In this document: positions 1 to 64,000 of the stretch, one piece after another
How the letters are laid out: every line of letters starts with the position of its first letter
Numbering within the stretch: the stretch's first letter is position 1
Source: Methylomonas sp.
GTDB taxonomy: Bacteria; Pseudomonadota; Gammaproteobacteria; Methylococcales; Methylomonadaceae
Direction: 5' to 3'
DNA length: 64,000 nucleotides
Assembly: GCA_026989395.1 (NCBI GenBank)
Contig: JALSJK010000087.1
Location: 1-64,000, forward strand
The notes under the pieces: generated by a model
Databases searched by the model: none
What the model saw: only the letters and a program-made list of their open reading frames with translations
Told to the model about the DNA's origin: nothing
Translations under genes and position numbers: made by a program

Positions 1-1
1 G

Positions 2-871
2 GCGCATTTGGCAATGGCGGCCCTTGGGCCAGGTGATGTGGTTTTGGTTCCCAATCCTGCTTATCCAATTCATCCTTATGGGGTTGTGATTGCCGGCGCA
101 GATTTGCGGCATGTGCCGCTAGTGCCGGGCGTGGATTTTTTTGAAGAACTCCACCGGGCCATAATTGATTCATGGCCGAAACCTAAAATGTTGATTCTTA
201 ATTTTCCAGGGAACCCTACCACACAATGTGTGGAGCTGGAATTTTTTGAAAAAATTATCGAGGTGGCAAAAGAGCATAATATCTGGGTAGTACATGATCT
301 TGCTTATGCTGATATTGTTTTTGATGGCTATGTAGCCCCTTCAATTTTACAAGTACCAGGCGCCACGGATGTTGCTGTTGAGTTTTTTTCGCTGTCAAAA
401 AGCTATAATATGCCCGGCTGGCGAGTTGGCTTTATGTGTGGAAACGAGGATTTGGTTGGCGCGTTGGCGCGGATTAAATCTTATCTGGATTATGGCATGT
501 TTACGCCGATACAGGTGGCTGCCATTACTGCTCTTGAAGGTCCGCAGGATTGTGTCGCCGAAATTTGCAATATGTACAAAAATCGTCGCGATGTGCTTTG
601 TGATGGTTTGAATTCAACCGGTTGGAGTATCGAAAAACCAAAAGCCACAATGTTCGTCTGGGCGCCAATTCCTGAGCCTTATCGGGAAATGGGATCTTTG
701 GAGTTTTCAAAAAAAATATTACAGGAAGCTAAGGTTGCTGTTTCACCTGGTATTGGCTTCGGGCAGTATGGTGACGATCATGTCCGGTTTGGATTGATTG
801 AGAACGAACATCGTACCCGGCAAGCGGTGCGGGGTATTCGTAATATGTTTAAAAAAGATGGCGTTATTTGA
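2..871 (+). CDS. alaC: AlaC-type alanine/PLP-dependent aminotransferase (5' truncated)
   Basis: Fold-type I PLP-dependent aminotransferase that probably makes alanine from pyruvate with glutamate as amino donor. The reading frame is open to the left edge, so about the first 110-120 residues of a roughly 400-residue family are missing. Visible signatures are the NPAYPIH segment, NFPGNPTTQ in the cofactor/substrate region, HDLAYADI with the aspartate that contacts the pyridine nitrogen, [15 protein letters not shown] with the Schiff-base lysine, and [11 protein letters not shown] with the carboxylate-binding arginine. It ends 50 bases before hom on the same strand. In many gammaproteobacteria alaC, hom and thrC are adjacent, which supports the AlaC assignment over other subfamily I transaminases. 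The exact amino-acid preference cannot be read from sequence. Confidence 0.9.
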
Positions 872-920
872 TGGTAAGTGGAATATACATTCCAGTTAGT
901 CAGTGATTTAGGAGCTAGAT

Positions 921-2231
921 TTGAAACCAGTAAAAGTAGGTGTTTTAGGCTTGGGTACAGTGGGCGGTGGCACCGTCAATGTTTTAAAACGCAATGCGGA
1001 AGAAATTTCCCGTCGTGCGGGACGGGAAATTTTGGTCACCAGAGCCTCGGCAAGAAATTTGGATCAACAGCGTATTTGTGATACCACCGGAATCGAATTG
1101 ACAACAGATTCCTTCGAAATAATCAATGATCCTGAAATAGATATCATCCTGGAATTAATTGGTGGTGATAGTTATGCCAAAGATTTGGTTTTCAAAGCTA
1201 TAGAAAACGGTAAGCATGTGGTGACCGCTAATAAGGCATTAATCGCTTTACATGGTAACGAAGTATTTACGAGGGCCAGCGAGAAAGGTGTAATGGTGGC
1301 TTTTGAGGCTGCTGTTGCAGGTGGAATACCGATTATTAAGGCAATTCGGGAAGGCTTGAGTGGCAATCAAATTGAATGGTTGGCGGGTATTATTAATGGC
1401 ACAGGCAATTTCATTCTTACCGAAATGCGCGATAAAGACAGGGATTTTGATGATGTTTTAGCAGAAGCTCAAGCATTGGGCTATGCAGAGGCAGACCCCA
1501 CTTTTGATGTGGAAGGTATAGATGCAGGTCATAAATTAACCATTCTGGCTTCTATTGCCTTCGGGATTCCCCTGCAATTTGAAAAAGTATTTACTGAAGG
1601 CATTACCAAAATCACCCGATCTGATGTTGAATATGCTGAACAATTAGGTTATCGAATCAAGCATTTGGGAATTGCTCGAAAAACAACAAAAGGGATTGAG
1701 CTAAGAGTACATCCAACATTGATTCCAGAGCGTCGTTTGATTGCCAATGTTGATGGCGTCATGAACGCGGTTTTGGTTAAAGGCGATGCGGTCGGCCCGA
1801 GTTTATATTATGGGGCGGGGGCAGGTGCCGAACCTACTGCTTCTGCGGTGGTTGCGGATGTCATTGATGTGGTCAGAGCTTTAACCAGTGATCCAGAAAA
1901 CAGAGTGCCGCATTTGGCTTTTCAGGCCAATGCGATGTCGGATATTCCGGTATTGCCGGCAGAGCAGGTTGAGACAGCTTACTATTTACATTTGACTGCG
2001 CAAGACAAGCCAGGGGTACTTGCTGAAATTACCCGAATTTTGGCGGATCACCAGATCAGCATTGAAGCGATGATTCAAAAAGAGCCAATCAATGATGAAA
2101 CTTCTGTGCCTGTTATTATGCTGACCCAGAAAACCCTGGAAAAAGAAATGAATGCAGCTATTTCAGAGATCGAAAATTTGCAGCCGATAACCGGGCAAGT
2201 GACCAGAATACGTGTTGAAACACTAGGATAA
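921..2231 (+). CDS. hom: Homoserine dehydrogenase
   Basis: Reduces aspartate semialdehyde to homoserine with NAD(P)H, at the branch to threonine and methionine. At 436 residues it is the usual size of the monofunctional enzyme. The N-terminus has the nucleotide-binding glycine loop [12 protein letters not shown] (residues about 6-17). The catalytic middle contains [14 protein letters not shown] and [15 protein letters not shown], the family signature. The last 80 residues form an ACT domain starting near [17 protein letters not shown], the usual site of threonine feedback. I chose the TTG start at 921 because GGAG lies at 911-914, six bases upstream, and the Rossmann strand follows at once. 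thrC starts eight bases after the stop, so the two are co-transcribed. Confidence 0.97.
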
Positions 2232-2239
2232 ACAAAACC

Positions 2240-3328
2240 ATGACAAAACATTATACAGGCTTGATTGAGCGCTATAGAGATAGGTTGCCGGTTTCAGCGT
2301 CAACTCGAATTATAAGTATAGGAGAGGGAAACACTCCCTTAATTCAACTGCAAAATATTCCTCGTTTGATTCATAAAGAGGTCGATATTTATGTGAAATA
2401 CGAGGGGTTAAATCCAACCGGTTCTTTCAAAGACCGGGGAATGACGATGGCAGTCACAAAAGCAGTGGAGGAAGGGAGTCAGGCAATTGTCTGTGCCTCA
2501 ACTGGAAATACCTCGGCGTCCGCTGCGGCTTATGCCGTCAGAGCAGGAATTACGGCCTTTGTTTTGATTCCTGAGGGCAAGATCGCTCAAGGGAAACTGG
2601 CACAAACTTTAATGTATGGCGCCAAGATTATTCAGATAAAAGATAATTTTGATGCCGGTATGAAAATCGTCAAGGAAATTATTGACCATGCCCCTGTGAC
2701 TCTTGTTAATTCAGTCAATCCGTACAGAATTGACGGCCAAAAAACCGCTGCTTTTGAAATTATTGATGAGCTGGGAGACGCTCCTGATTATCATTGTTTG
2801 CCGGTAGGGAATGCCGGAAATATTACCGCTTATTGGAAAGGATACAGGGAATATGCTGCTGACTCTGGAAAGTTACCGGCAGTCGCAAGCAAGGCGCCTG
2901 TTATGTGCGGTTATCAGGCAGCGGGGGCAGCGCCATTTATATCAGGCAAGATGGTAGATAATCCTGAAACGGTAGCGACAGCCATTCGGATTGGCCATCC
3001 TCAGTCCTGGGATTATGCCTGGGCAGCGCAAAAGCAATCGGGAGGATGGTTTGATTGTTTTACCGATGACAAGATCCTTGCCGCACAAAAAATGTTGGCA
3101 TCTTTTGAAGGGATTTTTTGTGAACCAGCGTCAGCAGCCTCGCTTGCAGGAGCGTTAAATGATATTGGCTCTGGAAAAATTCCTGAAGGCAGTAAAATCG
3201 TCTGTACACTTACCGGTAATGGCCTGAAAGATCCAGATATTGCAATTAGTCAATGTGCAGAAGATAAGCCGGTCGTTGTTGAAGCGACTCTGGATGCTGT
3301 CAAACGTGCGATTCTGGAGCAGATGTAA
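2240..3328 (+). CDS. thrC: Threonine synthase (short form)
   Basis: PLP enzyme that converts O-phosphohomoserine to threonine, the step after homoserine kinase. The 362-residue length matches the short class found with hom in pseudomonads and methylotrophs rather than the about 430-residue E. coli class. The Schiff-base lysine is K64 in [10 protein letters not shown], and the phosphate-binding loop is [24 protein letters not shown] and [11 protein letters not shown] near the C-terminus are also typical. It is the last gene of the hom-thrC unit and is followed by two tandem hairpin terminators. No homoserine kinase gene lies next to it, so that step must be encoded elsewhere. Confidence 0.96.
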
Positions 3329-3379
3329 TTTCAAAATTATTTTTTTTGATTTTGGCAGTCTATTCTTGTGTCGTGATAA

Positions 3380-3404
3380 CCTCTGAATTAGTCAGAGGTT
3401 TTTT
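3380..3404 (+). terminator. Rho-independent terminator after thrC (first)
   Basis: CCTCTGA (3380-3386) pairs with TCAGAGG (3392-3398) and is followed at once by six T residues. This is a classic intrinsic terminator 50 bases after the thrC stop. Confidence 0.85.
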
Positions 3405-3405
3405 C

Positions 3406-3440
3406 AAACCGCCAGTGCCACACAGGCTAGGCGGTTTTTT
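3406..3440 (+). terminator. Second tandem terminator before recJ
   Basis: AAACCGCC (3406-3413) pairs perfectly with GGCGGTTT (3430-3437) across a 16-base loop, and the T run continues to 3440. It immediately follows the first hairpin, so thrC read-through into recJ should be low. Confidence 0.7.
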
Positions 3441-3474
3441 ATTGCCCAGCATTTTTTAACTCCTGATAAAATAG

Positions 3475-5220
3475 ATGCATTATTCTGGTTTGACCAAAAA
3501 AATCATTTCGCGGCCCGTAGAAAAAGTACGTCACGACTTTTCTGACCTCCATCCGGTTATTAGACGTATATTGTTGGCACGCGGTGTTACAAAAAATGCA
3601 GAATTGGATTATTCGCTGTCACATTTACCCTCGCCGTGGTTGCTTTCTGGCATGGAAGAAATGGTAACGCATTTAATTAGGGCGATTGATCAGCAAAAAC
3701 GTATCATGGTTATTGCTGATTTTGATGCCGATGGAGCAACGAGTTGTGCTGTTGCTATTAAAGGGTTGCAGTTAATGGGCGCTAAAAATGTCGCTTTTAT
3801 CGTACCCAATCGTTTTGAGTATGGTTATGGGCTAACCCCGGAAATTGTTGCCTTAGCCGCTAAGGAGCAGCCTGAGCTATTAATTACTGTCGACAATGGC
3901 ATTTCCAGTATTGAAGGCGTTGAAGCGGCCAGAGAATTAGGGATTCAAGTGTTGGTGACGGATCATCATTTGCCAGGCGATAATTTGCCAGAAGCTGATG
4001 CAATAGTTAATCCGGCATTATCCGGCCAGCAATTTCCGAGCTCTTGTTTGGCTGGCGTGGGGGTAATTTTTTATGTGTTAATGGCGCTTCGAAACAGGTT
4101 GCGAGAACAAGGGTGGTTTGAAGCGCAGCAAATTAATCAGCCAAATCTGGCTCAGTTGCTGGATTATGTGGCTCTGGGAACGGTTGCCGATGTTGTTCCT
4201 CTCGATTATGTGAATCGCATTTTAGTTCATCAAGGGCTGCGACGGATACGATCTGAACAATGTCATCCGGGTATAAAGGTGTTAATTGAAATCGCTGGTC
4301 GAAACCAACGCATGATTACCTCCTCGGATTTAGGTTTTTCCCTGGCACCACGAATCAATGCGGCAGGCCGAATGGATGATATGTCACTCGGGATTCAATG
4401 TTTGCTGACTGATGATTTAGGTCTTGCCAGGCAAATGGCCTTGCAGTTAGACGAATTTAATGCCGACAGGAAACAGGTTGAAGCGCAAATGAAATCAGAG
4501 GCAATGATTTTGCTTGATGAAATGAAAGCATTTGATGAAGCGCATTTGCCTTCAGGTGTATGTTTATACGATGAAAATTGGCATCAAGGTGTTATTGGTA
4601 TTTTGGCTTCCAGGTTAAAGGATCGTTTGCATCGTCCCGTTATTGCCTTTGCCAATGCTGAAAATGGGGAGATAAAAGGGTCGGCGCGCTCGATTCCGGG
4701 GGTTCATATTCGTGATGTGCTAAGCAATATTGCGACATTGCATCCAAAGTTGCTAAAAAAGTTTGGTGGCCATGCAATGGCCGCAGGCTTAAGTATCCAT
4801 ATTTCTGATTTGCCGCCTTTTTGTTTGGCTTTTAATGAGGCGGTGAGCGAAACTTTAGCGACAGTCAATCTGGATCAAAAAATTGTTAGTGACGGAGAAT
4901 TGACTGAAAAAGAAATAACTTTAAGTTTTGCCGAGTTAATACAGAGTTTTGGTCCGTGGGGACAGGAGTTTCCAGAGCCTGTTTTTAACGGTATTTTTGA
5001 TGTTATTCAATCACGAATTGTTGGACAGCAGCACTTGAAGCTGGTTTTAAGGCAACCGTTTGGCGAAGTGTTAATTGATGCGATAGCTTTTTTTGTCGAG
5101 CAGCCAGAAAATTGGCTGGGTATTCGGCAGTTAAAAACCGCTTATAAGCTGGATATCAATGAATATCAGGGGTCTAGAAATGTTCAGTTGATATTGCAGT
5201 ACATTGAAAAGTTAGCTTGA
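3475..5220 (+). CDS. recJ: Single-stranded-DNA-specific exonuclease RecJ
   Basis: 5'-3' single-strand exonuclease used in recombination, mismatch and base-excision repair. It is 581 residues, the usual RecJ length. The DHH phosphoesterase metal-binding motifs are visible: IADFDADGATSC near residues 80-91, ITVDNGISS, and VTDHHLPG near 160. A DHHA1-type region contains GSARSIPGVHIRDVL and FGGHAMAAGL, followed by a C-terminal OB-like domain. ATG 3475 is 38 bases after the terminator pair and has no clear Shine-Dalgarno, but the family's N-terminal RPV segment follows directly. The gene is convergent with the parvulin lipoprotein gene and shares a hairpin with it. Confidence 0.96.
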   Translation: MHYSGLTKKIISRPVEKVRHDFSDLHPVIRRILLARGVTKNAELDYSLSHLPSPWLLSGMEEMVTHLIRAIDQQKRIMVIADFDADGATSCAVAIKGLQLMGAKNVAFIVPNRFEYGYGLTPEIVALAAKEQPELLITVDNGISSIEGVEAARELGIQVLVTDHHLPGDNLPEADAIVNPALSGQQFPSSCLAGVGVIFYVLMALRNRLREQGWFEAQQINQPNLAQLLDYVALGTVADVVPLDYVNRILVHQGLRRIRSEQCHPGIKVLIEIAGRNQRMITSSDLGFSLAPRINAAGRMDDMSLGIQCLLTDDLGLARQMALQLDEFNADRKQVEAQMKSEAMILLDEMKAFDEAHLPSGVCLYDENWHQGVIGILASRLKDRLHRPVIAFANAENGEIKGSARSIPGVHIRDVLSNIATLHPKLLKKFGGHAMAAGLSIHISDLPPFCLAFNEAVSETLATVNLDQKIVSDGELTEKEITLSFAELIQSFGPWGQEFPEPVFNGIFDVIQSRIVGQQHLKLVLRQPFGEVLIDAIAFFVEQPENWLGIRQLKTAYKLDINEYQGSRNVQLILQYIEKLA

Positions 5221-5229
5221 ACGGAGAAG

Positions 5230-5263
5230 AAGGTTGCAAAGAGAAAAGCTTCTTTGCAACCTT
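5230..5263. terminator. Shared hairpin between convergent recJ and parvulin gene
   Basis: AAGGTTGCAAAGA (5230-5242) is perfectly complementary to TCTTTGCAACCTT (5251-5263): a 13-base-pair stem with an 8-base loop. It sits between two convergent stop codons. T tracts are short on both sides, so it probably acts as a bidirectional barrier or mRNA 3'-end stabiliser. Confidence 0.6.
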
Positions 5264-5270
5264 TCCAGTA

Positions 5271-6221
5271 TTATTTAGCCTCAACTGCCTGTTTAGCCGT
5301 ATCAGCCGCTTTTTCTAGTTGCTCTGCGGTTTTTTGGACTGTCTCAGAAACTTCGCTTTCAGGAGCTGTTTCTTGTGCTGCAGCTTCAGGTTTGGTTTTC
5401 TGCTCTTCAGTCTTTGGCAGTAATATTTCAACTTTAGCCTGTTTGCGCAAAGATTCCAGATAATTCTGGATTTTTTGTCTCTGTAATGAGGCTTTTAGAC
5501 GATCTTTTACTTCGTCAAATGCTGGTGGAGTTTTTTGGCGACTGTCTTCGCGGAGAATAATGTGCCAGCCAAATTGGGTTTGTACGGGTTCTGTAGTGAA
5601 TTTTCCATTTTCTAGAGCGATGACCGCCTCAGAAAATGGTGGCACCATGCGCTCAGGCGCAAACCAGCCTAAGTCGCCGCCTCTTGATGCCGATGGTCCT
5701 GTGGATTTCTTTTTCGCCAGATCTTCAAATTTGGCGCCGGCTTTTAGTTCGGCAATAATTTTTTTGGCTTCGTCCTCGGTTTTAACCAGAATGTGGCGGG
5801 CTTTGTATTCACTGCTGCCCTTTGCGGAGATTAGCTTTTCGTACTCTGCTTTTAATTCTTCATCAGTTACTGGGTGACTATCAATATAATCTTTGACAGC
5901 TGCTTGAGAAAGCATTGAACGTCGCATCATTTCCATCTGATTGGCAATTTCTGGCGATTCAGCGAGTTTTTTGTTTTCAGCTTCTTGAACCAGTAATTCC
6001 ATTCTCACTAGCTCATCAATCAGTTGCTCATCAGGTATAGGTTGACCGCGTTGGGCGATTTGTTGTTTTAGCATTTCAAATGATGTTTTGCTGATGTATT
6101 TGCCGTTAACTTCAGCGATTGCATCACTTTTGGCAATAGTGGGTGTTGGTGAGATATTGCCCTGCTTACAGCCCGTCAATAAAGCGGAGCCAATAATTAA
6201 TAGCGGTATAATTTTTTTCAT
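5271..6221 (-). CDS. Parvulin-type peptidyl-prolyl isomerase lipoprotein
   Basis: Periplasmic folding factor of the SurA/PrsA/parvulin group, 316 residues. A lipoprotein signal peptide ends in LLTGC with the lipidated cysteine at residue 18. A SurA-like helical domain (about 35-140) carries EVNGKYISKTSFEML. The PpiC rotamase domain (about 140-250) begins KARHILVKTEDEA and contains GGDLGWFAPERMVPPF and QFGWHIIL. The last 50 residues are rich in Glu, Ala and Lys and look disordered or coiled. It lies five bases downstream of bolA on the same strand, so it is probably the last gene of a yciB-yciI-bolA unit. Whether it is a true PrsA-like foldase or an assembly factor for one client is not visible. 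Confidence 0.9.
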   Translation of the reverse strand: MKKIIPLLIIGSALLTGCKQGNISPTPTIAKSDAIAEVNGKYISKTSFEMLKQQIAQRGQPIPDEQLIDELVRMELLVQEAENKKLAESPEIANQMEMMRRSMLSQAAVKDYIDSHPVTDEELKAEYEKLISAKGSSEYKARHILVKTEDEAKKIIAELKAGAKFEDLAKKKSTGPSASRGGDLGWFAPERMVPPFSEAVIALENGKFTTEPVQTQFGWHIILREDSRQKTPPAFDEVKDRLKASLQRQKIQNYLESLRKQAKVEILLPKTEEQKTKPEAAAQETAPESEVSETVQKTAEQLEKAADTAKQAVEAK

Positions 6222-6226
6222 TGTGG

Positions 6227-6502
6227 TTATTTCCTGGTTGAGGTTTCAGAAGGTGCGTTGGCGTTGATGCCTAATGCGTGAATTTCTTTTTTCATCAGAT
6301 CGCCAAGTGCTTTGTAGATTAATTGATGGCGTTGTACCATTGATTTGCCTTCAAATGCTGCGGCGGTAATATTAACGTGAAAATGTCCGCCGCCACTTTG
6401 GGCTCCGGCATGGCCGGCATGGGCCTGGCTGTTGTCGATAACTTCAATTTCTAAGGGTTCGAAAGTTTCAGTCAGCTTGGTTTTTATAATCTCTGCGGTC
6501 AT
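6227..6502 (-). CDS. bolA: BolA family protein
   Basis: BolA-family protein of 91 residues; family members bind glutaredoxins and [2Fe-2S] clusters, and some act in transcription or stress responses. [27 protein letters not shown] is the BolA helix-turn segment, here with an inserted glycine-rich stretch, followed by [19 protein letters not shown] and IHALGINA. Its start overlaps the yciI stop by four bases, so translation is probably coupled. The order yciB-yciI-bolA-parvulin is common in gammaproteobacteria. Confidence 0.9.
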
Positions 6503-6801
6503 TGTGGGAAAACTTGCTTAAAGGGTTTTACGGTAACGGTGGCATAAACGCCAGCCACCAAATAAGGATCGGCATTTGCCCACTCCTGGGCTTGTTGCAG
6601 GCTGTCAAATTCTGCAATGATCAAGCTTCCAGTAAATCCGGCGTCGCCAGGATTTTCAGCATCAATAGCGGGATGCGGTCCGGCAATAATCAAACGCCCT
6701 TGGTTTTGCAATTCTTCAAGGCGTTGAAGATGTGCTGGTCTTGCTGTTGTTCTTTTTTTCAGGCTGTTTTTTACGTCTTCACTGAGAATGGCATATAACA
6801 C
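6499..6801 (-). CDS. yciI: YciI family protein
   Basis: Small ferredoxin-like alpha/beta protein of 100 residues with the YciI/YCII-family pattern: [17 protein letters not shown], then AGPHPAI, then [17 protein letters not shown] and [17 protein letters not shown]. The biochemical role of the family is not settled. The GTG start at 6801 directly follows the yciB stop codon without any gap, and its own stop overlaps bolA, so all three are translationally linked. Confidence 0.9.
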
Positions 6802-7341
6802 TTATTTTTCCTCGGTTTCAGGGATATATTTATAGAGGAAAATCATTTGAACAATGATAAATGCCACCATTAAGCCGGGTACACCAAAGGTTTTGAAATC
6901 CACCCAGGTGTCGGTATCAAAGTTGAACATCACGTAGAGATTAATAAAGCCTACGCTGATAAAAAACATTGCCCAGAAAAAATTCAGCCGTCGCCAGATG
7001 TTGGAAGGCAGCTCAATATTTTCTCCCATCATGCGCTCAACAAAAGGTTTTTTCCCGATAAACTGGCTTCCAAGGAAGGCTAGTCCGAACAACCACTCAA
7101 TAATCGAGAGCTTCCATTTAATGAATTGCTCGTCCTGTAGATAAAGCGTGGCTCCACCCATCACTAAAATTAGTCCCAGGGTTATCCATTGCATTTTTTC
7201 GACTTTCTTAAACTTAAACCAAGTGAATGCAACTTGAAAGATAGTGGCAACAATAACTACCGCCGTGGCAACATAAATATCGTAGGCTTTATAAGCGATA
7301 AAAAAAAGAATAATAGGAAAAAAATCAAGAAGTTGTTTCAT
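6802..7341 (-). CDS. yciB: Inner-membrane septation protein A homologue (YciB)
   Basis: Polytopic inner-membrane protein of the YciB/IspZ family, 179 residues, implicated in cell division and envelope synthesis in enterobacteria. It has five to six hydrophobic segments. Family landmarks are MKQLLDFFPIILFFIAYK at the start, IEWLFGLAFLGSQFIGKKPF in the middle, WRRLNFFWAMFFISVGFINLYV, and WVDFKTFGVPG near the C-terminus. It leads the yciB-yciI-bolA-parvulin series. Confidence 0.95.
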   Translation of the reverse strand: MKQLLDFFPIILFFIAYKAYDIYVATAVVIVATIFQVAFTWFKFKKVEKMQWITLGLILVMGGATLYLQDEQFIKWKLSIIEWLFGLAFLGSQFIGKKPFVERMMGENIELPSNIWRRLNFFWAMFFISVGFINLYVMFNFDTDTWVDFKTFGVPGLMVAFIIVQMIFLYKYIPETEEK

Positions 7342-7362
7342 TACTGTGTTTTATTGTGAAAA

Positions 7363-7719
7363 CTAAACGAAAAAATCAACGCCACTGACTACTTGGGTTG
7401 ATTCTTCATGTGAAAGTTGATGTGATTCGGTTTTATAAGCGTTAATTGCCTTTTGAACATGAAAATTTACAGGACGATTTGAAACAATATTTTCTGTCTG
7501 CAATGATATCACAGGCTTTGTTATCGGCGGCTTAAAAAACAGTTGCGTCTTCGCAGCTGCTTCCGAAGCTTTAGTGGATTCTGTTTCGTCAAAGCTTGCG
7601 GTTTTATCATTCTTACGATCAGCAACAAAAGTGCTGTTTTCAGTACGCGCTTTGCCATCAGCAAGCTGTGAGGTTTTGCTACGCGGTACATAATTTAAAG
7701 AAGAATGATGAATTTCCAT
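7363..7719 (-). CDS. Hypothetical small protein
   Basis: I do not recognise this 118-residue protein. It is hydrophilic and rich in Ser, Thr, Lys and Glu, has no signal peptide or membrane segment, and is predicted mostly disordered until a C-terminal helix near VQKAINAYKTESHQ. It ends in STQVVSGVDFFV, which resembles the short C-terminal tails (I/V-x-G-[IV]-D-x-[FY]-V/A) of small orphan proteins near cell-envelope genes in gammaproteobacteria. It lies 21 bases upstream of yciB on the same strand and may be the first gene of that operon. Confidence 0.6.
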   Translation of the reverse strand: MEIHHSSLNYVPRSKTSQLADGKARTENSTFVADRKNDKTASFDETESTKASEAAAKTQLFFKPPITKPVISLQTENIVSNRPVNFHVQKAINAYKTESHQLSHEESTQVVSGVDFFV

Positions 7720-7845
7720 ATTGTAATCAAGGCGTACTTAATAAAGTATTGAACAACATTATACTATATGTTTTTTTGAATACTATTGTACTATCGTTTA
7801 TGGTGAGATTAAGATTCTGATAAAATGTTCAATTTAGTTTAGTCA

Positions 7846-8160
7846 ATGAATATGAATAAGAACAGTCAAACTGAATTGGAAGCGGCGGCATTTAGGCGTT
7901 TAATTAGTCATTTACAAAATCATACCGATGTGCAAAACATCGATTTGATGATTGCGGCTGGTTTTTGCCGGAATTGTCTGGCCAAATGGGTTTTGGCTGC
8001 TTCCGAGGAGCAGGGGGTAGATCTGGATTATGAGCAGGCGTTAATGCAAATTTACGGAATGCCCTATTCAGAGTGGAAAGAAAAGTTTCAGCAAAAAGCT
8101 TCTCCTGAGCAGTTAGCAGCCTATGAAAAAGCCCAGCAGCAGCGAAAAGACCAAACCTGA
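7846..8160 (+). CDS. DUF1244 family protein
   Basis: Small 104-residue protein of the DUF1244 family, found in alpha- and gammaproteobacteria with no settled function. The conserved core AAGFCRNCLAKWVL (with a CxxC pair), followed by YEQALMQIYGMPYSEWKEKFQ, identifies it. The C-terminus is charged (ASPEQLAAYEKAQ). It is divergent from the yciB group and stands alone, followed by a 432-base region without genes. Confidence 0.88.
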   Translation: MNMNKNSQTELEAAAFRRLISHLQNHTDVQNIDLMIAAGFCRNCLAKWVLAASEEQGVDLDYEQALMQIYGMPYSEWKEKFQQKASPEQLAAYEKAQQQRKDQT

Positions 8161-8269
8161 AATTACAGTTAAATATTTTCAATTCATTACTCCTGATAAT
8201 AATTTAGAGGCAGATTTTTTTTATCAAGGGGATTTACCTCTTTTGTAACTATTCAGTGTATTTATAGAT

Positions 8270-8373
8270 TCAATATCAGTAACTTATTCCAGAAGACGCC
8301 GTAAATACGTCCCTGTAGGCTTGGTTGTGTCATCCATGATACAGACACTTCCTCCATAAGGCACTGATATTGA
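8270..8373. repeat. Palindromic intergenic element 1 (about 104 bp)
   Basis: The ends TCAATATCAGT (8270-8280) and ACTGATATTGA (8363-8373) are perfect inverted repeats of 11 bases. CTTAT (8283-8287) and ATAAG (8356-8360) continue the stem about the same centre (8321.5). The inside contains GACGCCGTAAATACGTCC and a small hairpin TGTCAT-CC-ATGATA. The shape is that of a non-coding palindromic intergenic repeat. It is the main content of the gene-free stretch 8161-8592; nothing else there is supported except the ribosome-binding site at its end. Confidence 0.6.
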
Positions 8374-8592
8374 GTGATTCTAGATAAATTAAATATGCTG
8401 AATTGTCCCCCTCTTTTTATTGTTCCCGCAGAAAAAGTTGGTATTAGAAATGACTTGGAAGGTCACAATTGCTATTGTTTGCGGGGATATTCAAAGAATA
8501 GGCAATATTTTATGTCAACGTGAATAATTCATAGACGTGATTTCACCCGAAGCGTATGGTTAGAATCAACCAAGCAGTAGAAGGTGTATGTC

Positions 8593-9270
8593 ATGCCTAT
8601 CCCGGCTACAAACCAGAGTTTCAAACAAGGTAATTTTTCAGGGTACACCACTCATGGGCGTTGTGAAGTGGTAGACAAACTCACTTTTCAATCACCATTC
8701 CATTCTCGATCAATAGAAATCAAGCCGGTCGGTGGAGGCAGGTTTTTTGCTGTCCTTGATCCCAATAATGATGCCACTGTTGATGGCAATGGTGCGCGTA
8801 AACGAGCCATATCAGGCTTTGAAGTACCGGCAGATACTATGGCTTACAATTTTCAGGATGATTTTACAGGGATGATGACCTTTGGAATTGATGGTGCGAT
8901 TCTTGAGATTAATAATGTCTCAATTAAACACAATCAAGCGCTTCATTTTCGCTGGCAATTTCTTGGGTATGACACGATTGATGGTGGGCTTAATGATTTT
9001 GCCCTATTTGATGCATGCCATGGTGTCCATGCTAATCCAGCCAATCCATGTTATCGCAAAGTGCTTGCTCATGCGTTGGATCTATCTGGCACAGGGTATA
9101 CCGGCTGGAATAATTGGATATGGCAGCCTGATCGTGATTTTACAGGAGTTTTACGTTGGGTTGTTTCCAATGGTGTTATGGATAACCAACCGCCTGCATC
9201 TATTACCAGCAGTATGACAGCGCGACCATCATCATTATTGATTGACATTATCAAAATTGAAACAGTGTAA
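8593..9270 (+). CDS. Unknown protein, first gene of the multicopper-oxidase trio
   Basis: I do not recognise this 225-residue protein. ATG 8593 has GAAGG at 8580-8584 as ribosome-binding site. It has no signal peptide or membrane segment. Composition is beta-rich with many Gly, Asp, Asn and aromatics: VLDPNNDATVDGNGARKR looks like a calcium-binding-type turn, ALHFRWQFLGYDTIDGG and NDFALFDA look like a secreted beta-sandwich, and SLLIDIIKIETV forms a final strand. There are two or three cysteines in DACHGVH and NPCYRK. It ends 21 bases before the multicopper oxidase gene and is probably in its operon. If exported it must use a signal-independent route; otherwise it is cytosolic. Confidence 0.7.
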   Translation: MPIPATNQSFKQGNFSGYTTHGRCEVVDKLTFQSPFHSRSIEIKPVGGGRFFAVLDPNNDATVDGNGARKRAISGFEVPADTMAYNFQDDFTGMMTFGIDGAILEINNVSIKHNQALHFRWQFLGYDTIDGGLNDFALFDACHGVHANPANPCYRKVLAHALDLSGTGYTGWNNWIWQPDRDFTGVLRWVVSNGVMDNQPPASITSSMTARPSSLLIDIIKIETV

Positions 9271-9291
9271 ATCACTGAAAGTGAGGTGATC

Positions 9292-12200
9292 ATGCAAATT
9301 TATCTTTATCCAATTTATCGGTGGTCTTGTTTCGGATTAATGATTAGTTTGCTGACAGGATGTAGCGCGGTCAGTCAATCGAAAAATAGCCAACGTACGA
9401 TTTATGCCGAGGTTGTCGCTCTGGATCAACCGATTACCTACAACCGTTTTGGTTCATTTAATCCCTATGGAATGATCTACGCCCTTAAGCGGGATGTGAT
9501 TGACACAGAAACCTGTGATGGATCAGGAAAAAATTGTAAGCCGATGAATGAACAGACCAAGCCTGGTCATGTCCGGTTACGAGATGGCAAGCGGCCCAGG
9601 CCGCTTGTTTTGCGTGTTAATGAGGGCGATCGATTGCAAGTCAAATTCTATAACATGTTACTGCCTCATCAGCCAGATATCAGTAGTCAGGAAACTAAAG
9701 CTCGTTTACCGAATCAGCATCTTGATTCGATCAAATCACTTGGGCTTAACTATCGCAATTTAGGAACAGAAAGCGAACCGCTCACGCTTCCAGCAGAAGC
9801 AGCTACAATTCATACCAAAATAACTGGACCAGCAGGGAATCCTGCACTTGCAGGTAAAGGGGCAAGCAAACAATACTGCGGTTGGTATCCGCAAACAGGC
9901 AAAAATAAACCTGATTCCGAATCTGAAACGAACTGGCCAAGAAGCCGTTGTTCATCCATTACCATTTCAGGCGTTGCAGCCTCTAATGTTAACAATTCTG
10001 AACAATCAAATTTACAAAATGGTTTGATCCCAATTCCGCCTGGCGAATCAATCGTTTATCAATGGCAGTTTGACATCCCCGCTGATCAAGAGCATGTCCG
10101 CCGCAGGCAAACCTATTTGTTTTTTAGCCACGGTGCGCCAGCCGGCGGTGAAGGAGATGGTGGAAGTTTGGTGCATGGACTGTTTGGCGCAGTGAATGTA
10201 GAGCCAGCGGGTAGCCGCTGGTATCGCAGCCAAGTGACTGCTGATATTTGGAAACAAATCTGGCAGCAAAACAGCAATGGGCATGGCAGGCTGAATTATG
10301 AAACCACACTCAAAAATGGTTTTCCGGCGCTAAATTTGCTCAAGCCACTCGATAATAATCGTTTTGAACTGATATACGGAGACTTGAATGCAATAATAAT
10401 GGAAGATAGGTTTAGTTTCAGCAATACTGAAACCAACCCGGATCAAACTCCTGCATTTCGTGAATTTACAGTTATTTTTCATGATGAATTGAAAACCTTC
10501 TATGCTGACGAGTTTACTGAGCTCGGGTCAGAATTTTCACTGGCTGGTGTTGCCGATGGTTTTGCCATTAATTATGGCGCCAGCGGAATGGGCTCTCTTC
10601 TGCTGGCTAATCGGAAAGGTATTGGGCCATCTAAGAATTGTGTTGAATGTGCCTACGAGGAGTTTTTTCTGGAGTCCTGGGTCAATGGCGATCCAGCATT
10701 GTTAGCGGATTATGCTGATGATCCTTCGAATGTACATCATTCTTATCTCAATGACCGGGTGGTTTTTCGCAATCTCCATGCCGGTCCAAAGGAAACGCAC
10801 GTGTTTCATCTCCATGCTCATCAATGGCTGGCAGAAGACAAGGAAACCGGCACTTATTTGGATTCTCAAACCATTGCTCCACAACAGGGATTTAGCTACC
10901 AGATTTATTATGGAGGTAGCGGTAACCGCAATGAAACACCCGGTGACTCGATTTTTCATTGCCATTTATATCCCCATTTTGCGCAGGGAATGTGGGAATT
11001 ATGGCGGGTACATGATGTACTAGAAGATGGAACGCGCCGTTTGCCTGATGGAGAATTTGTTGGCGTTGATGGCAAAAGTGGCACAAATCCTGATACCGGC
11101 GAAATTCCACCATTAGCTGCCAATCCACAGCAATTATCCGGAACCCCGATTCCAGCCGTTATTCCGCTTCCAGAGCAGGCAATGCCTCCCGAGCCAACGT
11201 ATTTGGAAGATGGAGTTCCTGCGAAACTGGATGGTTTTCCAGGCTATCCATTTTATATTGCAGGTGAATCTGGACATCGTTCACCACAAGCACCTCTAGA
11301 TATTCACGAATCAGCCGGACTGGGTCGCCATGTGGTGCAATGTCCTAAAGATAAGCAAGGAAATTCAGTTTGTCGCAGAACCGTTTCGGGAATTGCCTCA
11401 CATCAGCTATCATCGTTGAGTGGCAAGGAAGTTGTTAAACATGCGCTACAAACTGCGGATTTTTCAGTTGAACTCGAAGATGTCCAAATCAAATTGCTAC
11501 CACCAGTAGGAACAGAGTTGGAACGCATTGCGATGAATTTTCACAGTCAGGGCGAAATCAACAGTAAGACGCCGCAGGGCGATAGTGCTAAATTGAGTGT
11601 AAATGATTCTGACCCTAAGCCAGGCGCTCCTTATGCCGATCCATGTCGTGGCTGGACATTCGATGAGGATACTTTTGGTGATCGTACCCGACGTTATCAT
11701 GTGTCAGCGATACAGACTGACATGGTTGTCAATCATGTTGGCTGGCATGATCCGCAGGCGCGGATCAATGTTCTTGATGATGATGTTGATGAATTTGAAA
11801 ACCAACGCACCAAGCATGCTGTTCCGTTTTTCTTCCGGGCTCATTCGGGTGATTGTATTGAGTTTTACCATACAAATCGTACTCACAAGGAATTAGAAGT
11901 TGATGACTTTCAAGTCAAAACACCGACTGACACTATTGGTCAGCATATTCATTTGGTAAAATTTGATGTCACCGCGTCAGATGGCTCTGGAAATGGTTTT
12001 AACTATGAAGATGGCACTTTTTCACAAGGCGCTATTATCGAACGTATTCATGCTGCCGAAGGTAAGGTTGTAAATACCAAGGGTGAGTCGGTACAACTTG
12101 AGGAGCCAGCACCAGATCAATTCCAGACAACGATTCAACGCTGGTATGCTGATCCATTACTGGCACGAAATAAGGAATGCAAAAAATTAGCCGTACAGGG

Positions 12201-14742
12201 CAAACCGGGCTGGAAATCTGATCCTGATTGCTTTGATCGAACCATGCGTACGGTTTTCACTCATGATCATTTTGCGCCATCTTCTATCCAACAACACGGA
12301 TTTTATTCAGCACTTCTGGTGGAACCAAAAAATGCGAAGTTGCAATATCCTGATGGCACAGATATGGATGCAGAAAATGACAAGACAAATTGTAAACCAG
12401 GCGAGCAAGTTGACGGTGTTTTTAAGTCTTGTGCAGTTGGAACACAGGCAATGGTTATTATCAACGATGATGGAACTCAGCGTGAAGCGGGTCAAAGCTA
12501 TCGCGAATTTGCGTTGGCAATCGCAGACTTTGCATTGTTATATGACGGTAATACCAGGATAACCAGCAAGGGATTGAAAGATTATGACAAGCTGTCGATG
12601 GACAAGCAAAAAGTGTTTGCCAAGCTGCATGATAATCTGAAGGACTGGCAGTCAAAAAATGGGCGTCCGATTGATCCTCCGAAGTTGCCAGAAGCCATTT
12701 CTAAAGATCATCATAATCCCTATTTGGTTAACTATAAACACGAACCCATTCCACTAAGGATTGGTTGCAAGGATTATAAAGATAATCCTTCCAATTGCGT
12801 GTCTGATAGTATCAAGCAGCAACAGCATGGAGATAAAGGTGACATGGCTTACGCCTTCAGCTCCATCAAACATGGCGATCCGGCAACTGAAATATTTGCT
12901 GGCTATGAAGGAGAAAAAGTTCAGTTACGAGTGATTCAAGGTGCTCAGGAAGTTCAACACATGCTCAATATTCATGGGCAACGTTGGCCGCGTGAAATCG
13001 GCAATCCTGAATCACCATTGGTAGCTGCTCAGGAAATCGGTATTTCAGAGCATTTTGAGATGAAGTTGGGGCTGGATAATGTCTTTCGAGGCGAGCCTTT
13101 TGCTGATTCTTTGTATAACTTTGGTTCGGTTGATGACTTGTGGAATGGTGCCTGGGGATTGATTCGCAATTTTGGCGACTATCGTCAATGTGATGATTAT
13201 CAAAATCAGGCTGATAAACGAAAATGCGAAACAGGACTTGCCAGTCTTGATTGGTGTAAAAACGTGTCATTACTACAGGATTGTCTGAAGCCATTACCTA
13301 ATGTCAAACGCAGCAAGAGTGGTGAAATCGTTGTCAAAAACAAAAATGATTTTATGCTGGATGGCGAGATTATGTGCCCCAAAAATCTGAATGGCAGTCA
13401 TTTTGTTACTTTCTTCATTGATACGGTTGATGTGAGTGAATGGTTGGGAGATGAGATTTATTACGATAAGCAACTTTATGACCCGGATTCGCTCGCATTT
13501 ATTTTACTTGACAGGAAAATCACTGATACGTTTGAATCACCACGCAAACTTCTGCAGGCTGATCCAGTGAATCAGGGGAAAAATCTTGAGCAAATTATTA
13601 CCGCTTACAAGGAGAAAATAAAATCCGATATCAAAGCTAAGGGGGTAATTGAACCATTGGTGATCAGAGCCAATGCTGGTGATTGTATCCAGGTTGTGCT
13701 TTACAATCATTTGCCTGAAAACATGGGTGACAAAGTTGGCGATGCACTGATGCCTAAAATTGTACCTTTGAATGTTGAACCAGACAGTGAACAAGCATCT
13801 GCTGATGTGACGCCATCATCAATTGCATCATTGCATCCTCAATTGCTTGCACACAATGTTGCTAATCAGGATGGTGCGGCTGTTGGTTTTAATCATGAGC
13901 TGCAGCTGGTTGCCCCAACAGATAAACAAGGTAAGGTTTATTATTGGTATGCCGGTACGCTGGATATAGAAAATAACAAATTGGTTGCCAAACCGCGTGA
14001 ACTCGGAGCAATCAACTTGGTGTCTTTCGGCGATGTTATCAACCATCCGGTTCATGGCTTATTCGGCGCCTTGATAATCGAGCCAAAAAATGCAAGTTAC
14101 CATGATCCAGTATCGGGCAAGCAATTGGATAAGGGAAGCGGTGTGCGCGCTGAAATTCATTACCTGGAGTGGGGCAAAAACAAGACATTCAAAGAGTTTG
14201 TGGTTTTTTACCGGGATGGACTCAATTTACATTATCAGGCTGAAAATGGGCAATCTATTCCTGTGCCGGATTGTACGGTGTGTGATGATTCCTACGATTT
14301 GGGAGAAAAAGGAATTAATTATAGTAGCGCTCCGTTCTGGTTGCGTCTGGATCAAGCTCCACAAATGAACAAGGATGATGAAGGCAACAAACACTGGTTC
14401 CTTCCTGATTTAAATGCAGCCTATTTTCCTAGCAACTTTTTTACCGAAATCGATAAACTTGTTCCAACACCTAAATTTTCCGCTAATGAGGGTGATGAAG
14501 TTCGCTTCCGGGTATTGCAACCTTCTGGACGAGCAAGGCAACGTACCTTTTTGGTCTACGGTCACGATTATCAAGATTTGCTACCCTATTTTGGATCGCC
14601 TCACGCTCCTTTGATTTCGGTTGGCAAGGCAATTACAGCCAGAATAGATTCAGCTAAACCGGGGCACTGGTTATACCGAGATGGACCAGCACAAATCTGG
14701 TCTGGGGGTGCTTGGGGAGTTTTCGATGTGTCGAAACGCTAA
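9292..14742 (+). CDS. Giant multicopper oxidase lipoprotein (MnxG-like)
   Basis: Multi-cupredoxin oxidase of 1816 residues, against about 500 for ordinary laccase-type enzymes. It is closest in size and style to the giant Mn(II)-oxidising MnxG-type oxidases. ATG 9292 follows GAGG at 9283-9286. The signal peptide ends LLTGC (Cys about 24), so the protein is lipid-anchored outside the inner membrane. Copper ligands are visible in series: SHG (H280) and VHG (H295); HVFHLHAHQW (503-512); FHCHLYPHFAQGM (555-567), which supplies the type 1 Cys557, His562 and Met567 and type 2/3 His556 and His558; HIHLVKFD (885-892); THDHF (990-994); HGF (1002); HPVHG (1585-1589). It overlaps the next gene by 17 bases. 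The substrate (Mn, Cu, Fe or organic) cannot be read. Confidence 0.85.
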   Translation: MQIYLYPIYRWSCFGLMISLLTGCSAVSQSKNSQRTIYAEVVALDQPITYNRFGSFNPYGMIYALKRDVIDTETCDGSGKNCKPMNEQTKPGHVRLRDGKRPRPLVLRVNEGDRLQVKFYNMLLPHQPDISSQETKARLPNQHLDSIKSLGLNYRNLGTESEPLTLPAEAATIHTKITGPAGNPALAGKGASKQYCGWYPQTGKNKPDSESETNWPRSRCSSITISGVAASNVNNSEQSNLQNGLIPIPPGESIVYQWQFDIPADQEHVRRRQTYLFFSHGAPAGGEGDGGSLVHGLFGAVNVEPAGSRWYRSQVTADIWKQIWQQNSNGHGRLNYETTLKNGFPALNLLKPLDNNRFELIYGDLNAIIMEDRFSFSNTETNPDQTPAFREFTVIFHDELKTFYADEFTELGSEFSLAGVADGFAINYGASGMGSLLLANRKGIGPSKNCVECAYEEFFLESWVNGDPALLADYADDPSNVHHSYLNDRVVFRNLHAGPKETHVFHLHAHQWLAEDKETGTYLDSQTIAPQQGFSYQIYYGGSGNRNETPGDSIFHCHLYPHFAQGMWELWRVHDVLEDGTRRLPDGEFVGVDGKSGTNPDTGEIPPLAANPQQLSGTPIPAVIPLPEQAMPPEPTYLEDGVPAKLDGFPGYPFYIAGESGHRSPQAPLDIHESAGLGRHVVQCPKDKQGNSVCRRTVSGIASHQLSSLSGKEVVKHALQTADFSVELEDVQIKLLPPVGTELERIAMNFHSQGEINSKTPQGDSAKLSVNDSDPKPGAPYADPCRGWTFDEDTFGDRTRRYHVSAIQTDMVVNHVGWHDPQARINVLDDDVDEFENQRTKHAVPFFFRAHSGDCIEFYHTNRTHKELEVDDFQVKTPTDTIGQHIHLVKFDVTASDGSGNGFNYEDGTFSQGAIIERIHAAEGKVVNTKGESVQLEEPAPDQFQTTIQRWYADPLLARNKECKKLAVQGKPGWKSDPDCFDRTMRTVFTHDHFAPSSIQQHGFYSALLVEPKNAKLQYPDGTDMDAENDKTNCKPGEQVDGVFKSCAVGTQAMVIINDDGTQREAGQSYREFALAIADFALLYDGNTRITSKGLKDYDKLSMDKQKVFAKLHDNLKDWQSKNGRPIDPPKLPEAISKDHHNPYLVNYKHEPIPLRIGCKDYKDNPSNCVSDSIKQQQHGDKGDMAYAFSSIKHGDPATEIFAGYEGEKVQLRVIQGAQEVQHMLNIHGQRWPREIGNPESPLVAAQEIGISEHFEMKLGLDNVFRGEPFADSLYNFGSVDDLWNGAWGLIRNFGDYRQCDDYQNQADKRKCETGLASLDWCKNVSLLQDCLKPLPNVKRSKSGEIVVKNKNDFMLDGEIMCPKNLNGSHFVTFFIDTVDVSEWLGDEIYYDKQLYDPDSLAFILLDRKITDTFESPRKLLQADPVNQGKNLEQIITAYKEKIKSDIKAKGVIEPLVIRANAGDCIQVVLYNHLPENMGDKVGDALMPKIVPLNVEPDSEQASADVTPSSIASLHPQLLAHNVANQDGAAVGFNHELQLVAPTDKQGKVYYWYAGTLDIENNKLVAKPRELGAINLVSFGDVINHPVHGLFGALIIEPKNASYHDPVSGKQLDKGSGVRAEIHYLEWGKNKTFKEFVVFYRDGLNLHYQAENGQSIPVPDCTVCDDSYDLGEKGINYSSAPFWLRLDQAPQMNKDDEGNKHWFLPDLNAAYFPSNFFTEIDKLVPTPKFSANEGDEVRFRVLQPSGRARQRTFLVYGHDYQDLLPYFGSPHAPLISVGKAITARIDSAKPGHWLYRDGPAQIWSGGAWGVFDVSKR

Positions 14743-16612
14743 AATTGGGCCAATAAAATTTTTGCAGTCATTAAACTGGTGTTTATGGTTATTGCTGTTA
14801 TTTTCGTTGACAGCAGGTAGTAATGATGACTTGACCGTGGGATTACTGGTTAATGGTAAACCAGCTGCTGATATTAACAATTCACTGTTAAAAGTGGATG
14901 AGGCATTTAATATTGGTTTTCAGCTAAGTTCAGCAGACCCGAATATAAGCATTTCGGGTTTGCATCCTGGCGCCTGGATTCGACCTAAAAGTCATGGGCG
15001 AAAATCATGCAAAGACGCTGTTCGACAATATTTGTCCCAAGGCATAAATCCTTCTCAAGATGTTAGTTTGAATGGATTCAGCCTGATTACTTTGAACGCA
15101 GATCATTCCATTGCCATCATGGATCCACGGTTAGATTTGGCAACATCCAATCTGATTGCATTAACACGGCTTGACAGCCGTGTTGCTGACTGGGCAATGT
15201 CTGTCAATCAGCAGGCTTTGTATGTAACTCTTCCTGACAAGCAACAATTACAGGTTATCGATCCTGTTACTGGTCTTATAAAGCAAACGATAAAACTGGA
15301 TAGCAGACCGGAACAAATTGAGGTTTTAGATCAATATCCATTGGTCTGGGTTGCGAGTGAAAATGATGGCTTGGTTTATCTTGTCGACACTAGAAAGCAG
15401 GAAGGAATCAGGAAGTTCAGAATCGGCAGTGGGCGGGTAATCATGGCTTATGATCAAGGCCATCAGCGGCTGTTTGCTTATAGTGCTGGTGATGGCAGGT
15501 TGGTAGTAATCAATGTTGCTGCCCAGGAGAAACGGTTTGTGCATCAGCTTCAGCCCGGTTTTAGCGGGATCTCGTATTCATCGCATTCCAATCAGCTTTA
15601 TTTGGTTGACCCTGGTCGTGATTTGCTTGTATCGATATTGCCTGAATTAATAGCCAAGCCAGTTAACATTCCGTTGGCTGCACAAAGCAATAGGGTTCAA
15701 GTTGCGCCCAATGGCTGGATATTTGCCTTTGATGGTAAGCAAGCCATGTTAAACCTTGTCAACCCAGAAACACAGCAGCTGACTCAAGTGTTGCAATTTC
15801 GCCATGGTTTTGATCAAGTTTTTTTCAGCAAACAATATGCATATATAAGGCATACTGATAGCGCCAATGTTAGTCTGATTAACCTGGCTTCCCTTGCAAT
15901 TGATGTTGAACCTGGTGTGATTGAGGTACCAATTGGTTCTAATCCACCGGGTACAAAACAAAGTCAAACATTGCTTTCCCCAGTTGCAGTATTGCCAGAT
16001 GGACACAGCACCATTATCACCAATCCGGTTGACCGCACTTTATTTTTATTTATGGAGGGTGGAATGAAAGTACCCATGAATGCTTTCAAGGTTTGGACAG
16101 AAGCCCCGCTTGCAGTGCTTGTTCATGACCGTAGTTTAAAAGAGGTTAAAACAGGCGTGTATCAAACGGCCACAAGGATCAGGCATGCTGGGAAATATGA
16201 AATAGTTATATATGTTCCGGAATTGTCTTTTACTCGATGTTTGCCTTTGACTGTTTCACAATCAAGTCGTTCAGCAATAACTAAGAAGGTGAAGCGTTAC
16301 ACAATCAATCTCGTTTCTAAAAAATATACCGAAGGCTCTCCGGCTCAGCTTCAATTTGATATGCAAGATAACGAAGGGAGGAGTCCAGATATCAAAAAAA
16401 TATCAGTGCTCTTGTTTCGTCCCGGTAGAAATTGGCAGCAGCGGGTTGATGCTTTGCGGCAAGCGGATGGTCATTATGGTTTTAGCATTGTCTTTCCAAA
16501 AGCGGGTGAGTATAAACTTGTAGTGCAAAATTTCGGAGCTAGGCTTGATCAACTTCAGGAGTTAATTCAAACAATACTGGTTTCAGAAAAAAGTCATGCT
16601 GCAGACGAATGA
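14726..16612 (+). CDS. Secreted YVTN-type beta-propeller protein with C-terminal Ig-like domains
   Basis: Exported protein of 628 residues. I prefer ATG 14726, preceded by GGGGAG at 14714-14719, which overlaps the oxidase gene by 17 bases. An in-frame ATG at 14681 has no such site. A hydrophobic N-terminal segment (WCLWLLLLFSLTAG) is a signal peptide or anchor. Residues about 100-410 contain repeats of the YVTN/quinoprotein propeller type, such as VTLPDKQQLQVIDPVTGLIKQ and LVYLVDTRKQ. The last 200 residues look like two beta-sandwich domains; the final one (YTEGSPAQLQFDMQDNEG ... GEYKLVVQ) resembles FixH/YtkA-like domains. The translational overlap says it works with the multicopper oxidase, perhaps as a partner or metal-handling scaffold. 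Confidence 0.75.
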   Translation: MCRNAKIGPIKFLQSLNWCLWLLLLFSLTAGSNDDLTVGLLVNGKPAADINNSLLKVDEAFNIGFQLSSADPNISISGLHPGAWIRPKSHGRKSCKDAVRQYLSQGINPSQDVSLNGFSLITLNADHSIAIMDPRLDLATSNLIALTRLDSRVADWAMSVNQQALYVTLPDKQQLQVIDPVTGLIKQTIKLDSRPEQIEVLDQYPLVWVASENDGLVYLVDTRKQEGIRKFRIGSGRVIMAYDQGHQRLFAYSAGDGRLVVINVAAQEKRFVHQLQPGFSGISYSSHSNQLYLVDPGRDLLVSILPELIAKPVNIPLAAQSNRVQVAPNGWIFAFDGKQAMLNLVNPETQQLTQVLQFRHGFDQVFFSKQYAYIRHTDSANVSLINLASLAIDVEPGVIEVPIGSNPPGTKQSQTLLSPVAVLPDGHSTIITNPVDRTLFLFMEGGMKVPMNAFKVWTEAPLAVLVHDRSLKEVKTGVYQTATRIRHAGKYEIVIYVPELSFTRCLPLTVSQSSRSAITKKVKRYTINLVSKKYTEGSPAQLQFDMQDNEGRSPDIKKISVLLFRPGRNWQQRVDALRQADGHYGFSIVFPKAGEYKLVVQNFGARLDQLQELIQTILVSEKSHAADE

Positions 16613-16625
16613 TTAGAATCATCCA

Positions 16626-16648
16626 TAACCCAGTGATGATCTGGGTTA
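16626..16648. terminator. Shared hairpin between propeller gene and pyrD
   Basis: TAACCCAG (16626-16633) pairs with CTGGGTTA (16641-16648) across a 7-base loop between two convergent genes. The right arm contains the pyrD stop codon. Confidence 0.55.
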
Positions 16649-17659
16649 AATACTTCGGATAATTTCACTAACAAGCGCCGGTCCTTTATAAATTAAGCCA
16701 CTATAGATTTGTACCAAGCTGGCACCGGCAGAAATTTTCTCTTGGGCGTCTTTATCGGACATGATTCCCCCAACGGCAATGATAGGGACTTTTCCGGCTA
16801 ATTGTTCGTTCAATTTGGCAACAATAGCGGTGGCAGCTTCTTTTACTGGGGCGCCACTTAAGCCGCCGGATTCGTTGGCGTATGGATGTCCGGCGATTTT
16901 GTCGCGGTTTATCGTGGTGTTGGTGGCAATGACTCCATCCAATTCCAATTCAATTAATAAATCTGCGATATGTGCTACTTCTTCGGACGATAAATCAGGG
17001 GCAATTTTTACAGCCAGCGGTACATATCGTGCGTATTTTTCATGCAATTGGGCTTGTTTTTCTTTTAATGAGCCGAGTAGTTTCTTGATTTCATCGCCTT
17101 GCTGTAATTGCCGTAAATTTTTGGTGTTTGGTGATGAAATGTTGATGGTAATGTAGCTGGCCCAGGGATAGGCTCTGGATAGGCCGGTTAAATAATCTGC
17201 AGTAGCTTTTTCAATAGGTGTGTCAACGTTTTTACCAATATTGATGCCCAGAATGCCTTGAAATTTGCTTTTTTTGACTTGTTCGATCAGGTGATCGATT
17301 CCTAAGTTATTAAAACCCATGCGATTAATAATGGCCTGATGTTCGGGAATTCTGAACATGCGTGGCTTGGGATTGCCGGGTTGAGGACGAGGTGTTACTG
17401 TGCCGACTTCAATAAAACCGAAACCCAATGCAGCCAGAGCGTCTATGTAATCGCCGTTTTTATCCAGTCCTGCGGCCAGGCCAACTGGGTTTTTGAATTC
17501 AAGCCCCATGACTGAAACGGGAATATGGTTTGTGGTTTGAGCAATTAGCTTATCAAGCCTTAATTGATGAATGATTTCCAGAGATTTAAGCGTGACATGA
17601 TGAGCGGTTTCCGGATCAAGTTTAAATAATAAAGGTTGAATAAAAGGATAAAGGTTCAT
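16646..17659 (-). CDS. pyrD: Dihydroorotate dehydrogenase, class 2 (quinone)
   Basis: Membrane-associated FMN enzyme that oxidises dihydroorotate to orotate with quinone as acceptor, the fourth step of pyrimidine synthesis. ATG 17659 gives 337 residues and the canonical class 2 start ([21 protein letters not shown]), the amphipathic membrane-binding helices. [43 protein letters not shown] with the catalytic serine, and [14 protein letters not shown] are family hallmarks. The ATG is one base after the thiO stop. An upstream in-frame start would add 13 residues reaching into thiO and is unlikely. Confidence 0.97.
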
Positions 17660-17660
17660 G

Positions 17661-18761
17661 TTAGTGTCGAGCGGATAATTGATAAGGAACCGGGTCAATT
17701 GATGTTTTGCGGTTCATGACGAGGTCGGTTAATAATTGTGCAGATGCAGGCGCCATAACCAGACCGTTTCGAAAATGGCCTGCGTTGATAAATAAGTTGT
17801 CTAATTCAGGGTGTTGGTCTATATATGGGATGCCGTGTTGGGTGCCGGGACGAATACCGGCCCAGTGATGCGTTACCGGGTATTCTGCTAAAGGTGGAAA
17901 AAGTCGTGTCGCAAAATCGTAAAGTTGCTGTTTGGCATCGTTGGTTACGTGTTTATCGAATCCAGCTGTCTCAACCGTACTTCCAGCCAGAATTTTGCCA
18001 TCCCGTCTGGGAATCAGGTAACGGTCATTATCGAGAATCATGTGGCTAAGGAGCCCAGGTTGAGCGTCAAATAACAGCATTTGCCCTTTTACAGGATATA
18101 TTTCAGGAAGGTTTGTTTCTGAGCTTGAGAACAAATCTTGCCACAACGTCCCTGTCCAGGCTCCGGTTGTGAGAATGAGCTGATTGACTGCTATTTTTCC
18201 CTTGCTTGTCAAGATCGCTTCAATATGATTGTTTGCTATGTGAATGTTTTGCAGTGAACAGTATTCAATGAATGTTACTTTTTTTGAACTTAGATCGTCT
18301 AGTAATGCTGCGAGCAAGCGTGGATTACGTGCCTGGGCAATTTCCGGCAGCCAGATCGGGTTTTGTGTATCGGTATGAAAAGGCATTAACTGCGCCTCTG
18401 TTCCTGGCTGGAAGGGAATCTGGTTATTATTGCACCACTCTTGTGCTAGCAGAAAATCAGGGTTTTTGGTGATTAGTAAACCGCATGGTGTCCATTCAGG
18501 GTCGATTCCTGTTTCAGATAGAAGCTCATTATTTAAAGCGGGATATAGTTTTATACTGATTTTTACCAGTTCGGTAATGGCCTGGGCTTGTCGCCAGGGA
18601 TAAAGAGGGAGTAAGATACCTCCGCCAGCCCAGGAAGCTTCTTTACTTAATTGGTTCTTTTCAATAACAGTCACAGTTGCGCCAGCCTTGATTAGCTCAC
18701 GTGCAGTGAGCAGGCCATTGATGCCGCTGCCGATAATGGTGAAGTCAGATAATATGGACAT
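17661..18761 (-). CDS. thiO: Glycine oxidase ThiO (FAD amino-acid oxidase)
   Basis: FAD-dependent oxidase of 366 residues that converts glycine to the imine used in thiazole ring formation for thiamine. The Rossmann motif [17 protein letters not shown] lies at residues 8-24, with [25 protein letters not shown], the ThiO substrate region, next. [15 protein letters not shown] and [17 protein letters not shown] belong to the DAAO fold. [18 protein letters not shown] closes the FAD site. It precedes pyrD with no gap and starts a divergent region facing the outer-membrane-protein gene. No other thi gene is adjacent, so the pathway role is by family. Confidence 0.88.
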
Positions 18762-19041
18762 GAAAATTTGTAATGGTCTGAGGAATACCTATTTTAAAGG
18801 AAATGGCTTTTAAAATGGGAAAAGAGGGATTTAATAGTTGCCAGTTAGCTAATTCGGGGGTAATAAAAAAGTGATGTTTGAAGGCCGAGTTATTATGTTG
18901 TTTTTTTGATAATCCTTACAATAATAGTCAGATATATGCTGCTAATTAATGAAGTTAAAGGACTTTTTACTTCTGCAAAAAACCGTATAAAACTTGTAAG
19001 GATGTCGTTTTATTGTTATTATTAGGGTGCCTAATAGTTTT

Positions 19042-19069
19042 TTGTTGCATTTTGGCAAAAATTTATAAC
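19042..19069 (+). promoter_or_regulatory. Candidate sigma70 promoter for the outer-membrane-protein gene
   Basis: TTGTTG (19042-19047) and TATAAC (19064-19069) are separated by 16 bases, about 29 bases before the start codon. The rest of 18762-19041 is AT-rich spacer between two divergent genes and shows no gene or strong repeat. Confidence 0.45.
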
Positions 19070-19097
19070 TTGTTGTTACCTCATGAGGGGGATGAAA

Positions 19098-19991
19098 ATG
19101 AACTTTAAGAAAACAAAAATAGCGTTGGGTGTTGCGACTGCAGCACTAACAATGGCGGGTGTTTTGGTCGCACCTCAAGCTTCTGCAGCTTCAAAAGCAC
19201 AAAAAGTGGCAGCCGCCATGGATAAGAAAGTTGAAGCGATGGAAATGCAGATTCAGCAAATGTCTGGCATGATGGAAGCCATGCAGGCCGAGTTGCAACG
19301 CGTAAAAATGGAATCAGCCAACAACAATAATGACGGTCGTTTTATGGAGCTGGAAAACTGGATGGCTTCTGTGAAGAATGCGCCGGCTGTTGTTGAAAGT
19401 AAAGATAACATGTTATTTTTCCGTGGCGGTTGGGTGAAAAATAACCAATCAAGAGATGGTGTTTCCATTCACTCAGACACTATTATTGGTAGTGGCGCGT
19501 TTACAGGTACAGGAAATGGTGGTAAAGGAGATGATGAAGGTTGGTACCTTGGTGTTGGCCTTGACTTCAGCCTGACTGATAATTTATGGGGCTTCATGGA
19601 TAACACCGAAGTATTGGGCGAATTACAGGTCTTGTATAAAGATTTAGGTACAACCCATAGTAATATTCTTGCCGCAAGTAGAAATATTAATTCAAGACTA
19701 GTATCTGTTAATTCATTAACTGTTTCTGGATCACCAAAAATAAAATTCATGAAAGGCAGTAAATTCAGACCGTGGATTATTCCGATCGGTTTTACTATCA
19801 ATGTGATCAGTCCACCATCTGAAGCGATTACTGTTTTGAAGCCAGGTATGGTATTTGGATTAGGTGCTGACTACAACATCTGGGAAGATTTCTACCTGGG
19901 TGTTGATGGCCGCTATAACAACGTTGCTGATGTTGACGGTGTGGATATGGACGGCTTTGAAGTGGGTGCCTATATTGGTATCGGCTTCTAA
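19098..19991 (+). CDS. Outer membrane beta-barrel protein with N-terminal coiled coil
   Basis: Exported 297-residue protein. ATG 19098 is chosen because GAGGGGG (19085-19091) sits six bases before it; two other ATGs at 19083 and 19092 are too close or inside this site. The signal peptide ends ASA near residue 31. A coiled coil (about 45-80: MDKKVEAMEMQIQQMSGMM and AELQRVKME) precedes the barrel, as in trimeric or S-layer-linked porins. The barrel half has alternating aromatic strands such as GWYLGVGLDFSL, VLGELQVLYKDLG and FYLGVDGRYNNV, and ends in GAYIGIGF with the C-terminal Phe read by the BAM complex. It has its own promoter and a strong terminator, suggesting an abundant protein. Function not identified. 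Confidence 0.8.
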   Translation: MNFKKTKIALGVATAALTMAGVLVAPQASAASKAQKVAAAMDKKVEAMEMQIQQMSGMMEAMQAELQRVKMESANNNNDGRFMELENWMASVKNAPAVVESKDNMLFFRGGWVKNNQSRDGVSIHSDTIIGSGAFTGTGNGGKGDDEGWYLGVGLDFSLTDNLWGFMDNTEVLGELQVLYKDLGTTHSNILAASRNINSRLVSVNSLTVSGSPKIKFMKGSKFRPWIIPIGFTINVISPPSEAITVLKPGMVFGLGADYNIWEDFYLGVDGRYNNVADVDGVDMDGFEVGAYIGIGF

Positions 19992-20014
19992 TCAAGTCAT
20001 TTAAAAACGCTATT

Positions 20015-20048
20015 AAAAAAGGGAGGGTTTAAAACCCCTCCCTTTTTT
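20015..20048 (+). terminator. Strong terminator after the outer-membrane-protein gene
   Basis: AAAAAAGGGAGGG (20015-20027) is perfectly complementary to CCCTCCCTTTTTT (20036-20048), with an 8-base loop and a 3' T tract. Confidence 0.92.
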
Positions 20049-20109
20049 GTTTCCGGTTTTTATTTTCAAAGTCACGCTGGAGAGAAAAATCAACAGGATA
20101 TCTTATTAT

Positions 20110-21102
20110 TTGAAGTGGCTGATTTTAAGTATCGTTTTTTTGTTAAATGCTTGTACCCTGGCTTATAAAAGCACCGGGAAAATAATGCTTGGCTATGCCG
20201 AAGATCAAGGCATTCCCTATGTTCTGGCAACGGATGATGCCACTTTGGGTTGTGACATGGCAACAGCATTCACGCCTTTTCTACTTAGTTTTTCTCAAGT
20301 TGCAGAGTCCCCCGATCATCTTGCTGTCTTGCTTTATATGATGGCAGGGAATTGTTCTGAAATTCAGGCATGGGAGCAGGAATTAAGGTATTTAAGAGCC
20401 GTTCACGCAAAAAATTCTTCTGAAGCACAGGATGCCCGGATTGCTCAACAAAGGTTTATACAGCAAGCTGCATTTAGACAACTGACGGGCTACCGCCATT
20501 TAATAGCTGCGATTATCGAGCCGGGTACGAAATGTCCGGATTTTTCTTCTGAACAAGATGAGTTTTATTGGTTAATCGGGCTACTTGATGGTCTACAGGC
20601 GGTCATTAATGATATTGCATCCGGGGGGCATGCCAATGTGCCGCTGGATATTGCAGCCAAAGTTGCTAGGGGTGCTGATTGCCTGGAAAATCAAAAATGG
20701 TGGGGCGTTCCGTACGCAATTCAGGCGGCAGTTTGGGCAATGCTTGCAGATCAAGAAAGTGATGAAAAACAGCCGTTACAAATGCTGGATCAGGCCGTCC
20801 AGATTGGTTTAGACCAAAATGTTGCTATTTCTCATGTCATGGCTGCGCAGGTTTATTTGGGGCTTGGAGATATTAGACGGGTCAAAAAAATCATCCGTGA
20901 ATTTGCTCAGGCTAAAGCATCATTTTCCAGGAATAAGTCTCATAAATTACTGAATAAAATTGCCTTTCTTCAAATTCAAGCTATTTCAGACAGACTTTGG
21001 ACCGAAGCGATGGGCAGGCGTACTCCAATGGCAAGGCTGGGAACATTCTGGGATGAGCGGAATGAAGCAGTGGATATTATCGATATTGATGATCTGCTTT
21101 AG
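20110..21102 (+). CDS. TatT-like lipoprotein (TRAP-associated helical-repeat protein)
   Basis: Probable periplasmic lipoprotein, about 330 residues, resembling the TatT component of TPR-associated TRAP transporters. The signal segment LKWLILSIVFLLNAC gives a lipobox with cysteine at residue 15. The body is helical: ATDDATLGCDMATAFTPFLLSFSQ and PDHLAVLLYMMAGNCSEIQAWEQELRYLRA match the TatT layout (conserved DD near the start, then helical repeats), and GLLDGLQAVINDI and VPLDIAAKVARGADCL follow. The start is uncertain: TTG 20110 fits the signal peptide, TTG 20047 lies inside the terminator, and the best ribosome-binding site (GGAGAG 20079-20084) points to an ATC at 20089. It is three bases from the MlaE-like gene. 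Confidence 0.7.
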   Translation: MKWLILSIVFLLNACTLAYKSTGKIMLGYAEDQGIPYVLATDDATLGCDMATAFTPFLLSFSQVAESPDHLAVLLYMMAGNCSEIQAWEQELRYLRAVHAKNSSEAQDARIAQQRFIQQAAFRQLTGYRHLIAAIIEPGTKCPDFSSEQDEFYWLIGLLDGLQAVINDIASGGHANVPLDIAAKVARGADCLENQKWWGVPYAIQAAVWAMLADQESDEKQPLQMLDQAVQIGLDQNVAISHVMAAQVYLGLGDIRRVKKIIREFAQAKASFSRNKSHKLLNKIAFLQIQAISDRLWTEAMGRRTPMARLGTFWDERNEAVDIIDIDDLL

Positions 21103-21105
21103 TTG

Positions 21106-21888
21106 ATGAATTTATTAGGTTGGTTAGGGCGTTTATGTATTGGGCCACTTGATTATGTAATAGATTTTACGGTATTTTTTTTGCGCGCCCTGGCTGTCTG
21201 GCAGCCACATCGAAACATTTTTAATCGCGCAGTCTATTCAGCAGTTTTAGGACAGCTGATTTTTACCGGCGTTGACGCAGTTGCGATGATATCATTTTTA
21301 GCCGTTGTCATGGGGATTGGCGTCACCTCGCAATTAATTTACATCATGCAAGCTATTACCGGTACTGGAGAAATTACTGAAATTCTTGCCAGATTATTAT
21401 TGAGCGAATTGGGACCTTTAATTACAGCAGTTATTTTGATTGGCCGATCCTGTTCGGCAATGGCTGTTGATTTGGGGAATACCAAAGTCCATGGTGAAAT
21501 ACAATCGTTGGAATATCTGGGCATTGATGTGGATGATTACTTTGTCGTACCAAGAATCCTCAGTATGGCGATATCCCAAGTGGTGCTGGCGCTTTATTTT
21601 TCAATTATCATGATAATTTGCGGGGTATTTTTTAGCGCTGCGATTTATCACTTTTCTGCGCTAAAGTCATTGACGGAGTTAATTAACACCATGAGCTTTA
21701 ATGTCCTTGGGGTGTTTTTTCTAAAAAATATTTTTTTCGGTTTGGTTATCGGTGCTCAAGCCTGCTTTCACGGTTTATCAGTGGGTGTTTCTCCAACGCA
21801 AGTGCCTCAGGAAATGCAGAGAGCGGTAATGAGAAGTTTGCTTTTCGTGTCTTTGATTGATGGCTATTTCATATTATTATCGCTGTGA
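21106..21888 (+). CDS. mlaE: MlaE-family MCE transporter permease
   Basis: Inner-membrane permease of the MlaE family, 260 residues with five to six hydrophobic segments, which partners MCE proteins in phospholipid or sterol transport. Family markers are FTGVDAVAMISFLAVVMGIGV, LLSELGPLITAVILIGRSCSA with the conserved ELGP, EIQSLEYLGIDVDDYFVVPR, and FFGLVIGAQACFHGL. ATG 21106 directly follows the previous stop (TAG-TTG-ATG). Its stop TGA overlaps the GTG of the next gene, so the permease and the ATPase-like protein are translationally coupled. Unlike the ATPase-like partner it looks intact. Confidence 0.92.
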   Translation: MNLLGWLGRLCIGPLDYVIDFTVFFLRALAVWQPHRNIFNRAVYSAVLGQLIFTGVDAVAMISFLAVVMGIGVTSQLIYIMQAITGTGEITEILARLLLSELGPLITAVILIGRSCSAMAVDLGNTKVHGEIQSLEYLGIDVDDYFVVPRILSMAISQVVLALYFSIIMIICGVFFSAAIYHFSALKSLTELINTMSFNVLGVFFLKNIFFGLVIGAQACFHGLSVGVSPTQVPQEMQRAVMRSLLFVSLIDGYFILLSL

Positions 21889-22640
21889 AGTTAGATGATT
21901 CTGCATTTATTGTTGCGACAGAAGCCGTACCTTATTCTGAAAATACAGAATTAACTTATCAGCCATTTAGTTGTTTGATAGAACCGTATGGGCTGCTTTG
22001 CCTAGTTGGGCCGCATCGTAGTCAACTACGGGATTATCTGTTTATGTTGGCAGGAATTTACCCGCCAAAGCGAGGCCAGGTTAAAATTTTTGATCGAGAT
22101 ACCCATGTGGATAGGGAGTGTTGGCGTAAAATGCGGACCCGGATTGGCTATCTCTCCGGTATTGCGCCGTTACTTTCTTCTCAGCATGGGTTGATGAACG
22201 TAATGTTGCCTGCACTTTATCATCAAAACAAAACTTTTCGCGAGACAGCAGATAGGGCCAGGCAATTATTAAGCGAACTTGAATGTGATTTCGATTTTTT
22301 GAGTTTTCCGGCAACGCTGAATAATTTTCAGCGATTGCAATTGGGCTTGGCTCGCGCTTTAATGCTTGATCCCGCTCTGCTTGTTTTTGATGTTCCATTT
22401 CACGATCTTGGAGCTAAACAACGTGAAATAATGGCCAGCTTACTGGGAAAATATCGACAAAAGCGAACTGTGTGTATGATCGGCGGCTTGCAATATCCAC
22501 GATTTTTGGAGCAACATGCTACTCAAATCAGTTTTATTTCAGAACAAAAAATTATTTGTTTTAATTCCTGGGCTGCTTTTATAAATTCGGAGGATGAAGA
22601 AGTGCAGGGTTTGATTAGCGGCCAAAAAAATGTGGAGTAG
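21885..22640 (+). CDS. Degenerate MlaF-like ABC ATPase (probable pseudoenzyme)
   Basis: ABC-transporter nucleotide-binding-domain fold of 251 residues in the MlaF position. Its catalytic motifs are gone. The Walker A slot reads GPHRSQLRD (42-50), with Leu48 where the lysine should be. The Q-loop slot reads GYLSGIAP. The signature slot reads TLNNFQRLQLGLARAL (144-159) instead of LSGGQ. Walker B reads LLVFDVPF (165-172), with Val170 replacing the catalytic Glu. The H-loop histidine is absent (MIGGLQYP). The fold is kept: LARALMLDPALL, the D-loop-like HDLGA and FLEQHATQ are all still aligned, and the frame is open and coupled to mlaE. This argues for a retained structural subunit rather than a decaying gene. 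Confidence 0.85.
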   Translation: MKLDDSAFIVATEAVPYSENTELTYQPFSCLIEPYGLLCLVGPHRSQLRDYLFMLAGIYPPKRGQVKIFDRDTHVDRECWRKMRTRIGYLSGIAPLLSSQHGLMNVMLPALYHQNKTFRETADRARQLLSELECDFDFLSFPATLNNFQRLQLGLARALMLDPALLVFDVPFHDLGAKQREIMASLLGKYRQKRTVCMIGGLQYPRFLEQHATQISFISEQKIICFNSWAAFINSEDEEVQGLISGQKNVE

Positions 22641-22649
22641 AATTAGTTA

Positions 22650-23669
22650 ATGAAGGCAGAAAACACAGAAAATTCCGGGCATTATATACATCGGATTAAA
22701 TATAATCGGCGAGAACGTCTGGTTGGTCTGTTTGTTTTTTCTGCGTTGGTATTGTTTGCAGCGCTGTTTTTTATCAGTAGTAAGAGCCAGCATCTTTTTG
22801 AGCCTCATATCAGGTACTATATGGAAGTCGAAACCAGTGAAGGAATCAGTCAGGGTAGTTCTGTAACATTTCTTGGAACAGAAATAGGGACAATTTCCAA
22901 ATTGGAGTTGGCGCATGGGCGAAAAATTCGCGTGGCTCTGGATATTTATAAGAGTCAGCGTGAATTGATCCGGACTGATGCAAAAGTGATTGTTAATCGC
23001 TTGATTAGTTTGGGCAATGCGCTTGTTGAAATTAAGGTAAGATCTTCTGATGCGCCGGTTTTACCAGAAGATTCAACTATTCCTGTTGAAGAAACCCCGT
23101 CACTAAATGATCTGGTTTTGGGAATCGCTAGAATTGTTCAGTCAACCGATACCAGTGTTTTTTCAGAAATAGCTGAAATGATGCCAAGACTTGAACAAAC
23201 GGTTGGAAATATTGACATTATTATTACCCAAATTGCAACTGGACATGGCACACTGGGAGCCGCTGTTTTTGATCAACAAGTTGAGCGCGAATTGAAACAA
23301 GTGGTGACTTCAGGGGCTGAGATATTATCCGAAACTGAAGGGGTTATCGATGTTGCAAAGCAAAGATTGGTGGAACTTGAGCCAGTGATATCAGGCATCA
23401 ATCAAGTGGTTAATGATTTTAAAGGGACAACCAGGGATCTTCCAAGGTTGGTGGCGGAGTTAGAGAAAACCATTGCATTAACTAATACTGCATTACAGCA
23501 AGTCAATCAGGAATTGCATCACTTGCCGGGCATTGCCCTGGATGTTCGCAGAACATTAACGGGAGCTGAAAAAGTGGTGGAAGGAGCGCAAGCCATATGG
23601 CCGTTATCGGAGGTGATTCAGAGGCCTGAAAATCAGCCATTAATACCGCCGCAGCCTTTGCATGATTAA
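22650..23669 (+). CDS. mlaD: MCE (MlaD-family) lipid-transport protein
   Basis: Periplasmic substrate-channel protein of 339 residues anchored by one N-terminal membrane helix (about 25-45: LVGLFVFSALVLFAALFFI). The MCE domain spans about 50-130: YYMEVETSEGISQGSSVTF, then LGTEIGTISKLELAHG, then VNRLISLGNALVEIK. The C-terminal 200 residues are helical with heptad-like Leu/Val spacing (MMPRLEQTVGNIDIIITQI), longer than in E. coli MlaD (183 residues), so it could form an extended tube or barrel. It ends in a proline-rich tail and overlaps the TPR lipoprotein gene by eight bases. Confidence 0.9.
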   Translation: MKAENTENSGHYIHRIKYNRRERLVGLFVFSALVLFAALFFISSKSQHLFEPHIRYYMEVETSEGISQGSSVTFLGTEIGTISKLELAHGRKIRVALDIYKSQRELIRTDAKVIVNRLISLGNALVEIKVRSSDAPVLPEDSTIPVEETPSLNDLVLGIARIVQSTDTSVFSEIAEMMPRLEQTVGNIDIIITQIATGHGTLGAAVFDQQVERELKQVVTSGAEILSETEGVIDVAKQRLVELEPVISGINQVVNDFKGTTRDLPRLVAELEKTIALTNTALQQVNQELHHLPGIALDVRRTLTGAEKVVEGAQAIWPLSEVIQRPENQPLIPPQPLHD

Positions 23670-24678
23670 AATTAATGTTTTTTTACCTGATATTTCAGTG
23701 TCTTGTCTGAAAATTATTTTTTTGACGCTGATTTTGGCCGGTTGTGCAATGCAACAGTCCCGTCCAGTAATTATCGAAGATGCTGAAAGGCTTAATAATG
23801 AAGGTGTACGGGCTTTTCAAGAAGCAAACTGGTATCGTGCAAAACAGTTGTTTTCCAAGTCATTATTGCTTTATCAGGGACTTGATAATCAGCAAGGAAT
23901 CTTGCTTTCCTATATCAATTTGATTGAGGTTGCTTTAGCAGCTGGAGATTTCCAAGCTGCTGAGAAATATTTAATCAATGTGACTGAAATAAATCAAGCA
24001 GAAGGTTTAAAACGTCATCGAAGACGTATCAATTTGCTGTTTTCAAAATTAGCGATTAAAAAAAAGCAGTTTGCCAAGGCTCAGCAATTTCTGTCAGTTC
24101 TGTTGCCGGAGTTTGATGGTATTAAGCCAAAATCAGCGCCGGATTTAATCCAGCTTTCAGCTATTGCCAATCAAACCCGTCTCGCATTTGAGCAAAATCA
24201 TGAGGCCAAACTCTGGACCCAAAGGTATGAAAGAGCCTTGAAGGTTGTAGATGTTGATGCCGGAGCTTTTCAAGGACTATTACTTCGATTTCAAGCAAAA
24301 TTACTGTTAAGAGAAAATAAATTTCAGCAAGCTGCGCAGAAATTGCAGCAAGCTTTGGCGGTTTATAAAGCCAGCCTGATTCAGCCTGGAATTGCTGCTA
24401 CGCTTTCAGACCTGGGGCAGCTTTATTTGGAGCAGGGTGATTGGTTGCAGGCGAAGCATTATTTTGCACGAGCTAACGTGGTGCTACGGTATATTGGTAA
24501 GCGTGATAAGATCATTATAAATACTGAAAAGCTTGCCATTATAGAATCGAAACTTGGTCATGTTGAACGAAGTAATCTAATTAGACGGTGGCTTGCAGAG
24601 CGTAAGGAAAACCAGCTGATGCAGGAAAAAAAATATCTGCCTTTATTGGAAGGTAAAGATTTTTTGCGGTCAGATTAA
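23662..24678 (+). CDS. TPR-repeat lipoprotein
   Basis: Lipoprotein of 338 residues with signal peptide LKIIFLTLILAGC (Cys about 28) and several tetratricopeptide repeats: ERLNNEGVRAFQEANWYRAK, LLSYINLIEVALAAGDFQAAEKYL, and LSDLGQLYLEQGDWLQAKHYFARA. It probably sits in the periplasm or on an outer membrane face and links parts of the transport machine, as PqiC-type lipoproteins do in other MCE systems, although it is not related to PqiC by sequence. The start overlaps mlaD by eight bases, so it belongs to the same unit. Confidence 0.85.
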   Translation: MIKINVFLPDISVSCLKIIFLTLILAGCAMQQSRPVIIEDAERLNNEGVRAFQEANWYRAKQLFSKSLLLYQGLDNQQGILLSYINLIEVALAAGDFQAAEKYLINVTEINQAEGLKRHRRRINLLFSKLAIKKKQFAKAQQFLSVLLPEFDGIKPKSAPDLIQLSAIANQTRLAFEQNHEAKLWTQRYERALKVVDVDAGAFQGLLLRFQAKLLLRENKFQQAAQKLQQALAVYKASLIQPGIAATLSDLGQLYLEQGDWLQAKHYFARANVVLRYIGKRDKIIINTEKLAIIESKLGHVERSNLIRRWLAERKENQLMQEKKYLPLLEGKDFLRSD

Positions 24679-24740
24679 GTTTTTAATAATCTTGAATCTC
24701 TGATTTCACTACGACACAGGTTAATGAGATAGACGCGCTT

Positions 24741-24776
24741 TTCATGCAAATACTTTTGCATGAACTGCTTTAGCAG
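24741..24776 (+). promoter_or_regulatory. Two tandem small hairpins between the TPR lipoprotein and DUF3095 genes
   Basis: TTCATGCAAA (24741-24750) pairs perfectly with TTTGCATGAA (24755-24764) over a 4-base loop. CTGCT-TT-AGCAG (24765-24776) follows with no gap. There is no T tract, so RNA processing, attenuation or stabilisation is more likely than simple termination. Confidence 0.5.
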
Positions 24777-24784
24777 AGACTTGG

Positions 24785-26092
24785 ATGGATTGTGACTTAG
24801 CAGTGTGTACGGAATTAGTTGTTAAAGTTATTTCATGCGCCGCTCCTAAGCCATTTCATAAAATAACAATGGCATCATCATTCAGCAAAGCCAGCCCTAT
24901 TAAAAATGATTGTAGATCCGTATTTTATGCCAATTTAAAATCATTCGATCATTTTCGAGGGGTTTTTAGCTCTACACATTACACGGAATTACCGCCAGAT
25001 TGGTCTGTTGTTATTACCGATATTGAAGGTTCTACTGAGGCAATACAGCAAGGAAAATATCGGCAAGTCAATGCAGTTGGTGTTGCATCAATTGTTGCTA
25101 TTTGCAATGCCTTGAAGCCATTACCAATTCCTTTTGTTTTTGGTGGCGATGGCGCAAGTTTGTGTATTCCCAATAATCATGTGGAAGTTGTTAAAAAGGC
25201 CTTAGTCGCTTCAAGATTGATGGCCAGCGAGCAGTTTTCTTTATCGCTTCGAGTAGGAATTGTACCTTGTGCCGACATCCATCAGTCGCAATATCGGGTG
25301 TTAGTGGCAAAATGTCAGATTTCGGAGGGTTATTACCAAGCGGTTTTTTCGGGAAAAGGATTGTTTTATGCTGAACAGTTGGTCAAAAATGACCGTGACA
25401 ATCACTATTGCTTAAATGCTGAAAGTATTTTGCCATTCGCAGATTTTTCTGGTTTTGAATGTCGATGGAAAGATGTGTTCAGTCCGCACGGTGAAACAAT
25501 TTCTCTGTTAGTGATGGCGATTGAAGAAAGCCCTGAAAGAAATAATGCAGTGTATTTGGATGCATTTGATGCAATACAGACGATTTATGGGCGGCCAACA
25601 ACCTGCCGACCAGTGCAAAAAAATAATTTGGAATTAACTGCCAATAGTAATAATTTACAAGATGAAGTGAAAATTAGGACTGGTTCTGGCAAAAGACTTT
25701 CAAAATGGCTGTATCCATTGTTATTGCCTTGGAAGGTTCGATTAGGGCGTCGTTGGATGGAAAATGAAAAGCAAATGTTTGGTATTGATTGGGGGAAATA
25801 TAAGGATGTTTTAACTGCCAATACAGATTTTCGTAAGTTTGATGATAATTTGCGCATGGTAATTTCTGGAACACCTGAACAAAGAGAGCAATTACTTAAA
25901 TATCTTGAAAAAACATATCAACAAGGATTGTTGGTTTATGGGGTGCATGTGTCTGATCGGGCGTTAATGACTTGTCTGATTTCTGATTACCATATCCATC
26001 ATATACACTTTGTTGATGCTGCAGAAGGGGGTTACGCGATGGCTGCCAAAGATTTAAAAAAACAATTAAAAGAAATAAGGAGTCTAAATTGA
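24785..26092 (+). CDS. DUF3095 protein (class III nucleotide cyclase-like)
   Basis: DUF3095 protein of about 435 residues. The N-terminal half carries a class III adenylate/guanylate cyclase-like pattern: VVITDIEGSTEAI with the first metal-binding aspartate (D79), and FGGDGASL with the second. FSLSLRVGIVPCADI and ADFSGFECRWKDVFSPHGE are DUF3095 landmarks, and the C-terminus ends HFVDAAEGGYAMAAKDLKKQL. There is no membrane segment, so it is cytosolic. The start is uncertain: ATG 24785 or ATG 24869, neither with a clear ribosome site. Its TGA overlaps the TTG of the binding-protein gene. It may make a signal that reports on, or controls, the transporter. Confidence 0.85.
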   Translation: MDCDLAVCTELVVKVISCAAPKPFHKITMASSFSKASPIKNDCRSVFYANLKSFDHFRGVFSSTHYTELPPDWSVVITDIEGSTEAIQQGKYRQVNAVGVASIVAICNALKPLPIPFVFGGDGASLCIPNNHVEVVKKALVASRLMASEQFSLSLRVGIVPCADIHQSQYRVLVAKCQISEGYYQAVFSGKGLFYAEQLVKNDRDNHYCLNAESILPFADFSGFECRWKDVFSPHGETISLLVMAIEESPERNNAVYLDAFDAIQTIYGRPTTCRPVQKNNLELTANSNNLQDEVKIRTGSGKRLSKWLYPLLLPWKVRLGRRWMENEKQMFGIDWGKYKDVLTANTDFRKFDDNLRMVISGTPEQREQLLKYLEKTYQQGLLVYGVHVSDRALMTCLISDYHIHHIHFVDAAEGGYAMAAKDLKKQLKEIRSLN

Positions 26093-27102
26093 AAAAATGT
26101 AACAGTGGCGGGTTCAGGATATTAATTATCTTTTTTTTCGTTTTTGGATCTCACCTGGTATTAGCAGAGGCAAAAAAAGTCTGTGTTTTTGATATTCTTG
26201 GCGCGAATGGTCCGGTTTTTACCCAGATGAAGGATTATAAACTCGCAGCAATGGACTGGGGGGCAGAACTTATTTTAAAGCCATATACCAATGAGCGTGT
26301 TGCTGCGGAAGATTTTAAAGCGGGTCTTTGTGATGCGGTGAGTTTTACTGGTGTTCGCGCTCGTCAATTCAATGCCTTTACCGGCAGTTTGGATGCTGCG
26401 GGCGCGATACCCAGCTATGAGTATTTAAAGTCGGTTATTGCGACAATCAGCGCTAAAAAAGCTGCTAAATTAATGAAAAGTGGTCCTTATGAGGTAGTTG
26501 GTATATTTCCTGGCGGAGCGGTTTATTTGTTTGTCAGAGACCGCAGTGTTGATACAGTGGGAGAATTGGCTGGTAAGCGTTTCGCGGTGATGGATTCTGA
26601 TCCTGCACAAACTGAGATGGTATCATTTGTGGGCGCTTCTCCTGTAGCGACTTCAATTGCCAATATGTATAGTAAATTTAATAATGGATCCGTTGATATC
26701 ACCTATGGCCCAGCAGTTATGTACGAAGCAATGGAGCTTTATAAAAGCTTGCAGCCTTCAGGTGGGGTTATTCGTTTTTCACTGGCACAGGTAACCATGC
26801 AAATTCTAATTAGGAGCAGTGAGTTTCCTGATGGGTTTGGCCAAAAATCCAGAGATTATTCGCTGAATCAGTTTGACCAAGGGGTAGATTTGTTGGCCCG
26901 ATATGAAAATAAAATCCCTGAAAAATTATGGATAGAAATTCCTGAGGCGGATAAGAGTCGCTACTCAGAAGTGTTTCGACAGTCTCGAATCAGGCTTAGA
27001 GATAAGGGTATTTATAACAGTAAGATGTTGAAAGTCATGAGGATGGTGCGCTGTAAAAAAGACCCGCTTCAACCTGAATGTACAGCGGCTGATAAAGAAT
27101 AG
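26089..27102 (+). CDS. AdeT1/AdeT2-like periplasmic solute-binding protein
   Basis: Periplasmic binding protein of 337 residues, like the AdeT-type putative solute-binding proteins found with TRAP permeases. The TTG start at 26089 is supported by AAGGAG at 26077-26082. A signal peptide (FRILIIFFFVFGSHLVLAEA) precedes VCVFDILGANGPVFTQMKDY. Later landmarks are CDAVSFTGVRARQFNAFTGS, GSLDAAGAIPSYEYLKS, and ELAGKRFAVMDSDPAQTEMV. Two cysteines near the C-terminus (MVRCKK and PECTAADKE) may form a disulfide. It overlaps the DUF3095 gene and is followed 50 bases later by the TRAP permease, so it is the likely ligand carrier of that transporter. The ligand is unknown. Confidence 0.82.
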   Translation: MKKCNSGGFRILIIFFFVFGSHLVLAEAKKVCVFDILGANGPVFTQMKDYKLAAMDWGAELILKPYTNERVAAEDFKAGLCDAVSFTGVRARQFNAFTGSLDAAGAIPSYEYLKSVIATISAKKAAKLMKSGPYEVVGIFPGGAVYLFVRDRSVDTVGELAGKRFAVMDSDPAQTEMVSFVGASPVATSIANMYSKFNNGSVDITYGPAVMYEAMELYKSLQPSGGVIRFSLAQVTMQILIRSSEFPDGFGQKSRDYSLNQFDQGVDLLARYENKIPEKLWIEIPEADKSRYSEVFRQSRIRLRDKGIYNSKMLKVMRMVRCKKDPLQPECTAADKE

Positions 27103-27152
27103 CCAGTGTAAAAAATGGCCACTCAAGTTACTTTGAATAATTTGTTGGCATC

Positions 27153-29204
27153 ATGGTATTGACGGGTAAGCTTCCAAAGCGCCGCTGGTGGGAGTGGTTT
27201 GCCACTTTGCCGGTTTTCATTATTTTATTGACGATCATTCTCGCAGGGAACAGCGAAAAATTACATGCACAATTGCTAAAAGCGGGTGAATATTTGTGGC
27301 AAGATTATTTCTTGCTGCGAGATGATATTGCCAGCCCTGAATGTAATCCTAACCTGGACATTGAGGCAGAACTTAACAAGCTTGATGCAGAAACCGATGA
27401 CCTGGATATGCTGTTTGATGATGAGCCTTTTAACCGGAAAGCGGCTCGCACATCTTTGGAAAAATCTCAGGCATTGTGTGTGGAAAAGCATCGACTTGCC
27501 GAGAACAATCAGGCCAGAGTGACATTTGCAGTAAAAATATTTCGCAGTGTTGAAAAAAGTGTTGCTGCAATCAGTATTTTAACCCATAGAAAACAACGGG
27601 AAATACTGCTGTTGCTGTTATTTATTTGTGCCATTACCTGTTCGATAAGACAGCAACATATTGCTTTTAAACCAGTGATTACCCTGCTGGATCAGCGAGT
27701 TTCTGCAACAGCGCAGTTGCTTGGAAATATATTGTTGCTGATTTCTGCCTGGAATTATCGCGATAAAGTTTTTCAGGCATCGGCTGTCGTTGATTATCCT
27801 GATATATTTCCGTTATTGATTACCGGTTTTGCAATCTTAAGTGCGGTCAGTGTTTATCTGTTATTTAAGCCGCGATCCGGCATTAAACCGGGAGGGACAA
27901 TTACTCATGCATTATTGGCGACGCCGTTATATGTCATTATGGCGTTATTTGCGGCTAAATATTTTTTTCTGACAGAAGGGCATTCCGCTGGATTAGCGAT
28001 TTTTTTTAGTTTATTAATAGACCAGGCAGGATTATTTCTTAATATCGGCTTGTATATCTGGACAGGGATGTTGTTAAAGCAAACTCGTCTAGGCGAGCGA
28101 TTGTTTAATGTGTTCAAACCTTGGCGAATGTCGCCGGAGGTATTAGCTTTTGTGGCTATTGTTATTATGGCTTTGCCGACGGCTTATACCGGTGCTTCCG
28201 GGATTATTATTATTGCTATGGGGGCAATTATTTATAAAGAGTTACGGCGCGTTGGTGCTCGCAGGCAGCTTGCTCTGGCGGCAACAGCAATGACTGGCAG
28301 TGCTGGTGTCGTATTGCGGCCATGTTTATTGGTGGTGTTGATTGCCGCATTAAATAAGGAAGTGGTCACCGATCAGTTGTTTGACTGGGGGCTAAATACT
28401 TTTTTCACAACGATTATGGTGTTCTGGTTTTTTGTGTTTTTGACCCGGCAGGAAAAAATTCGTATTGCTCCAGCGCGGGAGGCTTTTCCTGTCTTTGTGC
28501 AAGCATTGCGTCCTTTGGTTCCCTATGCTGTTATTTTGATTGTCGTTTACTTCCTGTATGTGTTCCTACTAAATGCCTATCTGGATGAATTTTCGGCGCC
28601 GGTGATTCTGCCAGTGATGATTTTGGGTTTGGTTATATATGAAAAATTGTATCCAAAAGGTATTTCTGCCGAAAGTCCTCAACGGGAAGTTCGAAGTTTT
28701 GAAGCGGCGATTAGGTCGGCCTCATCTGAGGCTAGTATCCATATTGGAGCATTGTTATTATTGATGGGGTTGTCTTTTGTTCTCGGGGGTGTGGTTGAAA
28801 GGTCTGGGCTGTTGGGTTTTTTCCCGCATCATTTTGATTCAATTTGGTTGGCATTGGTTTTTTTGATTATGGTATTGATCGGGATTGGTATGGTTATGGA
28901 TCCTTTTGGCGCAGTAGTATTGGTTTCAGGGACAGTGGCGCAAATTGCCTATAAAAATGGTATCGAACCGGTTCATTTTTGGATGATGACCTTGGTTGCA
29001 TTTGAATTGGGTTATCTTAGTCCTCCCGTGGCTTTGAACCATCTTCTGACCAAGCAAATGGTGGGTCATGCAGAGGCAACAATAGCGGCGCAAGGAGGCG
29101 GCAATTTTTGGTATCGGCATGAAAGGATTTTATTGCCTTTGATAACGATGACAACAACCTTGGTGTTGGTTAGTGTTGTACCTATTTTAGCGGCTGAATG
29201 GTAG
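27153..29204 (+). CDS. TRAP transporter large permease (DctM-like) with N-terminal extension
   Basis: Polytopic inner-membrane protein of 683 residues. From about residue 300 onward it follows the DctM large-permease pattern: ALPTAYTGASGIIIIAMGAI, then ATAMTGSAGVVLRPCLLVVL, then MVMDPFGAVVLVSGTVAQIA and ELGYLSPPVALNHLLTKQM, the family signature. The first part has one membrane helix (about 17-32), a soluble loop of about 100 residues rich in Asp and Glu (EAELNKLDAETDDLDMLFDD), and further helices that probably stand in for the small DctQ subunit. Transport should be driven by an ion gradient. It is the likely energised permease for the binding protein before it. Confidence 0.88.
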   Translation: MVLTGKLPKRRWWEWFATLPVFIILLTIILAGNSEKLHAQLLKAGEYLWQDYFLLRDDIASPECNPNLDIEAELNKLDAETDDLDMLFDDEPFNRKAARTSLEKSQALCVEKHRLAENNQARVTFAVKIFRSVEKSVAAISILTHRKQREILLLLLFICAITCSIRQQHIAFKPVITLLDQRVSATAQLLGNILLLISAWNYRDKVFQASAVVDYPDIFPLLITGFAILSAVSVYLLFKPRSGIKPGGTITHALLATPLYVIMALFAAKYFFLTEGHSAGLAIFFSLLIDQAGLFLNIGLYIWTGMLLKQTRLGERLFNVFKPWRMSPEVLAFVAIVIMALPTAYTGASGIIIIAMGAIIYKELRRVGARRQLALAATAMTGSAGVVLRPCLLVVLIAALNKEVVTDQLFDWGLNTFFTTIMVFWFFVFLTRQEKIRIAPAREAFPVFVQALRPLVPYAVILIVVYFLYVFLLNAYLDEFSAPVILPVMILGLVIYEKLYPKGISAESPQREVRSFEAAIRSASSEASIHIGALLLLMGLSFVLGGVVERSGLLGFFPHHFDSIWLALVFLIMVLIGIGMVMDPFGAVVLVSGTVAQIAYKNGIEPVHFWMMTLVAFELGYLSPPVALNHLLTKQMVGHAEATIAAQGGGNFWYRHERILLPLITMTTTLVLVSVVPILAAEW

Positions 29205-29214
29205 GGTTGATAAA

Positions 29215-30174
29215 ATGAAAAAACTTTTTCCGGAAATCCAGCCTTTTCATACATTTTTTCTGGAAACTGGAAATCAGCATTCTGTTTATGTTGAGCAATC
29301 AGGAAACCCTAATGGATTGCCGGTAATTTTTTTGCATGGCGGTCCCTGCTCAGGAACCAGGCCGGATCACCGACGATTTTTTCATCCTGAAAAATACCAC
29401 ATAATCTTGTTTGATCAGCGAGCTTGTGGGTTGTCTTTGCCATTTGGTGAAATTGAAAACAATACTACGCAAGACTTACTGAATGATATGGAAAGCATTA
29501 GAAAACTGCTTGACATTAAAAAATGGGTGTTGTTTGGCGGATCATGGGGGGCGACACTTGCACTGTTGTATGCGCAACAATTTACACAGCATGTTGAAGC
29601 TATGATTCTAAGGGGTGTTTTTTTAGCGAGACAAAAAGACCTGGACTGGTTTCTACAGGAAGGCGCCGGGCGAATTTACCCTGAACAATGGCATCATTTG
29701 GTGGAAAGCTTGCCCGGTTCAAAATGCCAAGCTTTACTGGAAAGAATTTGTGAGGGGTTATGGGGTGAAGATGAGGTGGCGCGTTTAAGAGTGGCAAGGG
29801 AATGGGATAATTGGGGGGGACAGGTTGCTTTGGGAGAAGAATATCAGGTTTTGCAGCATGACAATCACGTGAGTCAGAAATTGCTAAAACAGGTGCGAAT
29901 GGAATTGCACTATGCGAAAAATCATTATTTTATTGACGAGAATCAGATACTAAATAATTGCCATAGGATAAGTAATGTCCGAACGGTCATCATCCATGGT
30001 CGAAACGACTTTGTTTGCCCAATTGAGGCCGGCTACAGCCTTCATCGCGCATTACCTGATGCCGAATACATAGTTTTGCCAAATGCCGGTCATGTTGCTC
30101 AAGGAGAAGAGATGATTGATAGCTTGGTTACGGCCACAGAAAAAAATTATGCTGAAATTTCCGGCGAACTATGA
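29215..30174 (+). CDS. pip: Prolyl iminopeptidase-like alpha/beta hydrolase
   Basis: Alpha/beta hydrolase of the proline iminopeptidase family (319 residues), which releases N-terminal proline from peptides. The oxyanion HGGP is present (FLHGGPCSGTRPDHRRFF), the nucleophile elbow is FGGSWGATLALLYAQ, the acid is in HGRNDFVCP and the histidine in PNAGHVAQGEE. Two usual motifs vary: HGGPGGG is HGGPCSG here, and DQRGCGRS is DQRACGLS, so substrate range may differ. It starts 10 bases after the TRAP permease stop and may be co-transcribed with it, but a functional link to that transporter is unproven. Confidence 0.82.
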   Translation: MKKLFPEIQPFHTFFLETGNQHSVYVEQSGNPNGLPVIFLHGGPCSGTRPDHRRFFHPEKYHIILFDQRACGLSLPFGEIENNTTQDLLNDMESIRKLLDIKKWVLFGGSWGATLALLYAQQFTQHVEAMILRGVFLARQKDLDWFLQEGAGRIYPEQWHHLVESLPGSKCQALLERICEGLWGEDEVARLRVAREWDNWGGQVALGEEYQVLQHDNHVSQKLLKQVRMELHYAKNHYFIDENQILNNCHRISNVRTVIIHGRNDFVCPIEAGYSLHRALPDAEYIVLPNAGHVAQGEEMIDSLVTATEKNYAEISGEL

Positions 30175-30253
30175 ACATTCGCTCTTATATCATTTTCTGG
30201 CAATGGAGATGTAATCTAAAAAGCATGAAATTTGAAGTATTACGAGGAAACGC

Positions 30254-30826
30254 ATGACCAAAAAGAAAAAGCTCATTATTGGCATGACTGGTGCAACCGG
30301 TGCAATTTATGGTGTTAGGATGCTGGAAGTGTTGCAGAATGTTTCACAATGGGAAAGTCATCTGGTGATTTCATCGGCTGGGTTGGTAAACCTTAAACAT
30401 GAATTAGGAATGAGTCGTAAATCGCTTTATGATCTGGCTGACGTTACTTATCATATTGATGAAATTGCAGCATGTATTGCCAGTGGCTCATTTAAAACGG
30501 AAGGAATGGTGATTGCTCCATGTTCCATGAAAACGCTGGCCAGTGTTGCTCATGGGTTTGGGGATAATTTGATTTCGAGAGCCGCTGATGTGGTGTTGAA
30601 AGAACGACGGCAATTATTGTTAGTGCCGCGCGAGACGCCACTAAATTTGGCGCATATCAGAAATATGGCAAGCGTGACCGAAATGGGCGGGATTATTTTT
30701 CCACCAATGCCCGCATTTTATAATAAAACCAATTCAGTGATGGGTTTCGTGGATGAAGGTGTGGGAAAAATATTGGCAATGTTTGGTTTGGAAACTGACT
30801 TATTGCGCGAATGGAGGGGTCTATAA
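30254..30826 (+). CDS. ubiX: UbiX-like flavin prenyltransferase
   Basis: Prenylates FMN with dimethylallyl phosphate to make the cofactor of UbiD-type decarboxylases, here most likely for ubiquinone synthesis. It is 190 residues with the family start (LIIGMTGATGAIYGVRML). The FMN phosphate site is SSAG, and GMVIAPCSMKTLASVAHG, RAADVVLKERRQLLLVPRETP and MGGIIFPPMPAFY follow. It stands alone between the pip gene and a terminator, with TACGAGGAAACGC (GAGG) as ribosome-binding site before ATG 30254. Pad1/phenolic-acid-decarboxylase paralogues look the same, so the client decarboxylase is not certain. Confidence 0.9.
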   Translation: MTKKKKLIIGMTGATGAIYGVRMLEVLQNVSQWESHLVISSAGLVNLKHELGMSRKSLYDLADVTYHIDEIAACIASGSFKTEGMVIAPCSMKTLASVAHGFGDNLISRAADVVLKERRQLLLVPRETPLNLAHIRNMASVTEMGGIIFPPMPAFYNKTNSVMGFVDEGVGKILAMFGLETDLLREWRGL

Positions 30827-30881
30827 TTAGTAACTAGCTGCTTTTCTACCTACTTTATAAGATATTGAGTAGTTGATATAG

Positions 30882-30916
30882 AACTCCCGATCAAGAATGA
30901 CCGGGAGTTTTATTTT
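30882..30916 (+). terminator. Terminator after ubiX
   Basis: AACTCCCG (30882-30889) pairs with CGGGAGTT (30902-30909), followed by a T-rich tract. It is convergent with the small membrane protein gene and may serve both. Confidence 0.8.
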
Positions 30917-30924
30917 ATGCGCTA

Positions 30925-31116
30925 TCAGTCTACTGCGACATTTTTCATTCTTCTGGAAGGAATTGATTGCTCAATTTCTTGCTGAATTTCTTGAACCGCG
31001 CTGCTTTTTAAATGCTCTGTTTCTCTGCTTTTCAGCATGAATACTAAAATAACGACTACTGCGATCAGGCCACCGATGTAAAGCCAAAAGTTGTCTTTCT
31101 CTTGTTGTTCAGCCAT
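30925..31116 (-). CDS. Small single-span membrane protein
   Basis: A 63-residue protein with one hydrophobic helix (LYIGGLIAVVVILVFML, about 12-28) after a charged cytosolic head. The tail is charged and amphipathic (AVQEIQQEIEQSI), ending in basic SRRMKN. No family is recognised. Start codon ATG 31116 is preceded by AGAGAGGAAATA on the minus strand, a fair ribosome-binding site. It is monocistronic, convergent with ubiX and divergent from the PPK2 gene. Confidence 0.65.
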   Translation of the reverse strand: MAEQQEKDNFWLYIGGLIAVVVILVFMLKSRETEHLKSSAVQEIQQEIEQSIPSRRMKNVAVD

Positions 31117-31302
31117 TTTATATTTCCTCTCTAGTAATTATTAATATTTTGCCCTTTCTGGTTAAAAAAGGGTGACTCTAAAACAGAGCCTTTGTGTGTT
31201 AAATTGTGTCATTAAATCGACAGTGTATTTTTATCATGACAGCTGCTATCGCGTCAACACTTTTACTCAATTACCACAAAAAATTATTGGGATTTATTGC
31301 TA

Positions 31303-32790
31303 ATGTTTGAAATTGCAGAGCTTGGTCACGCATTAAAAAGAGAGGAATACAAGCAACAATTACCGGGATTAAGAACCCAGCTGTTAAGCGTTCAGCAACA
31401 ACTTGCGGTATGCGGTTTTCCGGTGTTTATTGTTGTTTCAGGAGTTGATGGCAGTGGTAAAGGAGATGTTATTAACCTTCTGAATGAATGGATGGATCCG
31501 CGTTATATTCGGACAAATGCGTTTGGCAGGCCAAGCGATGAAGAACGTGAGCGTCCCAGGATGTGGCGTTTTTGGCGAACCATGCCGAAGAAAGGGGAAA
31601 TAGGTATTTATGTTGGTTCGTGGTATAGCAGACCGATTGCAAAGCGAGTTAAAAACAAGATTAATCAAAAACGATTGAAAACTGAGTTGCTTCGAATCAA
31701 ACAATTTGAACAGGAACTCATTGATGACGGGGCCTTGATAATCAAATGTTGGCTGCATCTGGGCAAAGCAACACAGCGGAAACGGTTAAAAGAACTGGAA
31801 AAAAATCCGGAAACACGCTGGCAAGTTACAAAACGAGATAAAAAACATCTTAAAATCTATAATCAATTCATCCGGATTGCTGAAACCGTGTTAAAGACTA
31901 CTAGCACAGTTGATACAGCTTGGTTGATTGTAGACAGTCACGACCACCATTATCGAAATTTGACTGTTGGCCAGCACGTTTTACAGCGTATTTCTCATCA
32001 TATTGAGCAATACCAGAAGCATCTAAAAGCAGATGTCGAATTTTTCACTTCAAACCCCTTAATGCCTGATCAAAGTTGTTTGCTAGATTCCTTGGATTTA
32101 TCTAAAAGCTTGAGCGAAAAAAATTACAGTAAAAAACTTGCTTATTATCAAGGTAAATTGGGGCGGCTTGCCAGAGAAGCGCATAAACGTAAAATTTCCA
32201 GTATTTTGGTTTTTGAAGGCTGGGATGCTGCTGGTAAAGGTGGTGCAATCAGGCGATTAACTCGGGCCATGGATGCCCGGAATTATCAGGTGATACGCAT
32301 TGCTGCACCAACAGATGAGGAGCGATTGCATCATTATCTTTGGCGGTTTTGGCGGCATCTGCCCAGAGCGGGAAAGGTGACTTTGTATGATCGAAGCTGG
32401 TATGGTCGTGTGCTAGTTGAACGTGTGGAAGGATTTGCATCAAAAATGGAGTGGATGAGAGCCTATTCGGAAATCGTTAATTTTGAGGAAGACTTGGTGG
32501 AGCATGGCGTTGTTTTATTAAAATTTTGGCTTCATATTGATAAGGACGAGCAATTACGAAGATTTAAAGAGCGGGAAAAAATTAGTTACAAGCGTTATAA
32601 AATTACCGAGGAAGATTATCGGAATCGTGAAAAATGGCAGGATTATGAATTGGCGGCGAATGAAATGTTCAGCAGAACGAGCAATCATACCGCGCCATGG
32701 GTGTTAGTTGAAGCAAACGATAAACGCTTTGCCAGAATTAAGGTAATAAAAAATTTTTGTGAAATACTCGAGGAAAAACTGGATACTTGA
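31303..32790 (+). CDS. pap: Polyphosphate:AMP phosphotransferase (two-domain PPK2)
   Basis: Phosphorylates AMP to ADP with polyphosphate. Its 495 residues contain two PPK2 domains in tandem. The N-terminal domain (about 1-230) has GVDGSGKGDVINLL and MWRFWRTMPKKGE, but its second Walker-type site reads GSWYSRP where DRSWY is usual. The C-terminal domain (about 270-495) has EGWDAAGKGGAIRRL, APTDEERLHHYLWRFWRHL and YDRSWYGRVLVERVEGF, all intact and therefore the likely catalytic domain. ATG 31303 is preceded by GGGA at 31289-31292; an in-frame TTG six bases upstream is less likely. Confidence 0.93.
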   Translation: MFEIAELGHALKREEYKQQLPGLRTQLLSVQQQLAVCGFPVFIVVSGVDGSGKGDVINLLNEWMDPRYIRTNAFGRPSDEERERPRMWRFWRTMPKKGEIGIYVGSWYSRPIAKRVKNKINQKRLKTELLRIKQFEQELIDDGALIIKCWLHLGKATQRKRLKELEKNPETRWQVTKRDKKHLKIYNQFIRIAETVLKTTSTVDTAWLIVDSHDHHYRNLTVGQHVLQRISHHIEQYQKHLKADVEFFTSNPLMPDQSCLLDSLDLSKSLSEKNYSKKLAYYQGKLGRLAREAHKRKISSILVFEGWDAAGKGGAIRRLTRAMDARNYQVIRIAAPTDEERLHHYLWRFWRHLPRAGKVTLYDRSWYGRVLVERVEGFASKMEWMRAYSEIVNFEEDLVEHGVVLLKFWLHIDKDEQLRRFKEREKISYKRYKITEEDYRNREKWQDYELAANEMFSRTSNHTAPWVLVEANDKRFARIKVIKNFCEILEEKLDT

Positions 32791-32849
32791 GTAATTTCTT
32801 TTGTGGTTACAAAAAGATATATTGGCGGCAAGTTTTTATTTTTTACTGT

Positions 32850-32874
32850 AGCTGACTTAATACACAAGTCAGCT
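32850..32874. terminator. Hairpin after the PPK2 gene
   Basis: AGCTGACTT (32850-32858) pairs perfectly with AAGTCAGCT (32866-32874) over a 7-base loop, 60 bases after the stop. The following tract (TTGGTCTTT) is only partly T-rich. Confidence 0.5.
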
Positions 32875-32956
32875 TGGTCTTTAGTGCGATTGAAGTATAA
32901 TTGTACAGTCATAATGTTAGCCGTTAGATGAGTGGTGGTTTAGTGAAGTGATTGCT

Positions 32957-32996
32957 CTGCAAAATCAGTGTCTATCAGTACCCGGTCATTTTGCAG
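32957..32996 (+). promoter_or_regulatory. Inverted repeat in the TonB receptor leader
   Basis: CTGCAAAAT (32957-32965) and ATTTTGCAG (32988-32996) are perfect inverted repeats 22 bases apart, 66 bases before the TonB receptor start. It could be an operator or a leader-RNA hairpin. No regulator is identified. Confidence 0.35.
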
Positions 32997-33062
32997 CACA
33001 GCTATATAATTGCTTGTAAGAAGGTCCCTGAATGTGAAGAACATAATCAGACACGGTGAATA

Positions 33063-35033
33063 ATGCCTAAATATACTCGTAAGCAGTCGCCATTGTGCTA
33101 TGGATTGCTTTTGTTGTTTTTTTTATCTGAAAAAGTAATTTCCGAAGTGGATTTTGTTGATGTTGCCGATTTGTCTCTAGAGGAGCTGATGATGCAAGAA
33201 TTAATTGTGACATCCGCTGCAAAAAAGCCTCAAAAATTAAGTGAAGCCGCATCAGCAATCTATGTGCTTACTCAGGATGATATTCATCGCTCAGGTGCAA
33301 CCAGTCTTCCAGATTTGTTGCGTTTGGTTCCAGGTGCACACGTAGCCAGAATTACTGCTCATAAATGGGCTGTTTCTATTCGCGGATTTAATAGTCAATA
33401 TGCCGCAAAATTACTGGTTCTTATCGATGGACGAAGTATTTATTCACATTTAAATGCCGGTGTTGTGTGGGATATTCACAATCCAATGCTGGAAGATATT
33501 GACCGAATTGAAGTCATTCGGGGGCCAGGGGCTTCAATTTGGGGTGAAAATGCGATGAATGGAGTCATAAATATAATCACCAAAAGACCAGGTGAAACTC
33601 AAGGAAATTTATTGGTGGCGGGAGGCGGTAATACAGAAAAAGTCGTTGCGGGTTTTCGTCATGGCGGAAAGGTCAGTGATAAAGGCTATTATCGGGTTTA
33701 TGGGCGATATTTTGATCGTGATGATGGTGCTTCATTTCAGGGCGCGCCGACTGATGACCGGGCAGATGGTTTTCAGGTAGGTGCCAGAACGGATATTAAT
33801 CTTTCAGAGCATGATTTGTTTGTTTTGCAAGGTGATTATTATCAAGGCAATGAGAAAGAAACGTTATCAATTATCACTTCGCCGGCAAAAGCGATTGATA
33901 CCAGGGCTTATCAGTACAATATTCTAGGGGGTTGGCAGCATAAAACAGAGCCAAACAATCTGATGACGCTTCAGTTTTTTTATAATCGGGAACGATGGAA
34001 CAATAATATCAATAATTCAGCATTGGTTAATTATCATATTGATACCTTTGATGTAGATTTCCAGTATCGTTTCCAGTTTTTTGACAGGGATGATTTAACT
34101 TGGGGGCTTGGGTATCGATTGATTGCAGATGATTATGGTAAGAGTGCTGTCACACAATATGAGCCAAGCCAACGGGACATTCAGCTTTTCAGTGCTTTTT
34201 TTCAGGATGAAATATCCTTGGTCACTGACTTCTGGCGTTTAATTATTGGTGCTAAATTTGAACATAATGATTACAGTGGGTTTGAAATTCAACCTTCAAT
34301 TCGGTCTATCTGGAATTGGCGTGATCATACCTTTTGGGTGGCTTTTTCTAGGGCGTTAAGAACCCCTTCGCGGACAGAAAGAGACAGTACCTTCCGTTTT
34401 TTTGATCCGGGAACTTCGCAAGCTGTTGAGCTAAGGAGTACTAGAGAATTAAAAACCGAGCAGATGTTATCTTATGAAGGAGGGTATCGTTGGCAAGTCA
34501 ATTCACAATTAAATATAGATGTTTCTGGTTATTATCATGACTATAAAAGGCTCATCGGTTTCGATTTGATCAAGGTCAGTGCTACTTCAGTAACTCTTGA
34601 GACCGCTTATCGCGGCAAAGCGACTATTTGGGGCTTTGAAATAGCAATTGATTGGCAGCCCATGGATATTCTAACGATCCGCTCACATTACAGTTTTCTA
34701 GATGACCAGAGTAAAGGAAAAATGATGAGTGGAGGTAATCAACAAACTGTTCCCCATCATCAATTTCTTATTTCAACGGGGATAGATATAACTTCTCAGG
34801 TTCAAGTTAATTTAACTGGGCGTTTTGTTGATAGGATTGCTGACCAACAAATTGCTGCCTATTATGGTTTTGACGTACATTTGATTTGGCAGCCGGTACA
34901 AAATTTGGAGTTGTCATTTGTAGGCCAGAATTTATTGGATTCTGAACATGCCGAATTTTATGAAAAAACCATCGAAACCCAGCCCACTGAAGTTAAGCGC
35001 AGCATTTATGGCAAGCTTAGCTGGCGTTTTTGA
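33063..35033 (+). CDS. TonB-dependent outer-membrane receptor
   Basis: Ligand-gated outer-membrane transporter of 656 residues. A signal peptide (CYGLLLLFFLSEKVISEV) is followed by a possible TonB-box region (ELIVTSAAKKPQKL). The plug domain contains TQDDIHRSGATSLPDLLRLVPG, VSIRGFNSQYAAKLLVLIDG and IEVIRGPGASIWGENAMNGVINIITKRP. The barrel follows and ends in RSIYGKLSWRF with the terminal aromatic. The plug style and the YfiR-like gene overlapping the 3' end by four bases match TonB/YfiR pairs seen in many gammaproteobacteria. The ligand is not visible, and no siderophore or vitamin B12 genes lie nearby. Confidence 0.92.
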   Translation: MPKYTRKQSPLCYGLLLLFFLSEKVISEVDFVDVADLSLEELMMQELIVTSAAKKPQKLSEAASAIYVLTQDDIHRSGATSLPDLLRLVPGAHVARITAHKWAVSIRGFNSQYAAKLLVLIDGRSIYSHLNAGVVWDIHNPMLEDIDRIEVIRGPGASIWGENAMNGVINIITKRPGETQGNLLVAGGGNTEKVVAGFRHGGKVSDKGYYRVYGRYFDRDDGASFQGAPTDDRADGFQVGARTDINLSEHDLFVLQGDYYQGNEKETLSIITSPAKAIDTRAYQYNILGGWQHKTEPNNLMTLQFFYNRERWNNNINNSALVNYHIDTFDVDFQYRFQFFDRDDLTWGLGYRLIADDYGKSAVTQYEPSQRDIQLFSAFFQDEISLVTDFWRLIIGAKFEHNDYSGFEIQPSIRSIWNWRDHTFWVAFSRALRTPSRTERDSTFRFFDPGTSQAVELRSTRELKTEQMLSYEGGYRWQVNSQLNIDVSGYYHDYKRLIGFDLIKVSATSVTLETAYRGKATIWGFEIAIDWQPMDILTIRSHYSFLDDQSKGKMMSGGNQQTVPHHQFLISTGIDITSQVQVNLTGRFVDRIADQQIAAYYGFDVHLIWQPVQNLELSFVGQNLLDSEHAEFYEKTIETQPTEVKRSIYGKLSWRF

Positions 35034-35053
35034 TCGGCTTGATAAGCTTGGGA

Positions 35054-35596
35054 ATGATTAAAAATAGTTTGCCCTTTGCAAGGTTACTGGCGATGCTGAG
35101 TGTGCTGTTATTTGTGACTGCACTTAAGGCTGATGATCACGATTTTCGGATTGAAAAAATAACTGCCGGGTTTGTTTATAATTTTGCGCGTTTGGCTGTT
35201 TGGCGCGAATTGCCGGGCGATGAATCAATACATCTGTGTGTTCTGGCAAGTCCTGATTTTGTCAGCGTCTTTCGGAATTTTTCTGGTAAAAGGGCGGCTG
35301 GAAGAGTTATAGAAGTATTTGAATTTTCAAAGAAAATGGCGCGGCAATGTCATATTTTGTTTATCGACAAGATCAAAGGAGCTGCTGTCCAGTGCCAATC
35401 TTTAACCGATAATATGAATTTATTGACCATTTCCAATATTCCTGATTTTGCGCATAGCTGTGGGATTATCGGTTTATATGAAGATGATAATCAGCTGCGC
35501 TTTGAAATTAATATTGATGCTATTAATAAATCAAAAGTAAGGCTAAGTTCTTATTTATACAAGCTTGCTAGGATTATCAGGGAAAATCCCGGTTAA
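35054..35596 (+). CDS. YfiR-like periplasmic protein (DUF4154)
   Basis: Periplasmic protein of about 180 residues. A signal peptide (MIKNSLPFARLLAMLSVLLFVTALKA) fits ATG 35054, but TTG 35030, which overlaps the receptor stop, is also possible. The mature part has KITAGFVYNFARLAVW, ARQCHILFID and NMNLLTISNIPDFAHSCGIIGLY, matching the YfiR family. Family members restrain a diguanylate cyclase (YfiN) in the periplasm. No YfiN-like GGDEF gene follows; the next gene is a convergent glycosyltransferase. Two cysteines (CVLA and CHIL) and HSCG remain for possible redox control. Confidence 0.85.
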   Translation: MIKNSLPFARLLAMLSVLLFVTALKADDHDFRIEKITAGFVYNFARLAVWRELPGDESIHLCVLASPDFVSVFRNFSGKRAAGRVIEVFEFSKKMARQCHILFIDKIKGAAVQCQSLTDNMNLLTISNIPDFAHSCGIIGLYEDDNQLRFEINIDAINKSKVRLSSYLYKLARIIRENPG

Positions 35597-35658
35597 TCAG
35601 AAAAATACTTGAAGAATTTAGGGATGTGCGCTGAATAAGTTCAGTAACTTACTTTTTT

Positions 35659-36348
35659 TCATGTGCGCTTCTTATCTTTGGAATAAAGGCCGCTAAGACT
35701 TTTTGGGTCACATCCTGAAAAATACAGCAATCGTAGCCACCACATCAACATAATGGTTCGTAAGATGCCAAAGCTTTGCCAACGTCGGCTAGAAGTAATT
35801 ACCCTGGCTTTCAGGCAAAGCGGAGCAGAGTATTTTTTCAGTTGTTTGCAAATGGCAATATCCTCCATCAATGGAATGTCGGGAAATTGTCCAATTTGAT
35901 AAAAAAGTTTTTTTTGCACAAACAAGGTTTGATCGCCGGTGCTGATGCCTGTCAGTCTGGAGCGCCAGTTCATAAAAAAAGCAATAACCTGAAACATAAA
36001 ATGATTGCCGGATAATTCAACATCAAATCTTCCCCATTGATATTTTTCTGACAGGCCTTTTTCTATTAAAAGGAGCGAGTTATCAGGTAAGCTGGTGTCA
36101 GCATGGAGAAATAGTAAAATTTCTCCAGAAGCAATTTTAGCGCCTGCATTCATTTGTTTTGCGCGCCCTTTGGTGCTTTGGGTTATTTTGTCGGCTAGTG
36201 GCTGGCTAAGATCAGTGGTGTCGTCTTGGCTGCCGCCATCAACAATAATTATTTCTGCTTGTGTTCTTAAAGACTGAAGTTTTGATAAAAAACTTGAAAT
36301 ATTTTGTGCTTCATTCAGGACCGGGATGATAATGGAAAATTTAACCAA
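35659..36348 (-). CDS. Family 2 glycosyltransferase (TIGR04283 type)
   Basis: Glycosyltransferase of 229 residues with GT-A fold: SIIIPVLNEAQNISSFL (start), IIIVDGGSQDDT, GRAKQMNAGAKIASGEILLFLHADT with the DXD-like HAD, and GISTGDQTLFVQKKLFYQIGQF with PLMEDI. These match the TIGR04283 family, some members of which sit in arsenosugar or cell-envelope loci. A short hydrophobic stretch (IMLMWWLRLLYFSG) near the C-terminus suggests membrane association. It overlaps the Wzz-like fusion gene by eight bases, so it may add a sugar in the same exopolysaccharide path. Acceptor unknown. Confidence 0.87.
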   Translation of the reverse strand: MVKFSIIIPVLNEAQNISSFLSKLQSLRTQAEIIIVDGGSQDDTTDLSQPLADKITQSTKGRAKQMNAGAKIASGEILLFLHADTSLPDNSLLLIEKGLSEKYQWGRFDVELSGNHFMFQVIAFFMNWRSRLTGISTGDQTLFVQKKLFYQIGQFPDIPLMEDIAICKQLKKYSAPLCLKARVITSSRRWQSFGILRTIMLMWWLRLLYFSGCDPKSLSGLYSKDKKRT

Positions 36349-38320
36349 CGTTTTTTAATGCCGGGTGTAATAAATCAATTTCTGATAGGGCTTGGCTTGA
36401 TCCTGGTTGCGTATAAATACGATAGCGAGAGAGCGTTACGGGGTTGATGTGTCCAAGGATTTGTTCCAGGTCTTGTAGTCTCAGTCCTTGTTGAAGTAAA
36501 AAAATAATATAACTATGTCTGATGGCTTCGGCAGTGAATTCTTCAGAGTCTGAAATGCCCGCGTCGTTGGCCATACAAGCTAATAAGGCAGCAAGTTCTT
36601 TTGCGGTCGCTTTGGGAGTGCTTTTCCAAAGGGGGCAGGGCGAAGAATGTTCAAAAAGCGAATGAATAACGGCTGGAACAGTAATTACTCGTGGCGTAGC
36701 GCCAGTAATAGCCAGTTGATGATTTGGGAAGTCAAAATCATCTAATTCAATGAGAGTGGCTTCGTCTAGGGTTAATCCGGTGAGGAGTAAAGCAAGTAAC
36801 TGCCTGCCTTTCAAGCTAGAGGTTTGATAAACCATTCTTAATTGTTCGGTCGAAAATTGTTTTTCTAAAGGCGCGTCCAAAGCATGATGGTTTTGTGCGG
36901 TTAAATTTCTATATTGTGGTTGTTGGGGGATGGCATCTTGGGCTGGAGGGGTATGGATATGAATTCCAGGTACCGTAAAAGCTTCGGGGGTTTTCGGTTT
37001 TCGAGTCAAAAATTCAGCCAGCAAAACACTAAGTAAGGCGAGTAGAAATGAGCCGCCAGTGGCGATTATTGCATCGCGCGTGTAGTCAGGGCTGCTTGGC
37101 TTTTGCGGACGGTAGGCGCGGTCAATGACATCTATTTGAGGGTAGTGGGCAGCTTGTTTGGCATCCAGTTTAACCAGTTTTTCCTGGGTTTCCCGGTACA
37201 TTTCTTCGAGTCCTTCAAGGTCAGACTTTAACGACTCATGTTGTTGAAAACGACCGCTGAATTCGCCGGCATCCTGGCTTAGCTCATCAATTTGATTTTG
37301 AATTGATTGAACAGACTGTCTTGCCGCTCGATAGGCCTGCTGTGCTTGCGATAGTGCTACCAATTGTCCCTGATTGCGCAGCTTTTGTAATCTGGATTCA
37401 AGTTTTTTCAGTTCCAGAGGCATAAAGCGTTTTGATGGATCAAGATTAATATAGTCATCCGTGAATTGTTGCCGCATTTCAGCAATTTTTTCTCGCAATT
37501 CCTGGGCGTGGGTCTCAAGGGCGCTGATGGTTCGTTGATCTTGCTCAGGGGCCACGCTTTGGCCATGTTTTATAGCAATTTTTAATGCATCAAGTCGGGC
37601 TTTTGCTTTGACTTCTTCTTCGCTGGCAAGATTAAGAGACTCATTCAATCCATTAATCCTTGCCAAAACTGGATTTTCAACTCGTTCAGTGGAGGTAATG
37701 CCGCTTGAAAGCATAAACTGATTTAGTTCGGCTCGCTTTGCTTCAATTTTTTCTCTCAAGCTGTCAAGTTCATCTTTGATAATCAGTTGTGTTGAATTAG
37801 TAGATGCTTCGGATTTTACAGAGCTTTCCTGTAGATAAACATCAATCCAGGTGTTGATCAGCAAAGGCAGAATATCAGGGTTTGGGCCTTCAGCTATCAT
37901 TTTCACCAGATTGGTGTCTGTAACTGGTTTTACATTAAGGGTGTTTCTGATTTCCAGGCTGGACAGCGATATATTTTCTGTTTTCAGTAGTTTTTGGGCG
38001 GTTTTAGCTAATAATGATGGTCCAAGTAACAATTCCTTTTGAATAGCGACATGTTCAATGTCGGCCCCTAGTTGCAGCATTTCCGGATTGGCAAATTGAT
38101 CAATTGCAGTTTTTGCGACAGTCAATAAGGTTGCGCTGCTTTGAAATACAGCCGGACGAGTGTAATTGTATGCCTGGCTGATTAATAGACTTAGCAGGAA
38201 AACTGTGCTGAAAATAATGAAGCGACGCGACCGATACCATGGCGGTTGCCAGTTAGAGGAGGTATAAAAGTTTTCTTGTCTGGATATATGTTCTATTTGC
38301 GGAGGTGGGAATTTTTCCAT
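36341..38320 (-). CDS. Wzz/GumC-like chain-length protein fused to a tyrosine-recombinase-like domain
   Basis: Unusual fusion of 659 residues. The first 435 residues are a Wzz/polysaccharide co-polymerase: membrane helix about 33-50, periplasmic coiled region (about 60-400: ELDSLREKIEAKRAELNQFM, LKKLESRLQKLRNQ), PSSPDYTRDAII, and a second membrane helix about 417-438. A cytosolic tail follows (about 439-659). Instead of a Wzc-type kinase, it carries a tyrosine-recombinase fold: LLALLLTGLTLDEATLIELDD (box I, Arg replaced by Thr517), AEAIRHSYIIFLLQQGL (Arg601 kept, HxxR His replaced by Glu598), ILGHINPVTLSRYRIY (His624 and Tyr633 kept). Recombinase activity is doubtful. It could bind DNA or another partner at the membrane. 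Confidence 0.85.
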   Translation of the reverse strand: MEKFPPPQIEHISRQENFYTSSNWQPPWYRSRRFIIFSTVFLLSLLISQAYNYTRPAVFQSSATLLTVAKTAIDQFANPEMLQLGADIEHVAIQKELLLGPSLLAKTAQKLLKTENISLSSLEIRNTLNVKPVTDTNLVKMIAEGPNPDILPLLINTWIDVYLQESSVKSEASTNSTQLIIKDELDSLREKIEAKRAELNQFMLSSGITSTERVENPVLARINGLNESLNLASEEEVKAKARLDALKIAIKHGQSVAPEQDQRTISALETHAQELREKIAEMRQQFTDDYINLDPSKRFMPLELKKLESRLQKLRNQGQLVALSQAQQAYRAARQSVQSIQNQIDELSQDAGEFSGRFQQHESLKSDLEGLEEMYRETQEKLVKLDAKQAAHYPQIDVIDRAYRPQKPSSPDYTRDAIIATGGSFLLALLSVLLAEFLTRKPKTPEAFTVPGIHIHTPPAQDAIPQQPQYRNLTAQNHHALDAPLEKQFSTEQLRMVYQTSSLKGRQLLALLLTGLTLDEATLIELDDFDFPNHQLAITGATPRVITVPAVIHSLFEHSSPCPLWKSTPKATAKELAALLACMANDAGISDSEEFTAEAIRHSYIIFLLQQGLRLQDLEQILGHINPVTLSRYRIYTQPGSSQALSEIDLLHPALKNVG

Positions 38321-38390
38321 GTTGGGTGTTGGTATGCGCGAGGCAAGATTGATAATTTAATCCCAAGATTTCAAATATTACTTTTGAAAA

Positions 38391-38558
38391 CCTAGGAGAC
38401 TGATGGATTAAGGAATATTCTACTGTGTCAATGGGAAATTGACTGCATTTTTCGATATTTTTCGTTGCGCCACTATTCGCCTCAAAAGATAAAAAAACGC
38501 GTTTAATTTCCCAGGTGTCTCGCTACGAACTCCTTGATTAACCCGACAACCTCCTAGG
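38391..38558. repeat. Palindromic intergenic element 2 (about 168 bp)
   Basis: Outer inverted repeats CCTAGGAG (38391-38398) and CTCCTAGG (38551-38558), and inner ones TGGGAAATT (38432-38440) and AATTTCCCA (38505-38513), share a centre near 38473-38475. Weaker matches lie between them (GATTAAGGA against TCCTTGATTA). The whole could fold as one long imperfect hairpin between the Wzz-like gene and mscL. It looks like a MITE-type or non-autonomous palindromic element and contains no gene. Confidence 0.55.
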
Positions 38559-38566
38559 GGAATGTT

Positions 38567-38969
38567 TTATTTATTTTTCAATATATCTCTTATTTCTGTC
38601 AACAATACTTCTTCTTTTGATGGCGCTGGTTCTTCTTCAGGTGCGGCTTCTTCCTCTTTTTTCAGGCTGTTCATTACCTTGACAGCAATAAAAATTGCAA
38701 AAGCGACAATGATAAAGTCAACTACGGTCTGGATGAAAGCGCCGTATTTGATAACAACGGCTGGAACATCGCCGGCCGCTTCCTGAATCGTATAGGCAAG
38801 ATCAGAAAAATTAACACCCCCCATCATGACGCCAATCGGCGGCATTATAACATCGGCAACAAACGAAGAAACAATTTTGCCAAATGCTGCATCCAACGAT
38901 GATGCCGACAGCCATATCAACAACATTGCCTTTGATTGCAAATTCTTTAAATTCAGATAGCATCCCCAT
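38567..38969 (-). pseudogene. mscL: mscL, large-conductance mechanosensitive channel, frameshifted
   Basis: Homologue of the MscL osmotic safety valve. ATG 38969 has AAGGGG upstream and begins [20 protein letters not shown] followed by VGIIVG. The frame then breaks: on the minus strand GTTGGATGCAGCATTTGGC (38897-38879) needs one base fewer to give V-G-A-A-F-G. After that point the second frame continues with [17 protein letters not shown], the rest of helix 1, [20 protein letters not shown] (helix 2) and the C-terminal helix [12 protein letters not shown]. The repaired protein would be 133 residues, normal for MscL. One extra base lies in the first membrane helix, so this is a recent pseudogene or a sequencing error. 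Confidence 0.85.
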
Positions 38970-39150
38970 GTTTTTCCCCTTAAGATTAGTAACAATGATT
39001 TTTTTGTATCAATTTGTGTTATGTGAAAAAGATCATTGTTTGGCGGCTAGCCAATTAAATGAAAGTTAAATGCGAAGAAATTATCGCATCCCATTAATTA
39101 TACAAATATTTTTTAGAAAATGAAATTTGTTGGATTTTTTTAGGGAATGA

Positions 39151-39804
39151 TTAATTTTTGGAAAAATAGATTTCGCCATAATAGCTTGTGACATTTCCCA
39201 TAGAATTATCGGTATCAGTCATAATGGCAATGCCGTCAATAGAGTGAAATTCTTTGCCATAAATTTTTTTTAAATCACTGGCGACATTACGTTTTTCAGT
39301 TAACCAGGTTTTTATTGGGTCTTGTGATGAGCGAACAGCAATCATCATGGTATGCTTGCCGGCATAGGCGTTGGGCCAGATGTTTCCAGTTTCTGAATTT
39401 GAAGACCAAACATAATTGAGTGCATAGGTTTTCCAGAAAAAAATACCGCCGCTAATAACAACATAGATTCTAGCTGCGTAGTCATCGCCGGATTTACTTT
39501 GCTCGTTTAATTTGGGTAAACGGTTTTCAATGCGCCAGCTCCAGTTAAGATATGGTGTTTTTGTCAAATCAATTTTTTGCTCTTTAATAAGTCCTGAAGC
39601 AGTACCTTGGCTTGATGCGGATAACACCTGTTTGTTGTCGAGCTTGACAATCTCGTAGTCTGTTTCTCCTTCAAAGATTTTGTGCTGCCAGTTTTTAATT
39701 CCAGTGCTGGAGAAGTGACTGATCGGTATTATTTGGGGTGATTCAGCATAAATTTCGCTACTGAAAAGAGATATTAATAAAGCGGTAAGCAATATTTTAA
39801 TCAT
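39151..39804 (-). CDS. DUF3047 family exported protein
   Basis: Exported protein of 217 residues with a signal peptide (MIKILLTALLISLFSSEIYA). It belongs to the DUF3047 family: WQHKIFEGETDYEIVKLDNK, LIKEQKIDLTKTPYLNWSWR, DDYAARIYVVI, LNYVWSS and SIDGIAIMTDTDNS. The fold is a carbohydrate-binding-like jelly roll. It is preceded by the TVP38-type gene with a four-base gap, so the two are likely co-transcribed. Role unknown. Confidence 0.87.
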   Translation of the reverse strand: MIKILLTALLISLFSSEIYAESPQIIPISHFSSTGIKNWQHKIFEGETDYEIVKLDNKQVLSASSQGTASGLIKEQKIDLTKTPYLNWSWRIENRLPKLNEQSKSGDDYAARIYVVISGGIFFWKTYALNYVWSSNSETGNIWPNAYAGKHTMMIAVRSSQDPIKTWLTEKRNVASDLKKIYGKEFHSIDGIAIMTDTDNSMGNVTSYYGEIYFSKN

Positions 39805-39807
39805 GAT

Positions 39808-40521
39808 TTATTGATCATTTTGAGAAGTGAACTTTTTTGCTAAGACCGGCAGTAATGATAAGATTCCCAGCAAGCTAAGTGCTAATAACATTTCAGATGA
39901 TAGCAATCCATCCAAACTATCAATCGATGCCAAAGATTTGCCCAGGTTTGCATAGACAAAGCTTCCTGGAATAATGCCAATCAGTGTGGTAATGATGAAG
40001 GTTTGAGTGGAAATTGAGGTAAATGCCGGAGCAATATTGACTAGCCAGAAAGGAAAGAGTGGTACCAGTCTTAAAAACAGCATGTAACTGGCAGCATCGT
40101 TTTGAAAGCCATCGGTAATTTTTTGTGTTAACGGACTTTCATCAATACGTTTTTTTCCCCAGTCTGCGAAAAGATAGCGGGCCAGTAGAAAAACCAAAGT
40201 GGCGCCAATTGTAGCTGAAATAACAATTAATAGCGTGCCCATGGTTCTGCCAAAAATAAAGCCGATAGTAAGCGAAAGTACGGTGGCGCCGGGAATACTT
40301 AATGCCGTTGTAATAATATACAAAAAGCCAGCGCTGAAAAAAGCTAACCAGTAATGTTGTTTGGTAAAATCAAGTAAGGTTTGTTTTTGCTGTTTGACGG
40401 TCTCAAGAGAGAGCCATTGTTGAGCATCGAAGATAAAAAATGCCGAAATTAGAGCTAAAAGGCCCAAGATAATCATTATTTTGGGTTGCCTGATTTTATT
40501 TATTGCCGATGATTCTGTCAT
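39808..40521 (-). CDS. TVP38/TMEM64 (VTT domain) membrane protein
   Basis: Polytopic inner-membrane protein of 237 residues in the DedA-like VTT superfamily, whose members are lipid scramblases or undecaprenyl-phosphate flippases. Signature segments: FLYIITTALSIPGATVLSLTIGFIFG, FLLARYLFADWGKKRI, LRLVPLFPFWLVNIAPAFT and IGIIPGSFVYANLGKSL. It is directly upstream of the DUF3047 gene. Substrate not deducible. Confidence 0.9.
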   Translation of the reverse strand: MTESSAINKIRQPKIMIILGLLALISAFFIFDAQQWLSLETVKQQKQTLLDFTKQHYWLAFFSAGFLYIITTALSIPGATVLSLTIGFIFGRTMGTLLIVISATIGATLVFLLARYLFADWGKKRIDESPLTQKITDGFQNDAASYMLFLRLVPLFPFWLVNIAPAFTSISTQTFIITTLIGIIPGSFVYANLGKSLASIDSLDGLLSSEMLLALSLLGILSLLPVLAKKFTSQNDQ

Positions 40522-40643
40522 GACGTACTCCTTATCTTTATTTTGGATTATTAGAACGAAAAGAAAAATTCCGACATAAATTTAGTGCTGGTATCTTAAA
40601 AAAAGATACGATACAATAATCGGCTACCAACCCATAGAAATAA

Positions 40644-40730
40644 GCCTCGGTGGCGAAATTGGTAGACGCAAGGGACTTAAAATCCCTCGGTGGTAACACC
40701 GTGCCAGTTCGATTCTGGCCCGAGGCACCA
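40644..40730 (+). tRNA. tRNA-Leu (anticodon TAA)
   Basis: 87 bases including an encoded CCA. The acceptor stem GCCTCGG pairs with CCGAGGC (40720-40726), then A and CCA. The anticodon loop CTTAAAA puts TAA at 40678-40680. The long variable arm (CTCGGTGGTAACACCGT) is typical of leucine tRNA, and the T arm contains GTTCGATTC. Confidence 0.97.
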
Positions 40731-41230
40731 TTTCTTAAAATAATTTTCCGATTGATCGATTCGACAATTTGGGAAACAGCAAATTCCAATTTCTCTGTAT
40801 TTTAGTTTTTCTTCAGGTATGTTTTTGTAATTTTCTTATAAGGCCAATAAGTTGGCTGGAATCAAGCCATCTTTTGCACCACACTTCTAATGCTCCCGGA
40901 CTGTTTTTCATTAGGTCGAATTCCTGTTTTGCCAGTTTGCCAGCCTGGGCTGTGCCCGGGGCCACCAGGAATGAGCATGAAATTTTTTTTGGATATGAGC
41001 GCAAGCTGATGAATGATTGTTTTCGGTGATGATTGAGTGATTTTTTTTCATAGCAATAATTTTGTTTTTAAAAAAATACATGCCTGAGTTTATCAAAATT
41101 TCAGCAAGTTCAAGCGTTCGTCACAGTGACTTGGTAATGGCGAGTTTTTTGTATTGTTTCTTAATAACGAATCAGACACAATATTCCTTCATTCATTAAT
41201 CTCATGTCTCCCTTAATTTTTTTCAAATAG
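40731..41230. other. 500-base gap between tRNA-Leu and mutL without a supported gene
   Basis: A minus-strand frame at 40813-41004 could encode 63 residues (with segments like APGTAQAGKLAKQEFDLMKN) but has only a TTG start, no ribosome-binding site and no recognised family, so it is at most a decayed gene. The rest is AT-rich and probably holds the mutL promoter. No repeat or RNA gene is evident. Confidence 0.4.
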
Positions 41231-43039
41231 ATGCGTATTCGGACACTTCCTAGTCAACTCGTAAACCAAATAGCTGCTGGCGAGGTTGTGGAAAGGCCTG
41301 CGTCAATTGTCAAAGAATTATTGGAAAATTGTTTTGATGCGAATGCCCGGGAAATCAGGATCGATATTGAGCAAGGCGGCATTAAGTTGATTCGAATTCG
41401 TGATGACGGCTGTGGTATTCATAAAGATGATTTGGCTTTGGCTTTGTCACGTCATGCAACCAGTAAAATCGCTTCGTTAAAAGACCTTGAGAAAGTGACA
41501 AGTATGGGGTTTAGAGGGGAGGCGTTGCCAAGTATCAGTTCGGTTTCAAAACTGACGTTGACATCGCGCGCTATCGATGAGGAGTATGCCTGGGTTGTTA
41601 AAGCTGACGGTACTGAAGCTGATTTGGAGCCTCAGCCAGCGCCTCATCCCCAAGGGACAACCGTTGAAGTAAGAGACTTGTTTTATAACACGCCGGCCAG
41701 ACGGAAGTTTTTAAAGACAGAAAAAACCGAATTTTCTCATATTGAAACATTAATAAAGCGAATGGCATTGGGCCGGTTTAAAACTCATTTTGTGTTCAGC
41801 CATAATCAACGAGAAATTTTTGATTTGAGACCAGCGGATAGCTTGGTTGAACAAGAGCAGCGAATTGCAAAAATTTTTGGTCCGGCATTCATAGAAAATG
41901 CGGTGCAAATTGATTTTCAATCTTCAGGCCTTTCTTTAACGGGCTGGGTTGGGTTGCCCGCTTTTTCACGCAGCCAGCCAGATTTGCAATTCTTTTATGT
42001 CAATGGCCGGTTGATTAAAGACAGATTGGTGACTCACGCAGTCAAACAAGCCTATCAAGATGTTTTATATCATGGCAGACACCCGGTTTTTTCCCTGTAT
42101 TTGCAGCTGGATCCAGCGTTGGTTGATGTGAATGCGCATCCTGCGAAGCTGGAGGTCAGATTTAGGGATAGTCGCTTGGTGCATGACTTTTTGTTTAAGG
42201 CGTTACATCGCTCTCTAGCAGATGTCCGGCCTGGAAGCCAGGAGCATCGCGAAGCGTCAGGCGTAGTGACAAGTGCTTCGGAGTCTGAGGATCGGACTCA
42301 AGAGGTGGTTCAGAAATCCTTTGCTTATGCTGCGCCAGAACCTCGTCAAACATCATTGCCGTTATCGGTCGAAGAGGAAATTCAGGCCTACAGTAAATTA
42401 TATCCAGTTTCTGATCGGGCTGATGCAATGCCGCAAAAATCTTCGGAAGAACAGGATTGCCCGTTGGGTTTTGCAGTTGCGCATTTGCATAATATTTTTA
42501 TTCTTTCGGAAACGGCAAATGGAATTATTCTGGTTGATGCCCATGCTGCACACGAGAGAGTTACCTATGAGCGTTTAAAACAGCAATTCCAAGACAGTGT
42601 TGTGGTGACACAGCCTCTACTATTGCCGGTAACAGTGAAGGTTGGTGAGAAGGAGGCTGAAATTTCGGAGCAAAATAATGAGCTTTTTGGGTCATTAGGT
42701 TTTGAATTAAGTAGAACTGGGCCTGAATCCATAGCTATTCGTTCGGTACCGTCTATTTTGGCAAAAACGGATGTTGGAGGGTTAGTCAAGGATGTGCTGG
42801 CGGATATTATTGAGTATGGTGACAGTACTCGAATTCAGGAAAAAGCCAATGAAATTCTGGCTAGTATGGCTTGTCATGGCTCTGTCAGGGCGCAGCGGCG
42901 ATTGACTGTCGAAGAAATGAATGCTTTGCTGCGTGATATGGAGAAAACCGAGCGCAGTGGCCAGTGCAACCATGGTAGGCCAACCTGGGTGGAATTAAGC
43001 ATCAAGGATTTAGATAAATTTTTTATGCGTGGCCAGTGA
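41231..43039 (+). CDS. mutL: DNA mismatch repair protein MutL
   Basis: Couples MutS mismatch recognition to downstream nicking and excision. It is 602 residues. The GHKL ATPase N-terminus shows LVNQIAAGEVVERPASIVKELLEN, DDGCGIHKDDLALALSRHATSKI, and SMGFRGEALPSISSVSKL; NTPARRKF follows. The C-terminal dimerisation domain (after a variable linker about 345-420) has LGFAVAHLHNIFILSETANG and HAAHERVTYERLK. As in E. coli-type MutL, no DQHAxxExxxE endonuclease motif is visible, so it should work with MutH. Its TGA overlaps the miaA GTG by three bases. Confidence 0.97.
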   Translation: MRIRTLPSQLVNQIAAGEVVERPASIVKELLENCFDANAREIRIDIEQGGIKLIRIRDDGCGIHKDDLALALSRHATSKIASLKDLEKVTSMGFRGEALPSISSVSKLTLTSRAIDEEYAWVVKADGTEADLEPQPAPHPQGTTVEVRDLFYNTPARRKFLKTEKTEFSHIETLIKRMALGRFKTHFVFSHNQREIFDLRPADSLVEQEQRIAKIFGPAFIENAVQIDFQSSGLSLTGWVGLPAFSRSQPDLQFFYVNGRLIKDRLVTHAVKQAYQDVLYHGRHPVFSLYLQLDPALVDVNAHPAKLEVRFRDSRLVHDFLFKALHRSLADVRPGSQEHREASGVVTSASESEDRTQEVVQKSFAYAAPEPRQTSLPLSVEEEIQAYSKLYPVSDRADAMPQKSSEEQDCPLGFAVAHLHNIFILSETANGIILVDAHAAHERVTYERLKQQFQDSVVVTQPLLLPVTVKVGEKEAEISEQNNELFGSLGFELSRTGPESIAIRSVPSILAKTDVGGLVKDVLADIIEYGDSTRIQEKANEILASMACHGSVRAQRRLTVEEMNALLRDMEKTERSGQCNHGRPTWVELSIKDLDKFFMRGQ

Positions 43040-43983
43040 TTGATAAGGATTTGCCTCCGGCGATTTTTTTGATGGGGCCGACCGCATCAGGGAAAACTGC
43101 TTTAGCGGTAGAAATAGCTCAAAATCTTAATGCGGAAATTATCAGTGTAGATTCTGCGTTGGTGTATCGAGAAATGGATATCGGTACGGCAAAGCCGACA
43201 ATGAGTGAGCGAGGCGGTATCAAGCATCATTTGATTGATATTCTTGACCCGGCGGAGTCATTTTCGACAGGAATGTTTCGGGATAAGGCCTTGCAATTAA
43301 TGGCTGAAATTACAGAAAAAGGTAAAATTCCGCTGTTAACCGGTGGAACAATGCTGTATTTTAATATACTATTCAAAGGATTAGCTGATTTGCCTGAAGC
43401 GAATGAAATTATTCGCAAAAAACTCAATGAACAGGCCAAGATAGAGGGCTGGGCGGCAATGCATAAAAAATTGGCTGAAGTTGATCCAATTTCTGCCGTA
43501 AGAATTCATCCTAATGACCCGCAGCGTATTCAGCGGGCCTTGGAGGTATTTGAAATTAGTGGTGAACCAATTAGCCATTGGCAGGTCATAGCTGAACAAA
43601 AACAGATACCTTTTAGAAAAATTAAAATTGTAATAGCGCCGGATGACAGAAAACTTTTACATGATAGAATTGCGTTAAGGTTTAATCAAATGCTGGAGCT
43701 GGGGTTTGTTGATGAGGTAAAGAAGTTATTTCATCGGGGTGATTTGTCAGAAAAAATGCCATCAGTTCGCGCGGTAGGATATCGTCAAATCTGGTTATAC
43801 TTAAAAGGCGAGTATGACTATGAAAAGATGGTTGAAAAGGGAATAGTTGCAACCAGGCAATTAGCGAAAAGACAAATTACCTGGTTAAGACGCGAAACTG
43901 ATGCGGAATTGTTTGTTAATCATCAGGAAAATTTAAGTAAAAAGGTGATTGGATCTTTACAAACAAAAATAAACGTAAATTAA
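43036..43983 (+). CDS. miaA: tRNA dimethylallyltransferase MiaA
   Basis: Adds dimethylallyl to A37 of tRNAs that read UNN codons. It is 315 residues. The P-loop is FLMGPTASGKTALA, followed by IISVDSALVYREMDIGTAKP and GGIKHHLIDILDPAESFS; AVGYRQIWLYLKGE and ATRQLAKRQITWLRRE mark the C-terminal part. GTG 43036 overlaps the mutL stop, giving coupled translation. The mutL-miaA-hfq order is the usual gammaproteobacterial one. Confidence 0.97.
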   Translation: MIDKDLPPAIFLMGPTASGKTALAVEIAQNLNAEIISVDSALVYREMDIGTAKPTMSERGGIKHHLIDILDPAESFSTGMFRDKALQLMAEITEKGKIPLLTGGTMLYFNILFKGLADLPEANEIIRKKLNEQAKIEGWAAMHKKLAEVDPISAVRIHPNDPQRIQRALEVFEISGEPISHWQVIAEQKQIPFRKIKIVIAPDDRKLLHDRIALRFNQMLELGFVDEVKKLFHRGDLSEKMPSVRAVGYRQIWLYLKGEYDYEKMVEKGIVATRQLAKRQITWLRRETDAELFVNHQENLSKKVIGSLQTKINVN

Positions 43984-44084
43984 GCTGGCGTAGCTATATT
44001 TTCAATACACTTGAAAATTTTTAAATTAGTCAGTGATAATGGTTTTTTCAACTACTGATAATAATAATATCAAGGAGAACAATA

Positions 44085-44327
44085 ATGCCGAAAGGACAAA
44101 ATTTGCAGGATACTTTTTTAAATGCGCTTAGAAAAGAGCATACACCTGTGTCTATTTTTCTGGTCAATGGAATCAAGTTGCAAGGGCGGATTGACTCGTT
44201 CGACCAGTATGTCATTATGCTAAAAAATACCATTAGTCAGATGGTGTATAAACATGCGATATCGACGATTGTGCCTGGTAAGGCAGTAAAAATCTATCGT
44301 GAGCCTGATAGTGATGGAGAAGCATAA
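44085..44327 (+). CDS. hfq: RNA chaperone Hfq
   Basis: Sm-like hexameric RNA-binding protein of 80 residues that helps small RNAs pair with mRNAs. Sm1 and Sm2 motifs are clear: [40 protein letters not shown], and [14 protein letters not shown] with the YKHA motif. The acidic C-terminal tail is short. AAGGAGAAC precedes the ATG. It follows miaA after 101 bases, where its own promoter probably lies. Confidence 0.98.
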
Positions 44328-44398
44328 TCTCATTTGTGCTGCACTATTTTTACCGGCTTGTCATACATCGGTTTTCTTTGATTTTATGAGGTATTTTA

Positions 44399-45664
44399 TT
44401 GTTTGAGCGTCCTGATGCGGGTGAACGGGCTGTGCTTGTGCATGTTTTTTTTCAATCGAGTCAAGAAGACTTGAATGAATTAAAGGAACTGGCGAGATCG
44501 GCTGGTGCCGAGCCTGTTTGTGTTGTCGAGGCAAAGCGTAAAGCACCTGACTCAAAATATTATATTGGTACTGGAAAGCTTGAAGAGCTAAAGCGGGCGC
44601 TTAAAGATTATTCCGCCGATATTGTTTTGTTTAACCATCCTTTGTCACCCAGTCAGGAGAGAAATCTTGAGCAGGCATTGGATGTTCGCGTGGTTGACCG
44701 AAATGGTTTGATATTGGATATTTTTGCGCAGCGGGCGCAAACATTTGAAGGAAAGTTGCAGGTTGAATTGGCGCAATTGCGGCATTTATCGACCCGTTTG
44801 ATTCGAGGCTGGACGCATCTAGAACGGCAAAAAGGTGGTATCGGTTTGCGCGGACCTGGTGAGACGCAATTGGAAACAGATCGTCGATTACTCGCCGTCC
44901 GAATCAAGCAAATTCAAAAGCGTCTTGAAAAGGTTTCCCAGCAAAGACATCAAAGTAGAGCAAAAAGGAAAAGGGCTGAAATTCCTTCCATTTCGTTGGT
45001 TGGGTATACCAATGCCGGCAAGTCTACGCTATTCAATATGTTAACGGATTCGGATATTTATGCCGCAGATCAATTATTTGCGACATTGGATCCAACGCTG
45101 CGACAATGTAAGTTGCAAGACGGGGGCAGTGTGGTGATAGCTGATACGGTTGGGTTTATCAGACATTTGCCACATGAATTGGTAGCTGCATTTCGATCAA
45201 CATTGCAAGAGGCGGTTGAGGCTGATTTATTATTGCATGTCATTGACGCCAATGCGGAAGACAGGGATGATACGATATTTCAGGTTAACCAGGTGCTTGA
45301 GGAAATTGGTGCCGATAATATCAAGCAGTTACAAGTTCTAAACAAAATTGATTTGTTAGATGATTTTGCGCCCAGAATTGATAGAGATGAGATGGGTCAA
45401 CCAATTCGAGTTTGGTTGTCCGCACAATATGGTATTGGAATTGATTTATTGTTTTTGGCACTGACTGAAATTTTTTCTACAACAAAAGTGAAAAAAATGT
45501 GCCGATTATCTCCTTCTCAGGGCCAGATCAGAGCGAAGCTTTTTTCAGTGGCACGAATCCTGGATGAAGAAAATATAGCTGAAGGAGGTTGGAATATTGC
45601 CGTCGAAATTGACAAAAAACATCTAGGGCTGTTAAAGGAAATAGAGGTTGAAGAGATAACTTAA
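44399..45664 (+). CDS. hflX: GTPase HflX
   Basis: Ribosome-associated GTPase (421 residues) that splits stalled ribosomes after stress. The TTG start at 44399 gives the standard MFERPDAGERAVLVHV and has GAGG a few bases upstream. The N-terminal HflX domain ends with GIGLRGPGETQLETDRR. G motifs are VGYTNAGKSTLFN (G1), DTVGF (G3) and NKIDLLD (G4). It is the first of hflX-hflK-hflC. Confidence 0.96.
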   Translation: MFERPDAGERAVLVHVFFQSSQEDLNELKELARSAGAEPVCVVEAKRKAPDSKYYIGTGKLEELKRALKDYSADIVLFNHPLSPSQERNLEQALDVRVVDRNGLILDIFAQRAQTFEGKLQVELAQLRHLSTRLIRGWTHLERQKGGIGLRGPGETQLETDRRLLAVRIKQIQKRLEKVSQQRHQSRAKRKRAEIPSISLVGYTNAGKSTLFNMLTDSDIYAADQLFATLDPTLRQCKLQDGGSVVIADTVGFIRHLPHELVAAFRSTLQEAVEADLLLHVIDANAEDRDDTIFQVNQVLEEIGADNIKQLQVLNKIDLLDDFAPRIDRDEMGQPIRVWLSAQYGIGIDLLFLALTEIFSTTKVKKMCRLSPSQGQIRAKLFSVARILDEENIAEGGWNIAVEIDKKHLGLLKEIEVEEIT

Positions 45665-45905
45665 TAGATAGTTTGGTCAGTTTTGAATAGCAAATGATCA
45701 ATTCTGGTTTTTTGATGCATGAGTTTAGCAAGTAATGGGAGTGATTTGTGTTAAGTTTATTATTTATAAACGGTGATAAGACCCTGATGTTTTAAAATTT
45801 AATATATAATATCCTGTTTTTTGAATATAGTCAGTTTTTAACTGTACGAATATTGGGCTTGTATGGAGTCCAATAGATTTTTAGTAATCCGAGTGGAGCA
45901 TGTAT

Positions 45906-47093
45906 ATGTCCTGGAATGAACCTGGTGGCGGTAAAAAAGATCCCTGGAGTGGTCGAAATGATGAAAAAGGCCCACCTGATCTTGATGAAGCGATTCGATC
46001 AATACAAGAAAAATTAAGTGGAATATTTGGAGGTAGTGGCGGAGGATCGTCATCATCTGAAGGCGGTGGATCTCCAATGAAAAGCCTGGGCTTTTTGCTT
46101 GTGGCGGCTCTCGTTCTGTGGGCATTGAGCGGTTTCTATATCGTTGATGAAGGTAACAGAGGCGTTGAAACCCGGTTCGGGAAATATGTGGCAACAACCA
46201 TGCCTGGTCTGAATTGGCATTTTCCAGCGCCAATTGAACAAGTGCAATTGGTTGATGTTGAGCAACAACGCTTTATTGAAGTTGGTTATCGTTCAGGAGC
46301 AAGACAACAGGCAGGGTCAGTGCCTCGAGAAGCGCTAATGTTAACCAAGGACGAAAATATTGTTGATATACGCCTTGCTGTGCAGTACCAAGTTAAGGAT
46401 GCTAAAGACTATTTGTTCAATGTATTAAATCCGGGAGCGACCTTAAAGCAGGTGACAGAAGCAACCGAGAGAGGGGTCATTGGCCACAACACCATGGATT
46501 TTGTTTTAACTGAGGGACGTAGTGAGATTGTTTCTGAGATTAAGTCAGAAATACAACTTGTTATGGATACCTATAAGGTGGGCATTGCAATTACTAGTGT
46601 AAACTTGCAGGATGCTCAGCCTCCCGAGCAGGTTCAAGGCGCATTTGAAGATGCTATTAAAGCGCGTGAAGATAAACAGCGTTTGATTAATGAAGCCCAA
46701 GGCTACTATAACGATGTCATACCTCGTGCAAGAGGGGCTGCGTCTCGACAACTTCAAGGGGCAGAGGCGTATTTGGCCAGAGTTGTTGCACAAGCAGAAG
46801 GTGAGGCTAGTCGTTTTTCTCAATTACGCACTGAATACGAAAAAGCGCCGGAAGTGACGAGGAAGCGTTTGTATATCGAAACCATGGAATCAGTATTGAG
46901 CCAGACCAACACTGTCATGGTTGATGTTAAAGGTGGAAATAATTTGCTTTATTTGCCATTGGATAAACTCACCCAAGGCAATGTTGTACCTGCACAAAAA
47001 GCGGCTAGTAGCTATCAGCAATCAAGGCCTGCGCCACAGTCATCAATTAATAGAACCAGCTCCAATAGAGGGCGGACAACAAGGGGACGTTGA
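45906..47093 (+). CDS. hflK: FtsH regulator HflK
   Basis: Membrane-anchored SPFH/band 7 protein that, with HflC, forms a cage around the FtsH protease and modulates its activity. ATG 45906 gives 395 residues and has GGAG at 45895-45898. A Gly/Ser-rich N-terminal cytosolic part (residues 1-58) precedes one helix (LGFLLVAALVLWALSGFYIV). The band 7 domain has DEGNRGVETRFGKYV, PGLNWHFPAPIEQV and IEVGYR. A coiled region (ARVVAQAEGEASRF) follows, and the tail is Arg/Ser-rich. It lies 241 bases after hflX. Confidence 0.95.
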   Translation: MSWNEPGGGKKDPWSGRNDEKGPPDLDEAIRSIQEKLSGIFGGSGGGSSSSEGGGSPMKSLGFLLVAALVLWALSGFYIVDEGNRGVETRFGKYVATTMPGLNWHFPAPIEQVQLVDVEQQRFIEVGYRSGARQQAGSVPREALMLTKDENIVDIRLAVQYQVKDAKDYLFNVLNPGATLKQVTEATERGVIGHNTMDFVLTEGRSEIVSEIKSEIQLVMDTYKVGIAITSVNLQDAQPPEQVQGAFEDAIKAREDKQRLINEAQGYYNDVIPRARGAASRQLQGAEAYLARVVAQAEGEASRFSQLRTEYEKAPEVTRKRLYIETMESVLSQTNTVMVDVKGGNNLLYLPLDKLTQGNVVPAQKAASSYQQSRPAPQSSINRTSSNRGRTTRGR

Positions 47094-47095
47094 AT

Positions 47096-47953
47096 ATGAC
47101 ACAAAATAAAATTTTAGTTGGACTGGGTGCTTTGGTTTTGCTGATATCGATGTCTGTTTTTACAGTTAATGAAACAGAAAAGGCAATTTTATTCAGCTTG
47201 GGAAAAATCGTCAGGTCTGATTTTGAGCCTGGATTGTATTTCAAAATTCCAATTTATAATAATGTTAAAAAATTTGATAAAAGATTACTTTCTCTTGACG
47301 CAAAGCCAGAGCGATTTTTAACTGCGGAAAAGAAAAATGTTATTGTTGATTCATTTGTTAAATGGCGTATTGGCGATGTGGGAGCTTTTTATACTCGTGT
47401 CGCGGGTGATGTACGCCAAGCGAATATTCGGTTGGATCAGGTTATTAAGGATGCATTGAGAAATGAATTCAGTAAGCGTACCATTAAGCAGCTGGTTGCG
47501 ACTGATCGAAGTGCGATTCGGAAAGCATTAATTAACAATACGGTAAAAATTGCTTCTTCACTTGGCATTGAAGTGATTGATGTTCAGGTAAAGAGAATTG
47601 ATTTGCCGAGTGAAGTTAGTAATTCTGTGTATAGCAGAATGGAAGCTGAGCGGGCTAGAGTAGCCAGGGAATTTAGATCTCAAGGTGCTGAAGCGGCTGA
47701 ACGGATCCGCGCTGATGCTGACAAGCAGAGAGAGATTGTTATCGCTGAAGCTTATCGTGACGCTGAAAAACTTCGAGGTGAAGGTGATGCAAAAGCTGCT
47801 GATATTTATGCCCGGGCATATAATGTGGACAGTGAATTTTTTGCTTTTTATCGAAGTCTAAATGCTTATGAGAAAGCATTTAGAAAATCTGGAAGTACCA
47901 TGGTTATAGAGCCAGATTCTGATTTTTTCAAATATTTTAAAAAAGAGAAATAG
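47096..47953 (+). CDS. hflC: FtsH regulator HflC
   Basis: Partner of HflK in the FtsH-associated SPFH complex, 285 residues with one N-terminal helix (ILVGLGALVLLISMSVFTV). The core shows EKAILFSLGKIVRSDFEPGLYFK, NVIVDSFVKWRIGD, VQVKRIDLPSEVSNSVYSRM and RAYNVDSEFFAFYRSL. ATG 47096 is chosen (AAGGGG upstream) over the TTG two codons earlier that overlaps the hflK stop. The gene ends before a strong hairpin terminator. Confidence 0.95.
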   Translation: MTQNKILVGLGALVLLISMSVFTVNETEKAILFSLGKIVRSDFEPGLYFKIPIYNNVKKFDKRLLSLDAKPERFLTAEKKNVIVDSFVKWRIGDVGAFYTRVAGDVRQANIRLDQVIKDALRNEFSKRTIKQLVATDRSAIRKALINNTVKIASSLGIEVIDVQVKRIDLPSEVSNSVYSRMEAERARVAREFRSQGAEAAERIRADADKQREIVIAEAYRDAEKLRGEGDAKAADIYARAYNVDSEFFAFYRSLNAYEKAFRKSGSTMVIEPDSDFFKYFKKEK

Positions 47954-48045
47954 GTCTTGCTAGAGCTTTTTTAAACAGATCGTGGGTGCCATGAAAAGTT
48001 AGGAGTGCTGACTTAGATCGTGTAATACCATAATCAAGAACCAAT

Positions 48046-48073
48046 AAACGCTCCGCTTGCGGGGCGTTTTGTT
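48046..48073 (+). terminator. Terminator between hflC and hisZ
   Basis: AAACGCTCCGC (48046-48056) pairs with GCGGGGCGTTT (48059-48069) with one G-T pair and a 2-base loop, followed by a T tract. It separates the hfl genes from hisZ-purA, although the latter start only 16 bases later. Confidence 0.85.
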
Positions 48074-48088
48074 TGAGCGGGAAAAATA

Positions 48089-50622
<2,534 letters not shown>

Positions 50623-50633
50623 TATACAGGATT

Positions 50634-51476
50634 CTAAGTCAGCATCATTTGTGCCATCTCGATTTCTTCAGCCACACCATCTATTTCTAAAATTTCTGCA
50701 TCGGCAGCCATGCCCAATTTTGCAAATGCGGGAACAGTAGTCCAATCCACCCTGCAAGCAGGGTGGCCAGTTCCAGCAATGCTTTGCAAAAAAGCAACCT
50801 GTACTAAATCAACATAATCCGCCACTGGCCCTGAATCTCTTTGAAAGTTAATATATTCCGAGGCAACTGGTTTCAAGCTTCCCGGAAAATTCCAGGAATC
50901 CATGATGATTTTACCTACGGCGGGGTGGGCTTTTTCGAGTAGTTTATTTAAACGGGAAGGACTATCTCTGAATTCGTCAATTTTTTCAACGAGCATCAAA
51001 ATAGGTAATTTCCCAATTTGGTGAATGAGTCCGGCCAACATGGCTTCGTCAGCATCAAGATGACTAGCAAAAGATGATAATGCCCTGCAAATGGCAGAAA
51101 CATTAACGCTTTGTTCCCAGGTTTCTCTGAATTGCTCTTCAAGAGTATCCGATGTCGGGCTGAACATTTGCTGCATAACCAGACTGGTCACCAAGGTTCG
51201 AATGGTATTGTTTCCTAATCTGGCGACGGCCATTTGAATATTGTTAACTTCAACAGTGCCACGGTACAAAGGACTGTTCGCAACCTGAATCAATCTGGCG
51301 GATAAAGCGGCATCAGTTGTGATCATTTTTGCCAGTTCTTCAGCATTCGCTTCGCCTTTAGATACGGTATCCCTGACTTTTAAGGCGATATCGGGCAATG
51401 TGGGTAAGATTAAACGGTTCGCGTCCAGTTCTTGTTGTACATGGACCAAAAAATCTTGAACAGTTTTAAATTGCAT
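50634..51476 (-). CDS. HDOD-domain protein (first)
   Basis: Single-domain HDOD protein of 280 residues; family members take part in signalling through binding of nucleotides or partners and usually lack the HD catalytic pair. Landmarks: LPTLPDIALKVRDTVSKGEA, ITTDAALSARLIQVANSPLY, QMAVARLGNNTIRTLVTSLVM, LAGLIHQIGKLPILML. It ends 10 bases upstream of nothing on its own strand; its gene follows ygfZ by 10 bases, so both are co-transcribed. Function not identified beyond the domain. Confidence 0.88.
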   Translation of the reverse strand: MQFKTVQDFLVHVQQELDANRLILPTLPDIALKVRDTVSKGEANAEELAKMITTDAALSARLIQVANSPLYRGTVEVNNIQMAVARLGNNTIRTLVTSLVMQQMFSPTSDTLEEQFRETWEQSVNVSAICRALSSFASHLDADEAMLAGLIHQIGKLPILMLVEKIDEFRDSPSRLNKLLEKAHPAVGKIIMDSWNFPGSLKPVASEYINFQRDSGPVADYVDLVQVAFLQSIAGTGHPACRVDWTTVPAFAKLGMAADAEILEIDGVAEEIEMAQMMLT

Positions 51477-51486
51477 GTTTTGTCAG

Positions 51487-52491
51487 TTAGTTTAAATAAT
51501 TGTAAGTTAAATCAGATAAAGTCAATTCAGCCTGATTTTCTAATATTATTTTCTCGGATTTTGTATTTTCTATCTGAGCAACCACCAGCATCTTATCTTC
51601 ATCTTTGTTGCGGCAGACATTCAGAACCTTACCGATACTTTGTTTATTATCAGAAACTACCTGATAAATTACATCATTAGGCAGAATTTCTTCATTAGTC
51701 ATGGTTTTGGCGAGATAGGTTTTTCGTTTTGCCTTGCCAAGAAAATGGGTTCTAGCAATGATTTCCTGGCCGGTATAACATCCCTTTTTAAAACTAATGC
51801 CTTTTAATAGATCGAGATTTAGCATTTGAGGTATATATTCTTCGCTGGTTTCTTTATCAAGCCAAGGAATTCCGTCCAGAATTTCCAGTTCTTTCCAGTA
51901 GCTGTTTCCTGTTGCAGAAAATTTTTTAGTATCTATAAATCTAGACCAGAATTGAGTGCTTTGCTCAACTTTTTTGAGAGCAAGATATCGAATGTAATTT
52001 GAGGGGTATTTGACTATCAGGTCTTCAGTCTCTGAAACGCCAAATATTTGTTGGGGAAATTTTTCGATTGGTTCTGCACTGGCAAGCCCAATAATACAAA
52101 ATTCATTTGAAACATCTGTAATGGATACATCAGAGCGAAGAACAAACATCCGCAATCGTTTAGCAACGATATCGGAAAGACTTGTTGGTAAGACCAAATA
52201 AAATGAGTCCGCTTTTTTTAGCATTAAAAAAATGCTGATGGCGCGCCCTTTCGCTGTACAAAGGGCGGCAAAAGAGCTGCTCTCTTCAGTGACATCATGA
52301 ATAACATCACAGGTAACCTGGCCTTGAAGAAATTGACCGGCATCCTTTCCAGAAATAGCTAAAATAGCTAAGTGAGGGAGTGCGCAGAGAAAGTTTGCTG
52401 GTTGTTCATTAACCGTATGAAATTCAATATTAAAATCATCGCTGAATTCAGCGCCTTGCTCAAGCAGAAAGTTTTTCCATTTTGGGTTCAT
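51487..52491 (-). CDS. ygfZ: tRNA-modifying/Fe-S assembly folate protein YgfZ
   Basis: Folate-dependent protein of the GcvT fold, 334 residues, needed for Fe-S enzymes such as MiaB in tRNA thiomethylation. The diagnostic KGCYTGQEIIARTHFLGK is present, with the conserved cysteine. The N-terminal part (SGKDAGQFLQGQVTCDV) and a FLMLKKADSFYLVLPTSL stretch match. It is divergent from the ygfX-like gene with a 94-base gap. In E. coli sdhE and ygfX lie next to it; here no sdhE reading frame is seen between them. Confidence 0.93.
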   Translation of the reverse strand: MNPKWKNFLLEQGAEFSDDFNIEFHTVNEQPANFLCALPHLAILAISGKDAGQFLQGQVTCDVIHDVTEESSSFAALCTAKGRAISIFLMLKKADSFYLVLPTSLSDIVAKRLRMFVLRSDVSITDVSNEFCIIGLASAEPIEKFPQQIFGVSETEDLIVKYPSNYIRYLALKKVEQSTQFWSRFIDTKKFSATGNSYWKELEILDGIPWLDKETSEEYIPQMLNLDLLKGISFKKGCYTGQEIIARTHFLGKAKRKTYLAKTMTNEEILPNDVIYQVVSDNKQSIGKVLNVCRNKDEDKMLVVAQIENTKSEKIILENQAELTLSDLTYNYLN

Positions 52492-52585
52492 AGTATTTTG
52501 TATATAAAAGGTTTTATAAGTTAAGTGCTTCAGTCCTGTTTCGTAAATTACTTGTTAACTAAGGTATTAGTAGTAACAAAATGAT

Positions 52586-53020
52586 GTGGATAATGTAAAA
52601 AAACAAGTACAGCCGTTCCGTATAGAAATTTCGTTTTCCAAAATACAAGCGGCTTGTATCGTTGGGATTCATATATTAGCGGCTTTAGCAGTAGCATTGG
52701 CGGCAATTTCATTAATAATCAAATTTTCAATCATAATTTGTGTCTTGGTTTCATGCGCTGTCAACTGGCGTCAAATTCAATCATCGAAACCCTGTCGGCT
52801 ACAATATACATCTTCCGGGGCATGGGAAATAGGGTGCAATACGCAGATAACACCCATACATATTTTGCCAGAATCAGTGATAACTCCTCTGGTCATTTTT
52901 CTCTATTTTGAAAAGCAGCCGAAGGAAAAACAGTCTATGCTTATATTTAATGATGCTGTAACGCATGAGGAATATAGAATTTTGACGGCTGGACTGAAAA
53001 TACATTGTTTTAATGATTAA
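52586..53020 (+). CDS. ygfX: YgfX (CptA-like) membrane protein
   Basis: Small membrane protein of 144 residues of the YgfX family, located in many gammaproteobacteria beside ygfZ and sdhE; in E. coli it is described as a toxin acting on cell-division proteins. Two hydrophobic helices span about 22-57 (AACIVGIHILAALAVALAAI and the following stretch), followed by a soluble domain with CRLQYTSSGAWEIG and EYRILTAGLKIHCF. The GTG start at 52586 is the only candidate, since the ATG five bases earlier runs into a stop. It ends directly at the ATG of the HDOD gene. Confidence 0.8.
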   Translation: MDNVKKQVQPFRIEISFSKIQAACIVGIHILAALAVALAAISLIIKFSIIICVLVSCAVNWRQIQSSKPCRLQYTSSGAWEIGCNTQITPIHILPESVITPLVIFLYFEKQPKEKQSMLIFNDAVTHEEYRILTAGLKIHCFND

Positions 53021-53890
53021 ATGGAAACAAAACAACATTACCATTTGAAATTAGCAAAGATAAAAAATTTGCCTGCTTTGCCAGAATCAAGTTGCAAAAT
53101 TATTACCGCAGTTAATAACCCGGATGTTTCAATTGAGGAGTTGACGCAGGTAATTTCGACATCACCGTCTTTAACAGGAAGACTTTTGGGGTTGGCTAAT
53201 TCTGCTTATTTTGGTTGTCCAGGAAAAATAGTTGATTTGCGGGTAGCGATAATCCAAGTGCTGGGGTTGAACTTGGTTAAAAGTTTAGTGCTGAGTATTT
53301 TGCTTTCCAATGAGCTGGATGTCAGTAAGTGTCAAAATTTTAATACCTTGAAATTTTGGATGCAAAATTTATTAACGGCAATTTTGGCGCAAAAAATTGC
53401 TATGCTTGTTGGCGATAAGAACTTGAACCCAGCAGTTGCTTATACAAGTGGACTACTTCTAAATATAGGCCTGTTAGCGATTGTTTATGTGTTTCCTGAG
53501 GAATTAAACCGAATATTTTCAGATGTAGAAGAACAAGGCGCATCATTAAATAATGAGATTATTGATGAAATAGGAGTAGCTCATTACCAGGTTGGTTTTT
53601 TTTTACTAAAGAGATGGCGTTTACCTAATATCTATCCAGATGTTTTAAAGCAATATACGGCAACAGCTGTTGTGGAAAAGGCTGGTCTTTTAAAAATGAT
53701 TACAGTCTTGAAATTTAGTTCTGATTTGGCTGAACAGATTTCAGTATTTGAAGACCAAGAGTTACCAATACCCATCCCAGGCTTAAATAACATAGGCTTA
53801 GAGGAATGCGAAATACAAAAGCTTGTCAGGCAGCTTATTGAAAGAAGAAAAAGTATTGAAGATATGGCGATTTCTATGGGCGGAAAATGA
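53021..53890 (+). CDS. HDOD-domain protein (second)
   Basis: HDOD protein of 289 residues, related to but distinct from the one at 50634-51476. It has LPALPESSCKIITAVNNPDVS, ISTSPSLTGRLLGLANSAYF, IIQVLGLNLVKSLVLSILLS and TSGLLLNIGLLAIVYVFP, with no HD catalytic pair visible. Its ATG follows the ygfX TAA without a gap, and its own TGA overlaps the ATG of the diguanylate cyclase gene. This suggests it acts with that protein. Confidence 0.87.
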   Translation: METKQHYHLKLAKIKNLPALPESSCKIITAVNNPDVSIEELTQVISTSPSLTGRLLGLANSAYFGCPGKIVDLRVAIIQVLGLNLVKSLVLSILLSNELDVSKCQNFNTLKFWMQNLLTAILAQKIAMLVGDKNLNPAVAYTSGLLLNIGLLAIVYVFPEELNRIFSDVEEQGASLNNEIIDEIGVAHYQVGFFLLKRWRLPNIYPDVLKQYTATAVVEKAGLLKMITVLKFSSDLAEQISVFEDQELPIPIPGLNNIGLEECEIQKLVRQLIERRKSIEDMAISMGGK

Positions 53891-55098
53891 TCGTAGAAAA
53901 GGAAGAATTAAATCACTTATTGGATAAATTTGGTGTTCAGGACATCATTTTCGATCTAATCAGTTCGCTATCAGCGGTTAAAGGGCTGTCCGAAATTGAT
54001 GGCTATTTTTCGGGTGATGAAAAAGAATTGGTTTTAAATGCCCTGAACGTCTTAATTGATAATCAGGACATGGAAAGATGTTCCTTTTATTTATTAGATG
54101 AAACACAATATCTTGTCAATTTAACAGGTTTAAGTAGTGATGAACATGTTTCAGGGAAAACATTGACTCATTATAAGCCAGTGAAATTTAAAATGGGTGA
54201 AGGCATCATTGGGATGGCTGCTAAAACACAGGAAATGCAGGTTTGCAATGATTGTAAAAATGATCCTCATTTTCAGGATATACAGAAAACTCGAGATTGT
54301 TTTCCCGGATCATTGATCAGTGTGCCAGTATTTGCTGAAAATCAATTGCTTGGAGTGCTTAATATTTCCCATCCCGAACCTAATTATTTTACCGACTGGC
54401 ATATTCGACTGTTGCAAATCTATAAAAATATGCTTGGCCAGTTGATTACCAATTGCCGACTTTTTCAAAAGATGGAAAAGCAGATTGCCAAAAGGACTGA
54501 GGAGCTGGAAAAAACTTTAAAAAGTGTAGAGCAGCTTAAAGATCATTATGAAAATCAGGCGATGATTGATGATATGACGGGGCTATTTAATCGTCGTTAT
54601 TTTTATATTCAGGCAGAAAGGGCAATTGCTAATACAATTCGCTATGGACAAATGCTATGTTTGTTGATTATCGATATTGATTTTTTTAAAAAGCTGAATG
54701 ACAGTTTCGGCCATCAGGGTGGTGACGAAGTTTTGAATCATGTGGCGGCAATTTTAAAATCCCAGGTCCGTGATTCTGATATTTTAGTTCGTTTTGGCGG
54801 CGAAGAATTTGTTATCATTTTTACAGATACCACATGCAGAAATGGAGAGGTATTTGCGGAACGGATCAGGGAAGCCATTGAGCAAAGTGAGTGTGTTTTT
54901 AAAGGTGACCGTTTAAAAACCACTGTCAGTATTGGCGTTTATTGTTTAAATCAATCGCGTGCAAAAAAAGACCGCGATGATATTGACGCGATTATTAACC
55001 GCGCAGATTTGGCTTTATATAGAGCAAAGGAAACCGGAAGAAATAAAGTGGTTGTTTTTACGCCATCTTTGTTACAAAAAAATAAACAGCTAAACTAA
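53887..55098 (+). CDS. GAF-GGDEF diguanylate cyclase
   Basis: Soluble sensory protein of 403 residues. A GAF domain (about 35-200) is followed by a coiled coil (about 195-225: KMEKQIAKRTEELEKTLKSVE) and a GGDEF domain (about 230-395). The active site reads RFGGEEF and the inhibitory I-site RxxD (VRDSD) lies five residues before it, so the enzyme should make c-di-GMP and be product-inhibited. DIDFFKKLNDSFGHQGGDEVL is intact. GAF cysteines (QVCNDCKNDPHF and RDCFPG) may bind a cofactor or metal. The start overlaps the HDOD gene by four bases. Confidence 0.93.
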   Translation: MIVEKEELNHLLDKFGVQDIIFDLISSLSAVKGLSEIDGYFSGDEKELVLNALNVLIDNQDMERCSFYLLDETQYLVNLTGLSSDEHVSGKTLTHYKPVKFKMGEGIIGMAAKTQEMQVCNDCKNDPHFQDIQKTRDCFPGSLISVPVFAENQLLGVLNISHPEPNYFTDWHIRLLQIYKNMLGQLITNCRLFQKMEKQIAKRTEELEKTLKSVEQLKDHYENQAMIDDMTGLFNRRYFYIQAERAIANTIRYGQMLCLLIIDIDFFKKLNDSFGHQGGDEVLNHVAAILKSQVRDSDILVRFGGEEFVIIFTDTTCRNGEVFAERIREAIEQSECVFKGDRLKTTVSIGVYCLNQSRAKKDRDDIDAIINRADLALYRAKETGRNKVVVFTPSLLQKNKQLN

Positions 55099-55263
55099 TC
55101 AGCTGTATAATCATCCCTTTTTTATCCTTGGCGGGTTAATTAAACCGTTGCCAATAATAATTAAAGTTAACCTCTGGTTTTTTAACGTTGGTTAAAATTT
55201 AATTGTTATTGATACGGGTGTTAATCAAGCCATTCATCAATCTTATCCTGATTTTAGAGAAAC

Positions 55264-56355
55264 ATGGCGCTTTATTGTGGAATCGTAGGTTTGCCTAACG
55301 TAGGTAAATCGACACTGTTTAATGCATTAACCCAGGCAACCATTGCTGCCGAAAACTATCCTTTCTGCACCATCGATCCCAATGTTGGCGTTGTCCCTGT
55401 TCCAGATCCTCGAATTGATAAATTGGCAGAAATTGTTCATCCGGAAAGAACACTTCCCACAACAATAGAATTCGTCGATATTGCGGGGTTAGTTGCTGGC
55501 GCATCAAAGGGTGAAGGATTGGGGAATCAGTTTTTGGGGAATATTCGGGAAACAGATGCTATTGCTCATGTGGTTCGTTGTTTTGAAGATGACAATGTTG
55601 TTCATGTTGCTGGGAAAATTGATCCTGTTGCTGATATTGAAGTTATCAACACTGAATTGGCGCTTGCTGACATGGCAACAGTAGAAAAGGCATTACAGCG
55701 AGTGAGTAAGCTTGCTAAATCGGGGAACAAGGAAGAAAAAGCAAAGAAACAGCTTTTTGAAAAAGTCGCTGCACATTTAGATGTTGGTCATCCTGTTAGA
55801 ACCATGGAATTGACAGAAGATGAGTTGCCTCAGGTCAAAGAACTATGCTTATTGACCCAGAAACCCACTATGTATATTGCTAATGTTCAAGACGACGGTT
55901 TTGAAAATAATCCTATGCTGGAGCAAGTCAAGGAATTTGCCACTCAGGAAGATGCTGTGGTAGTACCTGTTTGTGCGGCAATTGAAGCTGAAATTGTTCA
56001 ATTGGACGACGAAGAAAGAAAGGAGTTTCTGGATGATATGGGATTAGAAGAACCCGGCTTGAATCGGGTGGTAAGAGCAGGCTATGAGTTATTAAATTTA
56101 TCCACTTATTTTACGGCTGGTGTAAAGGAAGTTAGAGCATGGACCATACCTGTTGGTGCGTTAGCTCCGGAAGCTGCAGGCGTTATTCATACAGATTTTG
56201 AAAAAGGCTTTATCCGTGCAGAAGTGGTTTCGTATAATGATTTTATTGCCTACAAAGGTGAGCAGGGCGCTAAAGATGCAGGTAAGTGGCGTTTAGAAGG
56301 AAAGGATTATGTTGTCCAAGATGGTGACGTTATCCATTTTAGATTCAATGTTTGA
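55264..56355 (+). CDS. ychF: Redox-regulated ATPase YchF
   Basis: Obg-family P-loop protein of 363 residues that prefers ATP and associates with ribosomes; it is linked to redox stress control. G1 is [36 protein letters not shown] carries G3; NVQDDG lies in the ATPase-specific region, and the C-terminal TGS-like domain has [38 protein letters not shown] and [18 protein letters not shown]. It is 165 bases after the GGDEF gene, with an own promoter likely. Confidence 0.97.
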
Positions 56356-56407
56356 CATTCTCAAAAGAGATTAATAGAATACACAGTTCTTTTGATCCCT
56401 CCCAAAA

Positions 56408-56485
56408 GGCGATGTAGCTCAGTCCGGTTAGAGCGCAGGATTCATAACCCTGAGGTCGGTGGTTCGATCCCACCCATCGCCACCA
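56408..56485 (+). tRNA. tRNA-Met (anticodon CAT)
   Basis: 78 bases with encoded CCA. The acceptor stem GGCGATG pairs with CATCGCC (56475-56481), then A and CCA. The D arm GCTC...GAGC is intact, the anticodon loop TTCATAA carries CAT, and the T arm GGTGG-TTCGATC-CCACC is perfect. One A-C mismatch closes the anticodon stem. Elongator type, since the acceptor stem is paired at its first base pair (G1-C72). Confidence 0.96.
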
Positions 56486-56551
56486 ATTTTTTACAACAGA
56501 TTGGCGAGTCTTTTGCTTCAGTAGTCACTTCATTTTTGTTCCGTTAAGGGC

Positions 56552-56770
56552 TTATGAGCCGCGAAAGAACAGGTTGATAATGATTGAAATGATGATGCTG
56601 ACAATAATCATTGATGTGATTGGAAAAAAGAAAAAACTGTTTTTACCTTCTATACGAATATCTCCGGGGAGCTTTCCAAACCAGTTCAGTAGCCAAGGGG
56701 CATAAATCAGTATTAGGCCGATAATGCCTAAAAATGCAGCAATGATTAATAGTAATTTACCGATTGCCAT
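56552..56770 (-). CDS. DUF2905 small membrane protein
   Basis: A 72-residue protein with two membrane helices (LLLIIAAFLGIIGLILIYA and FPITSMIIVSIIISIIINLF) separated by a short loop. LLNWFGKLPGDIRIEGKN is the DUF2905 signature. The family is widespread, with no known function. It is monocistronic, between tRNA-Met and ycgN. Confidence 0.85.
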   Translation of the reverse strand: MAIGKLLLIIAAFLGIIGLILIYAPWLLNWFGKLPGDIRIEGKNSFFFFPITSMIIVSIIISIIINLFFRGS

Positions 56771-56869
56771 TGTTTGTTGCCTGCTTGCTTTAGATGTAGG
56801 GACATAATATTGCCAAAAAAATCAATCTGATAGAGGTCAAATTGTAATGTGGGACGTTCCGGCTGACAG

Positions 56870-57298
56870 TTATTCTAGCCATTCAATAATATGTTCTTCA
56901 ATATCATTAACATCGGATGTTTTCATGGCATAACTGGCTATCGATACACCAGCTTCCCGAACAGTTTCGTAAGTACCAGAGATAAGGGGATGCCAGTCAG
57001 GCAGAGGTTTTCCTTCAGCTAGAAGCTTGTAAGCGCAGGTGGCTGGCAGCCAGTTATATTCGGCAAAATTATGCTGTGTTAAATTCAGGCATTCGGGTAC
57101 CAGTTTGCATCTTTCGGTATAGCGGGTACATCGGCAGGAATTTAGATCAATTAAATCACACACGACACTGGTGTAATATATTTCACCTGTTTCCTCGTCT
57201 TCCAATTTATGCAGACAACATTTGCCACAGTTATCACAAAGTGATTCCCATTCTTCTGTCGACATCTCGTTGAGTTGTTTTTCTTCCCAAAACTTCAT
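56870..57298 (-). CDS. ycgN: YcgN family cysteine-cluster protein (UPF0260)
   Basis: Small protein of 142 residues from ATG 57298 (KFWEEKQLNEM start). It carries cysteines in CDNCGKCCLHK, VVCDLIDLNSCRCTRY and RCKLVPEC, the pattern of the YkgJ-type zinc- or iron-sulfur-binding UPF0260 family. LPDWHPLISG is also conserved. Its ATG overlaps the AstE-like gene stop by four bases (ATGA). Function unknown. Confidence 0.92.
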   Translation of the reverse strand: MKFWEEKQLNEMSTEEWESLCDNCGKCCLHKLEDEETGEIYYTSVVCDLIDLNSCRCTRYTERCKLVPECLNLTQHNFAEYNWLPATCAYKLLAEGKPLPDWHPLISGTYETVREAGVSIASYAMKTSDVNDIEEHIIEWLE

Positions 57299-58299
57299 GG
57301 GCGTATTCTCTCCATCAAGTAACAAAGACAATCCTGGCGGATGATGCGCTCATCCAGAGTGAGCATGGAAGGCATTGTTTGCCGAGTGATTTTCAATTCA
57401 TGGTCATTGATAGTGAAAAAATCAGTGCTGATATCTTTACCTTGCTCGTTTTTAGCAATCAGGGGTATGGATTGCAGCTGATTAACTTTTCCGAGTACGG
57501 TATCCGCAGGAATTTCGGTAAAGTTCATCCATTCCAGATCGGGGTTCAGGAGCAGCTCTGCGGGGGGCTGGAAGCTGAAGTCGATATCCTCTTTTACTTT
57601 AACCTGTGCAACAGTGTGAAACAAATCAATGTCTTTGGCATTAACGGGTATGTTTTCTAATTCAGACAAATGGATGCAGGTATCAAGAAAATCCTGCGCA
57701 TGTTCAACGCCATGTTTTTGACCTGGTTTGCCACATTCAAGTGTTACAGCAGGACAGAATTTTGCAAAGGCTCCGGATTGTACTCCTTTAGGACGGGTAA
57801 AATACACGATTAATCGTCCGAATAATGACGCTAATTGTATAAACTGGTTTTCGAGTTTATTGATGCAGGCATAATGAGGATTCAGTCCGGTATTATTATG
57901 AATATCGATACTGGCAAAGGTGTTTTTTTGCTTCATGATTTCGACAATTTCTGAGGCAATTCGTGACTCAGGTGATTCGGGAAATTCAGTTCCAGGCCAG
58001 ATTCGGTTGAAATCAGGTTGATTGTCCAGTCGGCGAAGTTTGTGACTGGCCGCAAGCGTGTTTCCAAAAAAGATACTAAGTGAGCGAGGCAGGTCGTGAT
58101 TTTGATATTTTTTTAAAATAGCCTGTAGAGCAAAAAATCCGGTTGGTTCGTTCCCATGCAACAATACAGAAATAAAAATCGGGTCAGGGCGTTTTCCTGA
58201 TAAGTGGAAAAGCGTAGGACTGGGGATGAGTTGGTGCAAATTCTCGGGTCTGGTTTCCAATATCCCTTCGGGTAATGAAGTGCGTTGTTCTAACAACAT
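57295..58299 (-). CDS. AstE/aspartoacylase-like zinc deacylase
   Basis: Zinc-dependent M14-related hydrolase (334 residues) of the succinylglutamate desuccinylase/aspartoacylase family. Metal ligands are H48 and E51 in LLHGNEPTGFFALQ, and a later His in SIDIHNNTGLNPHY. VTLECGKPGQ holds the catalytic Glu of the family. It is longer at the C-terminus than AstE by a beta-domain. It sits four bases downstream of the GCS2-type ligase gene and overlaps ycgN, so the two enzymes may act in one small pathway. No other ast gene is near, so arginine catabolism is unlikely. Confidence 0.8.
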   Translation of the reverse strand: MLLEQRTSLPEGILETRPENLHQLIPSPTLFHLSGKRPDPIFISVLLHGNEPTGFFALQAILKKYQNHDLPRSLSIFFGNTLAASHKLRRLDNQPDFNRIWPGTEFPESPESRIASEIVEIMKQKNTFASIDIHNNTGLNPHYACINKLENQFIQLASLFGRLIVYFTRPKGVQSGAFAKFCPAVTLECGKPGQKHGVEHAQDFLDTCIHLSELENIPVNAKDIDLFHTVAQVKVKEDIDFSFQPPAELLLNPDLEWMNFTEIPADTVLGKVNQLQSIPLIAKNEQGKDISTDFFTINDHELKITRQTMPSMLTLDERIIRQDCLCYLMERIRP

Positions 58300-58303
58300 A
58301 ATT

Positions 58304-59737
58304 TTAGATTTCCCATTCGCTAACAGGTTTGCCAGTACATTGGTTATGCCAGTACTGTCTGGTCATTTCCGAAAAGCTGCACTGATGTGTATTCATAAAG
58401 CGGATTTGCCATTGGCTGCCAGTTTGTTTGCTATTAACGCGATGTTCGATAATTTGCAAAAAATCTTCAGTATCGCATGTTGTGACGCCCAAAGATTTTA
58501 ATCCCAGGATTGCTCGAGGTAAAAGTTCTGATTTTATCAAATCCAATAAGCGACGTTTATTGCCATCAAACCAGACTGTCGAGCTGTCAAGACCATGTCG
58601 AGCGGCTTGGTAAAAATTATCTTTGGCTTGGGAAAAAGGTAGTGGTATTTTTTGCCCAGAAATGATTTCATCACAAATATTTTTAGCCAGCCCATAATAA
58701 AAAGCAGCATTGGCAATGCTGTCAATAGTTGATGGGCCTGCGGCAGGGGTGCGGTGCTCGATTCTGATATGCGGCGTGCCGTCTTCGTCAAAGCCAACTA
58801 AAGGCCTGTTCCATCGCCAGATAGTGCCATTATGTAAGCGCAAATGGGCAAGTTGTTCGGGGTCAGAATCGAAATATTCCGGCAATAAAATCGGGAAATG
58901 TTCCAGATTTTCCTTGAAGCACTCAATCATTGAATGTCTGGCATAATCGGAGCCGAAACTGACCCTTTTTAAAGGGCCATGCGCAACGCCGTCATAGCCG
59001 CCGGTTTCAATGGCTTGCTCGAAAAGCGGGATTCTGGATTCCTGCCATAGGTTTTTTCCGAACAGATAAGGTGCGTTGGCGCTAATGGCAACCACTGCCG
59101 CTGAAGCGATAATTGAAGCATTATAATAATGGTGTGCAATGGCTAAGGGAATCTGGGTGTGAATTTGCAAAGATGTCGTTGCTGATTCTAGCATTACATC
59201 ATGGTGATCGAACTTCAGATGTTCAGTGCCTGTGATATCAAGGTGAATCGGTTGCCCTCGGGAATTCAGAATTTGTTCATTGAGAGCGCGATAACGATTC
59301 ATGTCAGACATATTGTCGAGGCATAAGTCAGCTTGTTGCAGTGTCGGCAATGTACCGATCATCAGTAGATGAATATTCATGCTTGCGGCGTGATTTGCCG
59401 ATTTTTCCCAGGTCGCGTTCAGGGTGTCAAGCAGGTGACTGAATACATTGCCAGCCAATGGCATAGGCGGGCTGTTGAGTTCAATATTGAATTTGGCAAG
59501 TTCCGGGAAAGCCAGAGGCTCATTAATAGAATCAAGAAATTCGCTATTACAAGGCACAGGCCGCATATCATTATCGACTAGCCAGGCTTCGATTTCAAAA
59601 CCCGCTTTGGGAGCAGCAGAAGAACATTTTTGCTCTTTAATCAATCCTTCAAGTAATTTGGTCTCTGTTTGCAGCTTGTTATGAAAACGCTTTATATCTT
59701 TGCGATCATAAGTGGTGGCATTTATTTCTTGGCCCAT
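58304..59737 (-). CDS. GCS2-type glutamate-cysteine ligase-like protein
   Basis: Carboxylate-amine ligase of the GCS2/YbdK family, 477 residues, which couples glutamate-type carboxylates to amines with ATP. GFEIEAWLVDNDMRPVPC has the glutamate of the metal site; FNIELNSPP, MNRYRALNEQIL, SLQIHTQIPLAIAHHYYNA, VSFGSDYARHSM and IRIEHRTPAAGPSTIDSI follow the family. It differs from classical proteobacterial GshA, so glutathione synthesis should not be assumed. Start ATG 59737 is preceded by AATGGGCCAAG-type sequence with AACCGAAAAA upstream and no strong ribosome site. It is the first gene of the unit with the deacylase and ycgN. Confidence 0.82.
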   Translation of the reverse strand: MGQEINATTYDRKDIKRFHNKLQTETKLLEGLIKEQKCSSAAPKAGFEIEAWLVDNDMRPVPCNSEFLDSINEPLAFPELAKFNIELNSPPMPLAGNVFSHLLDTLNATWEKSANHAASMNIHLLMIGTLPTLQQADLCLDNMSDMNRYRALNEQILNSRGQPIHLDITGTEHLKFDHHDVMLESATTSLQIHTQIPLAIAHHYYNASIIASAAVVAISANAPYLFGKNLWQESRIPLFEQAIETGGYDGVAHGPLKRVSFGSDYARHSMIECFKENLEHFPILLPEYFDSDPEQLAHLRLHNGTIWRWNRPLVGFDEDGTPHIRIEHRTPAAGPSTIDSIANAAFYYGLAKNICDEIISGQKIPLPFSQAKDNFYQAARHGLDSSTVWFDGNKRRLLDLIKSELLPRAILGLKSLGVTTCDTEDFLQIIEHRVNSKQTGSQWQIRFMNTHQCSFSEMTRQYWHNQCTGKPVSEWEI

Positions 59738-59873
59738 TTTTCGGTTTACCCAATGCTATCAGTTATAAACCTATTATAAACCTTTTATTTTATGGGTAAT
59801 GGCTGGTCATTAATGTATTTTGGAACGGGAAAATAATCGGGCTTAGAAACAGCCTGCGAACAACAACGTCTTA

Positions 59874-60029
59874 GGAGCGAACATGAAATAACTTTGGCAA
59901 CTGGCTTGTCTTTTTATCCGTCTTCTGCGTTGTAAAAATAGTTACATAGCTTGCTATGCGCCTATTTATACGCCTTGAATACGAATAAAAATACTGCCCC
60001 AGTTGCCAAACTTATTCCGTGTTCGTTCC
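59874..60029. repeat. Palindromic intergenic element 3 (about 156 bp)
   Basis: A near-perfect long palindrome centred at 59951.5. Left arm 59874-59904 (GGAGCGAACATGAAATAAC then TTTGGCAACTGG) matches the reverse complement of 59999-60029 in 27 of 31 bases. TTTTTATCCG (59911-59920) continues against ACGAATAAAAA, and the very centre is CATAGC-TT-GCTATG (59945-59958). The whole could fold as one long stem. It lies between the GCS2-type and plsC genes, starting four bases after the plsC stop region, and has no coding capacity. I recall similar elements in other methanotroph genomes, but that needs a search. Confidence 0.75.
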
Positions 60030-60032
60030 TCA

Positions 60033-60770
60033 TCAAGAAACATCTTTTGCCAGAAATTTTGGATCGGTAATTTTTAGCATGGTATTTTCAATCCAGTTTT
60101 CTGCCTCATTCATCAGGTCATTGGCTTTTTTTTCTTTTGTTTCAATCAGTGGGCCGATGATCATGGTAATCTTTCCAGGATATTTTAAAAAACTGCGAGG
60201 CGGCCAATATTCACCGGCATTATGAGCCACAGGAATAATAGGGGTATCGGTTTTTTGGGCTAACAGGCAGCCGCCGGCATTATATTTTCCTCTTTTGCCG
60301 GGAGCTATGCGTGTGCCTTCCGGAAAAACAATCAGCCATAATCCTTTTTTTAGCCATTGGTCGCCCTGGCGAATGAGTGATTTTAATGCTGCTTTTCGGT
60401 CTCTGCGGTCAATCGCAATGGGTTCCAAGGTGCGCAGCCCCCAGCCCCAGATCGGCAGATTAAGTAATTCCTTTTTCAGCAGAAAGGTATGTGGCGGAAA
60501 GATTAATTGCACGACCACAGTTTCCCAGGCTGACTGGTGTTTACAAAGCACAATAGCGTTTCGGTGGTTAGGAATATTTTCCATACCGATTACTTCGTGA
60601 GTTAATCCGCAAATGACTTTTAAATTCCAAATGGCCAGTTTGCTCCACAGTTCAGCAAAAAAGTACCGTACTGAAAAAGGGAATAGCCAGGCAATCAAAA
60701 TCATCGGTAATATGATGGTGGTGATTGTTAATACAACGATGAAATAAAGGGTCGATCTGATATAAACCAT
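60033..60770 (-). CDS. plsC: 1-acyl-sn-glycerol-3-phosphate acyltransferase
   Basis: Inner-membrane acyltransferase of 245 residues that makes phosphatidic acid from lysophosphatidate. The catalytic box is CKHQSAWE (HX4E; many family members have D), then ELLNLPIWGWGL, PIAIDRRDRKAALKSL, FPEGTRIAPGKRGKY and PVAHNAGEYWPPRSFLKYPG. A membrane helix occupies the first 30 residues. It is the fourth gene of the glyQ-glyS-gmhB-plsC set, three bases after gmhB. Confidence 0.93.
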   Translation of the reverse strand: MVYIRSTLYFIVVLTITTIILPMILIAWLFPFSVRYFFAELWSKLAIWNLKVICGLTHEVIGMENIPNHRNAIVLCKHQSAWETVVVQLIFPPHTFLLKKELLNLPIWGWGLRTLEPIAIDRRDRKAALKSLIRQGDQWLKKGLWLIVFPEGTRIAPGKRGKYNAGGCLLAQKTDTPIIPVAHNAGEYWPPRSFLKYPGKITMIIGPLIETKEKKANDLMNEAENWIENTMLKITDPKFLAKDVS

Positions 60771-60773
60771 AAG

Positions 60774-61319
60774 TCAGGATTGTGAAGTTATGAATTGACT
60801 TGCTGCATATAAATCGGGGAACACCGGGATTGCCAATTCTAAATTTTGTTGAAGAGTTTGATTACCTTTGCCGGTTTTGACCAGTAACGGTTTTGCATGT
60901 ACTGCCAAGGCTGCTTGTAAATCTCTAAGTGAATCACCAATACAATAAAGCTTTTCTGGCTCTATTTGGTATTCCTGGATAAATTGTTGAAATAGTCCGG
61001 GCTTGGGTTTTCGGCAATGGCAGTTATCATTTGGGCCGTGTGGACAGAAATAAATGGCTTCAATATTGCCGCCCAACTGTTGTGCCGTTGTAATCATTTT
61101 ATTGTGAATGGCCTCAAGCGCTGCCTTGTCAAATAATCCCCGGGCAAGTCCAGACTGATTGGTGATGACAACCACTTTGTATCCGTGCTCATTCAATAAT
61201 GCGATCGCTTCCAGACTATCAGGAATCGGAAGCCATTCATCAGGTGATTTGATGAATTGATCCGAATCCTGGTTAATGACGCCATCACGATCAAGCACCA
61301 CAAAGCGCTGTTTCACCAT
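60774..61319 (-). CDS. gmhB: D-glycero-D-manno-heptose 1,7-bisphosphate 7-phosphatase
   Basis: HAD-family phosphatase of 181 residues in the ADP-heptose pathway for lipopolysaccharide core. FVVLDRDGVINQDSDQFIKSP (motif I, with DxD), VITNQSGLARGLF (motif II), the zinc-binding HGPNDNCHCRKPKPGL loop, and GDSLRDLQAALA (motif IV) are present. ATG 61319 overlaps the glyS stop by one base; a longer frame upstream lies inside glyS and is rejected. Confidence 0.95.
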   Translation of the reverse strand: MVKQRFVVLDRDGVINQDSDQFIKSPDEWLPIPDSLEAIALLNEHGYKVVVITNQSGLARGLFDKAALEAIHNKMITTAQQLGGNIEAIYFCPHGPNDNCHCRKPKPGLFQQFIQEYQIEPEKLYCIGDSLRDLQAALAVHAKPLLVKTGKGNQTLQQNLELAIPVFPDLYAASQFITSQS

Positions 61320-63388
61320 CAAGATTGTAGTTTGGAAATATCTGCAATTTGCAAAAACAAACCTGAAACCATGGTTAACAATCCAAGTCTTTTGGCGCGT
61401 AATTGTGGATCCTCGCACATGACCAAGACATGATCGAAGAATGCATCAACATCGTCGCGCAGTTTTGCCAAACGAGCCAAAGCAGCCTGATAATCGTGTT
61501 GTGCTAACAATGGCTTAATATCCTCTTCTGTATCACGTGCGGAGGCAAGAAGTTGCAGTTCTTGTTTTTCAACCAAAATGCCAATGGATTTATTTATTTC
61601 AGTGTCAGCTTTTTTTAGAATGTTGCGGATACGTTTGTTTGCGCTGGCCAGGCTCTCAGCTTCCGGAAGTTTTCTGAAGGCTTTGACGGCTTTAAGTCGT
61701 TCCTGAAAATCCAGTGGTTGCTCGGGCAATACAGCCATCACTGCGGCAATTTCATCGGCAGTATAGCCTTGTTCAAGGTTGTAATGCCTCAAGCGTTCAT
61801 AAATAAAATCCTTAACCAGTTTATGGGTGGCATTTAGATCAAATTTATGGCTAAACAGGGTTAAGGATTCATCTAGTAAATCAATAATATTAAGTGGTAA
61901 TTCGCCTTCAATTATAATTCTCAGGATGCCCAGTGTTGCTCTGCGTAAAGCGTAAGGGTCCTTGTCCCCTGTTGGAATGAGTCCGGCGCTGAAGATGCCA
62001 GTCAGGGTGTCCATTTTTTCAGCAATAGACAAAATCTTCCCGGTTTGACTGGGTGGAATTGGTCCGCCGGATTGTTTGGGAAAATACTGTTCTTCCAAAG
62101 CATAGGCAACTTCCTCAGGTTCATTATCTTCAATGGCATAATAACGGCCCATGATACCTTGCAGGCTTGGAAATTCGCCGACCATTTCCGTCAATAAATC
62201 GGTTTTTGCGAGTTGCGCGGCACGTTTAGCCAAAGCAATGTCGGCATCAAGCTGTTTGGCAATATATTCAGCCAGCCGAGTAACGCGGTCAGTTTTTTCC
62301 GCCAGGGTACCCAGCTTGTTTTGAAAAACAATTTTGGAAAGTTTGTTGATCCGGGCAGCAAGTGGTTGTTTGCGATCTTGGTTCCAGAAGAACTCCGCAT
62401 CTGCCAAGCGGGGCGTGATGACTCTCTCATTTCCCTGTTGAATGGAAACCGGGTTGCTGCTTTCAATATTGGCAAAAGTAATAAAGTGAGGCAAAAGTTT
62501 CCCTTGCTGGCTTTTGACCGGAAAATACTTTTGATTGATTTGCATGGTTGTGATCAGGCATTCATCAGGGAGCTTCAGAAATTTTTCCGCAAAGTTACCG
62601 GTAATGGGAACCGGCCATTCGTTAAGGGCGGCAATTTCTTCGAGTAGTTCTTCTTCAATATGAGCGATGCCATTGACATTTTCGGCGGCGTTTTGTGCGG
62701 CTTCACGAATTATGTTTTTGCGCTGTTCAAAATCAACAATGACTTTGCCTTGTTCATTTAGAGTGTGCAGATATTCCTCAGGGTGATTCAAGGTGATGTG
62801 GTGCGGGGCATGAAAGCGATGCCCACGAGTTTTTGTGCCGGCCAATACGCCCAGAATTTCTGCGGCAATGACTTCATTACCAAACAGCAGCACAGCCCAG
62901 TGAACAGGTCGAACAAATTCAGTCTCACCTGCGCCCCAACGCATTCTTTTGGCAATGGGTAGCAAAGCCAGACTTTTGTTGATGATGTCTGGAAGCAATG
63001 ATTGGGTTGGCTGGCCTTTAACGTCTTGTGTGTAGGACAGCCATTCTCCCTTGTCAGTTTTTAAGCGCCCTAATTGCTCGACAGTGACGCCGCAACTTTT
63101 TGCAAAACCTGCGGCTGCTTTGCTGGGGCTGCCATCATCAGTAAAGGCAGCCTGAACTGCGGGGCCACGTTTTTCAATTCGCTTATCAGGTTGGGCGGTA
63201 CTGAGGTTTTCTATCAAGACCGCCAAACGGCGTGGGGTTGCATAGGCGTGGCTGTTAGTAAATTCAAGTTCAGATTCAGTCAGGCCGTTACTGATGTTTT
63301 CAAGCAAAGCCTGACTTAATTTATATAAAGATTTTGGCGGTAGCTCTTCAGTGCCAAGTTCAAATAGCAAGTGCTGTTGATCAGTCAT
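61319..63388 (-). CDS. glyS: Glycine-tRNA ligase beta subunit
   Basis: Large subunit of the alpha2-beta2 bacterial glycyl-tRNA synthetase (689 residues), needed for tRNA recognition. It starts QQHLLFELGTEELPPKSLYKL and has RRLAVLIENL, MRWGAGETEFVRPVHWAVLL, AMGRYYAIED-like GIMGRYYAIEDNEPEEVAYALEE, and PTGDKDPYALRRATLGILRI. The C-terminal anticodon-binding domain contains VLPEQPLDFQERLKAVKAFR and FFDHVLVMCEDPQLRAKRLGLL. It lies two bases after glyQ. Confidence 0.97.
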   Translation of the reverse strand: MTDQQHLLFELGTEELPPKSLYKLSQALLENISNGLTESELEFTNSHAYATPRRLAVLIENLSTAQPDKRIEKRGPAVQAAFTDDGSPSKAAAGFAKSCGVTVEQLGRLKTDKGEWLSYTQDVKGQPTQSLLPDIINKSLALLPIAKRMRWGAGETEFVRPVHWAVLLFGNEVIAAEILGVLAGTKTRGHRFHAPHHITLNHPEEYLHTLNEQGKVIVDFEQRKNIIREAAQNAAENVNGIAHIEEELLEEIAALNEWPVPITGNFAEKFLKLPDECLITTMQINQKYFPVKSQQGKLLPHFITFANIESSNPVSIQQGNERVITPRLADAEFFWNQDRKQPLAARINKLSKIVFQNKLGTLAEKTDRVTRLAEYIAKQLDADIALAKRAAQLAKTDLLTEMVGEFPSLQGIMGRYYAIEDNEPEEVAYALEEQYFPKQSGGPIPPSQTGKILSIAEKMDTLTGIFSAGLIPTGDKDPYALRRATLGILRIIIEGELPLNIIDLLDESLTLFSHKFDLNATHKLVKDFIYERLRHYNLEQGYTADEIAAVMAVLPEQPLDFQERLKAVKAFRKLPEAESLASANKRIRNILKKADTEINKSIGILVEKQELQLLASARDTEEDIKPLLAQHDYQAALARLAKLRDDVDAFFDHVLVMCEDPQLRAKRLGLLTMVSGLFLQIADISKLQS

Positions 63389-63390
63389 GG

Positions 63391-64000
63391 TTATGTTTCC
63401 TCCCTGGATAGCATGGGGAACCCAAGTGCTTCACGACTTTGATAATAAGTTTCTGCAACTGACTTGGCGAGATTTCTTACTCTTAAGATAAAGCGTTGTC
63501 GTTCAGTGACTGAGATAGCATTGCGAGCATCAAGCAGATTAAAAGTATGTGAAGCTTTCAGAACCATTTCATAAGCTGGCAGAGCCAGATTTTGTTCAAT
63601 TAGTTTTTGGCATTCCTGTTCATAGGTATCAAAACTTTTAAACATAAAATCAACATTGGCAAGATCGAAATTATAGGTCGACATTTCTACTTCGTTTTGA
63701 TGGAAAACATCGCCATAAGTGACTTTGCCTTGCGGGCTGTTGGTCCAGGTCAAATCGTAAACACTTTGGACGTTTTGCAGGTACATGGCAATACGTTCCA
63801 GGCCATAAGTAATTTCACCGCTGACGGGTTTGCATTCCAGGCCGCCAACCTGTTGGAAATAAGTAAACTGGGTGACTTCCATGCCATTCAGCCAGACTTC
63901 CCAGCCCAAGCCCCATGCACCCAGCGTAGGCGATTCCCAATTGTCTTCAACAAAGCGAATATCGTGTTCCAATAAATCCAGTCCTAAATGGCGCAAAGAA
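63391..64000 (-). CDS. glyQ: Glycine-tRNA ligase alpha subunit (5' end outside the window)
   Basis: Catalytic alpha subunit, class II synthetase. The frame runs through the right edge of the window, so about 203 of 300 residues are seen and the N-terminus is missing. [52 protein letters not shown] and [11 protein letters not shown] (motif 3) are diagnostic. It is the first gene of glyQ-glyS-gmhB-plsC. Confidence 0.97.

Follow-up and report, generated by a model that had tools for sequence, protein, structure and literature searches.

Gene Content and Boundaries of the Cluster

The window, a stretch of 64,000 nucleotides from a Methylomonas sp. contig (JALSJK010000087.1), carries between positions 20110 and 29204 a set of eight ORFs that lie on one strand and are overlapping or closely spaced. 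The features of this region are the following:

20018..20050, no strand assigned: terminator-like hairpin, AAAAAAGGGAGGGTTTAAAACCCCTCCCTTTTTT, near-symmetrical on both strands
20110..21102, + strand: T1, TatT-like helical lipoprotein, putative T component of a TPAT module; TTG start, lipobox LNAC
21103..21888, + strand: MlaE-family permease of the MCE cassette; PF02405 7.6e-42
21885..22640, + strand: putative pseudo-MlaF, ABC nucleotide-binding-domain homologue; ABC_tran 5.2e-6 (Pfam)
22650..23669, + strand: MCE protein; PF02470 (MlaD) 3.6e-11; one TM helix, one MCE domain
23662..24678, + strand: TPR lipoprotein of the MCE cassette; PF13424 (TPR_12) 3.5e-11; lipobox LAGC
24869..26092, + strand: DUF3095 protein; PF11294 2.9e-128 to 3.7e-128
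26089..27102, + strand: AdeT-type TRAP solute-binding protein, P component; PF19582 (AdeT1_2) 2.7e-84, DctP 2e-4
27153..29204, + strand: fused DctQM TRAP permease; PF06808 (DctM) 4.4e-14

The Pfam assignments of the cluster proteins concurred with those of NCBIfam, so that the eight same-strand genes and the families named for them in a preliminary description of this DNA were recovered, with domain support for every gene except the TatT-like one. That description had also presented the region as a cluster joining an MCE system to a TRAP transporter, which is accurate as to gene content, but the cluster is composed of two separable modules, as discussed below.

The hairpin stands between an upstream outer-membrane-protein gene and the cluster, and since the ORF start at 20047 falls inside it, the start at 20110 was preferred for T1. 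For the DUF3095 gene, the ORF opens at 24785 and the likely ATG start is at 24869. At the other end, a prolyl aminopeptidase gene on the same strand begins at 29215, 10 nt past the permease gene. An AT-rich hairpin (24743-24763, CATGCAAA-TAC-TTTTGCATG) was also observed past the TPR gene, ahead of the DUF3095 gene. The predicted outer-membrane protein upstream (19083-19991) has the same placement in the genomes G001 and G004, and an ORF resembling it lies near the unlinked cassette of G590 (L174).

The DUF3095 gene accompanies the cluster in three g1 genomes, and a partial match was found near TRAP genes in L055. A PDB search with its product returned no relative. By eye, its DIEGST...GGDG motifs look like those of class III nucleotidyl cyclases, and Pfam returns DUF3095 alone.

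The MCE Cassette and Its Degenerate ATPase

The genes for MlaE, pseudo-MlaF, the MCE protein and the TPR lipoprotein stay together as a unit of four, in nearly all copies of which the TPR lipoprotein gene comes after the MCE gene. The MCE protein has a helical C-terminal region of ~190 residues and a profile match to Mce1B (8fed_B, residues 29-279, 3.2e-10); no needle geometry is claimed for it, because its structure model is of low confidence. The arrangement of a PqiA/LetA-type membrane protein with multiple MCE domains was not the case here, the membrane protein being MlaE (PF02405) and the MCE domain single, and no gene for MlaB (STAS) or MlaC was found among the cluster ORFs. These four genes form a distinct gammaproteobacterial MCE cassette.

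Intact nucleotide-binding motifs of an ABC transporter are absent from the MlaF-like protein of the cluster, as the preliminary description had stated, and each loss was confirmed by aligning it with the intact MlaF proteins of the same genome. The Walker A region reads GPHRSQLR, with no Lys; the signature reads LNNFQR; the Walker B reads FDVP, with no Glu; and the H-loop reads GGLQ, with no His. Close orthologues carry the same substitutions (GPHRxQLR, DVP, GGLQ), and the gene has a dN/dS of 0.06 relative to the nearest species. Since the substitutions are conserved and the gene is under such purifying selection, it is not a decaying pseudogene, and its product can be classified from these motifs as a maintained pseudo-ATPase. 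Outside the cluster, the same genome encodes two further MlaE/MlaF sets, both with an intact MlaF, and its separate mlaFED operon contains a STAS-like gene. Neither these two sets nor the prolyl aminopeptidase gene had been noticed in the preliminary description.

These intact proteins raise the question of whether the cassette is still driven by ATP, with MlaE/pseudo-MlaF borrowing an intact MlaF from another locus, either in a mixed dimer or in place of pseudo-MlaF. Both intact MlaF proteins, however, have MlaE partners of their own, and pseudo-MlaF stays beside its MlaE in intact cassettes under strong constraint, and this is among the least probable of the explanations considered here.

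The loss of catalytic motifs had been taken in the preliminary description as a reason to propose that the TRAP permease powers the MCE tube, on the premise that MCE systems are normally ABC-driven. This premise overlooks PqiABC and LetAB, two MCE systems that include no ABC ATPase (PMC10897342). Moreover, when a class-wide sample of gammaproteobacterial genomes was searched, the four-gene cassette was also found in other families, and an AdeT search over the same sample found none in the genomes carrying it. The cassette MlaF of one of these genomes (G100) retains an intact Walker A (GPSGSGKT), Walker B (LDEP) and H-loop (THH), that of two others (G143 and G196) shows intermediate degradation, and that of a further four (G185, G277, G299 and G394) is degenerate, with no AdeT found in the genomes. 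Within Methylococcales, degenerate MlaF was likewise observed, with no TPAT found, in the cassette of G549 and in the more distant cassettes of G595, a complete genome, and G471.

Degenerate MlaF in genomes without detected TPAT indicates that ATPase loss is independent of the TRAP link, and since this loss is recurrent in this MCE family, it provides no argument that TRAP supplies the energy. The inference from a dead ATPase to a TRAP-powered tube thus fails against the degenerate proteins of these genomes, and the loss is a family trend, not a sign of TRAP power. For the same reason, a joint origin of ATPase loss and TRAP linkage was rejected. As a separate observation, the cassette loci of G100 (L205, 7247-8755), G143 (L210, 6332-7126) and G196 (L209, 6949-7698), with an intact or half-degraded MlaF, illustrate in nature how the ATPase is lost step by step.

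The TRAP Module

The remaining genes include a binding protein of the DctP superfamily, which matches TRAP_S1 (1.5e-11) besides the models listed above, and a fused DctQM permease of 683 aa, in which DctM spans 254-677 and is preceded by additional N-terminal TM segments. The permease profile matched the isethionate DctMQ 9pym_A (2.7e-4), and hydropathy predicted a periplasmic insert of ~110 aa between TM helices 1 and 2. In this insert, which belongs to the DctQ-like part of the permease, C64 and C109 are invariant over seven homologues, and a docking domain is conceivable. In a weak alignment to 4p1e, an Ala of the AdeT-type protein falls on the position of the TRAP selectivity Arg; because of the weakness of this alignment, the substitution is a mere hint of a non-carboxylate ligand.

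The identity of T1 is less direct. The TatT Pfam model (PF16811) matched 0/48 homologues, and profile searches of T1 against PDB and Pfam returned no match. Its structure was modeled at pLDDT 92, and Foldseek related it, among other matches, to the TPAT-family protein 8g53 with a probability of 0.99, but with an E-value of 0.17 and a TM-score by target of 0.54, and to the sterol transporter 7t1s with a probability of 1.00, but with an E-value of 0.06 and a TM-score by target of 0.43. Since these E-values exceed 0.05 and the TM-scores are modest, the fold match is no more than suggestive. The T1 gene is present at most of the best 80 related TRAP loci, which makes the contextual evidence strong, and it is genomic context and predicted fold alone that suggest a TatT-like protein.

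These 80 loci were retained from a permease profile scan of ~85,000 species genomes. The TatT-like/AdeT/DctQM trio occurs together at most of them, and its carriers are chiefly marine hydrocarbon degraders and methanotrophs; outside Methylococcales, the trio loci among the best 80 belong mostly to Marinobacter, Oleispira, Oleiphilus, Alcanivorax, Ketobacter and similar genera. This agrees with the published distribution, in which the TPAT systems of free-living proteobacteria are found mostly in hydrocarbon degraders (PMC5812351). The trio has the gene content expected of a TPAT-type TRAP system, with T1 as the putative T component, and is identified as such on the basis of these comparisons. 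TatT has a hydrophobic pore, and the TPAT ligand is thought to be hydrophobic (PMC5812351), with which the earlier argument for a lipid-like ligand is consistent.

Linkage and Co-Occurrence of the Two Modules

Among 311 genomes of the order Methylococcales, mostly MAGs, close orthologues of the cassette MlaE were found in 17, one of them a pseudogene, and the TPAT permease in 20, with both modules present in 14. This co-occurrence gave a Fisher p of 4e-17 over the 311 genomes when kinship was ignored, and a p of 7e-4 at the genus level, a coarse control for kinship. The modules are adjacent only in Methylococcales, in 11 of the 311 genomes (11/14 of those with both), and the 11 linked loci display at least four gene orders:

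T1-E-F-D-TPR-DUF-SBP-PERM (the order of the cluster itself)
E-F-D-TPR divergent from DUF-T1-SBP-PERM
T1-SBP-PERM-E-F-D-TPR
T1-SBP-T1-SBP-PERM-E-F-D-TPR

The cassette was even relocated within one conserved locus, as the DHODH/thiO and aminopeptidase flanks are common to the window and G004. In three genomes both modules are present and unlinked, and in one of these, G589, they sit on separate large contigs. The MlaE tree is largely congruent with that of the permease, also for the three unlinked pairs. In G596 (98% complete), MlaE is full of stops, the cassette MCE gene is absent and so is TPAT. The cassette was also found without detected TPAT in G601 (66% complete) and G549 (85% complete), and the TRAP permease without a close cassette in six Methylococcales genomes.

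Because the modules are adjacent across rearrangements, co-occur when unlinked and have largely agreeing trees, their functional association in this lineage is well supported, and the link between the MCE and TRAP halves drawn in the preliminary description was upheld for Methylococcales. Co-inheritance, together with the loss of TRAP and the decay of the cassette in G596, further supports a shared pathway. The modules are neighbors in this order alone; ~60 TPAT loci outside it, among the best 80, have no MCE genes nearby. Open-access PMC literature on MCE-TRAP, AdeT-MlaE, degenerate MlaF and methanotroph MCE systems was searched, and no earlier description of a pairing between an MCE cassette and TPAT was found there.

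Proposed Mechanism and Alternatives

These results altogether favor, with a probability of roughly 60%, a two-module envelope system that moves a hydrophobic molecule in Methylococcales methanotrophs and that is probably one pathway, not one TRAP-powered machine. Each module would most likely carry hydrophobic molecules through the envelope, TRAP by driven uptake and MCE as a passive or differently energized conduit. The data show the gene content, the missing catalytic motifs in a gene under purifying selection, the linkage and the co-inheritance, from which we infer the subcellular arrangement, the ligand, the direction of transport and any physical contact between the modules. On the TRAP side, the T component would take the hydrophobic ligand and hand it to the binding protein, from which it would pass to the ion-gradient-driven permease. 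On the MCE side, MlaE would form the base in the inner membrane, and the MCE protein, helical tail included, may build a channel that crosses the periplasm and is capped or docked by the TPR lipoprotein, while pseudo-MlaF would be retained for a structural or regulatory role. The conduit, whether passive, regulated by the pseudo-ATPase or otherwise energized, would move a lipid identical to the TRAP substrate or metabolically linked with it; fatty acids, hydrocarbons or membrane lipids are candidate ligands suggested by the context.

Counting against a joint pathway, each module also occurs alone, TPAT without nearby MCE genes and cassettes without detected TPAT. Two independent transport systems that became neighbors by chance and vertical descent would account for this, and for a pairing limited to one methanotroph family; since adjacency is confined to that family, its being a neutral arrangement through shared ancestry is possible. 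However, linkage was kept across at least four gene orders, the cassette was relocated inside the same locus, and the modules co-occur even when unlinked, which renders full independence unlikely, though it is the alternative that survives best.

Slightly less probable is the original proposal that, the cassette ATPase being dead, the MCE tube is powered, or directly supplied with substrate, by the TRAP permease and its ion gradient. Linkage through rearrangements, co-inheritance, the co-loss in G596 and the plausibility of hydrophobic ligands for both modules would all fit it; however, MlaF is equally degenerate where TPAT was not detected (G549, G595, G471, G185, G277 and G299), so that no compensation by TRAP is needed, and the modules lie on different large contigs in G589. 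In its strictest form, in which TRAP and the pseudo-ATPase MCE complex make up one physical trans-envelope machine and lipids or hydrocarbons are driven through the MCE tube by the ion gradient instead of ATP, it is marginally more doubtful again. A single TRAP-powered machine is, in short, possible but not favored over the two-module pathway.

Comparison with Known Systems

The cassette resembles MlaFEDB(C) in having an MlaE permease, an MCE protein and an MlaF-like protein in one operon, but its MlaF lacks catalytic motifs, genes for MlaB and MlaC are absent from the cluster, the MCE protein is ~2x as long, and there is an extra TPR lipoprotein. With PqiABC and LetAB it shares the condition of an MCE system without its own ABC ATPase, and PqiABC likewise includes a lipoprotein, in its case one of the outer membrane; however, PqiA/LetA belong to another inner-membrane family, whereas the cluster keeps MlaE and a putative pseudo-ATPase. 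A long helical or extended part behind the MCE domain is also found in mycobacterial Mce1, to whose Mce1B the cluster protein has its profile match, and in the Veillonella MlaD bridge, but the cluster has neither an Mce1-type operon nor a working ATPase beside its single MCE gene. BstABC, the sterol transport system of Methylococcus capsulatus, is likewise from a methanotroph, and the T1 model resembles a sterol transporter entry (7t1s); unlike BstABC, the cluster contains no recognized homologue of BstA (RND) or BstB (phosphonate-binding-type). An MCE family whose ATPase is intact in some members, degraded in others and, in the clade associated with a secondary transporter, conserved as a pseudo-ATPase provides a direct comparative test of the energy source of MCE conduits that lack a working ATPase and of the direction of lipid flow.

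The TRAP module finds its counterpart in the TPAT (TPR-protein-associated TRAP) system of Treponema pallidum (TatT/TatPT/TatQM), in which a helical T lipoprotein, a periplasmic binding protein and a fused QM permease are co-encoded, a type also known from hydrocarbon-degrading proteobacteria. It differs from the treponemal system in that T1 has no TatT Pfam match, the binding protein is AdeT-type and an MCE cassette is attached. TPAT transporters, whose ligands are unproven, gain in this cassette a lipid-handling genetic partner.

Follow-up and report, generated by a model that had tools for sequence, protein, structure and literature searches.

A putative polysaccharide co-polymerase with a degenerate tyrosine-recombinase domain as its predicted cytoplasmic tail in methane- and ammonia-oxidising bacteria

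A gene in a 64,000-nucleotide stretch of a Methylomonas draft genome (referred to below as the window, meaning the whole stretch of DNA that was analysed) raises the question of what a polysaccharide co-polymerase (PCP) would do with a tyrosine-recombinase-like domain at the place where a related protein, Wzc, carries its kinase. Proteins of the Wzz/Wzc type determine how long the surface polysaccharides of bacteria become and make rings in the membrane, as has been established for Wzz and Wzc, and the well-studied form of cytoplasmic control in these proteins is the tyrosine kinase of Wzc. The gene occupies positions 36341..38320 on the minus strand and is one intact open reading frame of 659 amino acids, with the ATG at 38320 and the stop codon at 36341-36343. 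The reading frame and its homologs indicate a Wzz/Wzc-like PCP joined to a degenerate tyrosine-recombinase catalytic domain.

The co-polymerase part and its genomic setting

When the full-length protein was modelled with AlphaFold2 from 52 family members, residues 24–440 displayed the topology of a PCP, with two predicted transmembrane (TM) helices at about residues 32–54 and 413–439 (38159..38227 and 37004..37084, both on the minus strand) flanking a long helical periplasmic domain (residues 55–412; 37085..38158, minus strand). The first TM helix falls within a Pfam Wzz match to residues 32–111, and the second, recognised from Pfam and the model, is preceded by a proline-rich, GNVR-like segment. 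The periplasmic domain is modelled with a long coiled-coil, and the longest helices of the model span residues 150–206 and 295–392. The top fold matches of the full-length model were cryo-EM structures of Wzc, followed by KpsE and WzzE, and residues 24–440 matched PCP structures with Z-scores of about 14.

The NCBIfam families TIGR01005, EpsF and pepcterm_ChnLen matched the PCP part with E-values of about 1e-12, below their curated cut-offs (45–47 bits for EpsF and related families, compared to cut-offs of 279–423). The Pfam matches were also below threshold, with 16.7 bits for Wzz (cut-off 25.5) and 13.6 bits for GNVR (cut-off 27.7). No Wzz, GNVR or PCP family in Pfam or NCBIfam matched the window protein above its curated cut-off; judged by these scores, the PCP part appears to be related to the named PCP subfamilies, the exopolysaccharide transport family included, yet a member of none of them. 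EpsF and the chain-length determinants of XrtA systems, which are PCPs without a fused kinase and were among the best NCBIfam matches, differ from the window protein in that they carry no recombinase tail, and the window protein scores far below the cut-offs that define them.

Wzc, a PCP-2a protein with a BY-kinase, shares with the window protein the two TM helices, the long helical periplasmic domain and a cytoplasmic C-terminal regulatory domain. However, this last domain is a P-loop tyrosine kinase with a tyrosine cluster in Wzc, whereas in the window protein it is predicted to be a dead recombinase fold that occupies the place of the kinase. No kinase match was found over the tail in Pfam, NCBIfam or the fold search, and the P-loop tyrosine kinase domain is absent.

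Also unlike Wzc, the fusion gene sits outside any polysaccharide operon. No shared polysaccharide cluster was found in 79 loci examined with flanks of up to 10 kb, and inspection by eye revealed no obvious one near four divergent members of the family. The neighbours varied by lineage and were mostly housekeeping-like, the most common being a glycosyltransferase of the TIGR04283 family, present in 11 of the 79 loci. Such a gene, recognised by its family match and in the neighbour survey, lies directly downstream in the window (35659..36348, minus strand); it overlaps the end of the fusion gene by 8 bases and is probably co-translated with it. The fusion gene is an orphan, located away from polysaccharide clusters. 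Because of this location, it is from homology that we infer a role of the PCP part in polysaccharide chain length or export.

Contig C99 of the same genome carries what looks like a full exopolysaccharide export cluster, distinct from the fusion gene and equipped with a PCP of its own and a kinase-like protein; these assignments were made partly by eye. Elsewhere in the window, positions 33063-35596 encode a TonB-dependent receptor of the TOL_0244 kind and, after it, a YfiR-like periplasmic protein; together the two may connect a periplasmic signal to cyclic-di-GMP control. An 1818-residue open reading frame at 9286-14742 has histidine-rich stretches that, by eye, resemble multicopper oxidase motifs.

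Fold, active site and charge of the tail

The second TM helix is followed by a cytoplasmic linker (residues 440–485; 36866..37003, minus strand), which is predicted to be disordered, with pLDDT values below 50 at residues 441–481, and is the fastest-evolving part of the protein. Just after the TM helix, the linker carries a G-[IV]-H-x-[YH] motif (residues 452–456; 36953..36967, minus strand) that stood out by conservation in the family alignment, with G452 in 67, I/V453 in 65, H454 in 47 and Y/H456 in 75 of 84 rows. Some tail-less homologs (see below) retain sequence resembling G-[IV]-H-x-Y, so the motif may have an independent function.

A sequence-only reading of the locus had proposed that a recombinase C-terminal fold takes the place of the kinase, and this was borne out by three kinds of evidence. 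Searched on its own, the tail matched Pfam Phage_integrase with an E-value of 6.7e-6, slightly below the 27.1-bit cut-off. A profile made from 66 tails found solved structures of Xer and integron recombinases, the best at an E-value of 3.5e-11. An AlphaFold2 model of residues 486–659 (36344..36865, minus strand) had a mean pLDDT of 88.5, and all VIA-align rows listed for it were of the tyrosine-recombinase/type IB topoisomerase fold, the best match being the archaeal Xer structure 4a8e (Z = 17.2, rmsd 3.2 over 160 residues). A mismatch of fold, which had been named as grounds for rejecting the proposal, was not what the model showed. Profile and model together identify residues 486–659 as a predicted tyrosine-recombinase catalytic domain.

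The tail consists of this domain of about 170 residues and starts there, after the second TM helix and the disordered linker (441–481). The N-terminal core-binding (SAM-like) domain, which clamps DNA in tyrosine recombinases, is absent from both the tail model and the full-length model. Compared to XerC, XerD and XerA, the tail shares the catalytic-domain fold and the H/Y-P sequence at the C-terminal end, but it lacks the core-binding domain and the box I arginine, is acidic, and is fused to a membrane protein.

The same reading had considered the tail to be probably inactive on the grounds of five residues, all of which were found in the translation as given. The box I arginine is replaced by Thr517 (36770..36772, minus strand) and the histidine of the HxxR box by Glu598, and Arg601 remains at the other end of that box (Glu598 to Arg601; 36518..36529, minus strand), as do His624 at the former His/Trp position and Tyr633 at the position of the former nucleophile (36422..36451, minus strand). 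An alignment of 83 rows, from which these positions were assigned, extended the loss to the whole family. The box I position is occupied by Thr or Ser in 73 rows and by Arg in none, and not one of the 83 has the HxxR histidine. Arg601 is kept in 73 rows and Tyr633 in 70, position 624 is a histidine in 11, and Arg544 is found in all 83 rows with letters at that position. In 63 of 84 rows, lysine is missing from the hairpin that bears the catalytic lysine. Of the five catalytic residues checked, three at most survive in any one member, and four more divergent members likewise lack the box I arginine. The alignment thus indicates that the catalytic site has been lost throughout the family, beyond the window protein.

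Other parts of the domain have been retained. The former HxxR helix (residues 597–618) is the best conserved among the stretches compared, with a mean of 0.72 compared to 0.66 for the second TM helix, and has family-specific residues at Y604, Y607, Q611 and G612. Over its full length, the C-terminal arm shows no more than average conservation (0.53), but P638 and P653 within it are near-invariant. Residue 652 is H or Y in 81 rows and P653 is present in 81 rows. According to the alignment, this H/Y-P motif (residues 652–653; 36362..36367, minus strand) matches the HPR end of XerC and XerD; of 30 intact Xer-type recombinases, 29 have an HPR-type end at the same place.

These 30 intact Xer-type domains, drawn from the genome of the window and from related genomes and cut to a length like that of the tail, also served as the comparison set for charge. 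In terms of net charge, which differs from surface charge, all 82 tails were negative (median −6.5, range −16 to −1, pI about 5.0), whereas all 30 intact domains were positive (median +9, range +3 to +13, pI about 10), with zero overlap between the two ranges. Taken on its sequence, the tail appears unlikely to bind DNA.

Distribution, selection and loss of the tail

The fused form was present in more than 80 further genomes from Methylococcales, Nitrosomonadaceae and Sedimenticola-like bacteria. In addition to the latter, carriers included Methylobacter, Methylotuvimicrobium buryatense 5G, Methylothermaceae and Methyloprofundus, as well as many isolates of Nitrosomonas, Nitrosospira and Nitrosovibrio. 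At a loose threshold, 42 of the 61 related genomes gave a match to the window protein, and about 22 of these matches were nearly full-length. Within the order, 77 of 201 genomes matched at an E-value of 1e-30, some of them with tail-less forms; a search of 100 genomes from a second family found a match in 41. In named genomes, 80 loci matched, one of which ended before the tail at the end of its contig. A phylum-wide draw of 398 genomes yielded no match beyond the Gammaproteobacteria (in the GTDB sense), returning the window genome and two others of the same class.

A locus in an Acidobacteriota metagenome-assembled genome (L109) is little different from one of the Sedimenticola loci and may represent contamination or transfer. 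Two genomes have a second, divergent fused paralogue (L121 and L122; also L038 and L039) with 33–34% identity to the window protein. In two draft genomes (L040 and G572:C101), two overlapping frames take the place of the single open reading frame, through either sequencing error or real decay.

We considered the possibility that the fusion was an artefact of frameshift, misassembly or chance resemblance. The draft assembly of the window genome is fragmented into 182 contigs, and a frameshift joining two separate genes had been named at the outset as a possible refutation. However, about 100 homologs elsewhere carry the fusion in a single open reading frame, among them Methylotuvimicrobium buryatense 5G, isolates of Nitrosomonas and Nitrosospira, and single-contig genomes, and the sequence profile (E = 3.5e-11) agrees with the fold. 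An artefact is practically excluded.

Trees made separately from the PCP part and the tail had 51 of 83 splits in common, compared to 0.18 in shuffles, from which it follows that the two parts have travelled together; a single fusion event is probable. In the PCP tree, a quick tree with SH-aLRT support only and no outgroup rooting, the ammonia oxidisers (Nitrosomonas and Nitrosospira, loci L052–L079 and others) are found in two places among the methanotrophs, which suggests that the family reached them by two horizontal transfers.

The ratio of nonsynonymous to synonymous change (dN/dS) was determined by the Nei–Gojobori method between moderately close relatives, taken in pairs. Across 37 pairs, the tail had a median of 0.145 and the PCP part one of 0.089; for the linker, the median was 0.215 across 31 pairs. 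Between the window gene and its nearest relative, the tail had a dN/dS of 0.04. The tail is under purifying selection.

In one genus, g11, the fused form was found in 10 genomes and a form that stops after the linker in 15. Five of the tail-less sequences were included in the tree, where they form a group inside the fused ones, beside a fused member and with a support of 94, which points to one secondary loss of the tail in this genus. Since the genus keeps the PCP without it, the tail is not needed for everything that the PCP does. Many of the tail-less loci (L147–L158) have the same TAG stop, giving the appearance of a clean loss. By eye, no in-frame remnants of the tail were seen downstream of the stop; what follows are unrelated reading frames, which in two loci include what looks like a cupin-type gene.

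Possible roles of the tail

The explanation that we prefer, with confidence that stands about midway, is that the protein is an orphan inner-membrane PCP in which the dead Xer-type catalytic domain serves as a cytoplasmic oligomerisation or docking module, as a substitute for the kinase. The PCP part would assemble as a membrane ring and would govern either the chain length of a surface polysaccharide or its export, the enzymes for making that polysaccharide being encoded at other places in the genome, and the tail, on its flexible linker, would act as a protein–protein module that no longer cuts and probably no longer binds DNA. The tails might themselves form a ring in which the C-terminal arm is passed to the neighbouring subunit, as it is between recombinase catalytic domains on DNA, or the conserved former HxxR helix might dock a cytoplasmic partner. 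The catalytic domains of XerH, Cre and lambda Int assemble cyclically, with the C-terminal helix inserted in the neighbouring subunit (PMC5241119), and the phage repressor MrpR is a precedent for a recombinase fold that has lost recombination and gained a new role (PMC10516654). A fold that was retained because of the protein contacts it makes, and that has left DNA behind, would be the simplest reading that uses all of the evidence. Against it stand the C-terminal arm, which may pack on its own domain in the model, the genus that keeps its PCP without a tail, and the R544/R601 pocket, since a phosphate- or ligand-binding site there would fit the conservation equally well. There is a real chance that the tail is an unusual reuse of the recombinase assembly; in its specific form, that the cyclic, arm-exchanging assembly has been reused off DNA as a cytoplasmic ring or gate of the PCP, replacing control by a tyrosine kinase, we put the idea forward tentatively.

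Of the alternatives, the one that fares best, though we consider it unlikely, is that the former active-site pocket (Arg544, Arg601 and often His602) is a sensor that binds a nucleotide, sugar nucleotide or phosphoprotein and signals to the PCP ring. The invariance of Arg544 (83 of 83 rows) and the retention of Arg601 (73 of 83), on a helix better conserved than the other stretches compared, would be explained by such a sensor. However, Arg601 and Tyr633 are substituted in some members, and we know of no ligand-binding motif for the tyrosine-recombinase fold, which counts against it as well.

The sequence-only reading had proposed a membrane-anchored, probably inactive DNA-binding fold or DNA tether. 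The fusion, the predicted recombinase fold and the dead site stood, and it is the DNA binding that the acidic tails and the absent core-binding domain argue against. A tail that bound a site uncut could, as a membrane-bound transcription regulator, couple the export of polysaccharide to gene expression or to the position of the chromosome, and loss of catalysis alone would not disfavour this, because MrpR binds DNA in spite of having no recombination activity (PMC10516654). MrpR/YopR and SroF, phage repressors in which a recombinase fold has likewise taken on a new role, appeared among the fold matches of the tail, and Arg601 and Arg544 are retained. However, these are DNA-binding repressors, whereas the tail is membrane-anchored and acidic (82 of 82 tails, compared to 30 of 30 intact recombinases that are basic) and lacks the core-binding domain that MrpR has kept (PMC10516654). 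Most rows (63 of 84) lack the hairpin lysine, and all lack the box I arginine. The reversal of charge, combined with the loss of the core-binding domain and of phosphate-contacting residues, makes the tether the weaker reading, and we regard it as rather improbable.

A mimic of XerD, in which the tail binds XerC/XerD or the gamma domain of FtsK and places polysaccharide export at the septum, is very unlikely: the tail matches the XerD–FtsK gamma structure 5dcf by profile and fold and retains the H/Y-P end of XerC and XerD, but 5dcf scores no higher than unrelated recombinases, and many relatives lack the gene, yet PF00589 recombinases were present in 21 of 21 genomes searched. That the tail is a functionless remnant of an accidental fusion, as the 15 genomes of one genus with a tail-less PCP could be taken to mean, is hardly credible and largely refuted by the selection test (dN/dS of 0.145 over 37 pairs), and the tail has an ordered fold and has been retained since before the family spread between methanotrophs and ammonia oxidisers.

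We found no published description of a Wzz–recombinase fusion in the open-access literature searched, and the architecture appears to be undescribed there. A whole lineage has put a dead-recombinase module where the tyrosine kinase of Wzc sits, giving a PCP with a new cytoplasmic module and a possible case of a recombinase fold leaving DNA entirely. The genus without the tail constitutes a natural experiment, and cultured hosts exist, e.g., Methylotuvimicrobium buryatense. The fusion may bear on the formation of biofilms and capsules by methane and ammonia oxidisers, organisms that are relevant to greenhouse-gas cycles.
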